Source: a virus. From it: a stretch of DNA of 43,050 nucleotides. Below, piece after piece: positions 1 through 43,050 of the stretch. The stretch covers positions 1-43,050 of the IMG/VR virus record IMGVR_UViG_3300048444_000433; one strand, given 5' to 3'. Under the pieces are notes generated by a model. The model was not told the DNA's origin and ran no database searches. It worked only from the letters and a program-made list of their open reading frames with translations. Numbering within the stretch: position 1 is the first letter of the stretch; every line of letters begins with the position of its first letter. Both the position numbers and the translations under genes were made by a program.

Positions 1-399
1 ATGCAGGTGAACCGATACCTCAAAAACAAAGACATGGATCATATCGACCATGCGCTAGGCCGCCCGGTTGACCCCATGGCTGAGACGTACCGCAACCACT
101 TCGCCGCCAGCGAGTGCGAAGCGGATCAATTCACTGCGCCCAATTGGGTCGAAACCTACCGACACTCGAACCTTGTCGGGTTTCGCGTGACTGATGTGGG
201 ACGCGCAGCGTTGAAGGCCCATCTGGCAGAGATAGGGGACAAGACCCGCCTCTACGCCCTCACGTTTCACGGCGAAGAAATGTCCCCAATCGCGGCCACC
301 AGCCCCAGCAAAGCCAAGTATGCAAAATGGCTGGATTGGGACACCAATGACATGACGTTCAAAGACTTCTGCCAAGGCGTGCGAGTGCGCCTAGCTTAA
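1..399 (+). CDS. Hypothetical phage protein
   Basis: A 132-residue reading frame begins at the first base of the window, so its upstream ribosome binding site cannot be seen. A second ATG at residue 12 precedes the strongly hydrophilic segment beginning DHIDHALGRP and could be the true start. No signal peptide, membrane segment or known catalytic motif is visible. It points the same way as the MazG-like gene 28 bases downstream and probably shares its transcript. It lies outside the late-operon terminator, which suggests an accessory role. Function unknown. Confidence 0.7.
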   Translation: MQVNRYLKNKDMDHIDHALGRPVDPMAETYRNHFAASECEADQFTAPNWVETYRHSNLVGFRVTDVGRAALKAHLAEIGDKTRLYALTFHGEEMSPIAATSPSKAKYAKWLDWDTNDMTFKDFCQGVRVRLA

Positions 400-427
400 C
401 TGTCCATTTAACGCCGGAAGGAAAACC

Positions 428-784
428 ATGACATTTCAAGAGCGCGTAGATCGTTGGCTTGTCGCCTGCTTCGGAAAGCAGATCGCCCGCGACCCCGTAG
501 AGCGAAATCATCGCTTCCTAGAAGAAGCCCTCGAACTTGCACAGTCTTGTGACTGTACGAAGGAGGAAGCCTTGGAGCTGGTCGATTATGTCTATGGCCG
601 GGACAAAGGCGAAATTCGGCAGGAAGTCGGCGGCGTGATGAACACGCTCGCGGCCCTCTGCCTGTCCCGCGAAATTGACATGATCGAGGCGGGCCACATC
701 GAACTTGATCGGTGTTGGACCAAGGTTCAGAAAATCCGCGCCAAGCAGGCGGCGAAACCTAAGTTTTCTCCGCTACCTCAGTAA
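428..784 (+). CDS. MazG-like nucleotide pyrophosphohydrolase
   Basis: This 118-residue protein has the layout of the all-alpha NTP pyrophosphatase (MazG-like) group. A helix carries the acidic cluster EEALEL (residues 32-37), a second carries EEALELVDYV, and a third reads EVGGVMNTLAAL (residues 66-77). Family members hydrolyse NTPs or dNTPs to the monophosphate using Mg ions held by the E-x-x-E and E/D-x-x-D helices. Here the second pair is less canonical, so activity is not certain. The start is supported by a GGAAGGA site six bases upstream. Phage copies are thought to adjust nucleotide or alarmone pools during infection. The C-terminal 20 residues are basic and probably flexible. Confidence 0.72.
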   Translation: MTFQERVDRWLVACFGKQIARDPVERNHRFLEEALELAQSCDCTKEEALELVDYVYGRDKGEIRQEVGGVMNTLAALCLSREIDMIEAGHIELDRCWTKVQKIRAKQAAKPKFSPLPQ

Positions 785-798
785 TCCAGCAACACCGA

Positions 799-999
799 TC
801 ACATCGTCATTGGCTTCTTCTTCGGGAACTTAACGACATAGGGCCAGCCTGTCCCGCAGCGGCAGGTGGCCCGCTTCTCAAAATCGTGGTCGGTTATACC
901 TTCCGGCACGTCTTCCGGCTTGAGCGTCACGCTGTGGCCGCAGGACCAGCACGTCACCTCAATGTGCGTCACCCCCGCCCGAAACAGTTGATCATCCAC
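799..999 (-). CDS. Small zinc-ribbon-like protein
   Basis: The reading frame extends upstream to an ATG at 1032, but a GTG at 999 has a GAGGGG element six bases before it and is the better start (66 residues). The protein contains two short cysteine pairs, CWSCGH and CRCG, about 27 residues apart, which is the pattern of a small zinc ribbon, and it ends in a lysine-rich tail. It is convergent with the MazG-like gene. It lies just past the terminator of the leftward late operon, so it either needs read-through or has its own promoter, which I could not identify. Function unknown; metal binding is inferred from the cysteines only. Confidence 0.55.
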   Translation of the reverse strand: MDDQLFRAGVTHIEVTCWSCGHSVTLKPEDVPEGITDHDFEKRATCRCGTGWPYVVKFPKKKPMTM

Positions 1000-1042
1000 C
1001 GCTGACCCCTCATGTGCCCACGCGCGACCCATACCCCATAAC

Positions 1043-1080
1043 GCAAAAAGCCCGCCACCGAATTAACGGGGCGGGCTTTA
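1043..1080 (-). terminator. Rho-independent terminator of the late operon
   Basis: A ten-base-pair perfect stem (AAAGCCCGCC at 1045-1054 pairing with GGCGGGCTTT at 1068-1077) has a 13-base loop. Read leftward it is followed by a T run, as expected for an intrinsic terminator. It begins three bases after the Rz1 stop codon and therefore ends the leftward head-tail-lysis operon. The rightward strand also ends in TTTATTT, so it may work in both directions. Confidence 0.85.
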
Positions 1081-1082
1081 TT

Positions 1083-1301
1083 TCACAAGCATCCGTGCAC
1101 GTCACACTGCCGCGATTGATAGACGATCCATTCAGCAACAGGCCGATCCCGCGCAATTGCCTCAATCGTCGCTGGCTGCGCCTTTGGTGGCCGCTGGCTC
1201 ACGTCCTTGAACAGCGCGTCGCTACTCACATTGTTCGGGGGTAGACAAGACCCGGCAGAGAGCGGAATCCAGATCGTCGTCAGTAAGGCTTTCAACTTCA
1301 T
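1083..1301 (-). CDS. Rz1-like outer-membrane spanin lipoprotein
   Basis: The 72-residue product starts with a basic-hydrophobic signal and a lipobox-like AGSC (cysteine near residue 19), followed by a proline pair, as in o-spanin lipoproteins. The start at 1301 has a strong AAAGGA element at suitable spacing. The first 80 bases overlap the end of the i-spanin gene in another frame, the classic Rz/Rz1 overlapped arrangement. In the family, the acylated protein sits in the outer membrane and pairs with Rz across the periplasm to fuse the membranes at the end of lysis. The body is not strikingly proline-rich, so the assignment rests on lipobox and position. Confidence 0.72.
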   Translation of the reverse strand: MKLKALLTTIWIPLSAGSCLPPNNVSSDALFKDVSQRPPKAQPATIEAIARDRPVAEWIVYQSRQCDVHGCL

Positions 1302-1479
1302 TCTGCGTTCCTTTCGATTCCTCAATGTGCTGGAGACGATCTGTGTTTTGCTTGGCGCGCAGATCGCGCTCACGATCGTCAGCTGCATCGGCTCGGAGCC
1401 ACACCACTACGCCGATCAGGATTGCGAGCCCCGCCCCGGCGGCGATCAGTTGCGCCTGTAGGTGGCTCAGACCAAACAT
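1222..1479 (-). CDS. Rz-like inner-membrane spanin
   Basis: This 85-residue protein has one N-terminal transmembrane segment (about residues 9-27) followed by a charged helical domain (residues 30-70) suited to a periplasmic coiled coil. That is the i-spanin layout. It starts inside the last 13 bases of the lysozyme gene with a GAGGT site upstream, and its 3' part contains the start of the Rz1-like gene. The product is short compared with lambda Rz (153 residues), but two-component spanins of this size occur. The lysozyme-Rz-Rz1 order followed by a terminator is the standard lysis-cassette end. Confidence 0.75.
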   Translation of the reverse strand: MFGLSHLQAQLIAAGAGLAILIGVVVWLRADAADDRERDLRAKQNTDRLQHIEESKGTQNEVESLTDDDLDSALCRVLSTPEQCE

Positions 1480-2315
1480 AGCGCGACCTCTTCGGTGCGG
1501 CGGCGGACCAGTCCCCGCACAACCTTGCCGCCCGCTTTATTCCACCACGAAATAGCCTCGCAGCCGCCATCGATGTCGCCAGCGTTGAGGCGCCGGGTTG
1601 CGGTGCTCTTGCCTGCACCATGCCAGCCGACATTGAACGCGAGGCTGGTGTATGCGGCCTTGCGGGTCGGCGGCAGCCAGTAGGTCTTTGCCTTGTCGTT
1701 GACATAGGCCAGCCACTTGTCGCGATACTCTGCGATCTCTGAAATTAGCAGCTTCTTGCACTGAGCGTCTGTCTTGCGTTGTCCGGGTCCGGCAGTTCGT
1801 GTGTGGCCGTAGCAGATCGTCCAGACGCCAACGATGTCGCGATAGGCCTCGTTTCGCTTACCCTCCCACTTGGCGATCAGTTGGAAGGCGATCTCATCGA
1901 AAGGATCTTCGGCCACCGGTGGTGGCTGGGTCAAGGGCGGGGTTGGCTTCGGCGCCATGGCCGGGATGATCTGCGCCTCGATGCTCGCCTTCACTTCCGG
2001 CTCCGGCAGCACTGCATTCTCATAGAGCGCGCCACCAACTGACTTCACCAGCATGAACACGCCAAACAGGAACGCCGTCCAAAAGATCAGCCGGCGGCCG
2101 ACCCGCGTCTCAGGCGCCTGTCGGACAAACCGGCCGAGGATGCCAAATGCGAAGAACACCAGCGCCGCCGTCCCGAGTGGGTATGGGTCGGCCTCGATCG
2201 CGAAGAGGCCATATAGCGCATTCGGCGCGACAAGTGCCAGCAGGCCGAGCACCATGCTGACGAATGAATACGAGCGCAAGACCACTCGCCAGTTTTCAAT
2301 GAGGTATCGGTTCAT
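1467..2315 (-). CDS. Membrane-anchored endolysin, T4-type lysozyme (GH24)
   Basis: The 282-residue product has two halves. Residues 16-40, 46-64 and 76-94 are hydrophobic segments. A proline-rich linker (about 104-135) leads to a glycoside hydrolase family 24 domain. The catalytic pattern E-8 residues-D-5 residues-T is intact (E151, D160, T166), within WEG...YRD...WTICYGHT. The enzyme should cut the peptidoglycan glycan backbone. The ATG at 2315 has GGAG seven bases upstream; the earlier in-frame ATG at 2321 is only one base from that element. The N-terminal LIENWRVVLR segment resembles small holin-like phage membrane proteins, so the gene may fuse a holin or membrane-targeting module to the lysin. 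No separate obvious holin is present. Confidence 0.88.
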   Translation of the reverse strand: MNRYLIENWRVVLRSYSFVSMVLGLLALVAPNALYGLFAIEADPYPLGTAALVFFAFGILGRFVRQAPETRVGRRLIFWTAFLFGVFMLVKSVGGALYENAVLPEPEVKASIEAQIIPAMAPKPTPPLTQPPPVAEDPFDEIAFQLIAKWEGKRNEAYRDIVGVWTICYGHTRTAGPGQRKTDAQCKKLLISEIAEYRDKWLAYVNDKAKTYWLPPTRKAAYTSLAFNVGWHGAGKSTATRRLNAGDIDGGCEAISWWNKAGGKVVRGLVRRRTEEVALCLV

Positions 2316-2337
2316 GGGCATTCTCCAATGCTGGAAA

Positions 2338-2351
2338 CCCCGCTGGCGGGG
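2338..2351. other. Short GC hairpin before the endolysin gene
   Basis: CCCCG at 2338-2342 pairs with CGGGG at 2347-2351 around a four-base loop. It lies in the 61-base gap between the 2377 gene and the endolysin start, a few bases before the endolysin ribosome binding site. There is no T run, so it is not a normal terminator. Similar hairpins occur in other gaps of this genome. Confidence 0.5.
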
Positions 2352-2376
2352 CATGTGGTTGATGATGGGGGGGTGG

Positions 2377-2946
2377 TTAGGGTCGTGGCCCCTCTAGGAG
2401 CTCAAATGCGGCGGTGCTGGTCTGGTCGAAGACTTCTTTCCCGTCACAGGTATACGCGAGGATCAGGTAGACGGTAACGCGACCGGGGCGAAGGTTAACC
2501 GGCGGCGTGTACCCTGGCCGCAATGGCGTCGGATTGTCGCTGATCTGGCGGGCGGCTTGTCGACGCTCTCCCGGTGTTGGTACGTTGAGCATGTCAGTGA
2601 AGATCGGCTGCGAGTATCGGAGCGTGCACTTTTCGCCAAGACGTGTGCGCTCTGCCACAAAATTGAATACAATTCTCTCGCCTTGGTAGACGGGCTCGGC
2701 CACATAGGTCAGGCCCGGAACCTCACGGATCACGCGATCTTCGCCCTGCACCTGCGCCATCTGTTCTTTCAGATCGGCTATGTCCGTCTGGATTTCCTCC
2801 CATTGATCCAACAGGTCACGCAAAGGACCATAGGTCACAGACCAAGCCCCACCAAAGAAGCCAACGATGATGCTGATCGCACCGAGAACCTTTGCAATCT
2901 CTATCAAGCGACCTGATAGACTGGATGGAAAGTCGTCTGAGGTCAT
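2377..2946 (-). CDS. Single-pass membrane protein of the lysis region
   Basis: This 189-residue protein has a transmembrane segment at about residues 18-36 and then a short coiled-coil stretch (about 46-70, LLDQWEEIQTDIADLKEQMAQVQ). The remaining C-terminal domain has two cysteines and predicted beta structure. With this topology the C-terminal domain is probably periplasmic. The start has an AAAGG site eight bases upstream. It sits directly upstream of the endolysin, where a holin, antiholin or lysis accessory protein is expected, but the size and large soluble domain do not match ordinary holins. Function unknown. Confidence 0.75.
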   Translation of the reverse strand: MTSDDFPSSLSGRLIEIAKVLGAISIIVGFFGGAWSVTYGPLRDLLDQWEEIQTDIADLKEQMAQVQGEDRVIREVPGLTYVAEPVYQGERIVFNFVAERTRLGEKCTLRYSQPIFTDMLNVPTPGERRQAARQISDNPTPLRPGYTPPVNLRPGRVTVYLILAYTCDGKEVFDQTSTAAFELLEGPRP

Positions 2947-3098
2947 AAATCTGGCCTTTGTTCAGAGTTGATAATCAGCGCTGGATGCAATTTTAAAGCG
3001 CCGCTCATAGTCACTGCGGCAGTGGTCCCACTCATCACGACGAAACATGCGGTCACAGCCCCCATTCTACTAGAAAGAGAGTTGACCGTCCGGTACAT
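2943..3098 (-). CDS. Possible small hydrophobic protein (51 aa)
   Basis: An ATG-started 51-codon frame ends in a TGA that overlaps the start of the 2946 gene as ATGA, the coupling arrangement common in this operon. The product has a hydrophobic stretch over residues 14-36, which could form one membrane segment, making it a weak holin candidate. There is no visible ribosome binding site before 3098, and it is divergent from the convincing rightward gene at 3117. Treat it as tentative. Confidence 0.3.
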   Translation of the reverse strand: MYRTVNSLSSRMGAVTACFVVMSGTTAAVTMSGALKLHPALIINSEQRPDL

Positions 3099-3116
3099 TG
3101 CTTTGGGGGAAGTGAT

Positions 3117-3272
3117 ATGCCTAAAACAGAATCACACATATTCAGGAACTTAAGACGCAGAAAAGCGCAGCGACCGTGGTTTTTCATCGTTGCGGTTGCA
3201 CTTCTATGGCTGCTCGCCCTTGCGACCATCTTCAAGCTAATTGGGTATGAGTGCCTGTACTACTGCGGGTGA
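3117..3272 (+). CDS. Small single-TM protein on the opposite strand (51 aa)
   Basis: The ATG at 3117 follows a GGGGGA element at six-base spacing. The product has a basic N-terminus (residues 10-20, RNLRRRKAQR), one clear transmembrane helix (about 21-41) and a short tail with two cysteines. The positive-inside rule places the N-terminus in the cytoplasm. It is transcribed against the late operon, between lysis and tail genes, so it is probably an independently expressed lysogeny-associated gene (moron). I see no convincing promoter: a TTGACC at 3082 lacks a partnering -10. Function unknown. Confidence 0.6.
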   Translation: MPKTESHIFRNLRRRKAQRPWFFIVAVALLWLLALATIFKLIGYECLYYCG

Positions 3273-3290
3273 GCATAGTCAGCTTGGAGC

Positions 3291-3398
3291 CTACAAGCCC
3301 CGGTCACGACGCCACCACGCAAACGCGCATAGCGTCATGTCCCAGCCCGTCAGCCAGCGGCAGAGGCGGCGGCTAACGGCTTCGCAGAGGGGGAGCAT
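3291..3398 (-). CDS. Small Trp/Arg-rich protein (35 aa)
   Basis: The start codon overlaps the tail-spike stop as TGATG, so translation is probably coupled. The 35-residue product is rich in arginine, tryptophan and cysteine (RRLCRWLTGWDMTLC) with no membrane segment long enough to span. Its support is the operon position, the stop-start overlap and the compact non-random composition. Function unknown; its place after the spike gene fits an assembly accessory or a lysis-region peptide. Confidence 0.42.
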   Translation of the reverse strand: MLPLCEAVSRRLCRWLTGWDMTLCAFAWWRRDRGL

Positions 3399-6373
3399 CA
3401 GGACGCTTCGATATAGCGCCAGCCCATCTTGCGCTTGGCACATTCGCAGCCCCGATCCAGCACAGGGAGGCGGCTTAGAGACGGGATGCCCGAATATTCA
3501 GGAACCCATTCATCCACACGCACCCGCGCTGTGAGGCTGACGCTATCCCCTGCGCCAACGCGAAGGTTGTTCGGGATGCGACCCTCATCTGGCGACACGT
3601 AGTCACCACCTCTCTGCGCAGGACGATCAAAAAGCCCACCATCGTATTGGCGGTTGGCCATGAAATCGAGAGTCCCGCCAGTTGCATAACTGATTTCACC
3701 GCGCACCCCATATGTGGGTTCTCGGCTGTCCAACCAGATGGGGAACCCAAAGTGCAGATCAACTGTGGGGCCGTAAGCACCATAGCCCCCATCGCTATTT
3801 CGCAGGTTTTCAGCTTGGCCAATAGCGTTCATGCGCCAACCAAGGCTTTCTGTGAACGTCACACGATCACCGTTTGCGGTTGCAGCGGGCAAACTGTCAA
3901 CGGTGAACAAACCTAAAGGCTCACGACGAACGACGCTGCCAATCCTGACAAGTTGGCCGGGAGTGAATTGGCTAATATCGGACACTGTTACAGTATCCTG
4001 ATCTTTATAAAGCCGCGCCGTGCCGGGGGTGATCGGGAAAATCTCCCGGTCAGAATAAACCGCATCTACTGCAACACCTGTGACCGTGGCGGGCATCGTT
4101 GCGATGTTCGGGCATGTATAAGCATAAAGACCGCCGCTGTCGTTGGCGTTATCCCGAACAACGCCCTGCACTTTTAGATCACCACCAGATCCATCAGCCC
4201 CACGGATGATAAGGTTATAGCGGTTTTCGAGATCGCTACGACTGCCAAGAAAGAACCCCGCCCCGCTTGTCATGTTAGCGGTGCCACTTGATTCCGTGCT
4301 GATCTCGCCTGCATCAAAGGTATGTTGATAAGGCTGGTCATAAAACGGGACAAGGCAAGTGTCGCCAATGCCCGCATAAACCGCTTGAATTTCGTCAAGC
4401 GTATCAGCGCCATTGGAAACATAGCAGTTTGAGGCGTTTACCGCTGCGGCGGGCGCGCCAAGTTCCCCCAGAACGCAATCAGTCGCATTTAGCGTCACAT
4501 TCGCGGAGAATGTAGTCGCGAAGATTGGCCCATTCAGGTTGGTAAAATTCTCTAGGGTTGTAGTTGAAGCGTTCCCGCTGCCGCCCGATATAAGGGACCG
4601 CACGGGGGAGCCGGAAGGCGCATCAGGGACATATGCCCACCCGTTCTTGATATGGATGTTCCCACTGACCGCCGTGATATTGCCAAGTTCCTCCTCGTCA
4701 CCGTAGAAGCTAAAGTCGTCAATCGTGACATTGCAGCCCGCATTGAGAGACGCCGCGTCTTGAAAAACGCCCCGTTGGCCGGATGCAGTGAGATTGGCCG
4801 CACCGCCATCGACATGCAGGGATTTGACGTGAATATGAGTATTGACCTCTAACGCGGCGAAAGCGGCAGCACAGTTGCGCGTGACAATCCGGCCCATCTG
4901 CCATTGCTCGAAGGCGCTGGCATTCCCCGGCCCCTCGTCGTGACACGAGACGCCCGCGTTAAATCCGACCACCTCAACATCATCGCACCATGCCCCACGG
5001 CTAATCCCGTCTATGTCAGTTCCGCGATAGAGGTGCAGCCCGTTGCCCGCCTCGGCCATAGAGGTGTAAGGGTTCTTTTCGGCGTAGTATTTCGTGTAGG
5101 TAGAGCATCGTACCACAGACCCATGCACGGTAGCGTCAACGCACCGAACATCGTGCATACGCCCAACGCTGCCCTTCCCAAGACCACCGGAAACATGGTC
5201 CTTCGATGCCGAGCGCAGAAAGTCGATGCCCTCAATGTCGCAACCAAAGCCAAAAGCGGCGGTAGACTTTTGCTCCGCATAACGGATCGTGCGATTGGTT
5301 AATGCGGCAGGGTCTGCGCCATCTTTTAGACGCACATAATAATCGAAGCTGGTAGCATCCACTGTATAGGGGGATTCGTCATCGGCCCCGGTGCGGCGCA
5401 CAGTGAAGCTGCCCGGTGTCAATGCCGCAAGGTCAGTCGCAAGCGCCCGGTTTGATGTGGGCTTATCTGCTGTGATCCGTTCCAGTCCACAAATGCGGGC
5501 GGGAAGGTAGCTGTCGCCCTCATCATCCCACATTGAAAACTGCGGATAAAACGCCGCGTCAGTTGAGCCTTGCGTTTGCGTGTCATGCACTACGGTTGTC
5601 TTGTAAACATCAGTGTACCCACCAACCGCCGACCATGTACCGTTGATAGCTTTTGCCGCTGTAAAAATAGGACGCCGACCCGACCCATATGCTCGCACCG
5701 TGATGTACTTTTTGCCGGGAAAGCTGCCAGCGTAGACCACGCTATTGCGGGCGATATAGAGGTTGTCACCATCATTCAGCAGTGCCAGCGCCCGCGCCGC
5801 CGATGCAACGGGCGAACCCGGCAAGATACCCACGCTCACATCGCTGCCATTCAGCGTGTCAAGGTGGATCGTTTTCTTGGCTTTCAATACAGGCTTATGA
5901 ACCAGCACGGCGCTTTCGACCCGGTAAAATTCCTGCATCCCGCCTTGGCTTTCGTCGGCAAAGATGCGGACAATCTGACCCTCTGCCAGCCCCCCAAGAT
6001 CCGCCGTGGCGTCTGCTTTGGTGTCGAAAAAAAGAACATCGCCGGACACCTCCGCTGCTGTTTGCGCATCGCTGGCGTAATTCCCTGCCGTAGCAGCGTT
6101 GTCCGCTGACTGAGAGGCAGCAAATTCCGCTTCGGATACAAGTGCCCCTGCATCATTCGCGAACTGTTCTGCCTCTCCAACAGCATCCGAAAGACTGTCG
6201 GCAGATTCGGCTAGAGGGATAAACACTTCGCGCAAGTCGCGCGTGTCAATTGGCTTCCTTGCCGTTGATCGGTCGCCAACTGGCAATGCGCCATCGCCGC
6301 CTTTGCCGTCACCTGTATAGCCTTGGTGATCGCGCAGGATGCGGTTCATTCTTTCGGCTTGTGTCTCAGGCAT
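3398..6373 (-). CDS. Tail spike / receptor-binding protein, beta-helix type
   Basis: This 991-residue protein is the last large structural gene before lysis. The first ~50 residues would attach to the tail tip. Residues ~60-115 form an alanine-rich helical stem. From about residue 165 the sequence shifts to short turns rich in G, N, D and S with hydrophobic alternation, typical of right-handed beta-helix spikes with a pectate-lyase-like fold. The C-terminus is probably a trimerisation or binding head. It should recognise and perhaps cut a cell-surface polysaccharide; no catalytic residues can be assigned by eye. The start has GGAG six bases upstream. The local base composition is less GC-rich than its neighbours, which fits exchange of host-range modules. 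Confidence 0.82.
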   Translation of the reverse strand: MPETQAERMNRILRDHQGYTGDGKGGDGALPVGDRSTARKPIDTRDLREVFIPLAESADSLSDAVGEAEQFANDAGALVSEAEFAASQSADNAATAGNYASDAQTAAEVSGDVLFFDTKADATADLGGLAEGQIVRIFADESQGGMQEFYRVESAVLVHKPVLKAKKTIHLDTLNGSDVSVGILPGSPVASAARALALLNDGDNLYIARNSVVYAGSFPGKKYITVRAYGSGRRPIFTAAKAINGTWSAVGGYTDVYKTTVVHDTQTQGSTDAAFYPQFSMWDDEGDSYLPARICGLERITADKPTSNRALATDLAALTPGSFTVRRTGADDESPYTVDATSFDYYVRLKDGADPAALTNRTIRYAEQKSTAAFGFGCDIEGIDFLRSASKDHVSGGLGKGSVGRMHDVRCVDATVHGSVVRCSTYTKYYAEKNPYTSMAEAGNGLHLYRGTDIDGISRGAWCDDVEVVGFNAGVSCHDEGPGNASAFEQWQMGRIVTRNCAAAFAALEVNTHIHVKSLHVDGGAANLTASGQRGVFQDAASLNAGCNVTIDDFSFYGDEEELGNITAVSGNIHIKNGWAYVPDAPSGSPVRSLISGGSGNASTTTLENFTNLNGPIFATTFSANVTLNATDCVLGELGAPAAAVNASNCYVSNGADTLDEIQAVYAGIGDTCLVPFYDQPYQHTFDAGEISTESSGTANMTSGAGFFLGSRSDLENRYNLIIRGADGSGGDLKVQGVVRDNANDSGGLYAYTCPNIATMPATVTGVAVDAVYSDREIFPITPGTARLYKDQDTVTVSDISQFTPGQLVRIGSVVRREPLGLFTVDSLPAATANGDRVTFTESLGWRMNAIGQAENLRNSDGGYGAYGPTVDLHFGFPIWLDSREPTYGVRGEISYATGGTLDFMANRQYDGGLFDRPAQRGGDYVSPDEGRIPNNLRVGAGDSVSLTARVRVDEWVPEYSGIPSLSRLPVLDRGCECAKRKMGWRYIEAS

Positions 6374-6393
6374 GTAATTCTCCAGCGCAAGAG

Positions 6394-6409
6394 GCCCGCC
6401 AAAGCGGGT
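6394..6409. other. Short GC hairpin between gpJ-like and spike genes
   Basis: CCCGC at 6395-6399 pairs with GCGGG at 6404-6408 around a CAAA loop, in the 61-base gap between the hub gene and the spike gene. There is no clear T run. It could mark an mRNA processing or stabilising point, or a weak attenuator before the spike. Confidence 0.5.
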
Positions 6410-6434
6410 ATTGTGATTTCAGTTTGTGGGAATG

Positions 6435-8501
6435 TTAGGTTGTGGTGATGTTGGCAGGCCCAGCCGGGGAGCCTTCGACGCCCGACACGTTGGCCGCTGC
6501 GACCCAATAGTTGTATTCCGTCGCCGCCGTTACGGTATCGTCGGAGAACTCGGAGATTTGCCCCGATACGCCGCCTGTTGTGCCGACCAGCGCCGCGTCA
6601 CCGAAGACAGCGGTTGTGCTGCGGTAGATGCGGATTTCATAGAACTCGCCATTCGGGTTGCGCCAATTCAGGTTGACGCGCCCGGTGCTGTTGGATGCGA
6701 ACAACTCAGAAGGTGCGCCCGGTGCCGTGGCGTCGATCTGCACAGTCACGCTGCCAAGGCTCACCCATGCGTCAGGCTCATCAAAGACGCCGTTGAACCG
6801 CGCCTCGGCTGTGTAGGTCACGCCATCCTCTACTGGGCCGGATTGCGCAACGTAGCCGGAAGGCTGCATGTCAGTCCAAGGTTGCAGAGCATTGGTGCGG
6901 TAACGCGCCTCGACCGTGATATCGCTGCGCCCGGCGACTTCCACCGCCTCGACTTCCAAGACAGGCACAGAGGTAGACGCGGAAGCCTGCACGATACGCT
7001 GCGTAAGAACGGCTGAGATTTCAGGCGGCGGGGTTGGCGTTGAGATGGGTAGTGGTGTCGGCGGGTCGCCCGCTTCCTCTGGCGTCCATTCCCCCGATGC
7101 CCGATCCACCTTTGCCAGATCAATGCGGCACTGCAATTCGATGGGGTCGAACTCGTGGTCCAACACCTCGTATTCGCCTTGGATCACGCGGCCCGAACCG
7201 TCCTCTGGCTGATAGTCCAGCATGATCGTGTGGCGCTGCGCATGTTCGCGCGGGAAACGTGGCTTTAGCCCGACAAGGTTGGTGATAATCGAAACCTTGG
7301 CCCGGTTGTCGTCGTGAAACTGCTCTTTCGCCAAGCGCCGCGCCTGTGAGCGGCTTGGACACATCGACAATTCGTATTCCTTGACGATTTCGCCCTCAAT
7401 CGCCAGCCGGGTATCGTCGCGCCAAGGGTCCACTTCTGTAACCGTATATTTCTGCGAAGCGTCCATGTGCAGCACCCGAAGGACGTTGTAGCCCTCGCGC
7501 TCGCTGATTGCCTCGCTGGTCTGAATTTCCTTGATATCCTTGGCCGTGATTGTGCAGGCGGGGGTGCCGAAGCTACCGCCGATCAAGCCGATACGCCCGT
7601 CCTGCATTTCATAGGCGCGGATGCCGCTGCTTGCGTGCATCCGGTCCAGTACGTCAGACGGCGGCTCATCCAGCGTCCAGTAGCCCCACAGGCGCAGGCG
7701 GGTCGCGGTGCCGCCCTCAAGCTGCGGAACGGCTTCATCGGCCACGTTAGCCATAGCCGCTACGCTATCCCAATTGATATCTGCCGGGTCTATCTTAAAC
7801 CCGTCCTCATGGGTCAGGAAATGCGCAATGACCAAGGCCGCGTTATCGCTGTATGCCGTGCTATCGGTGCGCGGGTCATAGACCGCTTGACCCCGAATAA
7901 CCCACTGCAATGTGGTGTTGTAGGACTTGGGGAAAACCTTGGAAAAGTCGTTGCCGCTTGGCGCTCGCATCTGTGCAAGGAACGTGGCCTGATTGGTCAG
8001 CTTTCGGTCGGCATCCCACGTTGGGAACTCGGTCAGCAGGTCCGCATAATCACCGCCAAGCGTCGATCCATCGCGGGTCTGTACGTTGACATATTCCGAC
8101 ATTTTACCCGCTGTCACGTCTCCATTGCCGTCCAACGTCACTGCTTCACTATCAAACCAACACTCGTCAAAGCTGGTTATTTCGCCGTGCGATACCATGA
8201 CAAGCTGATAAAGCACCCCGTCCTTAACGTCGAAAAACGCCCGAACCCCGCCCGCAAGGTTTTCGCCAACATAGATACGGCGCGGCGCGGAGGCTTGGTT
8301 GATAACCGCCTGAATTTCAGACTGCGGGATGCTAACGCTTGGGGCCAAGGCGCGGGAAATGGCGCTCAGGGCCAGCGAAACAGCCGCGTTTGCCAGCGCC
8401 ACGCCGATGGATGTAGCGGTTGCGATGGAGAACCCCGCCGCCGCTGCCAGATAGCCACCCGCGTAGGCAATGCCGAAAGCAATACTTGAGAAAAGCGCCA
8501 T
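6435..8501 (-). CDS. Tail tip / host-specificity protein, gpJ-like
   Basis: The 688-residue protein has a small-residue-rich hydrophobic N-terminus (1-60), a central beta-rich hub region (70-450) and a C-terminal part with a proline-rich linker (PPTPLPISTPTPPP) and at least one fibronectin type III-like module (about 590-688). This is the composition of lambda gpJ-type tail tip proteins, which cap the tail and contact the receptor or carry fibres. It is shorter than lambda gpJ (1132 residues). Its start overlaps the GNAT-like stop by one base (TAATG). The separate spike gene follows, so receptor recognition may be shared. Confidence 0.8.
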   Translation of the reverse strand: MALFSSIAFGIAYAGGYLAAAAGFSIATATSIGVALANAAVSLALSAISRALAPSVSIPQSEIQAVINQASAPRRIYVGENLAGGVRAFFDVKDGVLYQLVMVSHGEITSFDECWFDSEAVTLDGNGDVTAGKMSEYVNVQTRDGSTLGGDYADLLTEFPTWDADRKLTNQATFLAQMRAPSGNDFSKVFPKSYNTTLQWVIRGQAVYDPRTDSTAYSDNAALVIAHFLTHEDGFKIDPADINWDSVAAMANVADEAVPQLEGGTATRLRLWGYWTLDEPPSDVLDRMHASSGIRAYEMQDGRIGLIGGSFGTPACTITAKDIKEIQTSEAISEREGYNVLRVLHMDASQKYTVTEVDPWRDDTRLAIEGEIVKEYELSMCPSRSQARRLAKEQFHDDNRAKVSIITNLVGLKPRFPREHAQRHTIMLDYQPEDGSGRVIQGEYEVLDHEFDPIELQCRIDLAKVDRASGEWTPEEAGDPPTPLPISTPTPPPEISAVLTQRIVQASASTSVPVLEVEAVEVAGRSDITVEARYRTNALQPWTDMQPSGYVAQSGPVEDGVTYTAEARFNGVFDEPDAWVSLGSVTVQIDATAPGAPSELFASNSTGRVNLNWRNPNGEFYEIRIYRSTTAVFGDAALVGTTGGVSGQISEFSDDTVTAATEYNYWVAAANVSGVEGSPAGPANITTT

Positions 8502-8932
8502 TAGCCTACCTTCTTAACCATCTGCACTTCGGCCACCGTGTAGCCGCGCCGTTCTAGGATGCGCTGCGCCACGCCGCCTGCCGCACTCATTTTGATAAGG
8601 GTCGCGCCCTGCTCTGCCGCCCATGCCTCGAAAGCCCACAAGAGACGTAAGCCGCTGCGGTCTGTCGCCAGCCAGCCCAACTCGCAGGCCACCGGGTCGG
8701 GGCTGATAACGGTCTGCATGATCTGCCCCGCGATGAACCCGCCATCGGATATGAAAACCGCGCCCTGTGGGCTGTTGATAAGCCCCGCTAGGGTCTGCCC
8801 TGCCCGCAACCTGCAAACCTCTTGAGGGCCGCGCACAGAAGCCGCTAGGGCCTCAGTCATATCTATAAGGCGAGGAATGTCCGCCTCACGAGCGCGACAG
8901 ACCAATGCCTTCTCAGGCTCTGGACTCGACAT
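8501..8932 (-). CDS. GNAT-like acetyltransferase
   Basis: The chosen start gives 143 residues. It begins with the RAREADIPRLIDM helix typical of GNAT alpha-1. A central ISDGGFIAGQIM strand pair and a late ERRGYTVAEVQMVKKV end match the family's final strands. GNAT enzymes use acetyl-CoA to acylate amines, but the pyrophosphate loop (Q/RxxGxG/A) is not clear here. Its substrate is unknown, and a structural or assembly role is possible. It sits in the tail-tip cluster and is translationally coupled to the gpJ-like gene. The ribosome binding site is weak. GNAT-like genes at this place are known in other alphaproteobacterial phages (from memory, not searched). Confidence 0.6.
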   Translation of the reverse strand: MSSPEPEKALVCRAREADIPRLIDMTEALAASVRGPQEVCRLRAGQTLAGLINSPQGAVFISDGGFIAGQIMQTVISPDPVACELGWLATDRSGLRLLWAFEAWAAEQGATLIKMSAAGGVAQRILERRGYTVAEVQMVKKVG

Positions 8933-9018
8933 AGCAAATGATTCTCGCTGAAGTTGTTGGTGCGCCGCCATCTGACCAGAGACGACGGCGCGCTCACACG
9001 ACCGGAAAGGACAGTCGA

Positions 9019-9225
9019 ATGAATGATGGAAACACAACGGGTGAAGAGACGGAGCTAGAAGCGCTAAAAGCCCGGGTCAGCAGCTTGGAAACGCTGGTCT
9101 GGAATATGGGAACTTACCTGAAAGCCTTCTCAGATAGCAAAGATCGGAATTCTTTCGCTCCGCAAGTGATTGCTGGTGAGATGAACGAAAACCACATGAA
9201 CATCATGAGGGCGATCCTAAAATAA
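9019..9225 (+). CDS. Small coiled-coil protein on the opposite strand
   Basis: The ATG at 9019 is preceded by AAAGGA at suitable spacing. The 68-residue product has a heptad-like stretch (about residues 10-32, LEALKARVSSLETLVWNMG), suggesting a dimeric coiled coil, and no membrane segment. It lies against the direction of the tail operon and ends nine bases inside the neighbouring leftward gene. This makes it a moron-like insertion or an antisense-expressed regulator. Function unknown. Confidence 0.6.
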   Translation: MNDGNTTGEETELEALKARVSSLETLVWNMGTYLKAFSDSKDRNSFAPQVIAGEMNENHMNIMRAILK

Positions 9226-9429
9226 CTTTAGGTTGCTGACGCGCATCGTGCGGAGACCTGACCACGGCTCTGGGTAAACCTTCCAAACCTCTCGGGTCTC
9301 CGCATTTCCTTCTAGACGAACGTAGCCGTGAAACACATGCCAGTTTCGCCGATAGAAGCGTCGCAACGCGCGAAAGGCCAGATATAGAGCGATGGCCAGC
9401 AACAGCGCGTCTTGCCATGTCGTTAGCAT
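9217..9429 (-). CDS. Small membrane protein
   Basis: The start has a perfect AAAGGAG at six-base spacing. The 70-residue product has one transmembrane segment (about residues 6-22) followed by an arginine-rich stretch (RALRRFYRRN) and a soluble C-terminal half of about 40 residues. The positive-inside rule puts the C-terminal half in the cytoplasm. It lies among tail-tip genes but a membrane protein is not expected to be a tail part. It may act in DNA entry, exclusion or tail-associated membrane contact. Function unknown. Confidence 0.68.
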   Translation of the reverse strand: MLTTWQDALLLAIALYLAFRALRRFYRRNWHVFHGYVRLEGNAETREVWKVYPEPWSGLRTMRVSNLKLF

Positions 9430-9440
9430 ATTACTCTCCT

Positions 9441-9611
9441 TTAGATTTGGTTCAGGTGGATTGTTTTGCTTAGGCTTGTACCCGGTACGCGCAGGCCGCC
9501 AGCCCCGCCCCGTAGGTATTCTTGATCTGCAATCTGCCGAGAGAGACGCTCGAAAAGCCGTTGCTCGATTTTTGCGAAAAGCAGCCGATACGCTAGACGA
9601 CGAATAAACAT
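9441..9611 (-). CDS. Small basic helical protein (56 aa)
   Basis: An upstream in-frame codon exists at 9653, but the ATG at 9611 follows AAAGGAG with eight-base spacing and is the likely start. The product is an amphipathic, arginine-rich helix (about residues 1-33) followed by a glycine-rich turn and a polar tail. No domain recognised. It lies 11 bases upstream of the membrane-protein gene and probably shares its message. Confidence 0.55.
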   Translation of the reverse strand: MFIRRLAYRLLFAKIEQRLFERLSRQIADQEYLRGGAGGLRVPGTSLSKTIHLNQI

Positions 9612-9634
9612 TTCCTGATCTCCTTTGTGATTGA

Positions 9635-10219
9635 TTAGCTGCCGGGAACCCAAGTCACGGCGCGATCTTTCAGCCCAGCAATGAACGCCATGCCCGTGTC
9701 ACCGGGATACCGCGCCCGCTGGTCTGCATCCGTCCATCGCCCGTATGGTGGCTTACCCTGCCGGGATAGCCGCCCATAGGCTTCCAACTCAATCACCCGG
9801 CTATCTGCCGATGACGTGCTGCGCATATCCCGCATTTTGCCTTGGAACATGCTGATAGGGTCGCCAATGAGCCGCCCTTGGTGTTCCCCGTCCCGCTCAA
9901 CCGTGCTGAAAAGCTGATAGAACAACTGGCAGCGGCGATTGTTAACCTCGCTTGCCTGATTGTCGCACCGCGCCACCATTTCCGGCGATGCTGCGGGGAT
10001 TTCAAACCGGACCATGCCCGCGCTCATGCCGTATGTGAGGCTCATAGCCCCGATCTTGATAACGTCGCCTGTGCCTTGATACTCAACCCCGCCCGCTGTC
10101 AGCGGCCCATAGCCCAGCCACCAGTTTTGCGGGTTGGTCGCGAAGTCCATCTGGCATAGGATCGTGCAGGCCACATCACCGCGGCGCAGGTCTTCGTCGG
10201 GAATGTCGTGGATGCTCAT
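9635..10219 (-). CDS. Minor tail / tail-tip assembly protein
   Basis: This 194-residue protein starts immediately after the stop of the 220-residue tail gene. Its place between tape measure and gpJ-like genes matches the lambda gpM-L-K-I region or the DUF2163-type distal tail proteins of alphaproteobacterial phages and gene transfer agents. The C-terminal segment (about residues 145-194, GRLSRQGKPPYGRWTDADQR...) is short and polar, as in hub-binding tails. No cysteine pattern for the Fe-S cluster of gpL is obvious. The tail role is supported by position; the precise equivalent is not. Confidence 0.65.
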   Translation of the reverse strand: MSIHDIPDEDLRRGDVACTILCQMDFATNPQNWWLGYGPLTAGGVEYQGTGDVIKIGAMSLTYGMSAGMVRFEIPAASPEMVARCDNQASEVNNRRCQLFYQLFSTVERDGEHQGRLIGDPISMFQGKMRDMRSTSSADSRVIELEAYGRLSRQGKPPYGRWTDADQRARYPGDTGMAFIAGLKDRAVTWVPGS

Positions 10220-10882
10220 TTAGAACGCCTCGATAAACGAAAAGCCGATCGGGTTCATCCGCGCGCCCTCGTTAACAATCGGGTCCGATTCCGCGCAATT
10301 CACTTCCAAAACCAACTGGTCCACGACAACCACAGTGCCGATGGGGTGAGCCCCGCGGATATTCGGCATCACCGAGACCCGGATCGCCGTCTCACTCTCA
10401 TCGATCGAGCTCACGTTCACGACTTGGTGCAGCCGGTTGCCGATGGTGATGTAATGCCCTGGCCAAAGCTGAGACAGGGCAGGCTTGTTTACGTCGATAT
10501 AACTGTCCCGGTGCGATGCCGCGGCGCGAAGGGTGAACCCGTCGAAAGGATCATTGGCCCAGCCGATATGGTCAAATGTCCATTCCGGCGCGGCATGGTT
10601 TTGCGCCAACATCCGCCCGTTGTCGTCGTTTGGTCGCCATTGAGATATTACCGGGATAACGCAGCGGGCGTTGGCTGGTTTCATCTGCGTGTGAAACGCT
10701 GATAGCGCCAACTGCGCCTGTTGGCTCAGGCCAATCATGCTCATGTTGACCTTCCAGAACCCGTTTAGCGTCGGCTTGGCGAATGCCTCCCCGTCGATAT
10801 TGGTGAACGGCGAAAAGCGCATCCCGTTTAGGTCCATGGAATTTGTCTGGACACAGACCGGGTATGGAAACGAAACCTGCAT
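10220..10882 (-). CDS. Distal tail protein (tail tip component)
   Basis: The 220-residue product is mostly beta structure, and its start codon overlaps the tape-measure stop as TGATG. Proteins encoded directly after the tape measure usually form the first ring of the tail tip (lambda gpM or Dit equivalents), and the length fits. No enzymatic motif is seen. It contains a repeated theme of extended strands ending in a hydrophobic FSFIEAF C-terminus. Confidence 0.66.
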   Translation of the reverse strand: MQVSFPYPVCVQTNSMDLNGMRFSPFTNIDGEAFAKPTLNGFWKVNMSMIGLSQQAQLALSAFHTQMKPANARCVIPVISQWRPNDDNGRMLAQNHAAPEWTFDHIGWANDPFDGFTLRAAASHRDSYIDVNKPALSQLWPGHYITIGNRLHQVVNVSSIDESETAIRVSVMPNIRGAHPIGTVVVVDQLVLEVNCAESDPIVNEGARMNPIGFSFIEAF

Positions 10883-13665
10883 CAGCGGCCCCCGCTCAAG
10901 TATTTTTGGTCAGATTGGGCGCGGCTGTTTGCCACCATTTTCGCTTCCGACACACGCAAGGAAATGCCCTGCACCTCTTGGCGCTGCTCTGCGCTGAGGC
11001 CCGGTGGCAGGATCAATTCTACAACCGCCTTTTGCACTTGCTGCGCAGCACCCCCGACTGCCTGAACGCCCAGCTTGCCATTGCGCCCGCGTGTGAGCGG
11101 CATGATAGCCTCCGGACCTGCCTCGCCCATGAGGCCCGTCCCGCCGCGCATGGGGAACAGCGTAGGGCTGTTAACCACGCCACCCGATGCAAACGCAGTC
11201 ACACGCCCGCCAGAGAATGCCGCCCCGTCTGCAAAGCCAAACGCCCCCATAATGATGCTGCCGAGACTGTCAGACGCCGACCCGCTTGCGCCGTTGCCCA
11301 GCAAGGCTTTCTTCGCAATGGCAATGACCATTTCTTTAATCAGGCTCGACACCGCGTCTTTCAGGCTCATGGTGCCTTCGATCAGCTTGTCGATTGCGTT
11401 CGCCCCGGTGGTTTTGAATTTCTCCCAAACGCTTGCGCCCTTGTCAGCGGAGGCCACGGCTTCGTCAAACCGCTCGCGGGCGAGGTCATACGCCTCTGCC
11501 GCCTCAGTCGATGTGATATGCCCAGCCTTTAGTGCCGCGTTGACGGTTTCCTGCGCGTCCTCGAAACGCTGTGTTGCCGCAACCACCGGATCAAGCGATG
11601 CCATAAGGCTGTCATATGCTTCCTTGGTGCGGTCGATTGCCGCCGCGCCGCCGCCTGAAGATCCACCACCCCCGCCGCTAAGACCGCTCACAGACGACGA
11701 CACGCTACCGCCGCTGGTGGATAGGTTTGGCACGGTGAAACGCTCATGCTGAGGTTCGTCCAGCGTGTTACCCCAGCCCAACCGCGCATTACCCACGTCG
11801 CCTGTCTCAACGCCCGGTAGGCCATAGCTGAACTTAGGCTTTGGCTTGCTGCTCTGGATGCCCGCGCTGCGGTTTAGTGCCGCGTTTAGCTTGTTGGCAA
11901 GTTCGATGTTGACGTCAATATCGTTGGCAAGGAATGCGGCGCTGCTGATTGCGTTGTTGAAGTTTACCGCGCCCGCCGCCTGTGCAAGACGGTTGGTCAG
12001 GTCAACGGCATTAACCACTTCCCCGTCAAACGTCACCACGCCATCAACTGCATTGTTGATAGCCGTGCGGATGCGCTCAACCTCGGCCTTGGCTGCGGCA
12101 AACTCTTGTGCGCCAGTGTTTGCCAGATTGTTTAGATTGGCTTGCTTTTGGATAATCCGCGCCAGAAAATCTTCGGTTTCTGCGTAAGATTCCCGCTGCA
12201 TTGCGGAGATTTGCTCAAGATCGGTGCCGGGGGCTGCAATGCTGCGCAGTGCGTCCTCTGCTGTAATGCGCTGCAACTCCAGCGCGGCCAGCTTTTGGTC
12301 CACCATCGCTTGCGTTTCATCGCGCAGGGCTTCCGCATTGCGCAAGTGCGCCTCGGCCTCAGACAGCTTTGCCAACGCCGCTGATTGCGTCATGGTGTTG
12401 CCGTTGCCCATGAGCGTGAACAGCGCATTGGCCTGCCGGATTTCGTCGCCCATTGCCAAGGTTACGTTATCTGCCGCCACGCTTAGGTTGGTTTGCGCCG
12501 ATGCAAAGTCACCAATTGCGCCGAATAGCCCGGTGATTGCGCTAATTGTGCCAGAAATACCCCGCACCAGCGCCGTAGCGGCCTGTGTGACGCCCCTAAT
12601 GACTGCTGTAAGCCCTGCATCCCCCATGGCGAGGATAAGCCCCTCAGTGGCCGATTTGAGCGAGGTCATGTCGCCGCCGAGATTATCCCGCACGGTGTCA
12701 GCCATGCGCGTTGCTTCCCCATCCACGTTGCGCAGTTCATCCCCGAACTCGCGCAAGCGGTCGTTAGCCTCAACCAGCACAAGCGCCCCGGACGCTGCTT
12801 CGCGCCCGAAAATCTCCATCGCGTCGGCAGTGGTCAGGCCACGCTCCGACAGCGTTTCCATAATGTCGGCAAGGTCGTGCGTTTCCGGGTTCACGTCCTT
12901 AGCGGCCAAGCCATACTTTGCCAGTGCGTCGGTTGCCGCCTTGGTCGGTCCTGCCAGTGCCGCCAAGACCCCACGGAGCGCGGTGCCTGCCCGCTCGCCT
13001 TGGATACCCGCGTCAGACATTACCCCGATAGCCGCCGCCGTGTCTGACAGGTCGATGTTAAGCGCCGCAGCGATTGGCGCGACGGTCGACATGGCCCCGC
13101 CAAGCTGTGAAACGGTCGTATTTGCCCGCGAAGATGCCGCCGCTAGAACGTCGGTTACATTCGCCGCCTTATCAGCCTCAATGCCAAAGCCTGACATGAT
13201 GTTTGAGGCAATATCCGCAGCCTGTCCAAGATCAATGGATGCCGCCGTGGCAAGGTTCAGCACGTCAGGGATAGCGGCCATGCCCTCGGACGCGCTAAAC
13301 CCGGCCATTGCCAGATAGTTTAGGCCCGATGCCGCCTGTGTGGCGCTAAACTCGGTTGTGCTGCCTAAGTCCTTAGCGATAGCCCGCATGTTCGCCAGTT
13401 CGCCGGACGTGGCGCGGGATACCGCCGCCAGCTTCGACATGGAGCCTTCAAACTGGCTGATGCCCCGAATAGCGGTGCTGATTGCGCCGATGCTGGCAAA
13501 GCCTGCGGCAAGCGCAATGGTAGCGCGGCCCGCAGCCTTGGACATGCGCCCCATCGCGCCCTCAACCTTGGCGGATTTGTTCGTGATGCGGTCAAGCGCA
13601 CTTTCGCCGCGCCGCGCCCCGCGCTCCATTCCCGATGGGTCAATATTCAGGCGTAAGACTGCCAT
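10882..13665 (-). CDS. Tail tape measure protein
   Basis: The 927-residue length, long helical character and alanine richness identify the tape measure, which sets tail length and leads DNA ejection. An N-terminal TP901-type region (about residues 60-340) holds motifs such as FSATQAASGLNYLAMAGFSA and GERAGTALRGVL. Hydrophobic segments near 355-390 may form membrane-active helices. The C-terminus has the glycine-rich FADGAAFSGGRVTAFASGG and GEAGPEAIMPLTR pattern common to this family. At about 0.15 nm per residue the tail would be near 140 nm (rule of thumb). The chaperone genes lie upstream as expected, but separated by an opposite-strand island. Confidence 0.95.
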   Translation of the reverse strand: MAVLRLNIDPSGMERGARRGESALDRITNKSAKVEGAMGRMSKAAGRATIALAAGFASIGAISTAIRGISQFEGSMSKLAAVSRATSGELANMRAIAKDLGSTTEFSATQAASGLNYLAMAGFSASEGMAAIPDVLNLATAASIDLGQAADIASNIMSGFGIEADKAANVTDVLAAASSRANTTVSQLGGAMSTVAPIAAALNIDLSDTAAAIGVMSDAGIQGERAGTALRGVLAALAGPTKAATDALAKYGLAAKDVNPETHDLADIMETLSERGLTTADAMEIFGREAASGALVLVEANDRLREFGDELRNVDGEATRMADTVRDNLGGDMTSLKSATEGLILAMGDAGLTAVIRGVTQAATALVRGISGTISAITGLFGAIGDFASAQTNLSVAADNVTLAMGDEIRQANALFTLMGNGNTMTQSAALAKLSEAEAHLRNAEALRDETQAMVDQKLAALELQRITAEDALRSIAAPGTDLEQISAMQRESYAETEDFLARIIQKQANLNNLANTGAQEFAAAKAEVERIRTAINNAVDGVVTFDGEVVNAVDLTNRLAQAAGAVNFNNAISSAAFLANDIDVNIELANKLNAALNRSAGIQSSKPKPKFSYGLPGVETGDVGNARLGWGNTLDEPQHERFTVPNLSTSGGSVSSSVSGLSGGGGGSSGGGAAAIDRTKEAYDSLMASLDPVVAATQRFEDAQETVNAALKAGHITSTEAAEAYDLARERFDEAVASADKGASVWEKFKTTGANAIDKLIEGTMSLKDAVSSLIKEMVIAIAKKALLGNGASGSASDSLGSIIMGAFGFADGAAFSGGRVTAFASGGVVNSPTLFPMRGGTGLMGEAGPEAIMPLTRGRNGKLGVQAVGGAAQQVQKAVVELILPPGLSAEQRQEVQGISLRVSEAKMVANSRAQSDQKYLSGGR

Positions 13666-13733
13666 AGATCATATTCCTTGTCGGAAGGGGGGCCGCTCAC
13701 TTAGCGTGGCCGCGATTTAATGGGAGATTTGAG

Positions 13734-14051
13734 ATGAAAAAATTAAGCGTAGGGTTTGTGGCCGCCGCAGCCGTTGTCGCGGCTGGCGTTGCTTATTTCG
13801 GCTTCGGGTCGCTCTGCACTGCATCGGGTGCACACCGCGCCCTGAAGGAATCCGTTCTAGATACGCTTAAGTCACCCGCGTCGGCGGTTTTCGCTGACAC
13901 CGCGCGGATCGACGCGCCGACAAGCTGCTTTTACAAAATCAGTGGAGCCGTGGACGCACAAAACTCGTTTGGCGCGATGATGCGGATGACCTACAGCGGC
14001 ACAGTGATTGATCGAGATTACAAGGTTTTATCGGTTTCCGTTCAGCAGTAG
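13734..14051 (+). CDS. Exported small protein (moron)
   Basis: The ATG follows GGGAGA six bases upstream. The 105-residue product has a basic start and a hydrophobic signal or anchor (about residues 5-24). It is followed by a compact domain with LKSPASAVFAD, a cysteine, and VDAQNSFGAMMRMTYSGTV. The LKSP...VDAQNSFGA pattern is one I recall from small exported or lipoproteins of phages and bacteria, function unknown. There is no lipobox. It is on the strand opposite the tail genes and is likely expressed from the prophage, where a periplasmic protein could alter surface properties or block superinfection. Confidence 0.75.
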   Translation: MKKLSVGFVAAAAVVAAGVAYFGFGSLCTASGAHRALKESVLDTLKSPASAVFADTARIDAPTSCFYKISGAVDAQNSFGAMMRMTYSGTVIDRDYKVLSVSVQQ

Positions 14052-14055
14052 ACAC

Positions 14056-14081
14056 CCCGCGAACGGGATGCCCGAGGCGGG
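14056..14081. other. Tandem GC hairpins
   Basis: Two small hairpins, CCCG-CGAA-CGGG (14056-14067) and CCCG-AGG-CGGG (14071-14081), follow the exported-protein stop and precede the toxin promoter. They may weakly insulate the toxin gene from upstream transcription. No T run is present. Confidence 0.4.
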
Positions 14082-14096
14082 TATACCGGTTGCTTC

Positions 14097-14136
14097 AAAC
14101 TACAGTTGACATCCGCCTCGCTGTCTCCTATAGTTT
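14097..14136 (+). promoter_or_regulatory. Toxin-antitoxin promoter with flanking inverted repeat
   Basis: A perfect -35 TTGACA (14106-14111) and a near-perfect -10 TATAGT (14129-14134) are separated by exactly 17 bases. The promoter is bracketed by a nine-base inverted repeat with one mismatch (AAACTACAG at 14097-14105, CTATAGTTT at 14128-14136), a likely operator for autoregulation by the toxin-antitoxin complex. Transcription would start at about 14140-14142, which is the toxin ATG itself, so the message is probably leaderless. Confidence 0.82.
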
Positions 14137-14140
14137 ACAC

Positions 14141-14464
14141 ATGTTTGAAGTACTGCTGCACGAGCAATTCGCAAAGTGGCGTTCCGGCCTGAAGGATCAG
14201 CGCGCAAAGGTGAAAATCGCGCAGCGCATTGTACGCTTGCAGTCCGGCAACATGGGGGATGCGAAGTTCTTCGATGGCATCGGAGAGTTGCGCATTCATT
14301 CTGGCCCCGGCTATCGGGTGTATTTCTTCGAGCACGAAGGCAAGTTGATTGTCTTGCTCTGCGGTGGCGACAAGGGTTCGCAGCAGCGCGACATTGAGAA
14401 GGCCAAGCAATTGGCACTGGAGGTCCAAGATGGCTACGAAACTGACCAGATACGATCCCGCTGA
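14141..14464 (+). CDS. RelE/ParE-superfamily toxin (Gp49/HigB-like)
   Basis: The 107-residue basic protein matches the phage-derived Gp49-like / HI1419 addiction toxin group. Key segments are FAKWRSGLKDQRAKVKIAQRI near the N-terminus, GDAKFFDGIGELRIHSGPGYRVYF in the middle and VLLCGGDKGSQQRDIEKAKQLA near the end. Relatives are ribosome-dependent mRNA interferases; activity here is inferred. A longer frame beginning with TTG at 14090 is ruled out because the promoter lies inside it. The ATG coincides with the predicted transcription start and has no ribosome binding site. The toxin is encoded first and overlaps the antitoxin by 35 bases, the reverse of most relBE pairs but usual in this group. 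Confidence 0.88.
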   Translation: MFEVLLHEQFAKWRSGLKDQRAKVKIAQRIVRLQSGNMGDAKFFDGIGELRIHSGPGYRVYFFEHEGKLIVLLCGGDKGSQQRDIEKAKQLALEVQDGYETDQIRSR

Positions 14465-14708
14465 GGATCTGGGTGATCCCAACGATCAGGCGGAGCTTAT
14501 CGCCGAGGCGTTTGCAACAGGCGACCCCGCTTTCATTAAAGCCGCTCTAAACACTGCGGCGCGCGCCCAAAACATGTCTCAGATCGCCGAGCGCGCGGGG
14601 ATTACCCGGCAGGCGCTCTATAAGGCGTTGAGTGAAGGCGGCGATCCCAAGCTATCGACGCTTCTGGGAGTCACCAAGGCGATGGGTATCCAGATCACCG
14701 CGCATTAG
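14430..14708 (+). CDS. HTH antitoxin of the addiction pair (HI1420/HigA-like)
   Basis: The 92-residue product carries the family pattern DPAEDL near residue 9 and AELIAEAFATGDPAFIKAALNTAARA. A helix-turn-helix follows (about residues 45-70, MSQIAERAGITRQALYKALS), and the protein ends in LLGVTKAMGIQIT. It should neutralise the toxin by direct binding and repress the promoter at 14106-14134 through the inverted repeat. It overlaps the toxin gene by 35 bases, so the two are translationally linked. Confidence 0.88.
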   Translation: MATKLTRYDPAEDLGDPNDQAELIAEAFATGDPAFIKAALNTAARAQNMSQIAERAGITRQALYKALSEGGDPKLSTLLGVTKAMGIQITAH

Positions 14709-14774
14709 CCCTTTCCCACGCCAACTTAGAGGTCACACAATTCCTGCTGGGAATCAAGCTTTCGGGAGGTCGCC

Positions 14775-15011
14775 ATGCGCATAGAAGTTGATCGCTTCAC
14801 CTGTTCGGACGAGGACGGCGAGGCCTTCGTTGTCATTGTGCGACGAGAATTCATCGAAGTCGATTTGCTAACCGGGCCACCTGAGTTGGTGGGCGATGTG
14901 AGGGATTTCGTTTTAGAAGATGGTCGTGCAGTCACTCGTATCGACGGCAAAGACGGCACCTTTAAAATCGCAGGCACCAACAGGATACTTCACGCCATCG
15001 TTAACGATTAA
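14775..15011 (+). CDS. Hypothetical acidic protein
   Basis: The start follows GGGAGGT at four-base spacing. The 78-residue product is acidic and mostly beta (VVIVRREFIEVDLLTG, FVLEDGRAVTRIDGKDGTFKIAGT), with no membrane segment or known motif. It lies 66 bases downstream of the antitoxin on the same strand, so it may be the third gene of that unit. Function unknown. Confidence 0.65.
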   Translation: MRIEVDRFTCSDEDGEAFVVIVRREFIEVDLLTGPPELVGDVRDFVLEDGRAVTRIDGKDGTFKIAGTNRILHAIVND

Positions 15012-15018
15012 CGCCAGC

Positions 15019-15309
15019 CTACCCCTTATCCCCTGCCGCCCGCTCGGCATCGTCCATCGCGCCAACCATTCGGACCAGCCGCGCCCGATCCACCGGACAC
15101 GTCAGGCCAAGAATGCCGTCCGCGTAGGCCATGATTTCGCTTAGGGGGATGGACCCTACCGCCATGCCTTGCTGCCTTGACCCGCGTAGGTGGGTGAAGG
15201 CGTTCCAGTAGAGCAGGTTTTCCGGCTCAACCGCGTTTGCTAATTCCGCCGCGCCCTTGGATGCCAGATATTCGACCTCCTGTGCCGAGTATTTCAGCGC
15301 CCAAGCCAC
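15019..15309 (-). CDS. Tail assembly chaperone, frameshift extension (T-like)
   Basis: This 96-codon open stretch begins at a GTG with no ribosome binding site. It lies in the -1 frame relative to the G-like gene just upstream. It is entered through the slippery heptamer at 15321-15327 with four linking codons (Leu, Lys, Ala, Ala). The expected GT fusion is about 262 residues. In the family, the T part recruits tail tube protein to the G-coated tape measure. The sequence is helical (VEYLASKGAAELANAV, LLYWNAFTHLRGSRQQ). It precedes the tape measure, as in lambda and most siphoviruses, apart from the inserted island. Confidence 0.82.
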   Translation of the reverse strand: MAWALKYSAQEVEYLASKGAAELANAVEPENLLYWNAFTHLRGSRQQGMAVGSIPLSEIMAYADGILGLTCPVDRARLVRMVGAMDDAERAAGDKG

Positions 15310-15317
15310 GGCGGCTT

Positions 15318-15806
15318 TTAGTTTTTTGCTGTTTCCTCGTCGTCTTCTGCAATGGCCTTGCCCGCGTCGAGAATTTCCCGCTCAAGCCGGATCATCGCGG
15401 TTGCCAGTTCAGGAACCCCCCGCTGTTCATAGAGCGCAAGGAACGTGTCGCGGTCACAGGTGATGTTTGTCACCTCGCCCTTGTCGTTCTCGGTCTGGAT
15501 ATTGGACCGCCATTCAATCACGCAAGCGTCATAGAGGATGCCGAACCGCCCCCGGTTAATATCCTCAGCGTTGCGGCTGTCGGCCTTCACAAATTCCTCG
15601 TCGCTTTCAATCTTGCGCGACTTGCGATCCATCACGCGGGCGCGAAGGGCCAGCCTTTCGCCGCCCTCGATATACGCCGGGTTGATCGGCCCCCCGGCGC
15701 GGGCGTCCACCTCAATGAAGCACTCGCCACCGGGGCCAAGGTACTCAGGCAGGACCGCCCGGAATTCGACCGCAGGCAACTCGCGTGACTTGAGTTTAAG
15801 AGCCAT
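15318..15806 (-). CDS. Tail assembly chaperone (G-like)
   Basis: The ATG at 15806 gives 162 residues; a longer frame to 15887 would overlap most of the preceding small gene and lacks a good site. The protein lies between the tail tube and the tape measure, the fixed position of the chaperone pair. It has a beta-rich N-terminal half and a helical C-terminus ending in the acidic EDDEETAKN. G-like chaperones coat the tape measure to keep it extended before tube polymerisation. Most ribosomes should end here, with a few percent shifting to make GT (typical for the family, not measured). Confidence 0.8.
   Translation of the reverse strand: MALKLKSRELPAVEFRAVLPEYLGPGGECFIEVDARAGGPINPAYIEGGERLALRARVMDRKSRKIESDEEFVKADSRNAEDINRGRFGILYDACVIEWRSNIQTENDKGEVTNITCDRDTFLALYEQRGVPELATAMIRLEREILDAGKAIAEDDEETAKN
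15321..15327 (-). promoter_or_regulatory. Programmed -1 frameshift slippery site A AAA AAC
   Basis: On the leftward strand the 0-frame codons are GCA AAA AAC TAA, which forms the heptamer A AAA AAC (X XXY YYZ) directly before the stop codon. Slippage by -1 makes the ribosome read CTA AAA GCC GCC and then enter the 96-codon frame. Position, frame direction and lack of a separate start for the downstream frame all agree with the G/GT mechanism of tailed phages. Confidence 0.9.
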
Positions 15807-15948
15807 TCTTTTTGGTTTCCTTTTTCGCCAGACCGGGCTTGGTTTGCAGGCCCATTTCCTCGGCTTGATCCTTGGTAATCGCGTCACCCTTTTGGAACGT
15901 GACCAGCTTACCGCCGATCACGCCCTCGAATTTCTTAACGGCAATCAT
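15796..15948 (-). CDS. Small lysine-rich protein (50 aa)
   Basis: The start overlaps the tail-tube stop as ATGA and has a GAGGT element seven bases upstream. The stop lies 11 bases inside the G-like gene. The 50-residue product is basic at its end (KPGLAKKETKKNGS) and begins with a beta-hairpin-like MIAVKKFEGVIGGKLVTFQKGD. Tight overlaps on both sides support it as real. Function unknown; it may be a tail-tube or chaperone accessory. Confidence 0.7.
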   Translation of the reverse strand: MIAVKKFEGVIGGKLVTFQKGDAITKDQAEEMGLQTKPGLAKKETKKNGS

Positions 15949-16889
15949 GCCACGGACCTCGTAATGGTCAGGGTCGCGCCCGACGCGCTATCCCACTCAG
16001 GCAGGATTTCGACGTTTTGCATGACCGCGTTCCCGCTCATATCCAAGCTGGACGAACCAAAGCGACAGGCGGGGAAAAGCAGCGTGTATTTCTCGCCAGA
16101 GACAGACCCCAGCGGGACCGTGACCGCGAAAGTAGGCTCGCCACCGCTTCGTGCCGCGTTGTAGAGCGCAAGGAAATTGTCCTCGACGTACATATTGGCC
16201 GAGATCGTGGGCAGGAAGTCGCCCCGCGTTACGCCGCAAAGGTCATTCGAGCCAATGCGCGGCTGCACCTCGCGCTTTTCAAAGGCAAAGTTGATTTCCA
16301 TCGACTGAATGCAGTCCAGCGGGTCAAAGCCTGCGAATGTGATGTTGCCCACATCGTCGCCGGAGGTGATCGGGTCGACATTGGTGGGGTCGGCATAGGT
16401 CGCGCCTGTGATTGCCGTGGTGGTGCCATCGTCAGAACCCCGCCCCAGCAGCGTGAGGTTCAGAGACGCCTCGCTACGCGCCTCAAGCGATAGGGTGCCG
16501 CCTGTGGCCTCAACGCCCCGGAACCGCAGCATCGTTGCTGTACCGCCTGCGCCTGCAAGCACGGTTTGCTCAACGGCAAGGGTCTTTTCCTCAATGCCAT
16601 TTTTCAGCACGTCCGCAGTCCAAGACGCCTGCAACAGTGTCGCTAGCCAATCGTCATACGCGCCGTAAATCAGCGGTGTTTCTAGGGTGCCGTTGACCTC
16701 AATGCCATGGACCGCGTGACCGTGGCGCTGCCCCTTGGCAACCAGTGACCGCCCCGAAGTGATAAGCGGTGCCGATGTGAGCATCGCAGGGCGGTGCATT
16801 GTGGTAAAACCGGGCGTTGCGGGGATCGCCCCGGCGGTTGTCTCCGGCACATAGGCCGAACGGATGGTTGATGTGCTTGCGCCTGCCAT
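15945..16889 (-). CDS. Major tail tube protein
   Basis: The 314-residue, mostly beta protein has the position (after the tail terminator, before the chaperones) and composition of siphovirus tail tube subunits. The N-terminal arm is rich in S, T and A (residues 1-40), then come long strand-forming stretches and a C-terminal ATLTITRSVA strand. The start has a strong AAGGAGG at six bases, as expected for an abundant protein. The length allows an added Ig-like or loop domain relative to lambda gpV (246 residues), but I cannot place one with certainty. Confidence 0.8.
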   Translation of the reverse strand: MAGASTSTIRSAYVPETTAGAIPATPGFTTMHRPAMLTSAPLITSGRSLVAKGQRHGHAVHGIEVNGTLETPLIYGAYDDWLATLLQASWTADVLKNGIEEKTLAVEQTVLAGAGGTATMLRFRGVEATGGTLSLEARSEASLNLTLLGRGSDDGTTTAITGATYADPTNVDPITSGDDVGNITFAGFDPLDCIQSMEINFAFEKREVQPRIGSNDLCGVTRGDFLPTISANMYVEDNFLALYNAARSGGEPTFAVTVPLGSVSGEKYTLLFPACRFGSSSLDMSGNAVMQNVEILPEWDSASGATLTITRSVA

Positions 16890-16900
16890 GAGGTGCCTCC

Positions 16901-17353
16901 TTATTTCAGCGAGTAGCGCACGAAAGGCGCGATGACGTTGGTGATGTGAAAGGGTGCGTCTGCGAAGGACGCGGCGATGTAGGGGTGCCGACGATCCCCG
17001 AGTTGCGGCGGACTGAAGCGCACGAAGGCATCAGCCGTTTGCGTGATCGGAACGCCTGCGGTGTCCAGCGTGACGCCGTGGAAAAGGTCGGTGATCGTCT
17101 CAGCGTATCCGCGCCATGCGTTCGACCCTGCGCCGCCTGCGGTGTAGATCGTGACCGTGACCATGCCGACGTGATCCATGCGGTTCTGGTCACGCCCGAT
17201 TGAGCCTTGGAGGACGGCCCCCGATTGGATGGTGAGGCGAACGCTGTTGACGGTAGGTTCGCCGCCTTGTCCGTCCCAGATAACGGGGGTTTGCGCGGCC
17301 CACTGCGCGGCGAAGTATCGTTCTATAGAGGCGCGTTCCAGTTCGTAGCTCAT
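16901..17353 (-). CDS. Tail terminator protein (gpU-like, DUF4128 type)
   Basis: The ATG at 17353 has GGGAGG at four to five bases and yields 150 residues. The N-terminus (ERASIERYFAAQW) and central VTIYTAGGAGSNAWRGYAETITDLFHG match the alpha-beta fold expected of tail terminators, which form the ring that ends tail tube growth and joins the head. It lies directly upstream of the tail tube gene, the standard position. The DUF4128 assignment is from recall of the pattern. Confidence 0.68.
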   Translation of the reverse strand: MSYELERASIERYFAAQWAAQTPVIWDGQGGEPTVNSVRLTIQSGAVLQGSIGRDQNRMDHVGMVTVTIYTAGGAGSNAWRGYAETITDLFHGVTLDTAGVPITQTADAFVRFSPPQLGDRRHPYIAASFADAPFHITNVIAPFVRYSLK

Positions 17354-17377
17354 GACGCCTCCCGGCAGCGCGAAACA

Positions 17378-17392
17378 CCCCGCTGAACGGGG
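17378..17392. other. Short GC hairpin before the tail terminator gene
   Basis: CCCCG at 17378-17382 pairs with CGGGG at 17388-17392 around a CTGAA loop. It is in the 73-base gap between head and tail genes, upstream of the 17353 ribosome binding site. This is one of several similar hairpins in gaps of this genome. Confidence 0.5.
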
Positions 17393-17426
17393 CAATCTGC
17401 GAAATGTGAGAAATTACGGGTTGCGG

Positions 17427-17834
17427 TTAGATGCGGCTGCCGAGGCTGTTTGCGATTGCCTCAAGTTCGTTGACCGTGAGCGCCAAGACGCCACCCGGCG
17501 CCTGCTTTGACCAGCCGTTCTCAAGGCGGAGAGCGTAGGGCAGTGAGTTCTGCAAGTAGATCACCGGCCATCCATCCTTGCCAGCATATGACGCCAGCGC
17601 CTGCGCGTTCATCGCGCCAAACTCTGACAGTGACATAGTGGTGCGGTCAGACGGGCTGCCGATGGAGATCAGCCAGTTGGCGCGGAATGTGCCGATATCT
17701 ACCGGGCTTTTCTCCTGCACCCCCGCCAGACCCTCGGTAGCGATGTAGATCACCAGCTCGCGCATCTTGTCCAGCATCGCCAACCACTCGCGATGGATTT
17801 CGATCTCGAAGTCGCGTGTCGCTTGGCCGGTCAC
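17427..17834 (-). CDS. HK97 gp10-like neck / head-tail joining protein
   Basis: The 135-residue protein has the gp10-family order: an N-terminal helix (EIEIHREWLAMLDKMRELVIYIA), the motif SPVDIGTFRANW (residues about 61-72), the strand VIYLQNSLPYALRLENGWSKQAPGG and a final helix. Members form the neck or help complete the tail. It overlaps the upstream connector gene by four bases (ATGA). Confidence 0.85.
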   Translation of the reverse strand: MTGQATRDFEIEIHREWLAMLDKMRELVIYIATEGLAGVQEKSPVDIGTFRANWLISIGSPSDRTTMSLSEFGAMNAQALASYAGKDGWPVIYLQNSLPYALRLENGWSKQAPGGVLALTVNELEAIANSLGSRI

Positions 17835-18193
17835 CGCGCCACCACATAGAATAGCGAACCGGCTGCCACGATATCCTGCACCTTCATCACCGTGCGTGTC
17901 TTGCCGGCATAAGTGATCGACCAGTTCTCTTTCGGCGCGACCGTGAACCCCTCTAGCAGCACCAGCACCTCGGCAGGCCCGGCGATGTAGCCCTCGAACA
18001 CGTCCGACACCGGCTTGGTGCTGTCTTCGACCACACGGCCCGGATTGCTTTGCGGTGTCTCGGGGTATGTCGCTGTCACCGGATCATAAGCGCCGCGCTC
18101 AACCCAATTCAGCGTTGCCGGGTGGATCGCGTCGGTGATCTTGGCGGCCACGGCGTCGAATGCCTTGGCGGCGATCCGGGCGACTGTCACCAT
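17831..18193 (-). CDS. Head closure / head-tail connector protein
   Basis: This 120-residue protein starts one base after the MuF-like stop and overlaps the gp10-like gene as ATGA. It ends in a short beta barrel-like run (WSITYAGKTRTVMKVQDIVAAGSLFYVVAR), a pattern seen in lambda gpFII / SPP1 gp16-type head-closure proteins. The placement between adaptor and gp10-like genes fits this role. The assignment is by position and strand pattern. Confidence 0.65.
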   Translation of the reverse strand: MVTVARIAAKAFDAVAAKITDAIHPATLNWVERGAYDPVTATYPETPQSNPGRVVEDSTKPVSDVFEGYIAGPAEVLVLLEGFTVAPKENWSITYAGKTRTVMKVQDIVAAGSLFYVVAR

Positions 18194-18194
18194 G

Positions 18195-19220
18195 TTAAAA
18201 CTCCGGTTTCTTCATGCGGTAGACCGCCGTACAGCGGCACTGAATGATTTCCTCAGCAGGCGCGCCGTGGCTGGTATCGCCGGGGAACTCCATCAGCCCA
18301 CCTGTCAGACCCTCAAACAACTCGCCGTAATCCCGGCTCTCGCCATTCAAATGCCGATGACTGTCCCGCGTGCGGCCATCAGATGTCGCCAACCATTTCA
18401 CAGTCATTCCCGACGCCAGCCCGGTGTCCATCAGCGTGCCGAATCCGTCATGCTGCCCCGCGCGCAGAGAGTTGAGCGTTTCCGTCCGGCTGATCGTCTC
18501 TGCCCGGTTTCGCAGCAGCCGCGCCTTGTGCGCCGCCACGATCTTGTCCAGCGTCCGGGCTGGCACCGCCCTGCCCTCCTTGATCGCGCGTCGCACCGTG
18601 ACGTCGAACCGGCGGTCTGTGGTGGTGTAGCGCGGCTTGTTACCCTTGAAATACTCCGCCACCCGTTCAGGATCGCTTAGAATGTCCCGCACTCGGTCAG
18701 CCTGCGCAGCCCTTGGCCCGTCCAACCCCAGAAACCCGCCCTTGCGTGTCTTGCCGCCGGGAGTGATGCGGCCCACCATATCCAGCGCTTGCTTGCGCGG
18801 TGGGATGCCCTCGCTGATCCCCTTGCGGAAGATGTCGCGGGCCATGTCCAGTTGCTCAGCTTCCAGTATCTCCGACAGCTTGCCGGTGACGCGCTCAATC
18901 GCCCCAACCGCCCGCGGGTTGCCGCCGAAACCGAACTGCCCTCGGATCGTCAGCGGCAGTGTGGCCGCGACCGATGCGCCGCCTTCGATGTAGGTTGCCC
19001 GGATCGCCTCAGTCAGTGGAAAAAGGATCTGTTGGTTCATGCGCAGAAGGTCGACCGCGCGCTCGACGTTGCCCCGCCGTAGCGCCGCTTCCAACGAGTC
19101 AATGTCGATGATCTGCGACTGCGCCTGCACGGCTGCCATGAAGGCGTCACGCACCTTCGGGTAATTCTTCGTCAGCAGCGCGGCGATACGGCGCTCCTGT
19201 GCGGTCAGTCGTCGTGCCAT
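18195..19220 (-). CDS. Phage head morphogenesis protein (MuF / gpF-like minor head protein)
   Basis: The 341-residue protein ends in the conserved MuF core. RAETISRTETLNSLRAGQHDG is followed by WLATSDGRTRDSHRHLNG and the closing EEIIQCRCTAVYR, with the conserved D, H and paired Cys. MuF proteins are minor capsid components attached near the portal and are sometimes fused to effectors; no extra toxin domain is present here. Its start lies three bases after the 59-residue gene's stop, so expression is coupled. It is encoded downstream of the capsid gene rather than next to the portal. Confidence 0.9.
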   Translation of the reverse strand: MARRLTAQERRIAALLTKNYPKVRDAFMAAVQAQSQIIDIDSLEAALRRGNVERAVDLLRMNQQILFPLTEAIRATYIEGGASVAATLPLTIRGQFGFGGNPRAVGAIERVTGKLSEILEAEQLDMARDIFRKGISEGIPPRKQALDMVGRITPGGKTRKGGFLGLDGPRAAQADRVRDILSDPERVAEYFKGNKPRYTTTDRRFDVTVRRAIKEGRAVPARTLDKIVAAHKARLLRNRAETISRTETLNSLRAGQHDGFGTLMDTGLASGMTVKWLATSDGRTRDSHRHLNGESRDYGELFEGLTGGLMEFPGDTSHGAPAEEIIQCRCTAVYRMKKPEF

Positions 19221-19223
19221 GGG

Positions 19224-19403
19224 TTAGATGCGCCGCCCATCGGCATAGACGCGGATACCACGCCCGACCCATGCGAACATGGCGTCACCTATCCTCGCGC
19301 CCAACGCATCACTGCGAACAAATGGGTTCAGGATGCGGCAAGCCAAGATGCACAGCTTGATGCGGAGTTTTGGCATCTTCGTCGTCAGCTTCAATTCTGT
19401 CAT
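19224..19403 (-). CDS. Small basic protein (59 aa)
   Basis: The start has GAGGG eight bases upstream and the stop lies three bases before the MuF-like start. The product is basic with a short hydrophobic patch (LRIKLCILACRIL) and no catalytic motif. Position and ribosome binding site support it. Function unknown; it might be a minor virion or membrane-associated peptide. Confidence 0.65.
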   Translation of the reverse strand: MTELKLTTKMPKLRIKLCILACRILNPFVRSDALGARIGDAMFAWVGRGIRVYADGRRI

Positions 19404-19424
19404 GGCGGTTCCCTCTCTAACGAT

Positions 19425-19559
19425 TCATCGGTTACGGCAAGCACCCAGAATTTCACACCACACCCATTCCGACTGCGGCTCACCCAGCACCGCCAGCCCG
19501 TAGGATGCAGCGATACCGGCAGCGAAAATGGCCGTGAGCAAGATGGTTTGTCGTGCCAT
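19425..19559 (-). CDS. Small single-TM protein (44 aa)
   Basis: The start codon is five bases after the stop of the 92-residue gene, so translation is probably coupled. The product has one N-terminal hydrophobic segment (about residues 5-25) followed by a short polar tail with two cysteines. It could be a membrane peptide or exported. There is only a weak ribosome binding site. Function unknown. Confidence 0.52.
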   Translation of the reverse strand: MARQTILLTAIFAAGIAASYGLAVLGEPQSEWVWCEILGACRNR

Positions 19560-19564
19560 GGGTG

Positions 19565-19843
19565 TCAGCCCCGCTGTGAGCGCCCCAACGCATAGGCGAG
19601 GCGAATATGCGCGTCCTGCGCGCCATAAATCGACGGTGGCGCAAGGGCCACGATCATCGCCGCAGCTGCGTTCCCGCGTTCAAGGTGGTGCGCTATGGAT
19701 GCCAGTTGCGCCGGGCTGGTCAGCGGTTCGATAGCGCTAAGGAACGACGCTCGAAAGTCAGGCGGCATCGCGTCAATCGCGGCCTGGATGGTGGGTGGGA
19801 TGTTTTCCAAAGGGTCAGCCGATACTCCACATACCGGCGCCAC
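19565..19843 (-). CDS. Hypothetical head-region protein
   Basis: The 92-residue frame starts 29 bases inside the adaptor gene. It is rich in A, P and S with two predicted helices (PPTIQAAIDAMPPDFRASFL, LASIAHHLERGNAAAAMIVAL). No known domain recognised. It is part of the compact head-completion cluster and could be a small accessory to the connector. Confidence 0.6.
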   Translation of the reverse strand: MAPVCGVSADPLENIPPTIQAAIDAMPPDFRASFLSAIEPLTSPAQLASIAHHLERGNAAAAMIVALAPPSIYGAQDAHIRLAYALGRSQRG

Positions 19844-20255
19844 TATAAACAGGCTTGAGTAATCCCGCCAGCAATCCGTCGATCACGCTGAACACGGGCA
19901 GAGGCGCAGTGCCTTCACTGGCGGCGAAATACTCATTCTCAAACTCAACCGGGCCTCCAGTGGCGCTCTCTCGCTTCAGAACCTTTCCGGGTGTGTAATC
20001 CGGTGCCAGTGAACCCGGCGCAGAAAGATCCCGGATCGCGGCCTCGGTGATCGCGTATTTGACCTCATCAGGGGCGCTGTCATTCGCCCAATCAGTCAGC
20101 CAGCGGCCATTATAGGTCGCGGCGATGTACATCTGCCCGCGCTGCAAAGCGGCTGCCTTGGCCGTGTTATCACCGACCCACGCGGCATAGCCCATCAGCG
20201 AGGCATAGGTATCCGCCTCGGCAACGGTCAAAGCGGGGTCGGTAAACGCCAGCAC
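19815..20255 (-). CDS. Head-tail adaptor protein (DnaT-like/gp6-type)
   Basis: A GTG start two bases after the preceding stop gives 146 residues. The N-terminal pattern VAEADTYASLMGYAAW followed by AALQRGQMYIAATYNG and YAITEAAIRDL is typical of the phage group often labelled 'DnaT-like ssDNA-binding'. In this genomic place that group is better seen as the helical head-tail adaptor attached to the portal. No replication genes are nearby, which supports the structural reading. Confidence 0.75.
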   Translation of the reverse strand: MLAFTDPALTVAEADTYASLMGYAAWVGDNTAKAAALQRGQMYIAATYNGRWLTDWANDSAPDEVKYAITEAAIRDLSAPGSLAPDYTPGKVLKRESATGGPVEFENEYFAASEGTAPLPVFSVIDGLLAGLLKPVYSGAGMWSIG

Positions 20256-20257
20256 GA

Positions 20258-20596
20258 TCAGTCGTCCTTGACCACTTCGTCACGCTCAGCAGCAGTGACG
20301 GTTTCAGCGTCCTCGGGCATCAAAGCGTTGATCGCGTCAACGTCAGGCTTGCCGCCTTTGGTGTAGTCCTTCTCAGGGTCCAGCCCTTCGATAGCATCAA
20401 GGATCGCCGCCTTGCGATCCTCGCTGATGCCGCCAGTGGCTGTGACAGGCTCTTTGTCGTCGGTCTGCGAGATGGTCTCGTAACGGCCAGCCCAGCCCGC
20501 GGGGGGCTTGCCCTTGAGTGTGAACTCTTGACCGATGGGAAGCTCCCCGGAATTACCGAAGAGCCCCCCTTTCGTGATGCGGATGCGATAAGCCAT
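20258..20596 (-). CDS. Head-region protein with N-terminal beta barrel
   Basis: The start overlaps the capsid stop by one base (TGATG). The 112-residue protein begins with a short beta region (YRIRITKGGLFGNSGELPIGQEFTLKG) and ends in an acidic helical segment. It is expressed with the major capsid gene. It could be a head-fibre, decoration or completion protein; the exact role is not visible. Confidence 0.6.
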   Translation of the reverse strand: MAYRIRITKGGLFGNSGELPIGQEFTLKGKPPAGWAGRYETISQTDDKEPVTATGGISEDRKAAILDAIEGLDPEKDYTKGGKPDVDAINALMPEDAETVTAAERDEVVKDD

Positions 20597-21636
20597 CAGT
20601 TGACCACCTCGCTGTAGAATACGCCGCTGCGACCATTGCCGTCGCCGCGCACCTGAATGCCCATCGCACCCATGCAGAGGAACTGATGGTCATCGGTGGG
20701 GTTCAGGCGAACGCGCGGCGTGGTGTTGACAGCCATGCCGATCAGCGGACGGATGAAGCGAGCGCTCGGCACGAAGCCGAAGAACTCGTTGCCCGACAGC
20801 TTGTGCGTCACGACGATCTTGTTGATGCGGCGGTTCTTGGCGACGTGATCCATGATGGACCCCGGCTTGAGGCCAGCGGCACCGGAGTAGGCGCGATCCC
20901 AGTTGCGAGCGATCTCGGGCGAGATGTAGAGGTTCACCGGTGCCGAAATGAAGTTCGCGTCCATCATCGCGCCGAACGGGCCGACGAAGAAGGCGTCGAT
21001 CTCATCGGGGGTGGTGGTTGGTGCTGTCAGATCGATGTTCGCGCCACCAGCGCCGGAGCCAAGGTTGATCGCCTTGGAGTTGGGCGCGGTACGGATGCCG
21101 TAAGCGCCGAAGCCCTCGATGTTGATCGTCGCGTCACCGTCAAGCGCGTAATCGACCATATCGCGATCGATCTTGTCCAGTGCGGCTTCGTTGTCGTCGG
21201 CCAGAGCGTCATAGCCCTCGCTTTGGAACTTCATCACCTCGCGCCACGAACGGCCATAGCCTTTCGCGAAGATGGTGATCGGCGCGCCGTCGAAGCCGTA
21301 CTCGACCTTGTCAGTCGGCACCGGCACCTGACCAGAAACGGAGCGCACCACCTTGTCGCTCATGTCGCTGGACGTGCGGGCGATGGAGACCATCTTGCCG
21401 ATGTTGACCGGGCGAGCCAGCCCCATCAGGTCGGACATGAACTCTTCGCCGCCATCATCGCGCATGATGCGAACGGTCTGCTCGTCCAGGTCGAACCAGA
21501 AGTCAGGCGGCAGGACCGTCTGAGCGTTGGCAACGGGATCAGCCGAATACCAGTGATTGCGGATGCCGGACACCTCATTCCACCACGCCTGGTGCGGGCG
21601 AGAATTGGTAATCAGGTCGTTATCAAAATAGCGCAT
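20596..21636 (-). CDS. Major capsid protein
   Basis: The 346-residue protein follows the protease-scaffold and decoration genes and has an AAGGGGA ribosome binding site at six to eight bases. Features of an HK97-fold capsid include an early helical arm, a central segment FFVGPFGAMMDANFISAPVNLYISPE, and a late VTHKLSGNEFFGFVPSARFIRPLIGMAV hydrophobic domain before the C-terminal strand. It resembles the DUF6260-type capsid group (recall). No long N-terminal delta domain is visible, in keeping with a separate scaffold. Confidence 0.82.
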   Translation of the reverse strand: MRYFDNDLITNSRPHQAWWNEVSGIRNHWYSADPVANAQTVLPPDFWFDLDEQTVRIMRDDGGEEFMSDLMGLARPVNIGKMVSIARTSSDMSDKVVRSVSGQVPVPTDKVEYGFDGAPITIFAKGYGRSWREVMKFQSEGYDALADDNEAALDKIDRDMVDYALDGDATINIEGFGAYGIRTAPNSKAINLGSGAGGANIDLTAPTTTPDEIDAFFVGPFGAMMDANFISAPVNLYISPEIARNWDRAYSGAAGLKPGSIMDHVAKNRRINKIVVTHKLSGNEFFGFVPSARFIRPLIGMAVNTTPRVRLNPTDDHQFLCMGAMGIQVRGDGNGRSGVFYSEVVN

Positions 21637-21648
21637 CTGGTGATCCCC

Positions 21649-22104
21649 TTATGTCGCTGCGGTCAGGTAGCCGGTCGCAGCGCGGACGCTGACAAGCTGG
21701 TTTGACCCTGTGTTGTTGTTGAAGGTCTCGTTGGCCACCGCGACCACCTTGTCGGACAGCGCAGCCTTGACCAGAACGCCGCCGGCGCCGGGTGTTAGCG
21801 CGTCACCCTCGGTCAGGTCGTTGCCCGTCGCGACCAGCGCGTTGAACAATTGGCCGTCGACCATATCGAGCGCAACGGCCCGGCTGTCGGCTGCCCAGTC
21901 GGTGTCGATGCCGCGACCGGTCAGGTAGTTGTCCTGCACCAGCCAGACCTTGGCCGTGGTGGCAGCAGTGGCCAGCGCGAAGCCGTTGGTCGCATCGAAG
22001 GTCACCAGCGAGCCGGGCGTGAGCGCCACGCTTGCGAGCGCCTCCATAGCGTGAGGGGTCGGGTTGCTCACCGGACCCGAATAGATCGTATTATAGCGTG
22101 CCAT
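21649..22104 (-). CDS. Head decoration-like protein
   Basis: The 151-residue product has a strong AAGGAGG site and starts three bases after the protease stop. It is beta-rich and full of small residues (ALTPGSLVTFDATNGFALATAATTAKVWLV, GDALTPGAGGVLVKAA), a pattern of capsid-decorating proteins such as lambda gpD-like or SHP types. It lies between scaffold and capsid genes, exactly where decoration proteins are encoded. It should stabilise the expanded head. Confidence 0.7.
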   Translation of the reverse strand: MARYNTIYSGPVSNPTPHAMEALASVALTPGSLVTFDATNGFALATAATTAKVWLVQDNYLTGRGIDTDWAADSRAVALDMVDGQLFNALVATGNDLTEGDALTPGAGGVLVKAALSDKVVAVANETFNNNTGSNQLVSVRAATGYLTAAT

Positions 22105-22107
22105 TGA

Positions 22108-22452
22108 TCAGGCCTCCTTTGCTGCGCCGGGTACGCGGAACTTGACGGCGGTGCCGGGATCGGGATCGGCTGCGCCATTGCCCACCGGTGCCGCCTTGCC
22201 GGGTTTGGCGTTGGCAGCCAGCTTGCGCAGGTTGGCAACCGGCAGCGCCTTGCAGTCGTCTTCATCGAGGATCGCTGCTTTGACGATGGTGTTCGTCAAG
22301 CTTTCGCGCTCAGCCTCTTCGGCTTCCTTTGCCGCGTTGGCCTGCGCTTCCTGAGCGTCGGTGAGGGTCTTCAGACCGTTGGTGACAGTGTCAGCCAGCG
22401 TGTCGATTTTGGTGTTCACCGCATCGAGTGCGGCCTTGGTTTCTTTGTCCAT
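22108..22452 (-). CDS. Internally initiated scaffold protein (Nu3-like)
   Basis: An in-frame ATG at 22452 inside the protease gene is preceded by AAAAGGAGG (22458-22466), with the AGGAGG core five bases from the start. This is one of the strongest ribosome binding sites in the window. It would produce the 114-residue C-terminal domain alone, a helical, charged, alanine-rich protein that fits a scaffold. Two in-frame products from one gene is the lambda C/Nu3 plan. Expression from this start is inferred from the site. Confidence 0.75.
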   Translation of the reverse strand: MDKETKAALDAVNTKIDTLADTVTNGLKTLTDAQEAQANAAKEAEEAERESLTNTIVKAAILDEDDCKALPVANLRKLAANAKPGKAAPVGNGAADPDPGTAVKFRVPGAAKEA

Positions 22453-23208
22453 GGGATCCTCCTTTTGGACATCTTCGTTCGCCTCGGCGGAGCCGCCGGA
22501 CATGATGCCCCGAAGGGCTTCAACCAGACGCGGCAAAAGCGCTTCACGCGCCTTCGCCTTGTCCAATCGCTCGGCGCTGTCGAGCAGATGCTCAGCAGCC
22601 CATGCAAGGTCATCCTCGGCCCAATCGACGCGCGAGTTGATGACGGTGAGTCCTGATTTGTTGACCAGCAGACCGACGCCTTCGTCTGGCGTGATCGCGC
22701 CCGGCTCATCCAACAACAGGGCGTTATGGTCCCACACGAAGTTGCGGCCGATCTTCTCAGCGGCATGCCCTTCCGGGGCGTCTTCGATGTTCATGTAGAG
22801 GCCGGTTGAGGTATGGATCGGCTCGCCCTTGTTGATCGCTTCGAGCAGGCGCTGACCGTTGGCGTTCTCTGCGGCGCGATCCTTGTAGATCACCACGTCG
22901 ATCGCGATCCGGTCATCCACCCGGCGGGCGTTTTCGTTGAAGGCAAACACGCCGTTTTCCGCCACGGCCACCGGATCAGCAGCGTTGAGGAACATGCCGT
23001 CTTTCTGCGGATGCCCCAACGGCGCGTGGGTGCCGTTCAGCCCTTCAAACGACTTGTCGATCTCATCCTTGCCGTAGAAAATACCGTTCAGAATGGTATC
23101 GTCTTTGATCACGTAGGATGGGACGATCATCACGTTGTGGCCGTTGCGGACCTCATGCCGAATTGGCCCGACAGCATTGCTGCGAGCGTGAACCAGTGCT
23201 TTATTCAT
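22108..23208 (-). CDS. Prohead protease with C-terminal scaffold (DUF2213-type)
   Basis: Residues 1 to about 190 form a protease-like domain (GIFYGKDEIDKSFEGLNGTHAPLGHP, GEPIHTSTGLYMNIED). A histidine in THAPLGHP and a serine in HTSTGL are candidate catalytic residues. After a linker, residues 253-366 form a charged helical scaffold with the coiled-coil run TKIDTLADTVTNGLKTL. The ATG at 23208 is chosen because GAGAGG lies nine bases upstream; it overlaps the portal stop by eight bases. The enzyme should cleave scaffold and capsid proteins during prohead maturation. The architecture parallels lambda C/Nu3. Confidence 0.85.
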   Translation of the reverse strand: MNKALVHARSNAVGPIRHEVRNGHNVMIVPSYVIKDDTILNGIFYGKDEIDKSFEGLNGTHAPLGHPQKDGMFLNAADPVAVAENGVFAFNENARRVDDRIAIDVVIYKDRAAENANGQRLLEAINKGEPIHTSTGLYMNIEDAPEGHAAEKIGRNFVWDHNALLLDEPGAITPDEGVGLLVNKSGLTVINSRVDWAEDDLAWAAEHLLDSAERLDKAKAREALLPRLVEALRGIMSGGSAEANEDVQKEDPMDKETKAALDAVNTKIDTLADTVTNGLKTLTDAQEAQANAAKEAEEAERESLTNTIVKAAILDEDDCKALPVANLRKLAANAKPGKAAPVGNGAADPDPGTAVKFRVPGAAKEA

Positions 23209-24490
23209 CGTCGTCATCCTCTCCATCATCAACCGACAGCCCTTCAGGGTGTCCCGCAGCGCGCCTAATTTCGGTTGCGGTGAATACTTCGCCCGCCTCG
23301 GACGTATTGATCTCAGACATAGTTTTCGCCCGCGCCATCATGGCGTCGGGGCCGTCATCCAGCAGCGAAGCCCACTCGATCCGCCATGCACCCGCAGGCA
23401 GCGTGCCAGCCTTCTGAAACCGCTCGATCAGCGTCATGATTGCCGGGGCGATCTCGCCGGACCGGCGGGCCTCGTTCGTGCGCGCCCAATCCTTGGCGTC
23501 TTCCGTGCTGGCACGCTCGCCGGTGATCATGCCGATCAGCACCTTGAACGGAATCCGCATCGACGCCGCGAAGGTCATCACGCAGATGTTCCAGAACTCC
23601 TCCGGCTGCGGCAGCGTGATGTTCGGAAACTCGGTTTTCATCTTCGACAGCAGCAGGGACGCGTCGAAGCCCGACGCCCAGGCCTTCACCACCTCGTTCA
23701 GCTTGTCCGTCAGTTCGGCCGGGTCAATCCCCATGCCGCGCGCCATTTCCTCGAACCCGTTACCATCCTCCATCGAGATGACCGGCGCGTTCTTTGCGGT
23801 CTTGAAGAAACCTTCCGCCCCAGCGCCGCTGATTTTTTCTGCGTCAAGCATGGCATTGTAACCCGCCTCAAGCTGGGAGCGGTCGTTGATCGTGCCATCC
23901 CGCGACAGGATCAGAACACGGTCGGGATGTACCTTGAAACGACGCCGCGGGCCGGCCGATGTCGTGTCGCTACCCACAGCGTTCTCGGCATACTCCCACA
24001 TCGTGGGCTCGCCGTAGGTTTCCGAGGTGGTGTCGGTGTCAAACTCAGATGGGCGCAGCTGGTGCTGCCAGCATGGGATTGCCGCGAACAGCTTGGTGAT
24101 GCCCACCGCCTTATCCAGAGGCTCGTTCATGTTCTTGTCGTCGGAGAACCGTAGGACCAGCCCGCCATAGTCACCCACGATGGATCGCGCATCGGCCTCT
24201 GCAAACTGCTGCCAGAAGCGAATACGCGCCAGATGCTCCGAGACCGCCTTCTCAGTGCTGCTCAGTTCGTCGTCTTTGTCGGTGGTGCGCAGGATCGGCA
24301 CCGATTGCCACGTCTTCGACTTGAACGCGTTGACCGCAGCAGCCGCTAAGCCGTTCCGGCGATACATGCGCAGAAGGTCAGGGAACGTCAGGCGCTCAGG
24401 CCAGCCGTATTCGTCAGCATGCACCCGCTTGACGTTCGACAGCGTTGCGAAGTGCTCGGGGAACATCCCGGCCAGTGTTCGTTGTGCCAT
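23201..24490 (-). CDS. Portal protein (DUF1073-type)
   Basis: The 429-residue protein follows the large terminase with a one-base stop-start overlap (TGATG). It has typical portal traits: an early LRMYRRNGLAAAAVNAF region, the SIVGDYGGLVLRF strand pair, RRRFKVHPDRVLILS and the long helix around KDWARTNEARRSGEIAPAIMTLIERF. It forms the dodecameric DNA channel at the capsid vertex. Databases may label this domain with anti-CBASS Acb1 because that name is attached to the same family; the full-length portal context argues against an Acb1 role. Confidence 0.88.
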   Translation of the reverse strand: MAQRTLAGMFPEHFATLSNVKRVHADEYGWPERLTFPDLLRMYRRNGLAAAAVNAFKSKTWQSVPILRTTDKDDELSSTEKAVSEHLARIRFWQQFAEADARSIVGDYGGLVLRFSDDKNMNEPLDKAVGITKLFAAIPCWQHQLRPSEFDTDTTSETYGEPTMWEYAENAVGSDTTSAGPRRRFKVHPDRVLILSRDGTINDRSQLEAGYNAMLDAEKISGAGAEGFFKTAKNAPVISMEDGNGFEEMARGMGIDPAELTDKLNEVVKAWASGFDASLLLSKMKTEFPNITLPQPEEFWNICVMTFAASMRIPFKVLIGMITGERASTEDAKDWARTNEARRSGEIAPAIMTLIERFQKAGTLPAGAWRIEWASLLDDGPDAMMARAKTMSEINTSEAGEVFTATEIRRAAGHPEGLSVDDGEDDDDE

Positions 24491-25968
24491 CAGCGGCGCC
24501 CTTTCGGGATGCCGAAGCCGACGAAAGACCCATACCCGCCCAGCATGTCAGCAATCGCGTCCATCATCGGGTCAATCTGGTCGTCAAAGCCGGTGCCGAG
24601 GCCGTCAAATGTCTGCATTTCATACCTCAGGCTTTCGGTGAACGGCGCATCTTTGGGCAGCCAAACCTGCCCCGTGGCAATCCATGGGGCGGCGTCTAGC
24701 CCGCGCGTGTACTTGTCTTTAGTGTTGCGCTGGATGCCCTGAACCGGGATGCCCTTGCGCTGCAATGTCTGGATCAGGCCGGTGCCTGAAACCTTATCCT
24801 CAACCCATAGGCCGCGAACATTCCGCCCGGCGTCCTTGTGCTTTTGCCAGAACGTCAGCGCCGTCTTTTCCAGGTCAGGCGCTTCCCACTTGCCCCGTAC
24901 CAGATCAATCAGACCAGCACCGCCGCCCTTGAACTTGGCCCAAAGCTCGATAACCGAATAGTCGTTCCGCTCGCCCGTCTTTTGCGCCGTGTCCGCGTAC
25001 ATGCGGTAATAATCGATCTCCGGAAGATCATCGGCGGCGTACCAGCGCACCCCGCTCATATCGAACAGCGCACCCTCAGCCGATACCGGGCGCTGCATGT
25101 ACTGGCTGGCGAAGGTGTAGGCGTCGGCCTTGATGACCTCGATTTCCTCGACGCTGTGCTTCTCCGACCAGAGCGGCCCGTCCGGCAGATCGTGCGGCAC
25201 CGGGCGTCCGTGCGTCCATTCCTTGGGGTATTCCGCCGACTGGTCGATGATGACCGGTAGGTCGAGGTGATCCCAGACTTCGCCGGTCCCTCCGGTCAGT
25301 AGGTGGCCCACGAAGTCGTCGCTGTGCAGCCGCTGCATAATCACCACGATAGGCACGGCATCATGCGCCAAACGGCTGCGGAACGTGTTGGTAGCCCTTT
25401 TGTTGACCGATGCCCGTTTCGTCGGGCTGAAAGCATCGTCCGGCTTCAAGGGGTCATCGACCACCAAGGCGCCGGTGAAGTTATCCTTGTCCATGTAACC
25501 AGCGCGGAACCCTGTGATCGGGCCACCAGCGGCCTTGGCCAGCATCCCGCCGCCTTGCACAGTCTTCCAGCGATCCTTTGCGCTGGTGTCTGACTTGATC
25601 CCCACGGCGGCAAGCTCACCGAACTCAGGAAGCTCGATCAGGCTTTTGATCTTGTCGCTATTCTCGCGCGCCAGATCGTCTGAGAAGGTGGCGTGGATGA
25701 AGCGCGCAGCCGGGTTGAGCATGAAACCCCGGGCGATGAAGTTGACCACCGCCATCTCGGTCTTGGTGTAGCCTGGCGGCAGCGTGATAATTAGGCGGCT
25801 GATCTCGCCCGCATGTACCTGGTCGAGGGTTTGGCCGATGACGCGGTGGTGCGGTCCCTCGATGAGCCCCATCCCCTCACGCGCCGGGAAGTGGTAGCGC
25901 GCAAAGCCGAGGTTACTCCGCCTCGCCCACTCCTTCTGGATCTCGTGCTTTGTCGGTAAGGCGTTCAA
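24490..25968 (-). CDS. Terminase large subunit
   Basis: The 492-residue protein has an ATPase domain with Walker A LPPGYTKTE (residues 63-71) and Walker B VVDDP (169-173). The C-terminal nuclease domain holds an acidic segment YRMYADTAQ near residue 320. It drives DNA into the prohead and cuts it. The predicted start is TTG at 25968, preceded by GAGGAG at ten bases and lying 56 bases inside the small-subunit gene. The packaging strategy (cos or pac) cannot be told by eye. Confidence 0.93.
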   Translation of the reverse strand: MNALPTKHEIQKEWARRSNLGFARYHFPAREGMGLIEGPHHRVIGQTLDQVHAGEISRLIITLPPGYTKTEMAVVNFIARGFMLNPAARFIHATFSDDLARENSDKIKSLIELPEFGELAAVGIKSDTSAKDRWKTVQGGGMLAKAAGGPITGFRAGYMDKDNFTGALVVDDPLKPDDAFSPTKRASVNKRATNTFRSRLAHDAVPIVVIMQRLHSDDFVGHLLTGGTGEVWDHLDLPVIIDQSAEYPKEWTHGRPVPHDLPDGPLWSEKHSVEEIEVIKADAYTFASQYMQRPVSAEGALFDMSGVRWYAADDLPEIDYYRMYADTAQKTGERNDYSVIELWAKFKGGGAGLIDLVRGKWEAPDLEKTALTFWQKHKDAGRNVRGLWVEDKVSGTGLIQTLQRKGIPVQGIQRNTKDKYTRGLDAAPWIATGQVWLPKDAPFTESLRYEMQTFDGLGTGFDDQIDPMMDAIADMLGGYGSFVGFGIPKGRR

Positions 25969-26398
25969 GCTGGGCTAGCTCCTCATCCGACAGGTTGGAG
26001 AGAACCACGGCGGGCGCGGGCGTCATGCTGCCGTCCGGGCTGGTGACTTCCAAGCGGCTTGGCTTATCCAGCCCCAGCAGTTTGATCTTGGCTGATGTGG
26101 CTCCAACCATGGCCGCTGCCTGCCCCTGAACCTTCGCCACGCCCCTCGCCTCTTCAAGCTCCTCCATCGCCTTATGGCGGGTGTAGATCGAAAGCTGCGC
26201 CGCCTGCTCAGAAAGCGCCTCGAGCCTTTGGGCTATCTTAGGGTGATCAAGAAGCTGGCTGGCTTCGACATAGATCCATTCATCACGGGCGTTTTCTTCA
26301 ACGTCATACGCTCGGCGGTATGCCTCAGCGGCATTGCCGGTCTCGAAATAAACCAGCGCAAACGCCTCTTGCTTTCGCGTCAGTTCGCGCCCGGCCAT
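25913..26398 (-). CDS. Terminase small subunit
   Basis: From the ATG at 26398 (GAGG five bases upstream) the product has 161 residues. The N-terminal ELTRKQEAFALVYFETGNAAEAYRRAY is the hallmark of the terminase_2 small-subunit family, a helix-turn-helix that binds the packaging site. A coiled-coil-like oligomerisation region follows (HKAMEELEEARGVAKVQGQ), and the acidic C-terminus should contact the large subunit. It is the first gene of the late operon. Confidence 0.92.
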   Translation of the reverse strand: MAGRELTRKQEAFALVYFETGNAAEAYRRAYDVEENARDEWIYVEASQLLDHPKIAQRLEALSEQAAQLSIYTRHKAMEELEEARGVAKVQGQAAAMVGATSAKIKLLGLDKPSRLEVTSPDGSMTPAPAVVLSNLSDEELAQLERLTDKARDPEGVGEAE

Positions 26399-26431
26399 AT
26401 CCGCCTCGTAAAATGTTTGTTGAATTGCAGT

Positions 26432-26458
26432 AGCACCCGGCAACAAAGGCAGGGTGCT
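26432..26458. other. Hairpin between the NusG-like gene and terminase
   Basis: A perfect seven-base stem (AGCACCC at 26432-26438, GGGTGCT at 26452-26458) encloses a 13-base loop. It is in the 138-base gap that leads into the late operon. There is no T run after it in the leftward direction. It could be part of an antitermination site, a packaging signal or simple mRNA structure. Confidence 0.5.
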
Positions 26459-26536
26459 GGTTCGCCTCTACCGTCAAAGCGGGTTGGAGGGTCAGCCGCA
26501 TTGTGCGCGGTTGCCCTGAACATACCCGATGCGGTG

Positions 26537-27115
26537 TCATCGCGCAATACGTTGTATCGCCTCAACGCTGGTCTCACCTTCGATACGGCCAATTGCACTG
26601 ATCCCGCGATACCATACCCTGCCCATTTCTGACCGCACCACATCGACGCAGAACCCGCTAAGCGGCCCGCCACTGAGCGTCACGCGCTCCCCGACATCGG
26701 GTGTCAGCGCAGCGATGCGCTCCGCCTCCTGACGGTCAACTTCGGTCGGCAACCCCATCATGCGCATCACGTCAGCCTCGCGCACATTTACCGGATAGCC
26801 ACCCAGTGAGAACACGCCTGTGATCACCCGACGCTGGCGCATCACATCCCACTGCGGTGCGAACTCAAACTTCGCATAGATGATCTGGCTGATCATGGGT
26901 GCGGTGAAGTCATACCGCTTGCCCCGAATATGGCGAACCCGATCCACAGTCGGATAAAGTACCTCCACACCGGCCCCCCTGAGGGTTTCAGCAGCCTTAG
27001 CTTCCTGCTGAGGAGCGACGACCAGCGCATGCCACTTCGGTTTACTGAGCGGTCTGCCCGTGAGGCCACGAACGGACCGAAAGGGCCATGGATCGCCGAT
27101 CTTCAATTTCGTCAT
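26537..27115 (-). CDS. NusG-like transcription antitermination protein
   Basis: The 192-residue protein has a NusG N-terminal-like domain (about residues 26-115). It begins KWHALVVAPQQEAKAAETLRGAGVEVLYPTV and contains the conserved strand before FSLGGYPVNV. A KOW motif follows (PDVGERVTLSGGPLSGFCVDVV, about 140-160). Family members bind RNA polymerase and make it resist pauses and terminators. As the last gene before terminase, with only a 138-base gap, it is well placed to control late transcription, the role Q or N plays in lambda. The start has AAAGGG six bases upstream. Function in this phage is inferred. Confidence 0.85.
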   Translation of the reverse strand: MTKLKIGDPWPFRSVRGLTGRPLSKPKWHALVVAPQQEAKAAETLRGAGVEVLYPTVDRVRHIRGKRYDFTAPMISQIIYAKFEFAPQWDVMRQRRVITGVFSLGGYPVNVREADVMRMMGLPTEVDRQEAERIAALTPDVGERVTLSGGPLSGFCVDVVRSEMGRVWYRGISAIGRIEGETSVEAIQRIAR

Positions 27116-27149
27116 GCTCTGCCCTTTGTGCCTGTGGTGTCTGTGTGGG

Positions 27150-27365
27150 TCACTCCGATTGCCACCCGCTTGTCAGTGAAAGCCCTTCGCCGTCACACTC
27201 GCCCACACAGATATGCAGGTCGGTGATATCCATCGCGGCCATCGCAAGAATGCCGATGAGCAAGCCTGCCCAGAAATGTCGCCGCAGAATTTGGGGGAAT
27301 AGGAACTTCGCTGCCTCGCTGTCGGTGTAGCCCTTCTTGTCGAGATTGATCCATTTGTCGCTCAC
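27150..27365 (-). CDS. Small membrane protein
   Basis: The start overlaps the DnaA-like stop as ATGA. The 71-residue protein has one transmembrane segment (about residues 31-47) and a C-terminal part with two cysteines (HICVGECDGEG). It sits between replication and late-control genes. Function unknown. Confidence 0.65.
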   Translation of the reverse strand: MSDKWINLDKKGYTDSEAAKFLFPQILRRHFWAGLLIGILAMAAMDITDLHICVGECDGEGLSLTSGWQSE

Positions 27366-27670
27366 CCCACCGCCCTCCGCTTAACCGCCGCAATCCCGTG
27401 CTGCACCGTCGTGTGATCCCGGTTAAACACGCGCCCGATGCGCGAAAGGCTGTACCCCTGTTTGAAAAGCTCCGACATGCACTCCTGCCGCTTGTGCGCC
27501 ACCTCGTGGATGCGCGTGGGGCCGAAGAAGTCCCGCGGCTTGATGCCGTTGTGCTGGGCGAAGTTATTCGCGAACTCCGTCGGGTCACTGGGCCGGGCAA
27601 GCTGCGGGTTGCACTGCGCTGCCCAGAAGTAGGCGGTCTGCATTTCTTGCGCTGTGATGGGTTCGATCAT
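27362..27670 (-). CDS. DnaA domain IV-like DNA-binding protein
   Basis: The 102-residue protein carries the DnaA signature in its C-terminal half. A helix containing HEVAHKRQECMSELF is followed by GYSLSRIGRVFNRDHTTVQHGIAAVKRR, with RDHTTV matching the DnaA-box recognition helix. The AAA+ domain is absent, so it can bind DNA but not load helicase itself. It may bind DnaA boxes in phage or host DNA to compete with host DnaA, direct phage replication, or regulate transcription. Overlaps on both sides (ATGA) place it in the replication operon. Confidence 0.88.
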   Translation of the reverse strand: MIEPITAQEMQTAYFWAAQCNPQLARPSDPTEFANNFAQHNGIKPRDFFGPTRIHEVAHKRQECMSELFKQGYSLSRIGRVFNRDHTTVQHGIAAVKRRAVG

Positions 27671-28221
27671 GCGATGCCCTCTTCGGGTTGAGCGAAATAT
27701 GCCCCCACCACATCGCCGTACTTGTCCTGCAACATGCCGTAGGCGTCATGCGAGTAAACTTCGAGAAACTTGGCCACGGAAGACCGGCGGTAATTGTCCA
27801 TCACTTCGCGCCCCACCAGCCCGCCAGAAACCAGCGACCAAGCTGAAGGCCCCCAGACCCACGATTCCGGCACGGGCTGCCCAGCGTTCATACGATTAGC
27901 CATCTGATGCTTATCATCGGCTTGGAAGGTCTCCACGCGAGCGCCGCTGACAGACGCGCTGCGCGGCATGGCATCCACAAACTCGGATTGCACCGGCCAA
28001 GCATAGCCTTTGTGGCTGTCGAGAACCGCGGTGAAGGTTTTATCGATGTTGCTCTCGTACTGGGCCGCATCGGTGACCGGCAGTCGGCGAGCGAAGGCCT
28101 CTGCGATGTTCTGAACCTGCGCCTTCATGGCGTCGTCGTCCAAACCCCTCGGCGGCACAAAGCTGCTGAGAAAACTAACCAGCGCCGATTTGGCCTTCGC
28201 TCTGCGTTCATCAAACTTCAT
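27667..28221 (-). CDS. Replication-region protein of unknown function
   Basis: The 184-residue product begins with GGAGG at five to six bases and overlaps the O-like gene's end by 11 bases. It is mostly helical (FAEAFARRLPVTDAAQYESNIDKTF-like segments) with no catalytic motif. It is encoded directly after the initiator gene, the place where lambda P (helicase loader) lies, so a loader or replisome partner is possible. That is position-based only. Confidence 0.6.
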   Translation of the reverse strand: MKFDERRAKAKSALVSFLSSFVPPRGLDDDAMKAQVQNIAEAFARRLPVTDAAQYESNIDKTFTAVLDSHKGYAWPVQSEFVDAMPRSASVSGARVETFQADDKHQMANRMNAGQPVPESWVWGPSAWSLVSGGLVGREVMDNYRRSSVAKFLEVYSHDAYGMLQDKYGDVVGAYFAQPEEGIA

Positions 28222-28768
28222 CGCTTACCTCCTTCAAAATTCTCTTTGATCGTGTGAAACCATTCTCCCTCCTCTTCCCCCTTTGGGGGTTAGGGGGTTC
28301 TTTCATGGATGGTTCTCTTTGGTTTGGGCGACGGTGTGTCGCCCCATGGGGTGACGGTGTGTCGGGGGTGGGGTGACAGACTGTCGGGGGTGACGGTGTG
28401 TCGGGGGTCATATCTTGTGTGTTGATCTCTACATCTTGTGTTGAGGGGCGACCGCCTGTCGGGGGTGATCCTTTGGCGAGAGGCTGTTTTGCGACCGTAT
28501 CAAGCAAGATTTTGTACTCGATGGTTTCCCCATTCCGGTGCTTTCGGGTGCCGATTTCAGATACAAAACCAGCGTCGATTAGAGTCTTGATCGTGCGCTG
28601 AATTGTGCGCTCGGTCGTCTCCAACTCTTTCGCCATGGTGGCCTTGGAAGCCCAAATGCCGGAACCGTCATCGCTGGCGAAGTCCGCCATCAACAGGATG
28701 ATGGACTTGCCTGTGAGGCCTACGCCGAGCCGCCTGCTCCGGACCAATGATGAGACGTGGTTACTCAT
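28211..28768 (-). CDS. O-like replication initiator (winged helix)
   Basis: From the ATG at 28768, which overlaps the methylase stop as ATGA, the product has 185 residues. The N-terminal half is a winged helix: LTGKSIILLMADFASDDGSGIWASKATMAKELETTERTIQRTIKTLIDAGFVSEIG (about residues 18-75, quoted in parts elsewhere). The middle is a low-complexity proline/threonine linker (about 100-150), encoded by the iteron repeats. The C-terminus is basic. Initiators of the lambda O type have the same plan: DNA-binding head, origin inside the gene, and a C-terminal loader-binding end. Confidence 0.8.
   Translation of the reverse strand: MSNHVSSLVRSRRLGVGLTGKSIILLMADFASDDGSGIWASKATMAKELETTERTIQRTIKTLIDAGFVSEIGTRKHRNGETIEYKILLDTVAKQPLAKGSPPTGGRPSTQDVEINTQDMTPDTPSPPTVCHPTPDTPSPHGATHRRPNQREPSMKEPPNPQRGKRRENGFTRSKRILKEVSDEV
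28326..28465 (-). repeat. Five iterons, candidate replication origin
   Basis: Five copies of a ~20-base element share the palindromic core GAC-N5-GTC flanked by G-rich sequence. The cores start at 28330, 28353, 28375, 28392 and 28450. The first is a perfect seven-base inverted repeat (GGGCGAC/GTCGCCC). A relatively AT-rich stretch (about 28408-28443) separates the fourth and fifth copies and could be the unwinding element. They lie inside the initiator gene, as in lambda. Confidence 0.78.
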
Positions 28769-29289
28769 ACTGCCTCGAACTTCTCTTTCTGGTTGCCCCA
28801 TGCATCCCAGCCCTTGCGCGGCCTCCGGGCGAACATTTCTAGCTTGCGGTGATCGGGCCAAACGGCGTCCACACGGTCCTGAAAATACTCAGGCTTGCGT
28901 GAGTGCTCGCGGGTGGGTGCTTCGACCACCGAGTCCGGGAACGGGGCGGTGCCAGGCCAGGGAAACTTCCCGCGCTTGGCGATGATTAGGATTTCGTGCC
29001 GATTGCGGGCCCAGTATCCGGTCGCGATGCGGGATTTTACCCAGACCATCTGGCTCACGTATTTGAAGCCCCATGCGTTCAGCACAGGCATTGAACGGGC
29101 CATCATCGGGGCGGTGGTCCACATGAACAGCAGTGCCTCCTTGGCTGCCCATTCCTTGACCGGCAGCGCGCAGATTTCGGCGTCGGTCATGCACTCGTAG
29201 TGGCGCATGGCATTGCGGCCCGGCTTGGCCTTGGAGTTACTGGCAAACTTCCACGGCGGGTCTGCGAAGATGATCTGGTAGTCGCTCAT
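28765..29289 (-). CDS. MT-A70-type adenine DNA methyltransferase
   Basis: The 174-residue protein has the catalytic DPPW (residues 10-13) within IIFADPPWKF. The family's AdoMet and target motifs follow: HYECMTDAEICALPV, LLFMWTTAPMM, WVKSRIATGYWARNRHEILIIAKRG, and REHSRKPEYFQDRVDAVWP. Such enzymes methylate adenine N6 in phage DNA and can protect it from host restriction or change methylation-sensitive regulation. The target sequence is unknown. It overlaps RusA-like and O-like genes by four bases on each side. Confidence 0.92.
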   Translation of the reverse strand: MSDYQIIFADPPWKFASNSKAKPGRNAMRHYECMTDAEICALPVKEWAAKEALLFMWTTAPMMARSMPVLNAWGFKYVSQMVWVKSRIATGYWARNRHEILIIAKRGKFPWPGTAPFPDSVVEAPTREHSRKPEYFQDRVDAVWPDHRKLEMFARRPRKGWDAWGNQKEKFEAV

Positions 29290-29639
29290 GTCTCGACCAC
29301 CCGAAAAACCACCTTACCCACCGGATCACGGCCAGCCCAAACCCTCGGAAAGTCCACGCGGAATTCCTTGTCATCACACCCCATGGCGTCAGCGATCCCG
29401 TCGATGTAGGCCTTCATCCGCCCGTGCATGTTGTGAACGTCGCCGCGAAAGGCCTTGGGCCAATATTCGACGTAGATCACGGCATCTGGGGTGCATTTGA
29501 CGCGGGGCTTTTCCAGCGCCAAAGCTCGTGCCAGACTGCGAGCGGTTTTCGTGGCTGTCGCCTTTGGCCACCAGCTACCCTTCGCGTGGGGTTGCAGTGC
29601 CTTGGAGGGCCATGGCAATTCGATCACGCGCACGCCCAT
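29286..29639 (-). CDS. RusA-like Holliday junction resolvase
   Basis: The 117-residue protein has the RusA layout: an N-terminal LPWPSKALQPH strand, then YVEYWPKAFRGDVHNMHGRMKAYIDGIADAMGCDDKEF, with the acidic residues of the metal site (the D in GDVHN and the DD in GCDD). Family members resolve four-way junctions before packaging. The start overlaps the preceding stop as TAATG. Confidence 0.83.
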   Translation of the reverse strand: MGVRVIELPWPSKALQPHAKGSWWPKATATKTARSLARALALEKPRVKCTPDAVIYVEYWPKAFRGDVHNMHGRMKAYIDGIADAMGCDDKEFRVDFPRVWAGRDPVGKVVFRVVET

Positions 29640-29779
29640 TACCGCCCACCCCTCGCCAGTATCTCATGCGTGACGGTGTACAGACGCTGGCGCAGGGCGA
29701 TGATGCCCGCGCGGCCTTGGCGGCCCTCGATGCGGCGCAGAATGGAAGCGCGCAGGGTATGCAGGTCAGTGAGGCTCAT
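29639..29779 (-). CDS. Small basic helical protein (46 aa)
   Basis: The ATG at 29779 is five bases after the stop of the frameshifted gene's second frame, and the stop overlaps RusA-like start as TAATG. The product is a basic amphipathic helix pair (LRASILRRIEGRQGRAGIIALRQRLY). A longer frame to 29842 would be an artefact of the overlapping gene. Function unknown. Confidence 0.55.
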   Translation of the reverse strand: MSLTDLHTLRASILRRIEGRQGRAGIIALRQRLYTVTHEILARGGR

Positions 29780-29783
29780 GGAT

Positions 29784-30021
29784 CTATGACAGCCCCGCCA
29801 GCCGATAGGTCTGCGACGGCGCTTCGTCTGGGAACAGTCCATCGCGCACCGGCTCGATATGATCGCTCAGCCGCGCGAACGTGGTCGCCGTTAGAGCACC
29901 CCCCCCCCAGAAGGTTGTAGCGGGTGCGATCCGATAGCTTGGTCGGGTCTGCGAGGGTGACCATGATCCGGTCACCGCTTTTCAGTGCGGTCAGCGCCGC
30001 TTCAAATCCTACGCGCGCCAT
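29784..30021 (-). CDS. Small gene interrupted by a ten-G tract (frameshift)
   Basis: The coding potential splits at a run of ten C on the given strand (29899-29908; ten G in the gene). The first part (MARVGFEAALTALKSGDRIMVTL...RYNLLGGG) starts at 30021, overlapping the GapR-like stop. The second part (ALTATTFARLSDHIEPVRDG...YRLAGLS) is in the other frame and stops at 29784, just before the next gene's start. With nine G the two parts join into one ~78-residue protein. As read here, the product changes frame and ends at 29776 instead. The cause may be a sequence error, a real mutation, transcriptional slippage or phase variation. Confidence 0.65.
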
Positions 30022-30284
30022 CAGGAACCCAAAGCCTCGCGATACATCTCCAGCACCGCCTGATCTTCCGCCAACTTGTCGGGATCGGTAGCCCGCTCTT
30101 TAATCAGGGTGCGGATTGGCCGGGACATGTAACCGCGGCTCTTCAGTTCCGCGAAAACCTCTTTTTCCTGCTCTTTGATGTCGGCTTGCTCAGACCTCAG
30201 CCGCTCAATGCGCTCAACAAACTGGCGCAACTCGCTGGCTGCGACACGCTGACTGTCAGCCTGGTCAATTGGTGAATTATCCAT
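30021..30284 (-). CDS. GapR-like (DUF2312) nucleoid-associated protein
   Basis: The 87-residue product, started at the ATG with GGAG nine bases upstream, contains the DUF2312 pattern. ASELRQFVERIERLRSEQADIKEQEKEVFAELKSRGYMSRPIRTLIKER forms two long helices, and PDKLAEDQAVLEMYREALG forms the third. In Caulobacter, GapR is a tetrameric protein that clamps overtwisted AT-rich DNA ahead of forks and aids topoisomerases. The phage copy could act at its own replication fork. A GTG at 30311 in frame is less likely. Confidence 0.85.
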   Translation of the reverse strand: MDNSPIDQADSQRVAASELRQFVERIERLRSEQADIKEQEKEVFAELKSRGYMSRPIRTLIKERATDPDKLAEDQAVLEMYREALGS

Positions 30285-30310
30285 CTTGTCGATCTCCTGA
30301 AAGTTTTTCA

Positions 30311-30508
30311 CTAACCCTTGGGTTGCGTTCTCTTCTTCCCGTCAACAGCCATGCCCAGCCCGCGCACGAACCGTTCCCTAAGCTGGGTGGTCGCGTGTGA
30401 TTTGGTCGACTTGCACGGACACGGCTGAAGCGCGACGCGCAGATCGTGCACCTCTTCGACGGGGATGGTGACGATGACGTAGTCGCCCTCGCGCCTCGCG
30501 CTGGTCAT
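30311..30508 (-). CDS. Hypothetical small protein (65 aa)
   Basis: The start overlaps the preceding HTH gene's stop as ATGA. The product opens with a beta segment (GDYVIVTIPVEEVHDLRVAL), includes CPCK, and ends strongly basic (RGLGMAVDGKKRTQPKG). No domain recognised. The coupled position in the early operon supports it. Confidence 0.6.
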   Translation of the reverse strand: MTSARREGDYVIVTIPVEEVHDLRVALQPCPCKSTKSHATTQLRERFVRGLGMAVDGKKRTQPKG

Positions 30509-30720
30509 AGCGCGCCCCCGATTTTCTTGAGCGCATCGCTGACCGCTGGCCGCGTGCATCCGATCCGGCGGGCGACCTCGCTGCGGCTCAACCCTGAACC
30601 CAGATAGGGCCGCACCTTCTCAGCCACGTTCTTTTGGGAGAAGCGCCGAGGGTCGGGCTTTTCGCCCCATGCGATCCGCACGGCCCGGTTCTCCGCTGCT
30701 GCAAGCTGTTGCGGGGTCAT
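30505..30720 (-). CDS. Small HTH DNA-binding protein
   Basis: The 71-residue product, beginning MTPQQLAAAENRAVRIAWGE, ends in a helix-turn-helix (LSRSEVARRIGCTRPAVSDALKKIG, about residues 44-68). Its start overlaps the preceding stop (ATGA). It is the second of two adjacent small HTH proteins in the early operon and may be a regulator of early transcription. Target unknown. Confidence 0.7.
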   Translation of the reverse strand: MTPQQLAAAENRAVRIAWGEKPDPRRFSQKNVAEKVRPYLGSGLSRSEVARRIGCTRPAVSDALKKIGGAL

Positions 30721-30956
30721 GCATCCACCCCCAACTCGCGCAAAGAACGATTGCGCTGCGCTGAAGCGGCAGCCACATATCCCGGCTGGCTGAATTCCAC
30801 GTCCTGCGGCAGGCACTCCCAACCACGGCGCGCCATGATTGCGGACACTGCGCGGTCGGACAGACCAACCTCGTCGGCGATATCCTTGTGGGTGCAATCC
30901 CAATCGACAGACGTACCCGCCCGCCAAACAAGGAACTCATTGGCCCGGGCGCTCAT
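30717..30956 (-). CDS. Small HTH DNA-binding protein
   Basis: The 79-residue product begins MSARANEFLVWRAGTS and contains a helix-turn-helix (CTHKDIADEVGLSDRAVSAIMARRGW, about residues 21-46) resembling a winged helix of replication or regulatory proteins. It overlaps its neighbours by four bases at each end. The HTH in a phage early operon suggests a regulator. Confidence 0.7.
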   Translation of the reverse strand: MSARANEFLVWRAGTSVDWDCTHKDIADEVGLSDRAVSAIMARRGWECLPQDVEFSQPGYVAAASAQRNRSLRELGVDA

Positions 30957-31066
30957 GCTGCACCTGTGGGAAAAGCCCGCGACGGCGAGACAAGTGCCGC
31001 CGCGGTAGTCCAACAGGGAGAAAATGCGCGGTAGTCCCGCCGCGCGTCGGATGGGGTGATAATCAT
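30953..31066 (-). CDS. Very small protein (37 aa) coupled at both ends
   Basis: The ATG overlaps the CII-like stop (ATGA) and the stop overlaps the next HTH gene's start (ATGA). This double coupling bridges the two genes. A GGAGG-like element (CTGGAGGCTGCACA) precedes the start. The product is polar, with no domain. It may be a real peptide or a relay that carries ribosomes to the next gene. Confidence 0.5.
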   Translation of the reverse strand: MIITPSDARRDYRAFSPCWTTAAALVSPSRAFPTGAA

Positions 31067-31494
31067 TGTGCAGCCTCCAGCGCTTCACGCAGCCGGCGCA
31101 TCGCAGCTTCCGCCTCACTTGCCTCGCGGATCGCCTCGGTCAGATCACCATCGGCGGACTGGGCGGCAGACAGCGCAGCAGAGATAGCCTCGCCCGCCTC
31201 TTTCGACGCGACACCCGATGCCGCATAGAGGCAGGCCGCAGCCGTGGGCCCATCCGCGTTCATCCGGCGCGCCAGCATCCGGCTGACCGGGTAGCGGGCG
31301 GCGGCATCCTCAAGGGCAGCCACATCCTCAACCGGCCAGCCCAACTGACCCGATAGCCGCTTCGACAGCGTACCTTTGCTGACGTGGCCGTGTGTCCGTG
31401 CGTTGATCGTTTCCGCCGCGGCGTCGAGGCAGCCGAACGTGCCGTCGATCAGTGCGGCCATTTGGGCATTCACCAGCTTGCGAAGGTCAGGCAT
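31063..31494 (-). CDS. CII-like phage regulatory protein
   Basis: The 143-residue product, started at an ATG with GAGGT five bases upstream, contains a helix-turn-helix region (LDAAAETINARTHGHVSKGTLSKRLSGQLGWPVEDVAALEDAAARYP, about residues 22-68). It has a long alanine/glutamate-rich helical tail. It is the gene directly after cro, where lambda cII lies, and matches the size and layout of CP76-type CII regulators. It probably influences the lysis-lysogeny choice. Assignment by pattern and position. Confidence 0.68.
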   Translation of the reverse strand: MPDLRKLVNAQMAALIDGTFGCLDAAAETINARTHGHVSKGTLSKRLSGQLGWPVEDVAALEDAAARYPVSRMLARRMNADGPTAAACLYAASGVASKEAGEAISAALSAAQSADGDLTEAIREASEAEAAMRRLREALEAAQ

Positions 31495-31587
31495 GTGCAA
31501 CCTCGTTTCCTTTGAGATCAGCGCAGCCCGGTGCAGGCTCAGCGCATGACAGGGTGTTTTGATAGAGAGGGAGAGAGGGGCGCGGCA

Positions 31588-31797
31588 TTAGGCGGCGTCA
31601 CCAAACACATCGGTCAGATCAGGTCGAAGATTTCCAACCGAAACTCCGAGAGCGTCCGCGAGTGCTTTCACCCGCGATACCCCGATCTTCCGTTGCTTGG
31701 CCTCGATGAGGCTAAGATGAGCGCGGGAAATACCTGCAGCCTTGCAGACATCTGCTCGCGACAACCCGTTCGAGTTGATATGTTCGGTAATATCCAT
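31588..31797 (-). CDS. Cro-like repressor
   Basis: The 69-residue XRE-type protein has an HTH at about residues 12-36 (LSRADVCKAAGISRAHLSLIEAKQR) and nothing else, typical for Cro. It is divergent from the CI gene, with 92 bases between the starts containing two operator sites. It should bind the same operators in a different order and commit the phage to lytic growth. Confidence 0.85.
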   Translation of the reverse strand: MDITEHINSNGLSRADVCKAAGISRAHLSLIEAKQRKIGVSRVKALADALGVSVGNLRPDLTDVFGDAA

Positions 31798-31805
31798 GTC
31801 AGTTT

Positions 31806-31820
31806 TTTACACTATGTGAA
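31806..31820. promoter_or_regulatory. Operator site 1 (CI/Cro control region)
   Basis: The sequence TTTACACTATGTGAA is an imperfect 15-base palindrome centred at 31813, related to the perfect TTTACAC-A-GTGTAAA site at 33425. It lies nine bases upstream of the cro start codon, overlapping the expected cro promoter. Confidence 0.8.
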
Positions 31821-31839
31821 TTTAGTCCGCAATAGGGAT

Positions 31840-31854
31840 TTTACATAGTGTTTA
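31840..31854. promoter_or_regulatory. Operator site 2 (CI/Cro control region)
   Basis: TTTACATAGTGTTTA is an imperfect palindrome centred at 31847, 34 bases from site 1. It overlaps a candidate CI -10 (CATAGT at 31845-31850, 17 bases after TTTAGT at 31822-31827 within one base). CI binding here would regulate its own synthesis. Confidence 0.78.
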
Positions 31855-31889
31855 TGGTCGGACCACCGACGGACGGGCATACACATGGG

Positions 31890-32498
31890 ATGAAATTCAA
31901 CATCCGTGAGCGGCGGAAGACCGCAAGCCTGACGCAAGAGGAGGTCGCTGACATGCTTGGCATATCGGTTTCGCTCTATAATGGCCTTGAGTCAGGCAAG
32001 CGCAGGATGAATGAGACCTACCTTGAAGGTCTGGCAAATATCTTCCGCGTATTTCCTTCCGACCTAATCATAGAAGAGCGCCCCACCGTCGCCATAGCTG
32101 GCGCAGTCGGCGCTGGCGCGATGGTCCCGGTGTTTGACGCCTACGAGAAAGGTGGCGGCCCGCAGGTCGAATGCCCGCCTCAGCTATCACCGCACGGCAT
32201 CGTCGCGGTCGAGGTCCAGGGTGACAGTATGGAGCCCGTCTATTCGGCTGGCGATCTGCTTTTCTACACGCGCGAGTCCGCTGACGGCGTTCCAACCGAC
32301 GCCATAGGCCACCGCTGCGTTTGCGAAGACATGAACGGCATGGGCTGGGTTAAACAGGTTCGTGCAGGCTCCGAGCCGGGGATGTTCAACCTGATCTCGC
32401 TAAACCCCGGCGCCGATAACCAGCATGACGTAAAGCTGAAATGGGCCGCGCGGGTGCGGATGCATTTACCGGCGGATATGGCGCGGCGGGCCGGGTAG
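31890..32498 (+). CDS. CI-like repressor with LexA-type S24 domain
   Basis: The 202-residue product has an N-terminal XRE HTH (about residues 5-40, LTQEEVADMLGISVSLYNGLESGKRR) and a C-terminal S24 peptidase-like domain. The serine (S113 in GDSMEP) and lysine (K155 in GWVKQV) of the autocleavage dyad are both present. An AIAG-type Ala-Gly site is near residues 70-71. It is expected to be cleaved with RecA help after DNA damage. The ATG at 31890 is preferred because a candidate -10 overlaps the earlier codons (31848-31856); the ribosome binding site is weak. Confidence 0.88.
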   Translation: MKFNIRERRKTASLTQEEVADMLGISVSLYNGLESGKRRMNETYLEGLANIFRVFPSDLIIEERPTVAIAGAVGAGAMVPVFDAYEKGGGPQVECPPQLSPHGIVAVEVQGDSMEPVYSAGDLLFYTRESADGVPTDAIGHRCVCEDMNGMGWVKQVRAGSEPGMFNLISLNPGADNQHDVKLKWAARVRMHLPADMARRAG

Positions 32499-33127
32499 TG
32501 CCTGGCTGGTCTGAATTTATTTCTTGGGTTGAAGCCCCAGCGGCCTATAACTGGATCACCTTGATAGGCGTTGCTGGGGGGCTTATGACCGCCGTTTTCA
32601 CAGGATATTCCGCTGGAACCCAGTGGGCTGACCGCCGCAAACGCGTGATTGCGGAATGGGATAGTCATTTATCGAATGGCATCTTGGTTGTGACGTGCAG
32701 CATTACCAACAAGACCAAAGGGACCATTACCGGCGAGGCCGTGGAGGCTTTTAAGTTCTCGCCTGAAATCAGGGTTTCTGGCGCGCACGAAAAGCACAAG
32801 TCGTGGGGAAAGAACCGCGCTCCGCTGAACCTTGCGATCCCTCCTGACCAAGCAGACCGGTTTTCAGTCTCCATAACGGCGGACCCGGACCAAGTACGCA
32901 AAGCGATGAACCGTTATTCATCTCGGCTCAAGGGATGGATCTCTAGGGCGTTGTGGTCATCGCTGCACTGGCGGGTCCCGCTTGGTGCGTCGATCTCCAT
33001 TCGCGTGACACTGCGGCGCAAGTCCTCAGAAATGCGGCCAATCCGCGTCACACATCGCATCAGGATGAACGAGGTAATTGTAATGCATATGGAGCAAAAC
33101 AGGGACGCCAAAGCGGCTGCTAAATAG
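32498..33127 (+). CDS. Membrane protein coupled to the repressor gene
   Basis: A GTG overlaps the repressor stop by one base (TAGTG), so it should be co-expressed in the lysogen. The 209-residue product has one clear transmembrane segment (about residues 19-37, WITLIGVAGGLMTAVFTGY). A cytosolic beta-rich domain follows (NGILVVTCSITNKTKGTITGEAVEAF...). It has no known motif. Membrane proteins expressed with CI are often exclusion factors, which is an inference here. Confidence 0.72.
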   Translation: MPGWSEFISWVEAPAAYNWITLIGVAGGLMTAVFTGYSAGTQWADRRKRVIAEWDSHLSNGILVVTCSITNKTKGTITGEAVEAFKFSPEIRVSGAHEKHKSWGKNRAPLNLAIPPDQADRFSVSITADPDQVRKAMNRYSSRLKGWISRALWSSLHWRVPLGASISIRVTLRRKSSEMRPIRVTHRIRMNEVIVMHMEQNRDAKAAAK

Positions 33128-33138
33128 GGCTCCATTAC

Positions 33139-33297
33139 CTAACCTCCGCTCAGAGCAGCCCAAAGAGCCAACACTAAGGCCACCAGAGACAGTCCGAATC
33201 CAAACAGTGATCGGTTTCTATTCTTTACGGCTTGCCGATATGCAGCCTCTGCGCGCTCGCGCCCTCCATCTACGTCGATCACAATATCCACCCTCAT
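33139..33297 (-). CDS. Small tail-anchored membrane protein (52 aa)
   Basis: This 52-residue frame begins with a basic/acidic segment (MRVDIVIDVDGGRERAEAAYRQ) and ends with a C-terminal transmembrane helix (about residues 33-51). It is convergent with the 32498 gene and lies near a leftward candidate promoter with perfect TATAAT (33381-33386). The ribosome binding site is poor. Function unknown; expression would be controlled by operator 3. Confidence 0.5.
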   Translation of the reverse strand: MRVDIVIDVDGGRERAEAAYRQAVKNRNRSLFGFGLSLVALVLALWAALSGG

Positions 33298-33302
33298 TTA
33301 AG

Positions 33303-33325
33303 CCCGCCCCAGTGGCGGGTTTTTC
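33303..33325 (+). terminator. Rho-independent terminator of the CI operon
   Basis: CCCGCC (33303-33308) pairs with GGCGGG (33314-33319) around CCAGT, followed by TTTTTCTTT. It lies downstream of the repressor and its coupled membrane-protein gene on the rightward strand, and separates this unit from the operators at 33390. Confidence 0.85.
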
Positions 33326-33380
33326 TTTGCCCGATGCCGTTCTGGTAGGGGTGTTGTAGCATGGGGTGGCGCGCTCTGGC

Positions 33381-33386
33381 ATTATA
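33381..33386 (-). promoter_or_regulatory. Leftward -10 element TATAAT
   Basis: Perfect TATAAT on the leftward strand, with operator 3 (33390-33404) in its spacer. The -35 is poor (GTAATT-like), so the promoter may need an activator or be weak. It would transcribe the 52-residue membrane protein gene at 33297. Confidence 0.5.
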
Positions 33387-33389
33387 AAA

Positions 33390-33404
33390 TTCACACTGTG
33401 TAAA
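33390..33404. promoter_or_regulatory. Operator site 3
   Basis: TTCACACTGTGTAAA, centred at 33397, differs from a perfect palindrome at one position pair. It is in the same family as sites 1, 2 and 4 and covers the leftward promoter region. Confidence 0.82.
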
Positions 33405-33412
33405 ATTACCGC

Positions 33413-33441
33413 TTGAACTGTTATTTTACACAGTGTAAATA
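33413..33441 (+). promoter_or_regulatory. Rightward early promoter (P_L-like)
   Basis: TTGAAC (33413-33418) is followed after 17 bases by TAAATA (33436-33441). The first gene of the rightward operon starts 32 bases later with a GGAG site. Operator 4 overlaps spacer and -10, so CI would block it directly. Confidence 0.65.
33425..33439. promoter_or_regulatory. Operator site 4 (perfect palindrome)
   Basis: TTTACACAGTGTAAA is a perfect 7-1-7 palindrome centred at 33432, 35 bases from site 3. The spacing repeats the 34-base spacing between sites 1 and 2, as expected for the same repressor at two control regions. Confidence 0.88.
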
Positions 33442-33473
33442 TTCTCCATACCAACCCGGTAATGGAGATGACC

Positions 33474-33782
33474 ATGCAAGCCCGCAGCACCTTCGAGACC
33501 CTCGCCCGCAACGCCGCGTATGTCGGCAGCGTGGCGGCTGTCAGCTACCGCACCGATGTGTGCGCCGCTGATGGCACATGCACCCCAGCCAGCGACACGC
33601 AGCACGACTTCGACGCTGGATATGACGACTTCGTTGAGAGCCACAAATGGTGGCCGCACCAAGACCTGATCTGCTGGGAGATTGCCTCCGACGGGTCCGC
33701 GACGGACGTGACCGATCGCATGATCTACGAGCACGAGTTGATCTGCGAGCAGCGTGGCATCGATCCGGAGTGGGGCGCATGA
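33474..33782 (+). CDS. Hypothetical protein, first gene of the rightward operon
   Basis: GGAG six bases before the ATG at 33474 supports a 102-residue product. It starts QARSTFETLARNAAYVGSVAAVSYR and continues as an acidic, tryptophan-containing domain (YDDFVESHKWWPHQDLICWE). No motif recognised. As the first gene from the CI-controlled rightward promoter it is likely made very early, a place where anti-host or anti-recombination proteins are often found. Function unknown. Confidence 0.68.
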   Translation: MQARSTFETLARNAAYVGSVAAVSYRTDVCAADGTCTPASDTQHDFDAGYDDFVESHKWWPHQDLICWEIASDGSATDVTDRMIYEHELICEQRGIDPEWGA

Positions 33783-33952
33783 AGATCACCTCCCTCCTCG
33801 GCGCCGAGTGGTTTGACCACATCTTCGCTCGTCGCAAGCCTGAGCCTGTCGATGACTTCCGTGATGTGCTGGATGACCTGTGGGCCGACCGTGAGGCGCG
33901 GAAGGATGCGGAGACACGCCGCGCCATCGCTTTCGATCTGGAGTGCGGATGA
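33779..33952 (+). CDS. Small acidic/basic helical protein (57 aa)
   Basis: The start overlaps the previous stop as ATGA and the stop overlaps the next start. The 57-residue product is helical and highly charged (FRDVLDDLWADREARKDAETRRA). Function unknown; the coupled position supports its reality. Confidence 0.6.
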   Translation: MKITSLLGAEWFDHIFARRKPEPVDDFRDVLDDLWADREARKDAETRRAIAFDLECG

Positions 33953-34455
33953 TGGGCATGATTGAGGATATCCGCGATGATCGTAAATCCGGAATGCCCG
34001 ACCTCGGAGGATGGGCATGGTTCGGAGGCCGAGACGACCTTTACCTTGCCACGAACCATGGCGGCAGACGGTATGTCATGGGATTTAAGCGCAAGGGTAT
34101 GCGCTCTGCCCAGCCCACGTTCCAAATTGGCGGCATCATGCACGGCGCCATTGACGACCTCACAGAATACGCCGTCGGAGATGGTGCAGCGCGGGGGCAG
34201 GCAGAAGCCGACAAGGACCCAAGCGTTTACCGGATGGACGTTAAATCTGTTGACCACCCTGACGCCCGCCGCATCGCCCGCGTTCCTGACATGGAAGCCG
34301 CGCTGCTTGCTGCGGAGGAACTGGCGACAGACCTGATGATAACGGCCAACAATGCAGCGGACGCGGCCAAGACGGACCCCCGATGGGAAGTCGTTGCCGA
34401 GAAGCTGCGCGCACGTCTCGCAACCTACCGCGCCGCGACCGGGGGTGCAGCATGA
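33949..34455 (+). CDS. Hypothetical early protein
   Basis: The ATG at 33949 overlaps the previous stop (ATGA); a second ATG follows at once, so the first residue is uncertain. The 168-residue product has a beta-rich first part (DLGGWAWFGGRDDLYLATNHGGRRYVMGFKR) and a helical, alanine-rich C-terminus. No known domain. Located just before the recombination genes. Confidence 0.68.
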   Translation: MMGMIEDIRDDRKSGMPDLGGWAWFGGRDDLYLATNHGGRRYVMGFKRKGMRSAQPTFQIGGIMHGAIDDLTEYAVGDGAARGQAEADKDPSVYRMDVKSVDHPDARRIARVPDMEAALLAAEELATDLMITANNAADAAKTDPRWEVVAEKLRARLATYRAATGGAA

Positions 34456-34658
34456 TCACCCAGTCCCACCCATCCCCCGAGGTGCAGCGCCAAGAGCGCC
34501 AGCAATCCCCTAAGCCCCGCGCCCTGCCCGTCCACATGTTCATCGCAGGCCTCGCCCTGTCGCTGGCTGGACTGCTGGGCGGTCACTTCGCCGCCAAAGG
34601 CATCGCAAATGCCGCCCATTTCAACGCGAACCATTTCATCGAAGGAGCTTTCGAATGA
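34452..34658 (+). CDS. Small single-TM protein (68 aa)
   Basis: ATGA overlap with the previous gene and another with the next. The 68-residue product is polar and basic at first, then carries a transmembrane segment (about residues 29-46, MFIAGLALSLAGLLGGHF) and ends with a polar tail. Function unknown; an early membrane protein before the recombination genes may affect the host membrane or exclude other phages. Confidence 0.62.
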   Translation: MITQSHPSPEVQRQERQQSPKPRALPVHMFIAGLALSLAGLLGGHFAAKGIANAAHFNANHFIEGAFE

Positions 34659-35791
34659 ACGATCAGACCCAAATTGAAACCGGAACGGCGCTTGCTCTGC
34701 CATCTGGCAGCAACCTAACCGCAATGTTCGCCAAGCCCGAGCAGGTTGATGACGTAATCAGTCGCATTGAGGCTGAGGCTCGCAGCCATGCGCCAGACCT
34801 GTCGACTGCCAAGGGGCGCAAAGCTATCGCCTCGCTGGCCCATACGGTCGCACGCAGCAAAACTACGCTCGACGCCGCCGGAAAGAGCCTCACCGACGAT
34901 GCACGGAAGCAGATTTCGGTGGTAGACGCCGAGCGCCGGAAAATCCGTGACCGCCTCGACGCCCTGAAGGCTGAGGTTCGCAAGCCTCTCGATGACTGGG
35001 AGGCCGCTGAGGAGAAGCGCGTTGAGCGCCTTAAAAATGCCTTGCAATCTCTCACACCCGCGCCGGTTCAGATGCTCGACACGGAAACCATCACTGCCGA
35101 GATCGACCGCATCAAGGCAATCACCATTGATGATGGCTGGGCCGAATACCAAGAGATCGCCGATGCCAAGAAAGAGCATGCGCTCACCGATCTGGCGCAG
35201 TGGTATGACGCCGCGAAGGTTCGTGAGGATCAGGCCGCGGAGTTGGCTCGCCTGCGCGCCGAAGCCGAGGAGCGCGCTCGGAAGGATGCCGAGGAAGCCG
35301 CGGCGAAAGAAGAGGCGGAGCGTCAGGCTCAGGCCAAAGCCGAGCAGGAACGTCTGGCTGCTGAGAAAGCTGAAGCCGACCGCATCGCCGCAGAAGAGGC
35401 CGAAGCCCGCCGGATCGAAGCTGAGAAGGTCGAAGCCGCGCGCCGCGAGCAAGCCGAACGCGATAAGGTCAAAGCTGCTGAGCGCGCCCGCAAACAGGCG
35501 GAAGAGGATGCCGCGCGCCGTGAGAAAGAGGCCGCAGAGCGCCACGCCCGTGAAATAGCCGAAGCAAAGCAGCGCGAAGAAGCCGCGGCCCAGCGTGAGC
35601 GCGACCGGATTACTGAAGAGCAGCGCCAATCTGATGCGGCCCGCGCCAAGCGGGAAGCTGATCAGGCGCACCGGGTCCGCATACGCAACGAAATCGCCGA
35701 TAGGCTCAAAACGCTCGATGCTGGCAACTGGTTTGCGCTGGCAGATGCTCTGATCGACGGCAAAGTACCGCACACGCGGGTGACGCTATGA
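34655..35791 (+). CDS. Long coiled-coil protein of the recombination operon
   Basis: The 378-residue protein has an N-terminal domain (about residues 20-130) rich in A, D and E. A long, uninterrupted alanine/glutamate/arginine coiled coil (about residues 180-345) follows, then a short C-terminal domain with GNWFALADALIDGKVPHTRVTL. Proteins of this shape commonly precede exonuclease and recombinase genes in phage operons. Candidates are a DNA-bridging or exonuclease-partner role. The repeat-like codon pattern also gives long antisense frames that are artefacts. Confidence 0.72.
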   Translation: MNDQTQIETGTALALPSGSNLTAMFAKPEQVDDVISRIEAEARSHAPDLSTAKGRKAIASLAHTVARSKTTLDAAGKSLTDDARKQISVVDAERRKIRDRLDALKAEVRKPLDDWEAAEEKRVERLKNALQSLTPAPVQMLDTETITAEIDRIKAITIDDGWAEYQEIADAKKEHALTDLAQWYDAAKVREDQAAELARLRAEAEERARKDAEEAAAKEEAERQAQAKAEQERLAAEKAEADRIAAEEAEARRIEAEKVEAARREQAERDKVKAAERARKQAEEDAARREKEAAERHAREIAEAKQREEAAAQRERDRITEEQRQSDAARAKREADQAHRVRIRNEIADRLKTLDAGNWFALADALIDGKVPHTRVTL

Positions 35792-36744
35792 ACCAGATGA
35801 ACTTAACCTCGGGCGTCTACCGCGACCTGTCAGACGATCAATACCACGCCGACCCGTCCGACCGCCCTAGCCTATCGAGCACACTCGCCCGTGTGCTGCT
35901 GAACCAGTCGCCGCTTCATGCATGGGTGCAGCACCCGAGGCTGAACCCGAACTGGGAACCGACCGACAAGAAGACCTTCGACATTGGCCGCGCGGCTCAC
36001 CGGGCGGTGCTGGGCAGGGGTGGCGATTACAAGGCAATCCCGTCTGATCTGCTCGCCTCCAACGGTGCAGCCAGCACGAAGGCTGCGAAGGACTGGATCG
36101 CGGAGGCTCGCGCCGCTGGCATCACGCCCCTGAAGGCCGAAGAGGTTGACCAGATCGGCGAGATGGCCGCGATTGCTGCGCAGCGCATGGCCGACAACGG
36201 CATCACGCTAGACCCGGCGAACTCCGAAGCTGTGGTGCTGGCTGAGATCGGCGGTGTTCCTTGCCGCGCCATGGTGGACAACGCGCCGACCGATCCATCG
36301 CAGCCGCTCTATGACTTCAAGACCTGCGTCGACGCCTCGCCAGATGCCTGCGTCCGGGCCGTGATGAACTACGGCTACGATGTGCAGGCCCGGCACTATC
36401 TCGACTGCTGGAAGGCCGCGACGGGCGAGGATCGGCTGTTCAGGTTCATCTTTCAGGAGAAGACCGCGCCCTACGAGGTCTGCGTCGTGCAGATGGGAAA
36501 TGAAAGCCTGATGATGGCGTCGAAGAAAACCGCCCGCGCCCGCGAAATCTGGGGCCATTGCACCCGCACCGACCACTGGCCGGGCTACCCCGATGGGGTG
36601 GTCAGCATCGAACTGCCCGAATTCTACCACGCGAAGTGGCTGGAGCGCGAGAGCGCCGAGGCCGACCACAAGCGCCATTATGGTCGCGACGTGCTGGATG
36701 CCGCTGGCCGCTGGCAGGCACCGGAAGGCTGGGCCGCGCAATGA
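35788..36744 (+). CDS. RecE-like exonuclease (PD-(D/E)XK)
   Basis: The 318-residue protein starts with the YqaJ/RecE-type pattern GVYRDLSDDQYHAD...LSSTLARVLLNQSPLHAW and later FDIGRAAHRAVLG. The nuclease core includes GGVPCRAMVDNAP...YDFKTCVDASPD, where D and the DxK pair (YDFKT) match the PD-(D/E)XK site. A helix YDVQARHYLDCWK follows, as in RecB-family nucleases. It should degrade double-stranded DNA ends for single-strand annealing, working with the Sak4-like protein. Its start overlaps the coiled-coil gene's stop (ATGA). Confidence 0.88.
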   Translation: MNQMNLTSGVYRDLSDDQYHADPSDRPSLSSTLARVLLNQSPLHAWVQHPRLNPNWEPTDKKTFDIGRAAHRAVLGRGGDYKAIPSDLLASNGAASTKAAKDWIAEARAAGITPLKAEEVDQIGEMAAIAAQRMADNGITLDPANSEAVVLAEIGGVPCRAMVDNAPTDPSQPLYDFKTCVDASPDACVRAVMNYGYDVQARHYLDCWKAATGEDRLFRFIFQEKTAPYEVCVVQMGNESLMMASKKTARAREIWGHCTRTDHWPGYPDGVVSIELPEFYHAKWLERESAEADHKRHYGRDVLDAAGRWQAPEGWAAQ

Positions 36745-37313
36745 TGTGCTCAGTTGCCTCATGTGACCGGGATGCTGTCGCCAAAGGATTTTGCAAGCTC
36801 CACTGGCATCGCAACCGGAGGTACGGCGATCCTGTTGCTGGATTCTACCAAGAAGGTGAAGGCCCGGACTGGCTAGCAGAACACGTTCATCATCAAGGTG
36901 ATGAGTGTCTAATCTGGCCCTTTGGTCGAAATGGCAGAGGGTATGGCGCAGTAGGCCAGGACGGTGATCGCGTTGGCGCGCATCGTGCGATGTGCATCCT
37001 TGCTCACGGCCAGCCGCCGACACCCGAACACCACGCCGCGCACTCATGCGGAAACGGCCACCTTGGGTGCGTCCACCCAGGTCACCTTTCATGGCGAACC
37101 CCCGCAGAGAACCAGCAGGACCGGCTCAAGCACGGAACATCGTCACGCGGCACAGGCAATGCCTGCGCCAAGATCAATGAAAGCCAAGTTCGAGAAATTC
37201 GGAGACGGCTGGCCTCTGGAGAAACGAACGTCTCAATCGCCGAAGATTACGACCTAACCCATTACGCCGTGTCCGCGATCAAACGTCGCAAGACATGGGC
37301 GTGGCTAACATAG
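36741..37313 (+). CDS. HNH endonuclease (homing type)
   Basis: The 190-residue protein begins with a treble-clef-like cluster (CSVASCDRDAVAKGFCKLHWHR). The HNH_3 core is GAHRAMCILAHGQPPTPEHHAAHSCGNGHLGCVHPGHLSWRT (about residues 78-120), with the catalytic histidines and the N/C framework. The C-terminal part has an HTH-like motif (REIRRRLASGETNVSIAEDYDL). These enzymes nick DNA and are often mobile within phage genomes. It is placed between recombination genes and shares an ATGA overlap with RecE-like. Confidence 0.88.
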   Translation: MMCSVASCDRDAVAKGFCKLHWHRNRRYGDPVAGFYQEGEGPDWLAEHVHHQGDECLIWPFGRNGRGYGAVGQDGDRVGAHRAMCILAHGQPPTPEHHAAHSCGNGHLGCVHPGHLSWRTPAENQQDRLKHGTSSRGTGNACAKINESQVREIRRRLASGETNVSIAEDYDLTHYAVSAIKRRKTWAWLT

Positions 37314-37322
37314 GAGAAAGCC

Positions 37323-38411
37323 ATGAGCGTTATCCGCTTCACTCCCGTTTCCGAGATTACCGAACCCCTCAACCTTGCGATTGGCCTGTCGGGTGGTTCC
37401 GGCACCGGCAAGACATACTCTGCCCTGCTAATCGCCCGCGGCATCGCCGAAGTGGTCACAGGCCGTAAGGGCGCGCCTATCGGGTTCATCGACACTGAGA
37501 ACCGCCGAGCGCTGCATTACAAGGCGGCGTTCCCTGAAATGGTTCACTGCGACATGCGCGCCGATGATGAGAACGGCAATATCGTCGGGTTCGGCCCTGA
37601 GCGCTGGATCGAATACATCGACGCCGCAGAGGCTGCAGAGCTTCCGGTGATCGTGATCGACAGCTTCAGCCACTCGCACGAAGGCGTCGGCGGTATGCTC
37701 GACCTTCATGCCACCACGCTGGACCGTCTGGCCGGTGATGATGCAAACCAGCGCGACAAGCGTTCGCAGCTGGCTTGGGCCGAAGTGAAGCCACGCTTTC
37801 GCCGCCTGACGGACCGGATCATCCGGGCCAAGACCAACATCATCATTTGCACCCGCGCCAAGCCTGTGATGCAGCGCGGCTATGGCAACAGCGCGAAGAA
37901 CGCCCGCCCGACCAAGCTGCGCCGCGAGGATGTGCCATGGGATATTGCCGGTGACGCCTCCCTGATCTTCGAAATGACTACACAGATCATCCTTGATCCA
38001 TCGGCGCCGGGTTGTCCCGTTCACCAGATCAAAGTAGCCGACCAGTTCAAAGCCATGCTCGATCCGCGCCGCCCGATGGGCGTTGAGACAGGCCGCGCCA
38101 TGGCAACCTGGGCGAAGGGCCAAGGTGACGCGCAGGCACAGAAGGAACTGCTCGACGCGGCCCGCACCATCGCCCGCACTGGGAAAGAGAAGTTCACCGC
38201 CCACTGGCAGAGCCTCGACAAACCGCAGCGGGCTATCGTGGCAACCATCATGGATGAATTGCAGCAGTTGGCGGTTGAGGCTGACGCGGTGCAGGACGTT
38301 GACGATGAGGATCCATTCGCCAGCGCCAAACCCACCTCCGAAGAGATAGCGGCCGCTGAAGAAGCTGCGCGCGCGGCGGCTGATGCGCAGGATCAGGAGG
38401 ACGCGGCGTGA
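37323..38411 (+). CDS. Sak4-like RecA-family recombination ATPase
   Basis: The 362-residue protein has Walker A GGSGTGKT (residues 24-31) and Walker B VIVID (109-113), followed by a histidine-rich switch (SFSHSHEG). That is the single-domain RecA/Rad51-like fold of phage Sak4 proteins. The family promotes single-strand annealing with SSB. An acidic C-terminal tail is rich in E, D and A (about 320-362). The ribosome binding site AGGAGA is five bases upstream. Confidence 0.87.
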   Translation: MSVIRFTPVSEITEPLNLAIGLSGGSGTGKTYSALLIARGIAEVVTGRKGAPIGFIDTENRRALHYKAAFPEMVHCDMRADDENGNIVGFGPERWIEYIDAAEAAELPVIVIDSFSHSHEGVGGMLDLHATTLDRLAGDDANQRDKRSQLAWAEVKPRFRRLTDRIIRAKTNIIICTRAKPVMQRGYGNSAKNARPTKLRREDVPWDIAGDASLIFEMTTQIILDPSAPGCPVHQIKVADQFKAMLDPRRPMGVETGRAMATWAKGQGDAQAQKELLDAARTIARTGKEKFTAHWQSLDKPQRAIVATIMDELQQLAVEADAVQDVDDEDPFASAKPTSEEIAAAEEAARAAADAQDQEDAA

Positions 38412-38647
38412 GTGCCCAGATCAGTAAATTCCTCGCGGCCGCTGGACAGTTTTCTGGAGCTGTCAGCGATCTGGTCGAAGTTGCCCGGGAGGGCGCGGTG
38501 CAGCCCCATTCCAACACCGGAGCTGGCGACACCCTCGACATTGCGGCAGATGGATTGCGTCTGCTGATCGAAGCGATGGAGAGCGACGACGAGAGCGATA
38601 GCCAACTTCACGGCGCGCTGGTCCGATTTCTGGAGGAACGCGCGTGA
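38408..38647 (+). CDS. Hypothetical small protein (79 aa)
   Basis: A GTG overlaps the previous stop (GTGA). The product has a helix-rich N-terminus (ISKFLAAAGQFSGAVSDLVEVAREG) and an acidic C-terminus (EAMESDDESDSQLHGAL). No known motif. The overlap with the methylase start on the other side indicates tight operon coupling. Confidence 0.6.
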   Translation: MSAQISKFLAAAGQFSGAVSDLVEVAREGAVQPHSNTGAGDTLDIAADGLRLLIEAMESDDESDSQLHGALVRFLEERA

Positions 38648-40554
38648 ATGACTTACCCCTGATCATCGATAGCTTTGCTGGTGGCGGCGGCGCATCGACC
38701 GGAATAGAGATGGCACTGGGCCGCAGTCCAAATATCGCCATCAACCACTCTGCGCCCGCCCTCGCCCTCCATGCGGTGAACCATCCCGATACGGTGCACC
38801 TCGACAGTAACATCTGGGATGTTGACCCGCTGACCGCCACCGGCGGCAAACCTGTGGCACTCCTTTGGGCAAGCCCAGACTGCAAGCATTTTTCCAAAGC
38901 CAAAGGCGGCGCAGTTCGTGACCGCAATATCCGCGACCTTGCGTGGGTGGTGGTGAAGTGGGCCGAAGACGTGAAGCCCGACGTGATCTGCATGGAAAAC
39001 GTCGAAGAGTTCGTGACCTGGGGGCCGATCTGCGAGGGAGGCAAGCCGATCAAGGAATTCTCCGGCATCACATACGAGGCATGGCTGAAACGCTTGCGCA
39101 ACGCCGGGTACAAGGTTCAATCGCGTGAGCTCCGCGCTTGCGACTACGGCGCGCCGACGATACGCAAGCGCTGGTTCCTTGTCGCTCGCCGCGATGGCCT
39201 GCCGATTACGTGGCCGAAGCCGACGCATGGCGACCCCAAGTCGAAACTGGTGAAGGCTGGCAGGCTGAAACCATGGCGCACTGCCGCAGAGTGCATAGAC
39301 TGGTCGATTCCCTGCCCGTCGATTTTCGACACATCCGAGGAAATCAAGGAAAAGCACGGCCTGCGCGCTATCCGTCCGCTGGCGAACAACACGCTGGCCC
39401 GCGTTGCGCGCGGCATGAAGCGGTATGTTCTGGACGCGGATGAACCTTTTCTCGTGAACCTCACCCATGGAGCGCGAGATAAAAGCGCGGCGGAACCCTT
39501 TCGCACGATTACCGGTGCAAACCGCGGCGAAAAGGCGGCAATCTGCCCGAGCCTAATGTCCATGAAGGGAACGGCCCGGCGTAGCGTCCCGGTCAACGCC
39601 CCGCATCCTACCGTTCTGGCTGGCGGCGGTCACAGCGCACTGGTCGCCGCCTCAATGATCCACGTTGGAAACGGCGAGCGAGCCGGTCAGAAGCCTCGCG
39701 CCCTCGATATCACCGCACCCCTAAATACCGTGGTTGCCGGCGGCGTGAAGCAATACCCTGTCTCTGCGTTTCTGGCCTCGATGCGCAACAGTCAAAAGCC
39801 TTGGCAGGGCGCAGATGAGCCTACGCATACTGTGACCGCTGGAGGCGCTGGATTGACCCTGTGCAGTCCGGTTCTGGTTGGCTGTGGCGGTCGTGCGGCG
39901 CAAAGCCGTCCCCGCTCTGCCGACGACACATTGGCCACGGTCACCTCGAAGGCCGACACCTGTGTCGCCTCGGCTTTCCTCGCCCAGCAGAATGGCGGCC
40001 CAAGAATGGAGAGGCATGCTGGTCACGATCCGCGCGAGCCGATCAGCACTGTCGCGGCCAGCGGTAGCCACCAGACCCCCGTGACAGCGTTCTTCGCCAA
40101 ATACTACGGGACCGGTGACGGTGCGCGCGCTGTCGACCCAATGCACACGGTCACCGTCAAGGACCGCTTTGCCCACACTCAAGCGGAACTGTCTATCCCA
40201 CCCTTTCGGCCTGAGCATCAAGCCCGGGCCCGGGAAGTCGCTGAGTTTCTGCGCGCACACGATGCTTGGGATGGTGGCGAGTACGTAACCCTGACCATCG
40301 ACGATCAAACTTTCGTCGTGGTCGACATCGGCCTGCGCATGCTGACCCCGCGAGAACTATTCAACGCGCAAGGTTTCCCTCCCGATTACGTGATCGACGG
40401 TGTTTGGACTGAGACGGATGGCGATTGGTCATTCCAGCCCTTCACCAAGAACGTGCAGGTCAGCTGCTGCGGAAATTCAGTATGTCCACCAATCGCTGCG
40501 GCGCTGGTCCGCGCAAACTGCCAACACCTCAGCGCAAGGAGTGCCGCTGCATGA
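38644..40554 (+). CDS. C5-cytosine DNA methyltransferase with repeated target domain
   Basis: The 636-residue protein has motif I FAGGGGASTG (residues 11-20), motif IV SPDC with catalytic Cys80, motif VI ENVEEF (118-123) and motif VIII YGAPTIRKRWFLV. The C-terminal motifs IX-X are around QVSCCGNSVCPPIAAALV. Between them (about residues 279-518) lie about seven imperfect repeats of the form P-x-x-T-V-x-A-G-G followed by V-x-A-F-L. Such multi-unit target regions can recognise more than one sequence. The enzyme should modify phage DNA against restriction. Confidence 0.92.
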   Translation: MNDLPLIIDSFAGGGGASTGIEMALGRSPNIAINHSAPALALHAVNHPDTVHLDSNIWDVDPLTATGGKPVALLWASPDCKHFSKAKGGAVRDRNIRDLAWVVVKWAEDVKPDVICMENVEEFVTWGPICEGGKPIKEFSGITYEAWLKRLRNAGYKVQSRELRACDYGAPTIRKRWFLVARRDGLPITWPKPTHGDPKSKLVKAGRLKPWRTAAECIDWSIPCPSIFDTSEEIKEKHGLRAIRPLANNTLARVARGMKRYVLDADEPFLVNLTHGARDKSAAEPFRTITGANRGEKAAICPSLMSMKGTARRSVPVNAPHPTVLAGGGHSALVAASMIHVGNGERAGQKPRALDITAPLNTVVAGGVKQYPVSAFLASMRNSQKPWQGADEPTHTVTAGGAGLTLCSPVLVGCGGRAAQSRPRSADDTLATVTSKADTCVASAFLAQQNGGPRMERHAGHDPREPISTVAASGSHQTPVTAFFAKYYGTGDGARAVDPMHTVTVKDRFAHTQAELSIPPFRPEHQARAREVAEFLRAHDAWDGGEYVTLTIDDQTFVVVDIGLRMLTPRELFNAQGFPPDYVIDGVWTETDGDWSFQPFTKNVQVSCCGNSVCPPIAAALVRANCQHLSARSAAA

Positions 40555-40736
40555 CCCACCCCACCGACCAAGACCTCATCCGCGAAGCCCGCGACCTCGG
40601 CTGCAACGATGAACTCATGCAGCTGCTGGCTGACCGCGTGGAAGCCCTGCGCGGCGGCATGGCGGCGATCAAGATCAACCCGTCGCTGGCGTCGTGCCAG
40701 TTGATCGCAACGCAATCGTTGGAGGGCGCGCGATGA
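40551..40736 (+). CDS. Hypothetical small protein (61 aa)
   Basis: ATGA overlap with the methylase gene. The 61-residue product is helical (DQDLIREARDLGCNDELMQLLADRVEALRGGM). It is followed by another ATGA-coupled gene. No domain. Function unknown. Confidence 0.6.
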   Translation: MTHPTDQDLIREARDLGCNDELMQLLADRVEALRGGMAAIKINPSLASCQLIATQSLEGAR

Positions 40737-40873
40737 CCGCCCTATCACACATCGCGGCATTCGTGATCGCCGCGGCACATCAGGCGGCTGCGGTACTCAA
40801 GCCGACCTGCGACTGCACGCATCGGTGCGAACAGGGGCGGAACTGCCCGCTGCGGGATCGGCCCGACGCCTGA
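40733..40873 (+). CDS. Small cysteine-rich protein (46 aa)
   Basis: ATGA overlap with the previous gene. The 46-residue product has a hydrophobic start (SHIAAFVIAAAHQAAAVL) and a C-terminal cysteine cluster (CDCTHRCEQGRNC), which could bind metal or be exported and disulphide-linked. Function unknown. Confidence 0.55.
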   Translation: MTALSHIAAFVIAAAHQAAAVLKPTCDCTHRCEQGRNCPLRDRPDA

Positions 40874-40877
40874 AATT

Positions 40878-40890
40878 CCCCACAACGGGG
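40878..40890. other. Hairpin in the gap before 41040
   Basis: CCCC (40878-40881) pairs with GGGG (40887-40890) around ACAAC, a few bases after the 40873 stop. The 166-base gap to 41040 has no other gene I can support and no clear promoter. Confidence 0.4.
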
Positions 40891-41039
40891 ATAACGCGGC
40901 CACGGCGATTCAGTGGCATACGACGACCGCGAAAAACACGCGGGCATTTGTGAAGTCGGACCCCCAGACGCCCGTCGATCCGCGCCACCTCCACATGAGG
41001 GGATCGGCGGGCAATCTGAGAGGGGACAAGGATGAAACT

Positions 41040-41234
41040 ATGAAAAGCAACATCATCGACATTGACGTTGAAGTGACCCACCGCACCGACAAAGCCGCGC
41101 TGGTTCATACTGGCAACAAAGAAGAAGCCGTTTGGCTGCCCTTTTCTCAGATTGAGATCGAGCCAACGGGATTTGCCGGGATTGAGACTGTTAGCCTGCC
41201 GGAATGGCTGGCATCGGAAAAGGGGCTTATTTGA
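41040..41234 (+). CDS. Hypothetical small protein (64 aa)
   Basis: AAGGA seven to eight bases upstream supports the ATG at 41040. The 64-residue product is beta-rich (IIDIDVEVTHRTDKAALVHTGNKEEAVWLPFSQIEIE) and resembles small phage proteins predicted to fold as SH3-like barrels. Function unknown. Confidence 0.65.
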   Translation: MKSNIIDIDVEVTHRTDKAALVHTGNKEEAVWLPFSQIEIEPTGFAGIETVSLPEWLASEKGLI

Positions 41235-41235
41235 C

Positions 41236-41439
41236 ATGACCACCTATGACCGACTGACAGCTAACCCGCCGCCGGGGGTCGATGAGACACAAGTCGGAAC
41301 CGAGGACGGCGAGGCGTGTGGTCGATACCCCGAGCCTGACGAGGACGCGCCACGCGGCTACAAGCCCAAGCCCTGCGCGGGCACAATGACGGTCGAAGGC
41401 GAGTTTATCGTCTGCGATTCCTGCGGGGTGCTGCCATGA
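41236..41439 (+). CDS. Small protein with a cysteine pair (67 aa)
   Basis: Starts two bases after the previous stop. The 67-residue product is acidic and proline-rich and ends in C-D-S-C-G with further cysteines (PKPCAGTM), a possible zinc-binding knuckle. Coupled (ATGA) to the next gene. Function unknown. Confidence 0.62.
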   Translation: MTTYDRLTANPPPGVDETQVGTEDGEACGRYPEPDEDAPRGYKPKPCAGTMTVEGEFIVCDSCGVLP

Positions 41440-41804
41440 GCAACGCACTAGACGACCTGATTGCAGCCGTCGAGGCTGGTGAGTGGGACTTCCGCGCCGA
41501 TGGCCCGGCAAGGCAGGTTTTCCCATATCGGAGCGCATCCGCAGACGACTTGGGCCTGACCGCCCGCGCTGCATTTGAAGGATCACTAGACGCCGCCCTT
41601 GCGCTTCACAACGCGGTGCTGCCGGGGTGGCATTGGGCGATTGAAGACGACGACCAAGCCGAAGTTTTTCAAGACCCCGTGAAGGGCGAGGATGGGATGT
41701 ATAGACCGGGGCCGAATGCGCTTTCTGGAAGGTGTGACAAAACCAACCCAGCCCGCGCATGGCTCTTAGCTATCCTACGGGCAATGAAGGAGTTGAACCT
41801 GTGA
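41436..41804 (+). CDS. Conserved phage hypothetical protein
   Basis: The 122-residue protein contains LDDLIAAVEAGEWDF near the start, a central AAFEGSLDAALALHNAVLPGWHWAIE segment and the closing ARAWLLAILRAMKEL. This pattern is familiar from many proteobacterial phages, where its function is unknown. It overlaps both neighbours by four bases and belongs to the integration module. Confidence 0.75.
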   Translation: MSNALDDLIAAVEAGEWDFRADGPARQVFPYRSASADDLGLTARAAFEGSLDAALALHNAVLPGWHWAIEDDDQAEVFQDPVKGEDGMYRPGPNALSGRCDKTNPARAWLLAILRAMKELNL

Positions 41805-42010
41805 ACGCCCCTCTACTGCCCCTAGCTGTGCGCGAAGCGACTGCGGCGAAGATGCTGGACATGCCCGTGGCAGAGTTTCGGCGGCTGGTGGCCGCTGACG
41901 CCCTGCCCCGGCCGTGCCGCTTGGGCGGGCATGAACGCTGGCGCGTGAAGGACATTGAGGCCATACTGAACGGCGGCGCCTCTCTCCCCGACGAGGAATT
42001 TGAGCTATGA
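41801..42010 (+). CDS. Excisionase-like HTH protein (AlpA/Xis type)
   Basis: A GTG overlaps the previous stop (GTGA) and gives 69 residues. The middle is a MerR/AlpA-type winged helix: VREATAAKMLDMPVAEFRRLVAADALPRPCRLGGHERWRVKDIEAIL. Proteins of this type bend DNA at attachment sites to favour excision. Direct overlap (ATGA) with the integrase gene strongly supports this role. Confidence 0.85.
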   Translation: MNAPLLPLAVREATAAKMLDMPVAEFRRLVAADALPRPCRLGGHERWRVKDIEAILNGGASLPDEEFEL

Positions 42011-43050
42011 AGGCCCCGAAGCCCCGCATCACTTTGCCCCGACTGACTTGGAAATGGCGGGCGCATAAGGGCGCGTGGGTGCCTTACTACCGGATCACGA
42101 AAACCGAAGGCGGCAAGCGCACGGAGAAGTTTTACCGGATAGATTGGCAGGGAGACGGAAAGCGCCTTAACGCGCTCTATTGGGAACTGCGGTCAGGCCG
42201 CAGCGAAGCACAGAAGCAGCCCGCCAAGCAGACATGGCGCGAGTGCATCGAGGCATGGCGCGCAGATCATACAGTGCAGCGCGACTTGGCGGTATCGACC
42301 AAGGCCAGCTACCGCCGCGACATGGACCGGATCATGGAGAAGAACGGCGAAAAGCCCATGGCGAGGATCACGCGCCCGGTTCTCAAGGCCGCGCTGGCGA
42401 AAATGGCCGACACGCCGCGCAAGGCCAGCAAGTATGCGCAGACTATATCGATCTTGTGGAATTACGCGGCGACTGAACTTGATTGGCCGCTCGGCCCGAA
42501 CCCGGCCAAGAACCTAGCATCGTACAAGCCCGCCCGCGAATATGAGCCGTGGCCCGCTTGGATGATCGGCAAGCTCGACACCGCGCCGGAGAATGTGCAG
42601 ATGGCCGCGCAACTCATTCTCGGCACCGGCCAACGCCCGAACGCCGCCATTGGCATGAGGCACGACCAATTCACCGGCGGGACAATGTTTGTGCTCGATG
42701 AAAAGAGCCAAGAGCTATTCGAGGCCGCCTGTCCCGCCCGCCTGCGCGATTTCATCGCGAACCTTGCGCCCCGCGGGGATCATGTGATTGCCAAGAACCT
42801 GCGCCAGCCGGTCGGCTACAACGCCGTTGAAAAGGCGTTCCGCGCATGGCGTGAGACGCTGGGGCCGAAGGCCAAGCCCTTCACCCTGCACGGCCTGCGC
42901 AAGCTGGCTATCATCGAGCTTGCAGAAGCGGGCGCAAGTGATGCCGAGATCCAAGCGGTTACGAACCAGAGCGCCGAAATGGTGGCCTATTACCGCAAGA
43001 GAGCGAACCGCTTGAAGCTCACGCACGCCGCGCAGAATCGTCGGAAGTGA
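42007..43050 (+). CDS. Tyrosine-family site-specific integrase
   Basis: The 347-residue protein has an N-terminal arm-binding part, a core-binding domain (about residues 75-180) and a catalytic domain. That domain contains R210 (GTGQRP), H295 and R298 (HGLRK) and a nucleophile at Y328 or Y329 (AYYRKR). It should integrate and excise the prophage at a host site. The stop codon is the final base of the window, so the attachment site, usually next to integrase, is outside or at the edge. Confidence 0.95.
   Translation: MKAPKPRITLPRLTWKWRAHKGAWVPYYRITKTEGGKRTEKFYRIDWQGDGKRLNALYWELRSGRSEAQKQPAKQTWRECIEAWRADHTVQRDLAVSTKASYRRDMDRIMEKNGEKPMARITRPVLKAALAKMADTPRKASKYAQTISILWNYAATELDWPLGPNPAKNLASYKPAREYEPWPAWMIGKLDTAPENVQMAAQLILGTGQRPNAAIGMRHDQFTGGTMFVLDEKSQELFEAACPARLRDFIANLAPRGDHVIAKNLRQPVGYNAVEKAFRAWRETLGPKAKPFTLHGLRKLAIIELAEAGASDAEIQAVTNQSAEMVAYYRKRANRLKLTHAAQNRRK

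Follow-up and report, generated by a model that had tools for sequence, protein, structure and literature searches.

The 43-kb virus record analysed here over its full length of 43,050 nucleotides (the window) in all likelihood carries a lambda-type CI/Cro immunity switch, with CI dimers acting on four 15-bp palindromes at both early promoters. These four sites are very probably where the repressor of the window binds to keep this phage of marine bacteria dormant. The features on which this reading is based are the following.

31588..31797, minus strand: cro-like HTH gene, 69 aa, first of the leftward operon (HTH_3 1.4e-10; PHROG transcriptional regulator)
31804..31809, minus strand: putative PR -10, TAAAAA, read from sequence; 17-bp spacer
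31806..31820, unstranded: operator O_R1, TTTACACTATGTGAA, 2 mismatches to TTTACACNGTGTAAA; 25.8 bits; over the spacer and -10 of the leftward (cro) promoter
31827..31832, minus strand: putative PR -35, TTGCGG, with TTG 12 bp before O_R1
31840..31854, unstranded: operator O_R2, TTTACATAGTGTTTA, 3 mismatches to TTTACACNGTGTAAA; 20.1 bits; 7 bp upstream of the cro promoter -35
31890..32498, plus strand: cI repressor gene, 202 aa, HTH and S24 (HTH_3 1.5e-10; Peptidase_S24 4.8e-8; phrog_4 7.7e-18)
32498..33127, plus strand: cargo ORF, 209 aa, between the operator regions; no family found
33300..33322, plus strand: terminator-like hairpin with T run, ending the cI/cargo unit before PL
33390..33404, unstranded: PL upstream operator, TTCACACTGTGTAAA, 1 mismatch to TTTACACNGTGTAAA; 23.7 bits; 8 bp before the -35
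33413..33418, plus strand: putative PL -35, TTGAAC, read from sequence and conserved register
33425..33439, unstranded: PL downstream operator, TTTACACAGTGTAAA, 0 mismatches to TTTACACNGTGTAAA; 24.8 bits; over the spacer and -10
33436..33441, plus strand: putative PL -10, TAAATA, read from sequence; 17-bp spacer
33462..38411, plus strand: start of the rightward early operon (small ORFs, a phrog_1376 protein, a RecE/exonuclease VIII-like protein and an AAA ATPase)

Four probable operator sites in the window

The operator family has the 15-bp palindrome TTYACAYWRTGTRAA as its consensus. All four sites occupy the positions and share the frame given in the initial annotation of this DNA, which had also correctly singled out TTTACACAGTGTAAA (33425-33439), symmetric around its central base, as a perfect palindrome and put the pair spacing at 34-35, measured here as 34 bp (31806/31840) and 35 bp (33390/33425) from start to start. 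It had further described the first pair as flanking the cro and cI starts; the sites are indeed located there, but rather than flanking the two start codons both lie between them. The weakest site of the window is that at 31840, whose half facing cI is degenerate, in the relatives as well.

As the sites are short and the promoters AT-rich, a resemblance arising by chance or from AT-rich intergenic sequence was considered. However, with up to 3 mismatches to TTTACACNGTGTAAA allowed, the window contained these four matches only, compared to a mean of 0.34 matches and never 4 in 100 dinucleotide-preserving shuffles; the chance recurrence elsewhere in the window that would have spoken against a specific motif was not seen. 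Bit scores come from a matrix for which 36 sites in nine relatives were used, the window being left out to avoid circularity, and this relatives-only matrix ranked the four sites 1 to 4 (20.1-25.8 bits), with the fifth-best position at 4.9 bits and a gap of 15 bits. In whole host genomes (4.7-5.4 Mb), which are nearly free of the family motif at a threshold of at most 1 mismatch, the prophage immunity region holds 4/4, 3/3, 2/2 and 2/3 of the matches. Together with the conservation of the four sites and their spacing in ten phages, the shuffles and the host-genome scarcity computationally refute a chance or AT-rich origin, to which we assign a negligible likelihood.

Relatives of the window CI were found in viral contigs and Rhodobacteraceae genomes, e.g. 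of Tritonibacter, Roseivivax and Sulfitobacter. Ten phages closely share the CI N-terminal domain (type A: the window, L006-L010, L025, L069, L070 and L102/L083; L005, L026 and L027 being near duplicates, and L069 and L070 closely resembling each other). Scanning these related prophages, as had been proposed, recovered four sites with the same spacings in all ten, a 34-bp pair upstream of cI and a 35-bp pair downstream. A search of viral contigs with a longer conserved promoter pattern returned a near-identical contig only, and a distant blastn search of the PL region against phage records gave no match.

Common layout of the early promoters

Read on its own strand, each early promoter consists of an operator, 7 bp (PR) or 8 bp (PL), the TTG of the -35, and a second operator that begins exactly 12 bp after the first TTG base and spans the spacer and the -10. 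The -35 TTG stands at this fixed 12-bp register in all 20 promoters of the ten phages, and PR differs from PL by 1 bp, in the gap that separates the upstream operator from the -35. Since a strict consensus scan reported no sigma-70 promoter at PR or PL, the -35 and -10 hexamers are putative assignments from register and conservation. The cro start codon (31795-31804 region) lies only ~7 bases past the putative -10, and the cro mRNA is therefore probably leaderless or nearly so.

The predicted structure of CI (mean pLDDT 87) had lambda repressor 3bdn as its best PDB match; a PDB sequence search with CI gave one HTH match only. An alternative in-frame cI start is present at 31854. In nine type-A loci an ATG or GTG is found at the O_R2 end, in frame with cI and 12 codons upstream of the conserved Met (31854-31889 in the window). 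A hairpin and this in-frame 12-codon extension just upstream of cI were set aside as candidate features, given a weak codon-position test (193/181/245 differences) and a frame that is closed in L121. On the sequence, the cI start is ambiguous between 31854 and 31890.

Genes in the slot between cI and PL mostly differ among the phages (window, L006, L008, L009, L010, L025, L069, L070 and L083). They include a ClpP-like protease in L008, a RhuM-family/PADLOC PDC-S05 candidate defence protein in L009 and small lipoprotein-like ORFs in L010 and L083, while the slot is empty in L121. It thus appears as a rex-like cargo slot.

The motif is inherited with the CI N-terminal domain

Natural domain swaps point to the protein that binds these sites. 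About 25 Rhodobacteraceae prophages combine the C-terminal domain of the window CI with unrelated HTH domains, and in these the window motif is missing. C-terminal identity to the window CI is 80-87% for L011 (87%), L029 (86%), L012 (84%), L013 (84%), L103 (81%) and L028, with no meaningful N-terminal similarity, but only 68-77% for CIs with the same N-terminal domain. As the C-terminal domain is closer to CIs with different HTHs than to those with the same one, cI has evidently recombined near the linker. The motif counts follow the N-terminal domain: each of nine same-HTH loci has 4 sites and 22 others have 0 or 1, the only stray match among the different-HTH loci being in L012. L121 represents the reverse case, with N-terminal identity of 66% and C-terminal identity of 39%, and has kept the motif at both regions, with three sites at the same threshold. 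Motif and CI N-terminal domain thus go together in both directions. In addition, the diverged C-terminal domain of the L121 cI (same locus as L031) lacks the conserved cleavage Ser/Lys and Ala-Gly, which suggests that this repressor is not SOS-cleavable.

Because the motif follows the N-terminal domain against CI's own C-terminal domain, CI is the predicted binder. Alternatively, the sites could be mainly or exclusively Cro operators, with CI acting elsewhere, and loci with the motif do also encode relatives of the window Cro (53-74% identity). Cro alone would, however, leave unexplained why the motif tracks one CI domain and not the other; moreover, the interval between the cro and cI genes showed no further repeated palindrome, and in the lambda precedent both proteins use the same sites. 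We regard the Cro reading as very improbable. CI control of both operator regions, as the initial annotation had proposed, is instead strongly supported by this comparison and by the layout shared between the two promoters.

Most prophages with other HTH types carry their own paired palindromes

In the wider set, CIs with one shared C-terminal domain carry about ten different HTH domains. For these other types, palindromes were identified near cI and those alone were then used for the downstream search. In most different-HTH prophages, a palindrome of their own is found at PR and at PL alike. Of 18 loci tested, among them the window and L121, 16 had a best downstream pair that scored above every one of 200 shuffles (29-48 bits versus a shuffle maximum of about 16-23), with the reservation that PR palindromes of other types were picked partly by recurrence within the locus and those tests were not fully blind. 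A matching pair 7.1 kb downstream with 34-bp spacing makes L104 the 17th locus; L106, whose contig ends early, had no downstream pair. De novo, a clear palindrome pair was not found in L012, L028, L029, L107, L114, L116, L118, L119 and L120, some of which show only partial matches to the motifs of other types.

Several other-HTH types have three PR sites and two PL sites, the latter spaced 28-31 bp. In L013, L015, L105, L108, L109, L110 and L117, all with other HTHs, PR has three operators at spacings of 23-24 and 33-35 bp, which comes close to the arrangement of lambda OR. PR and PL change in matching fashion although the conserved part of cI and a cargo gene separate them, which argues for selection by the repressor.

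Proposed switch mechanism

Sequence comparison shows the sites, how they are spaced, their register with the promoters and their inheritance together with the CI N-terminal domain, and from there we infer binding itself, autoregulation, cooperativity, Cro competition and SOS induction. CI dimers would bind the four 15-bp palindromes via the N-terminal HTH. At each early promoter they would occupy one operator that spans the spacer and -10 and another immediately before the -35, and would thereby shut RNA polymerase out of cro and the leftward operon (PR-like) and of the recombination functions and the rightward operon (PL-like). The operator over the spacer and -10 would block, and the upstream operator would help. 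The 31840 site has a degenerate cI-side half and overlaps the likely cI transcription start; its function is therefore probably cI autoregulation, comparable to that of lambda OR3. Cro is likely to compete with CI for the four sites. The S24 domain of the window CI keeps the cleavage Ser, Lys and Ala-Gly, and DNA damage should accordingly inactivate CI by cleavage, releasing both operons.

Cooperative CI binding, also part of the initial prediction (which mentioned looping as a possibility), is plausible. CI looping over the 1.6 kb between the two regions is possible in view of the precedents of lambda, whose two-operator pairs (2+2) can loop through a CI octamer, and of HK022, for which loops were reported (PMC8053113). 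The strictly conserved 34/35-bp pair spacing fits cooperativity and fits a fixed promoter geometry as well. CI might thus bind as independent dimers, with no cooperativity and no looping, and the spacing would then reflect promoter geometry. This would agree with a downstream operator locked to the promoter in 20/20 cases and with a PR/PL difference that amounts to 1 bp and affects just the gap from the upstream operator to the -35. It would agree also with PR-PL distances that show no robust helical phasing in the close set (0.8-2.2 kb; R 0.11-0.55 by assumed period) and extend over 0.8-7.1 kb across the wider family. A further parallel is the lambdoid 933W repressor, for which apparently non-cooperative binding to adjacent sites has been reported (PMC3317979). 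However, the upstream site lies off the promoter core and yet keeps one spacing per promoter in ten of ten phages, and almost all HTH types repeat the paired arrangement at both regions. The closest fold with a solved structure, lambda CI, moreover forms tetramers and octamers. On balance we consider independent dimers somewhat improbable. A more specific version of the cooperative reading is that the 2+2 switch with its fixed 34- and 35-bp pairs represents a distinct cooperative geometry, in which CI dimers would sit one helical turn further apart than those of lambda and the 31806 site alone would both block PR and support cI transcription, the work of lambda OR1 and OR2 together; this is a tentative proposal and rather unlikely to hold.

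Comparison with known immunity systems

By sequence-only tests, the very probable target of a Rhodobacteraceae prophage repressor can be named; in a study of temperate Sulfitobacter phages the switch repressors were left as future targets (PMC7305329). Operators at two places change together with the HTH, across a conserved cI part and a cargo gene. This yields testable predictions on which of these phages share immunity and provides a natural collection of repressors with their operators on which specificity and looping can be studied.

The window resembles lambda (OL-rex-cI-OR-cro) in a CI composed of HTH and S24 domains, in divergent cI and cro genes with shared operators between them, in operators at the two early promoters that flank the immunity region, and in a variable gene that takes the place of rexAB between cI and PL. 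Unlike lambda, it has two operators in each region, not three; the sites are 15 bp long and lie 34-35 bp apart, where the lambda spacing is about two helical turns; the operator sequence is another one and the host belongs to the Rhodobacteraceae. The three-operator plan of lambda is not matched in the window, where the next-best site scores 4.9 bits and the lambda-like switch would take a two-operator form, whereas several other-HTH relatives show three sites at PR. The lambdoid phages HK022 and phiKO2, whose repressors were tested for looping in vivo (PMC8053113), likewise have OL and OR apart across the immunity region (about 0.7 kb in HK022), but their operator sequences are unrelated to those of the window. 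Paracoccus phage vB_PyeM_Pyei1 (MK291445) encodes a CI whose C-terminal domain is related (51% identity in the aligned portion), and palindrome pairs lie on both sides of its cI, upstream as well as downstream; its HTH is different, however, its operator is AATGGGGGAACTCCCCCATT and its pair spacings are 26 and 29 bp. Rhizobium phage 16-3, an alphaproteobacterial temperate phage with a characterised C repressor and operators OL and OR, has operator half-sites that seem to differ from those of the window. Our literature search found no description of the operators reported here. Lambda-type dual operator control is already known as a kind; new with respect to the searched literature are the sequence of the operators, their 2+2 arrangement at spacings of 34/35 bp and, in Rhodobacteraceae prophages, a set of operator pairs that go with the CI N-terminal domain when it is exchanged.
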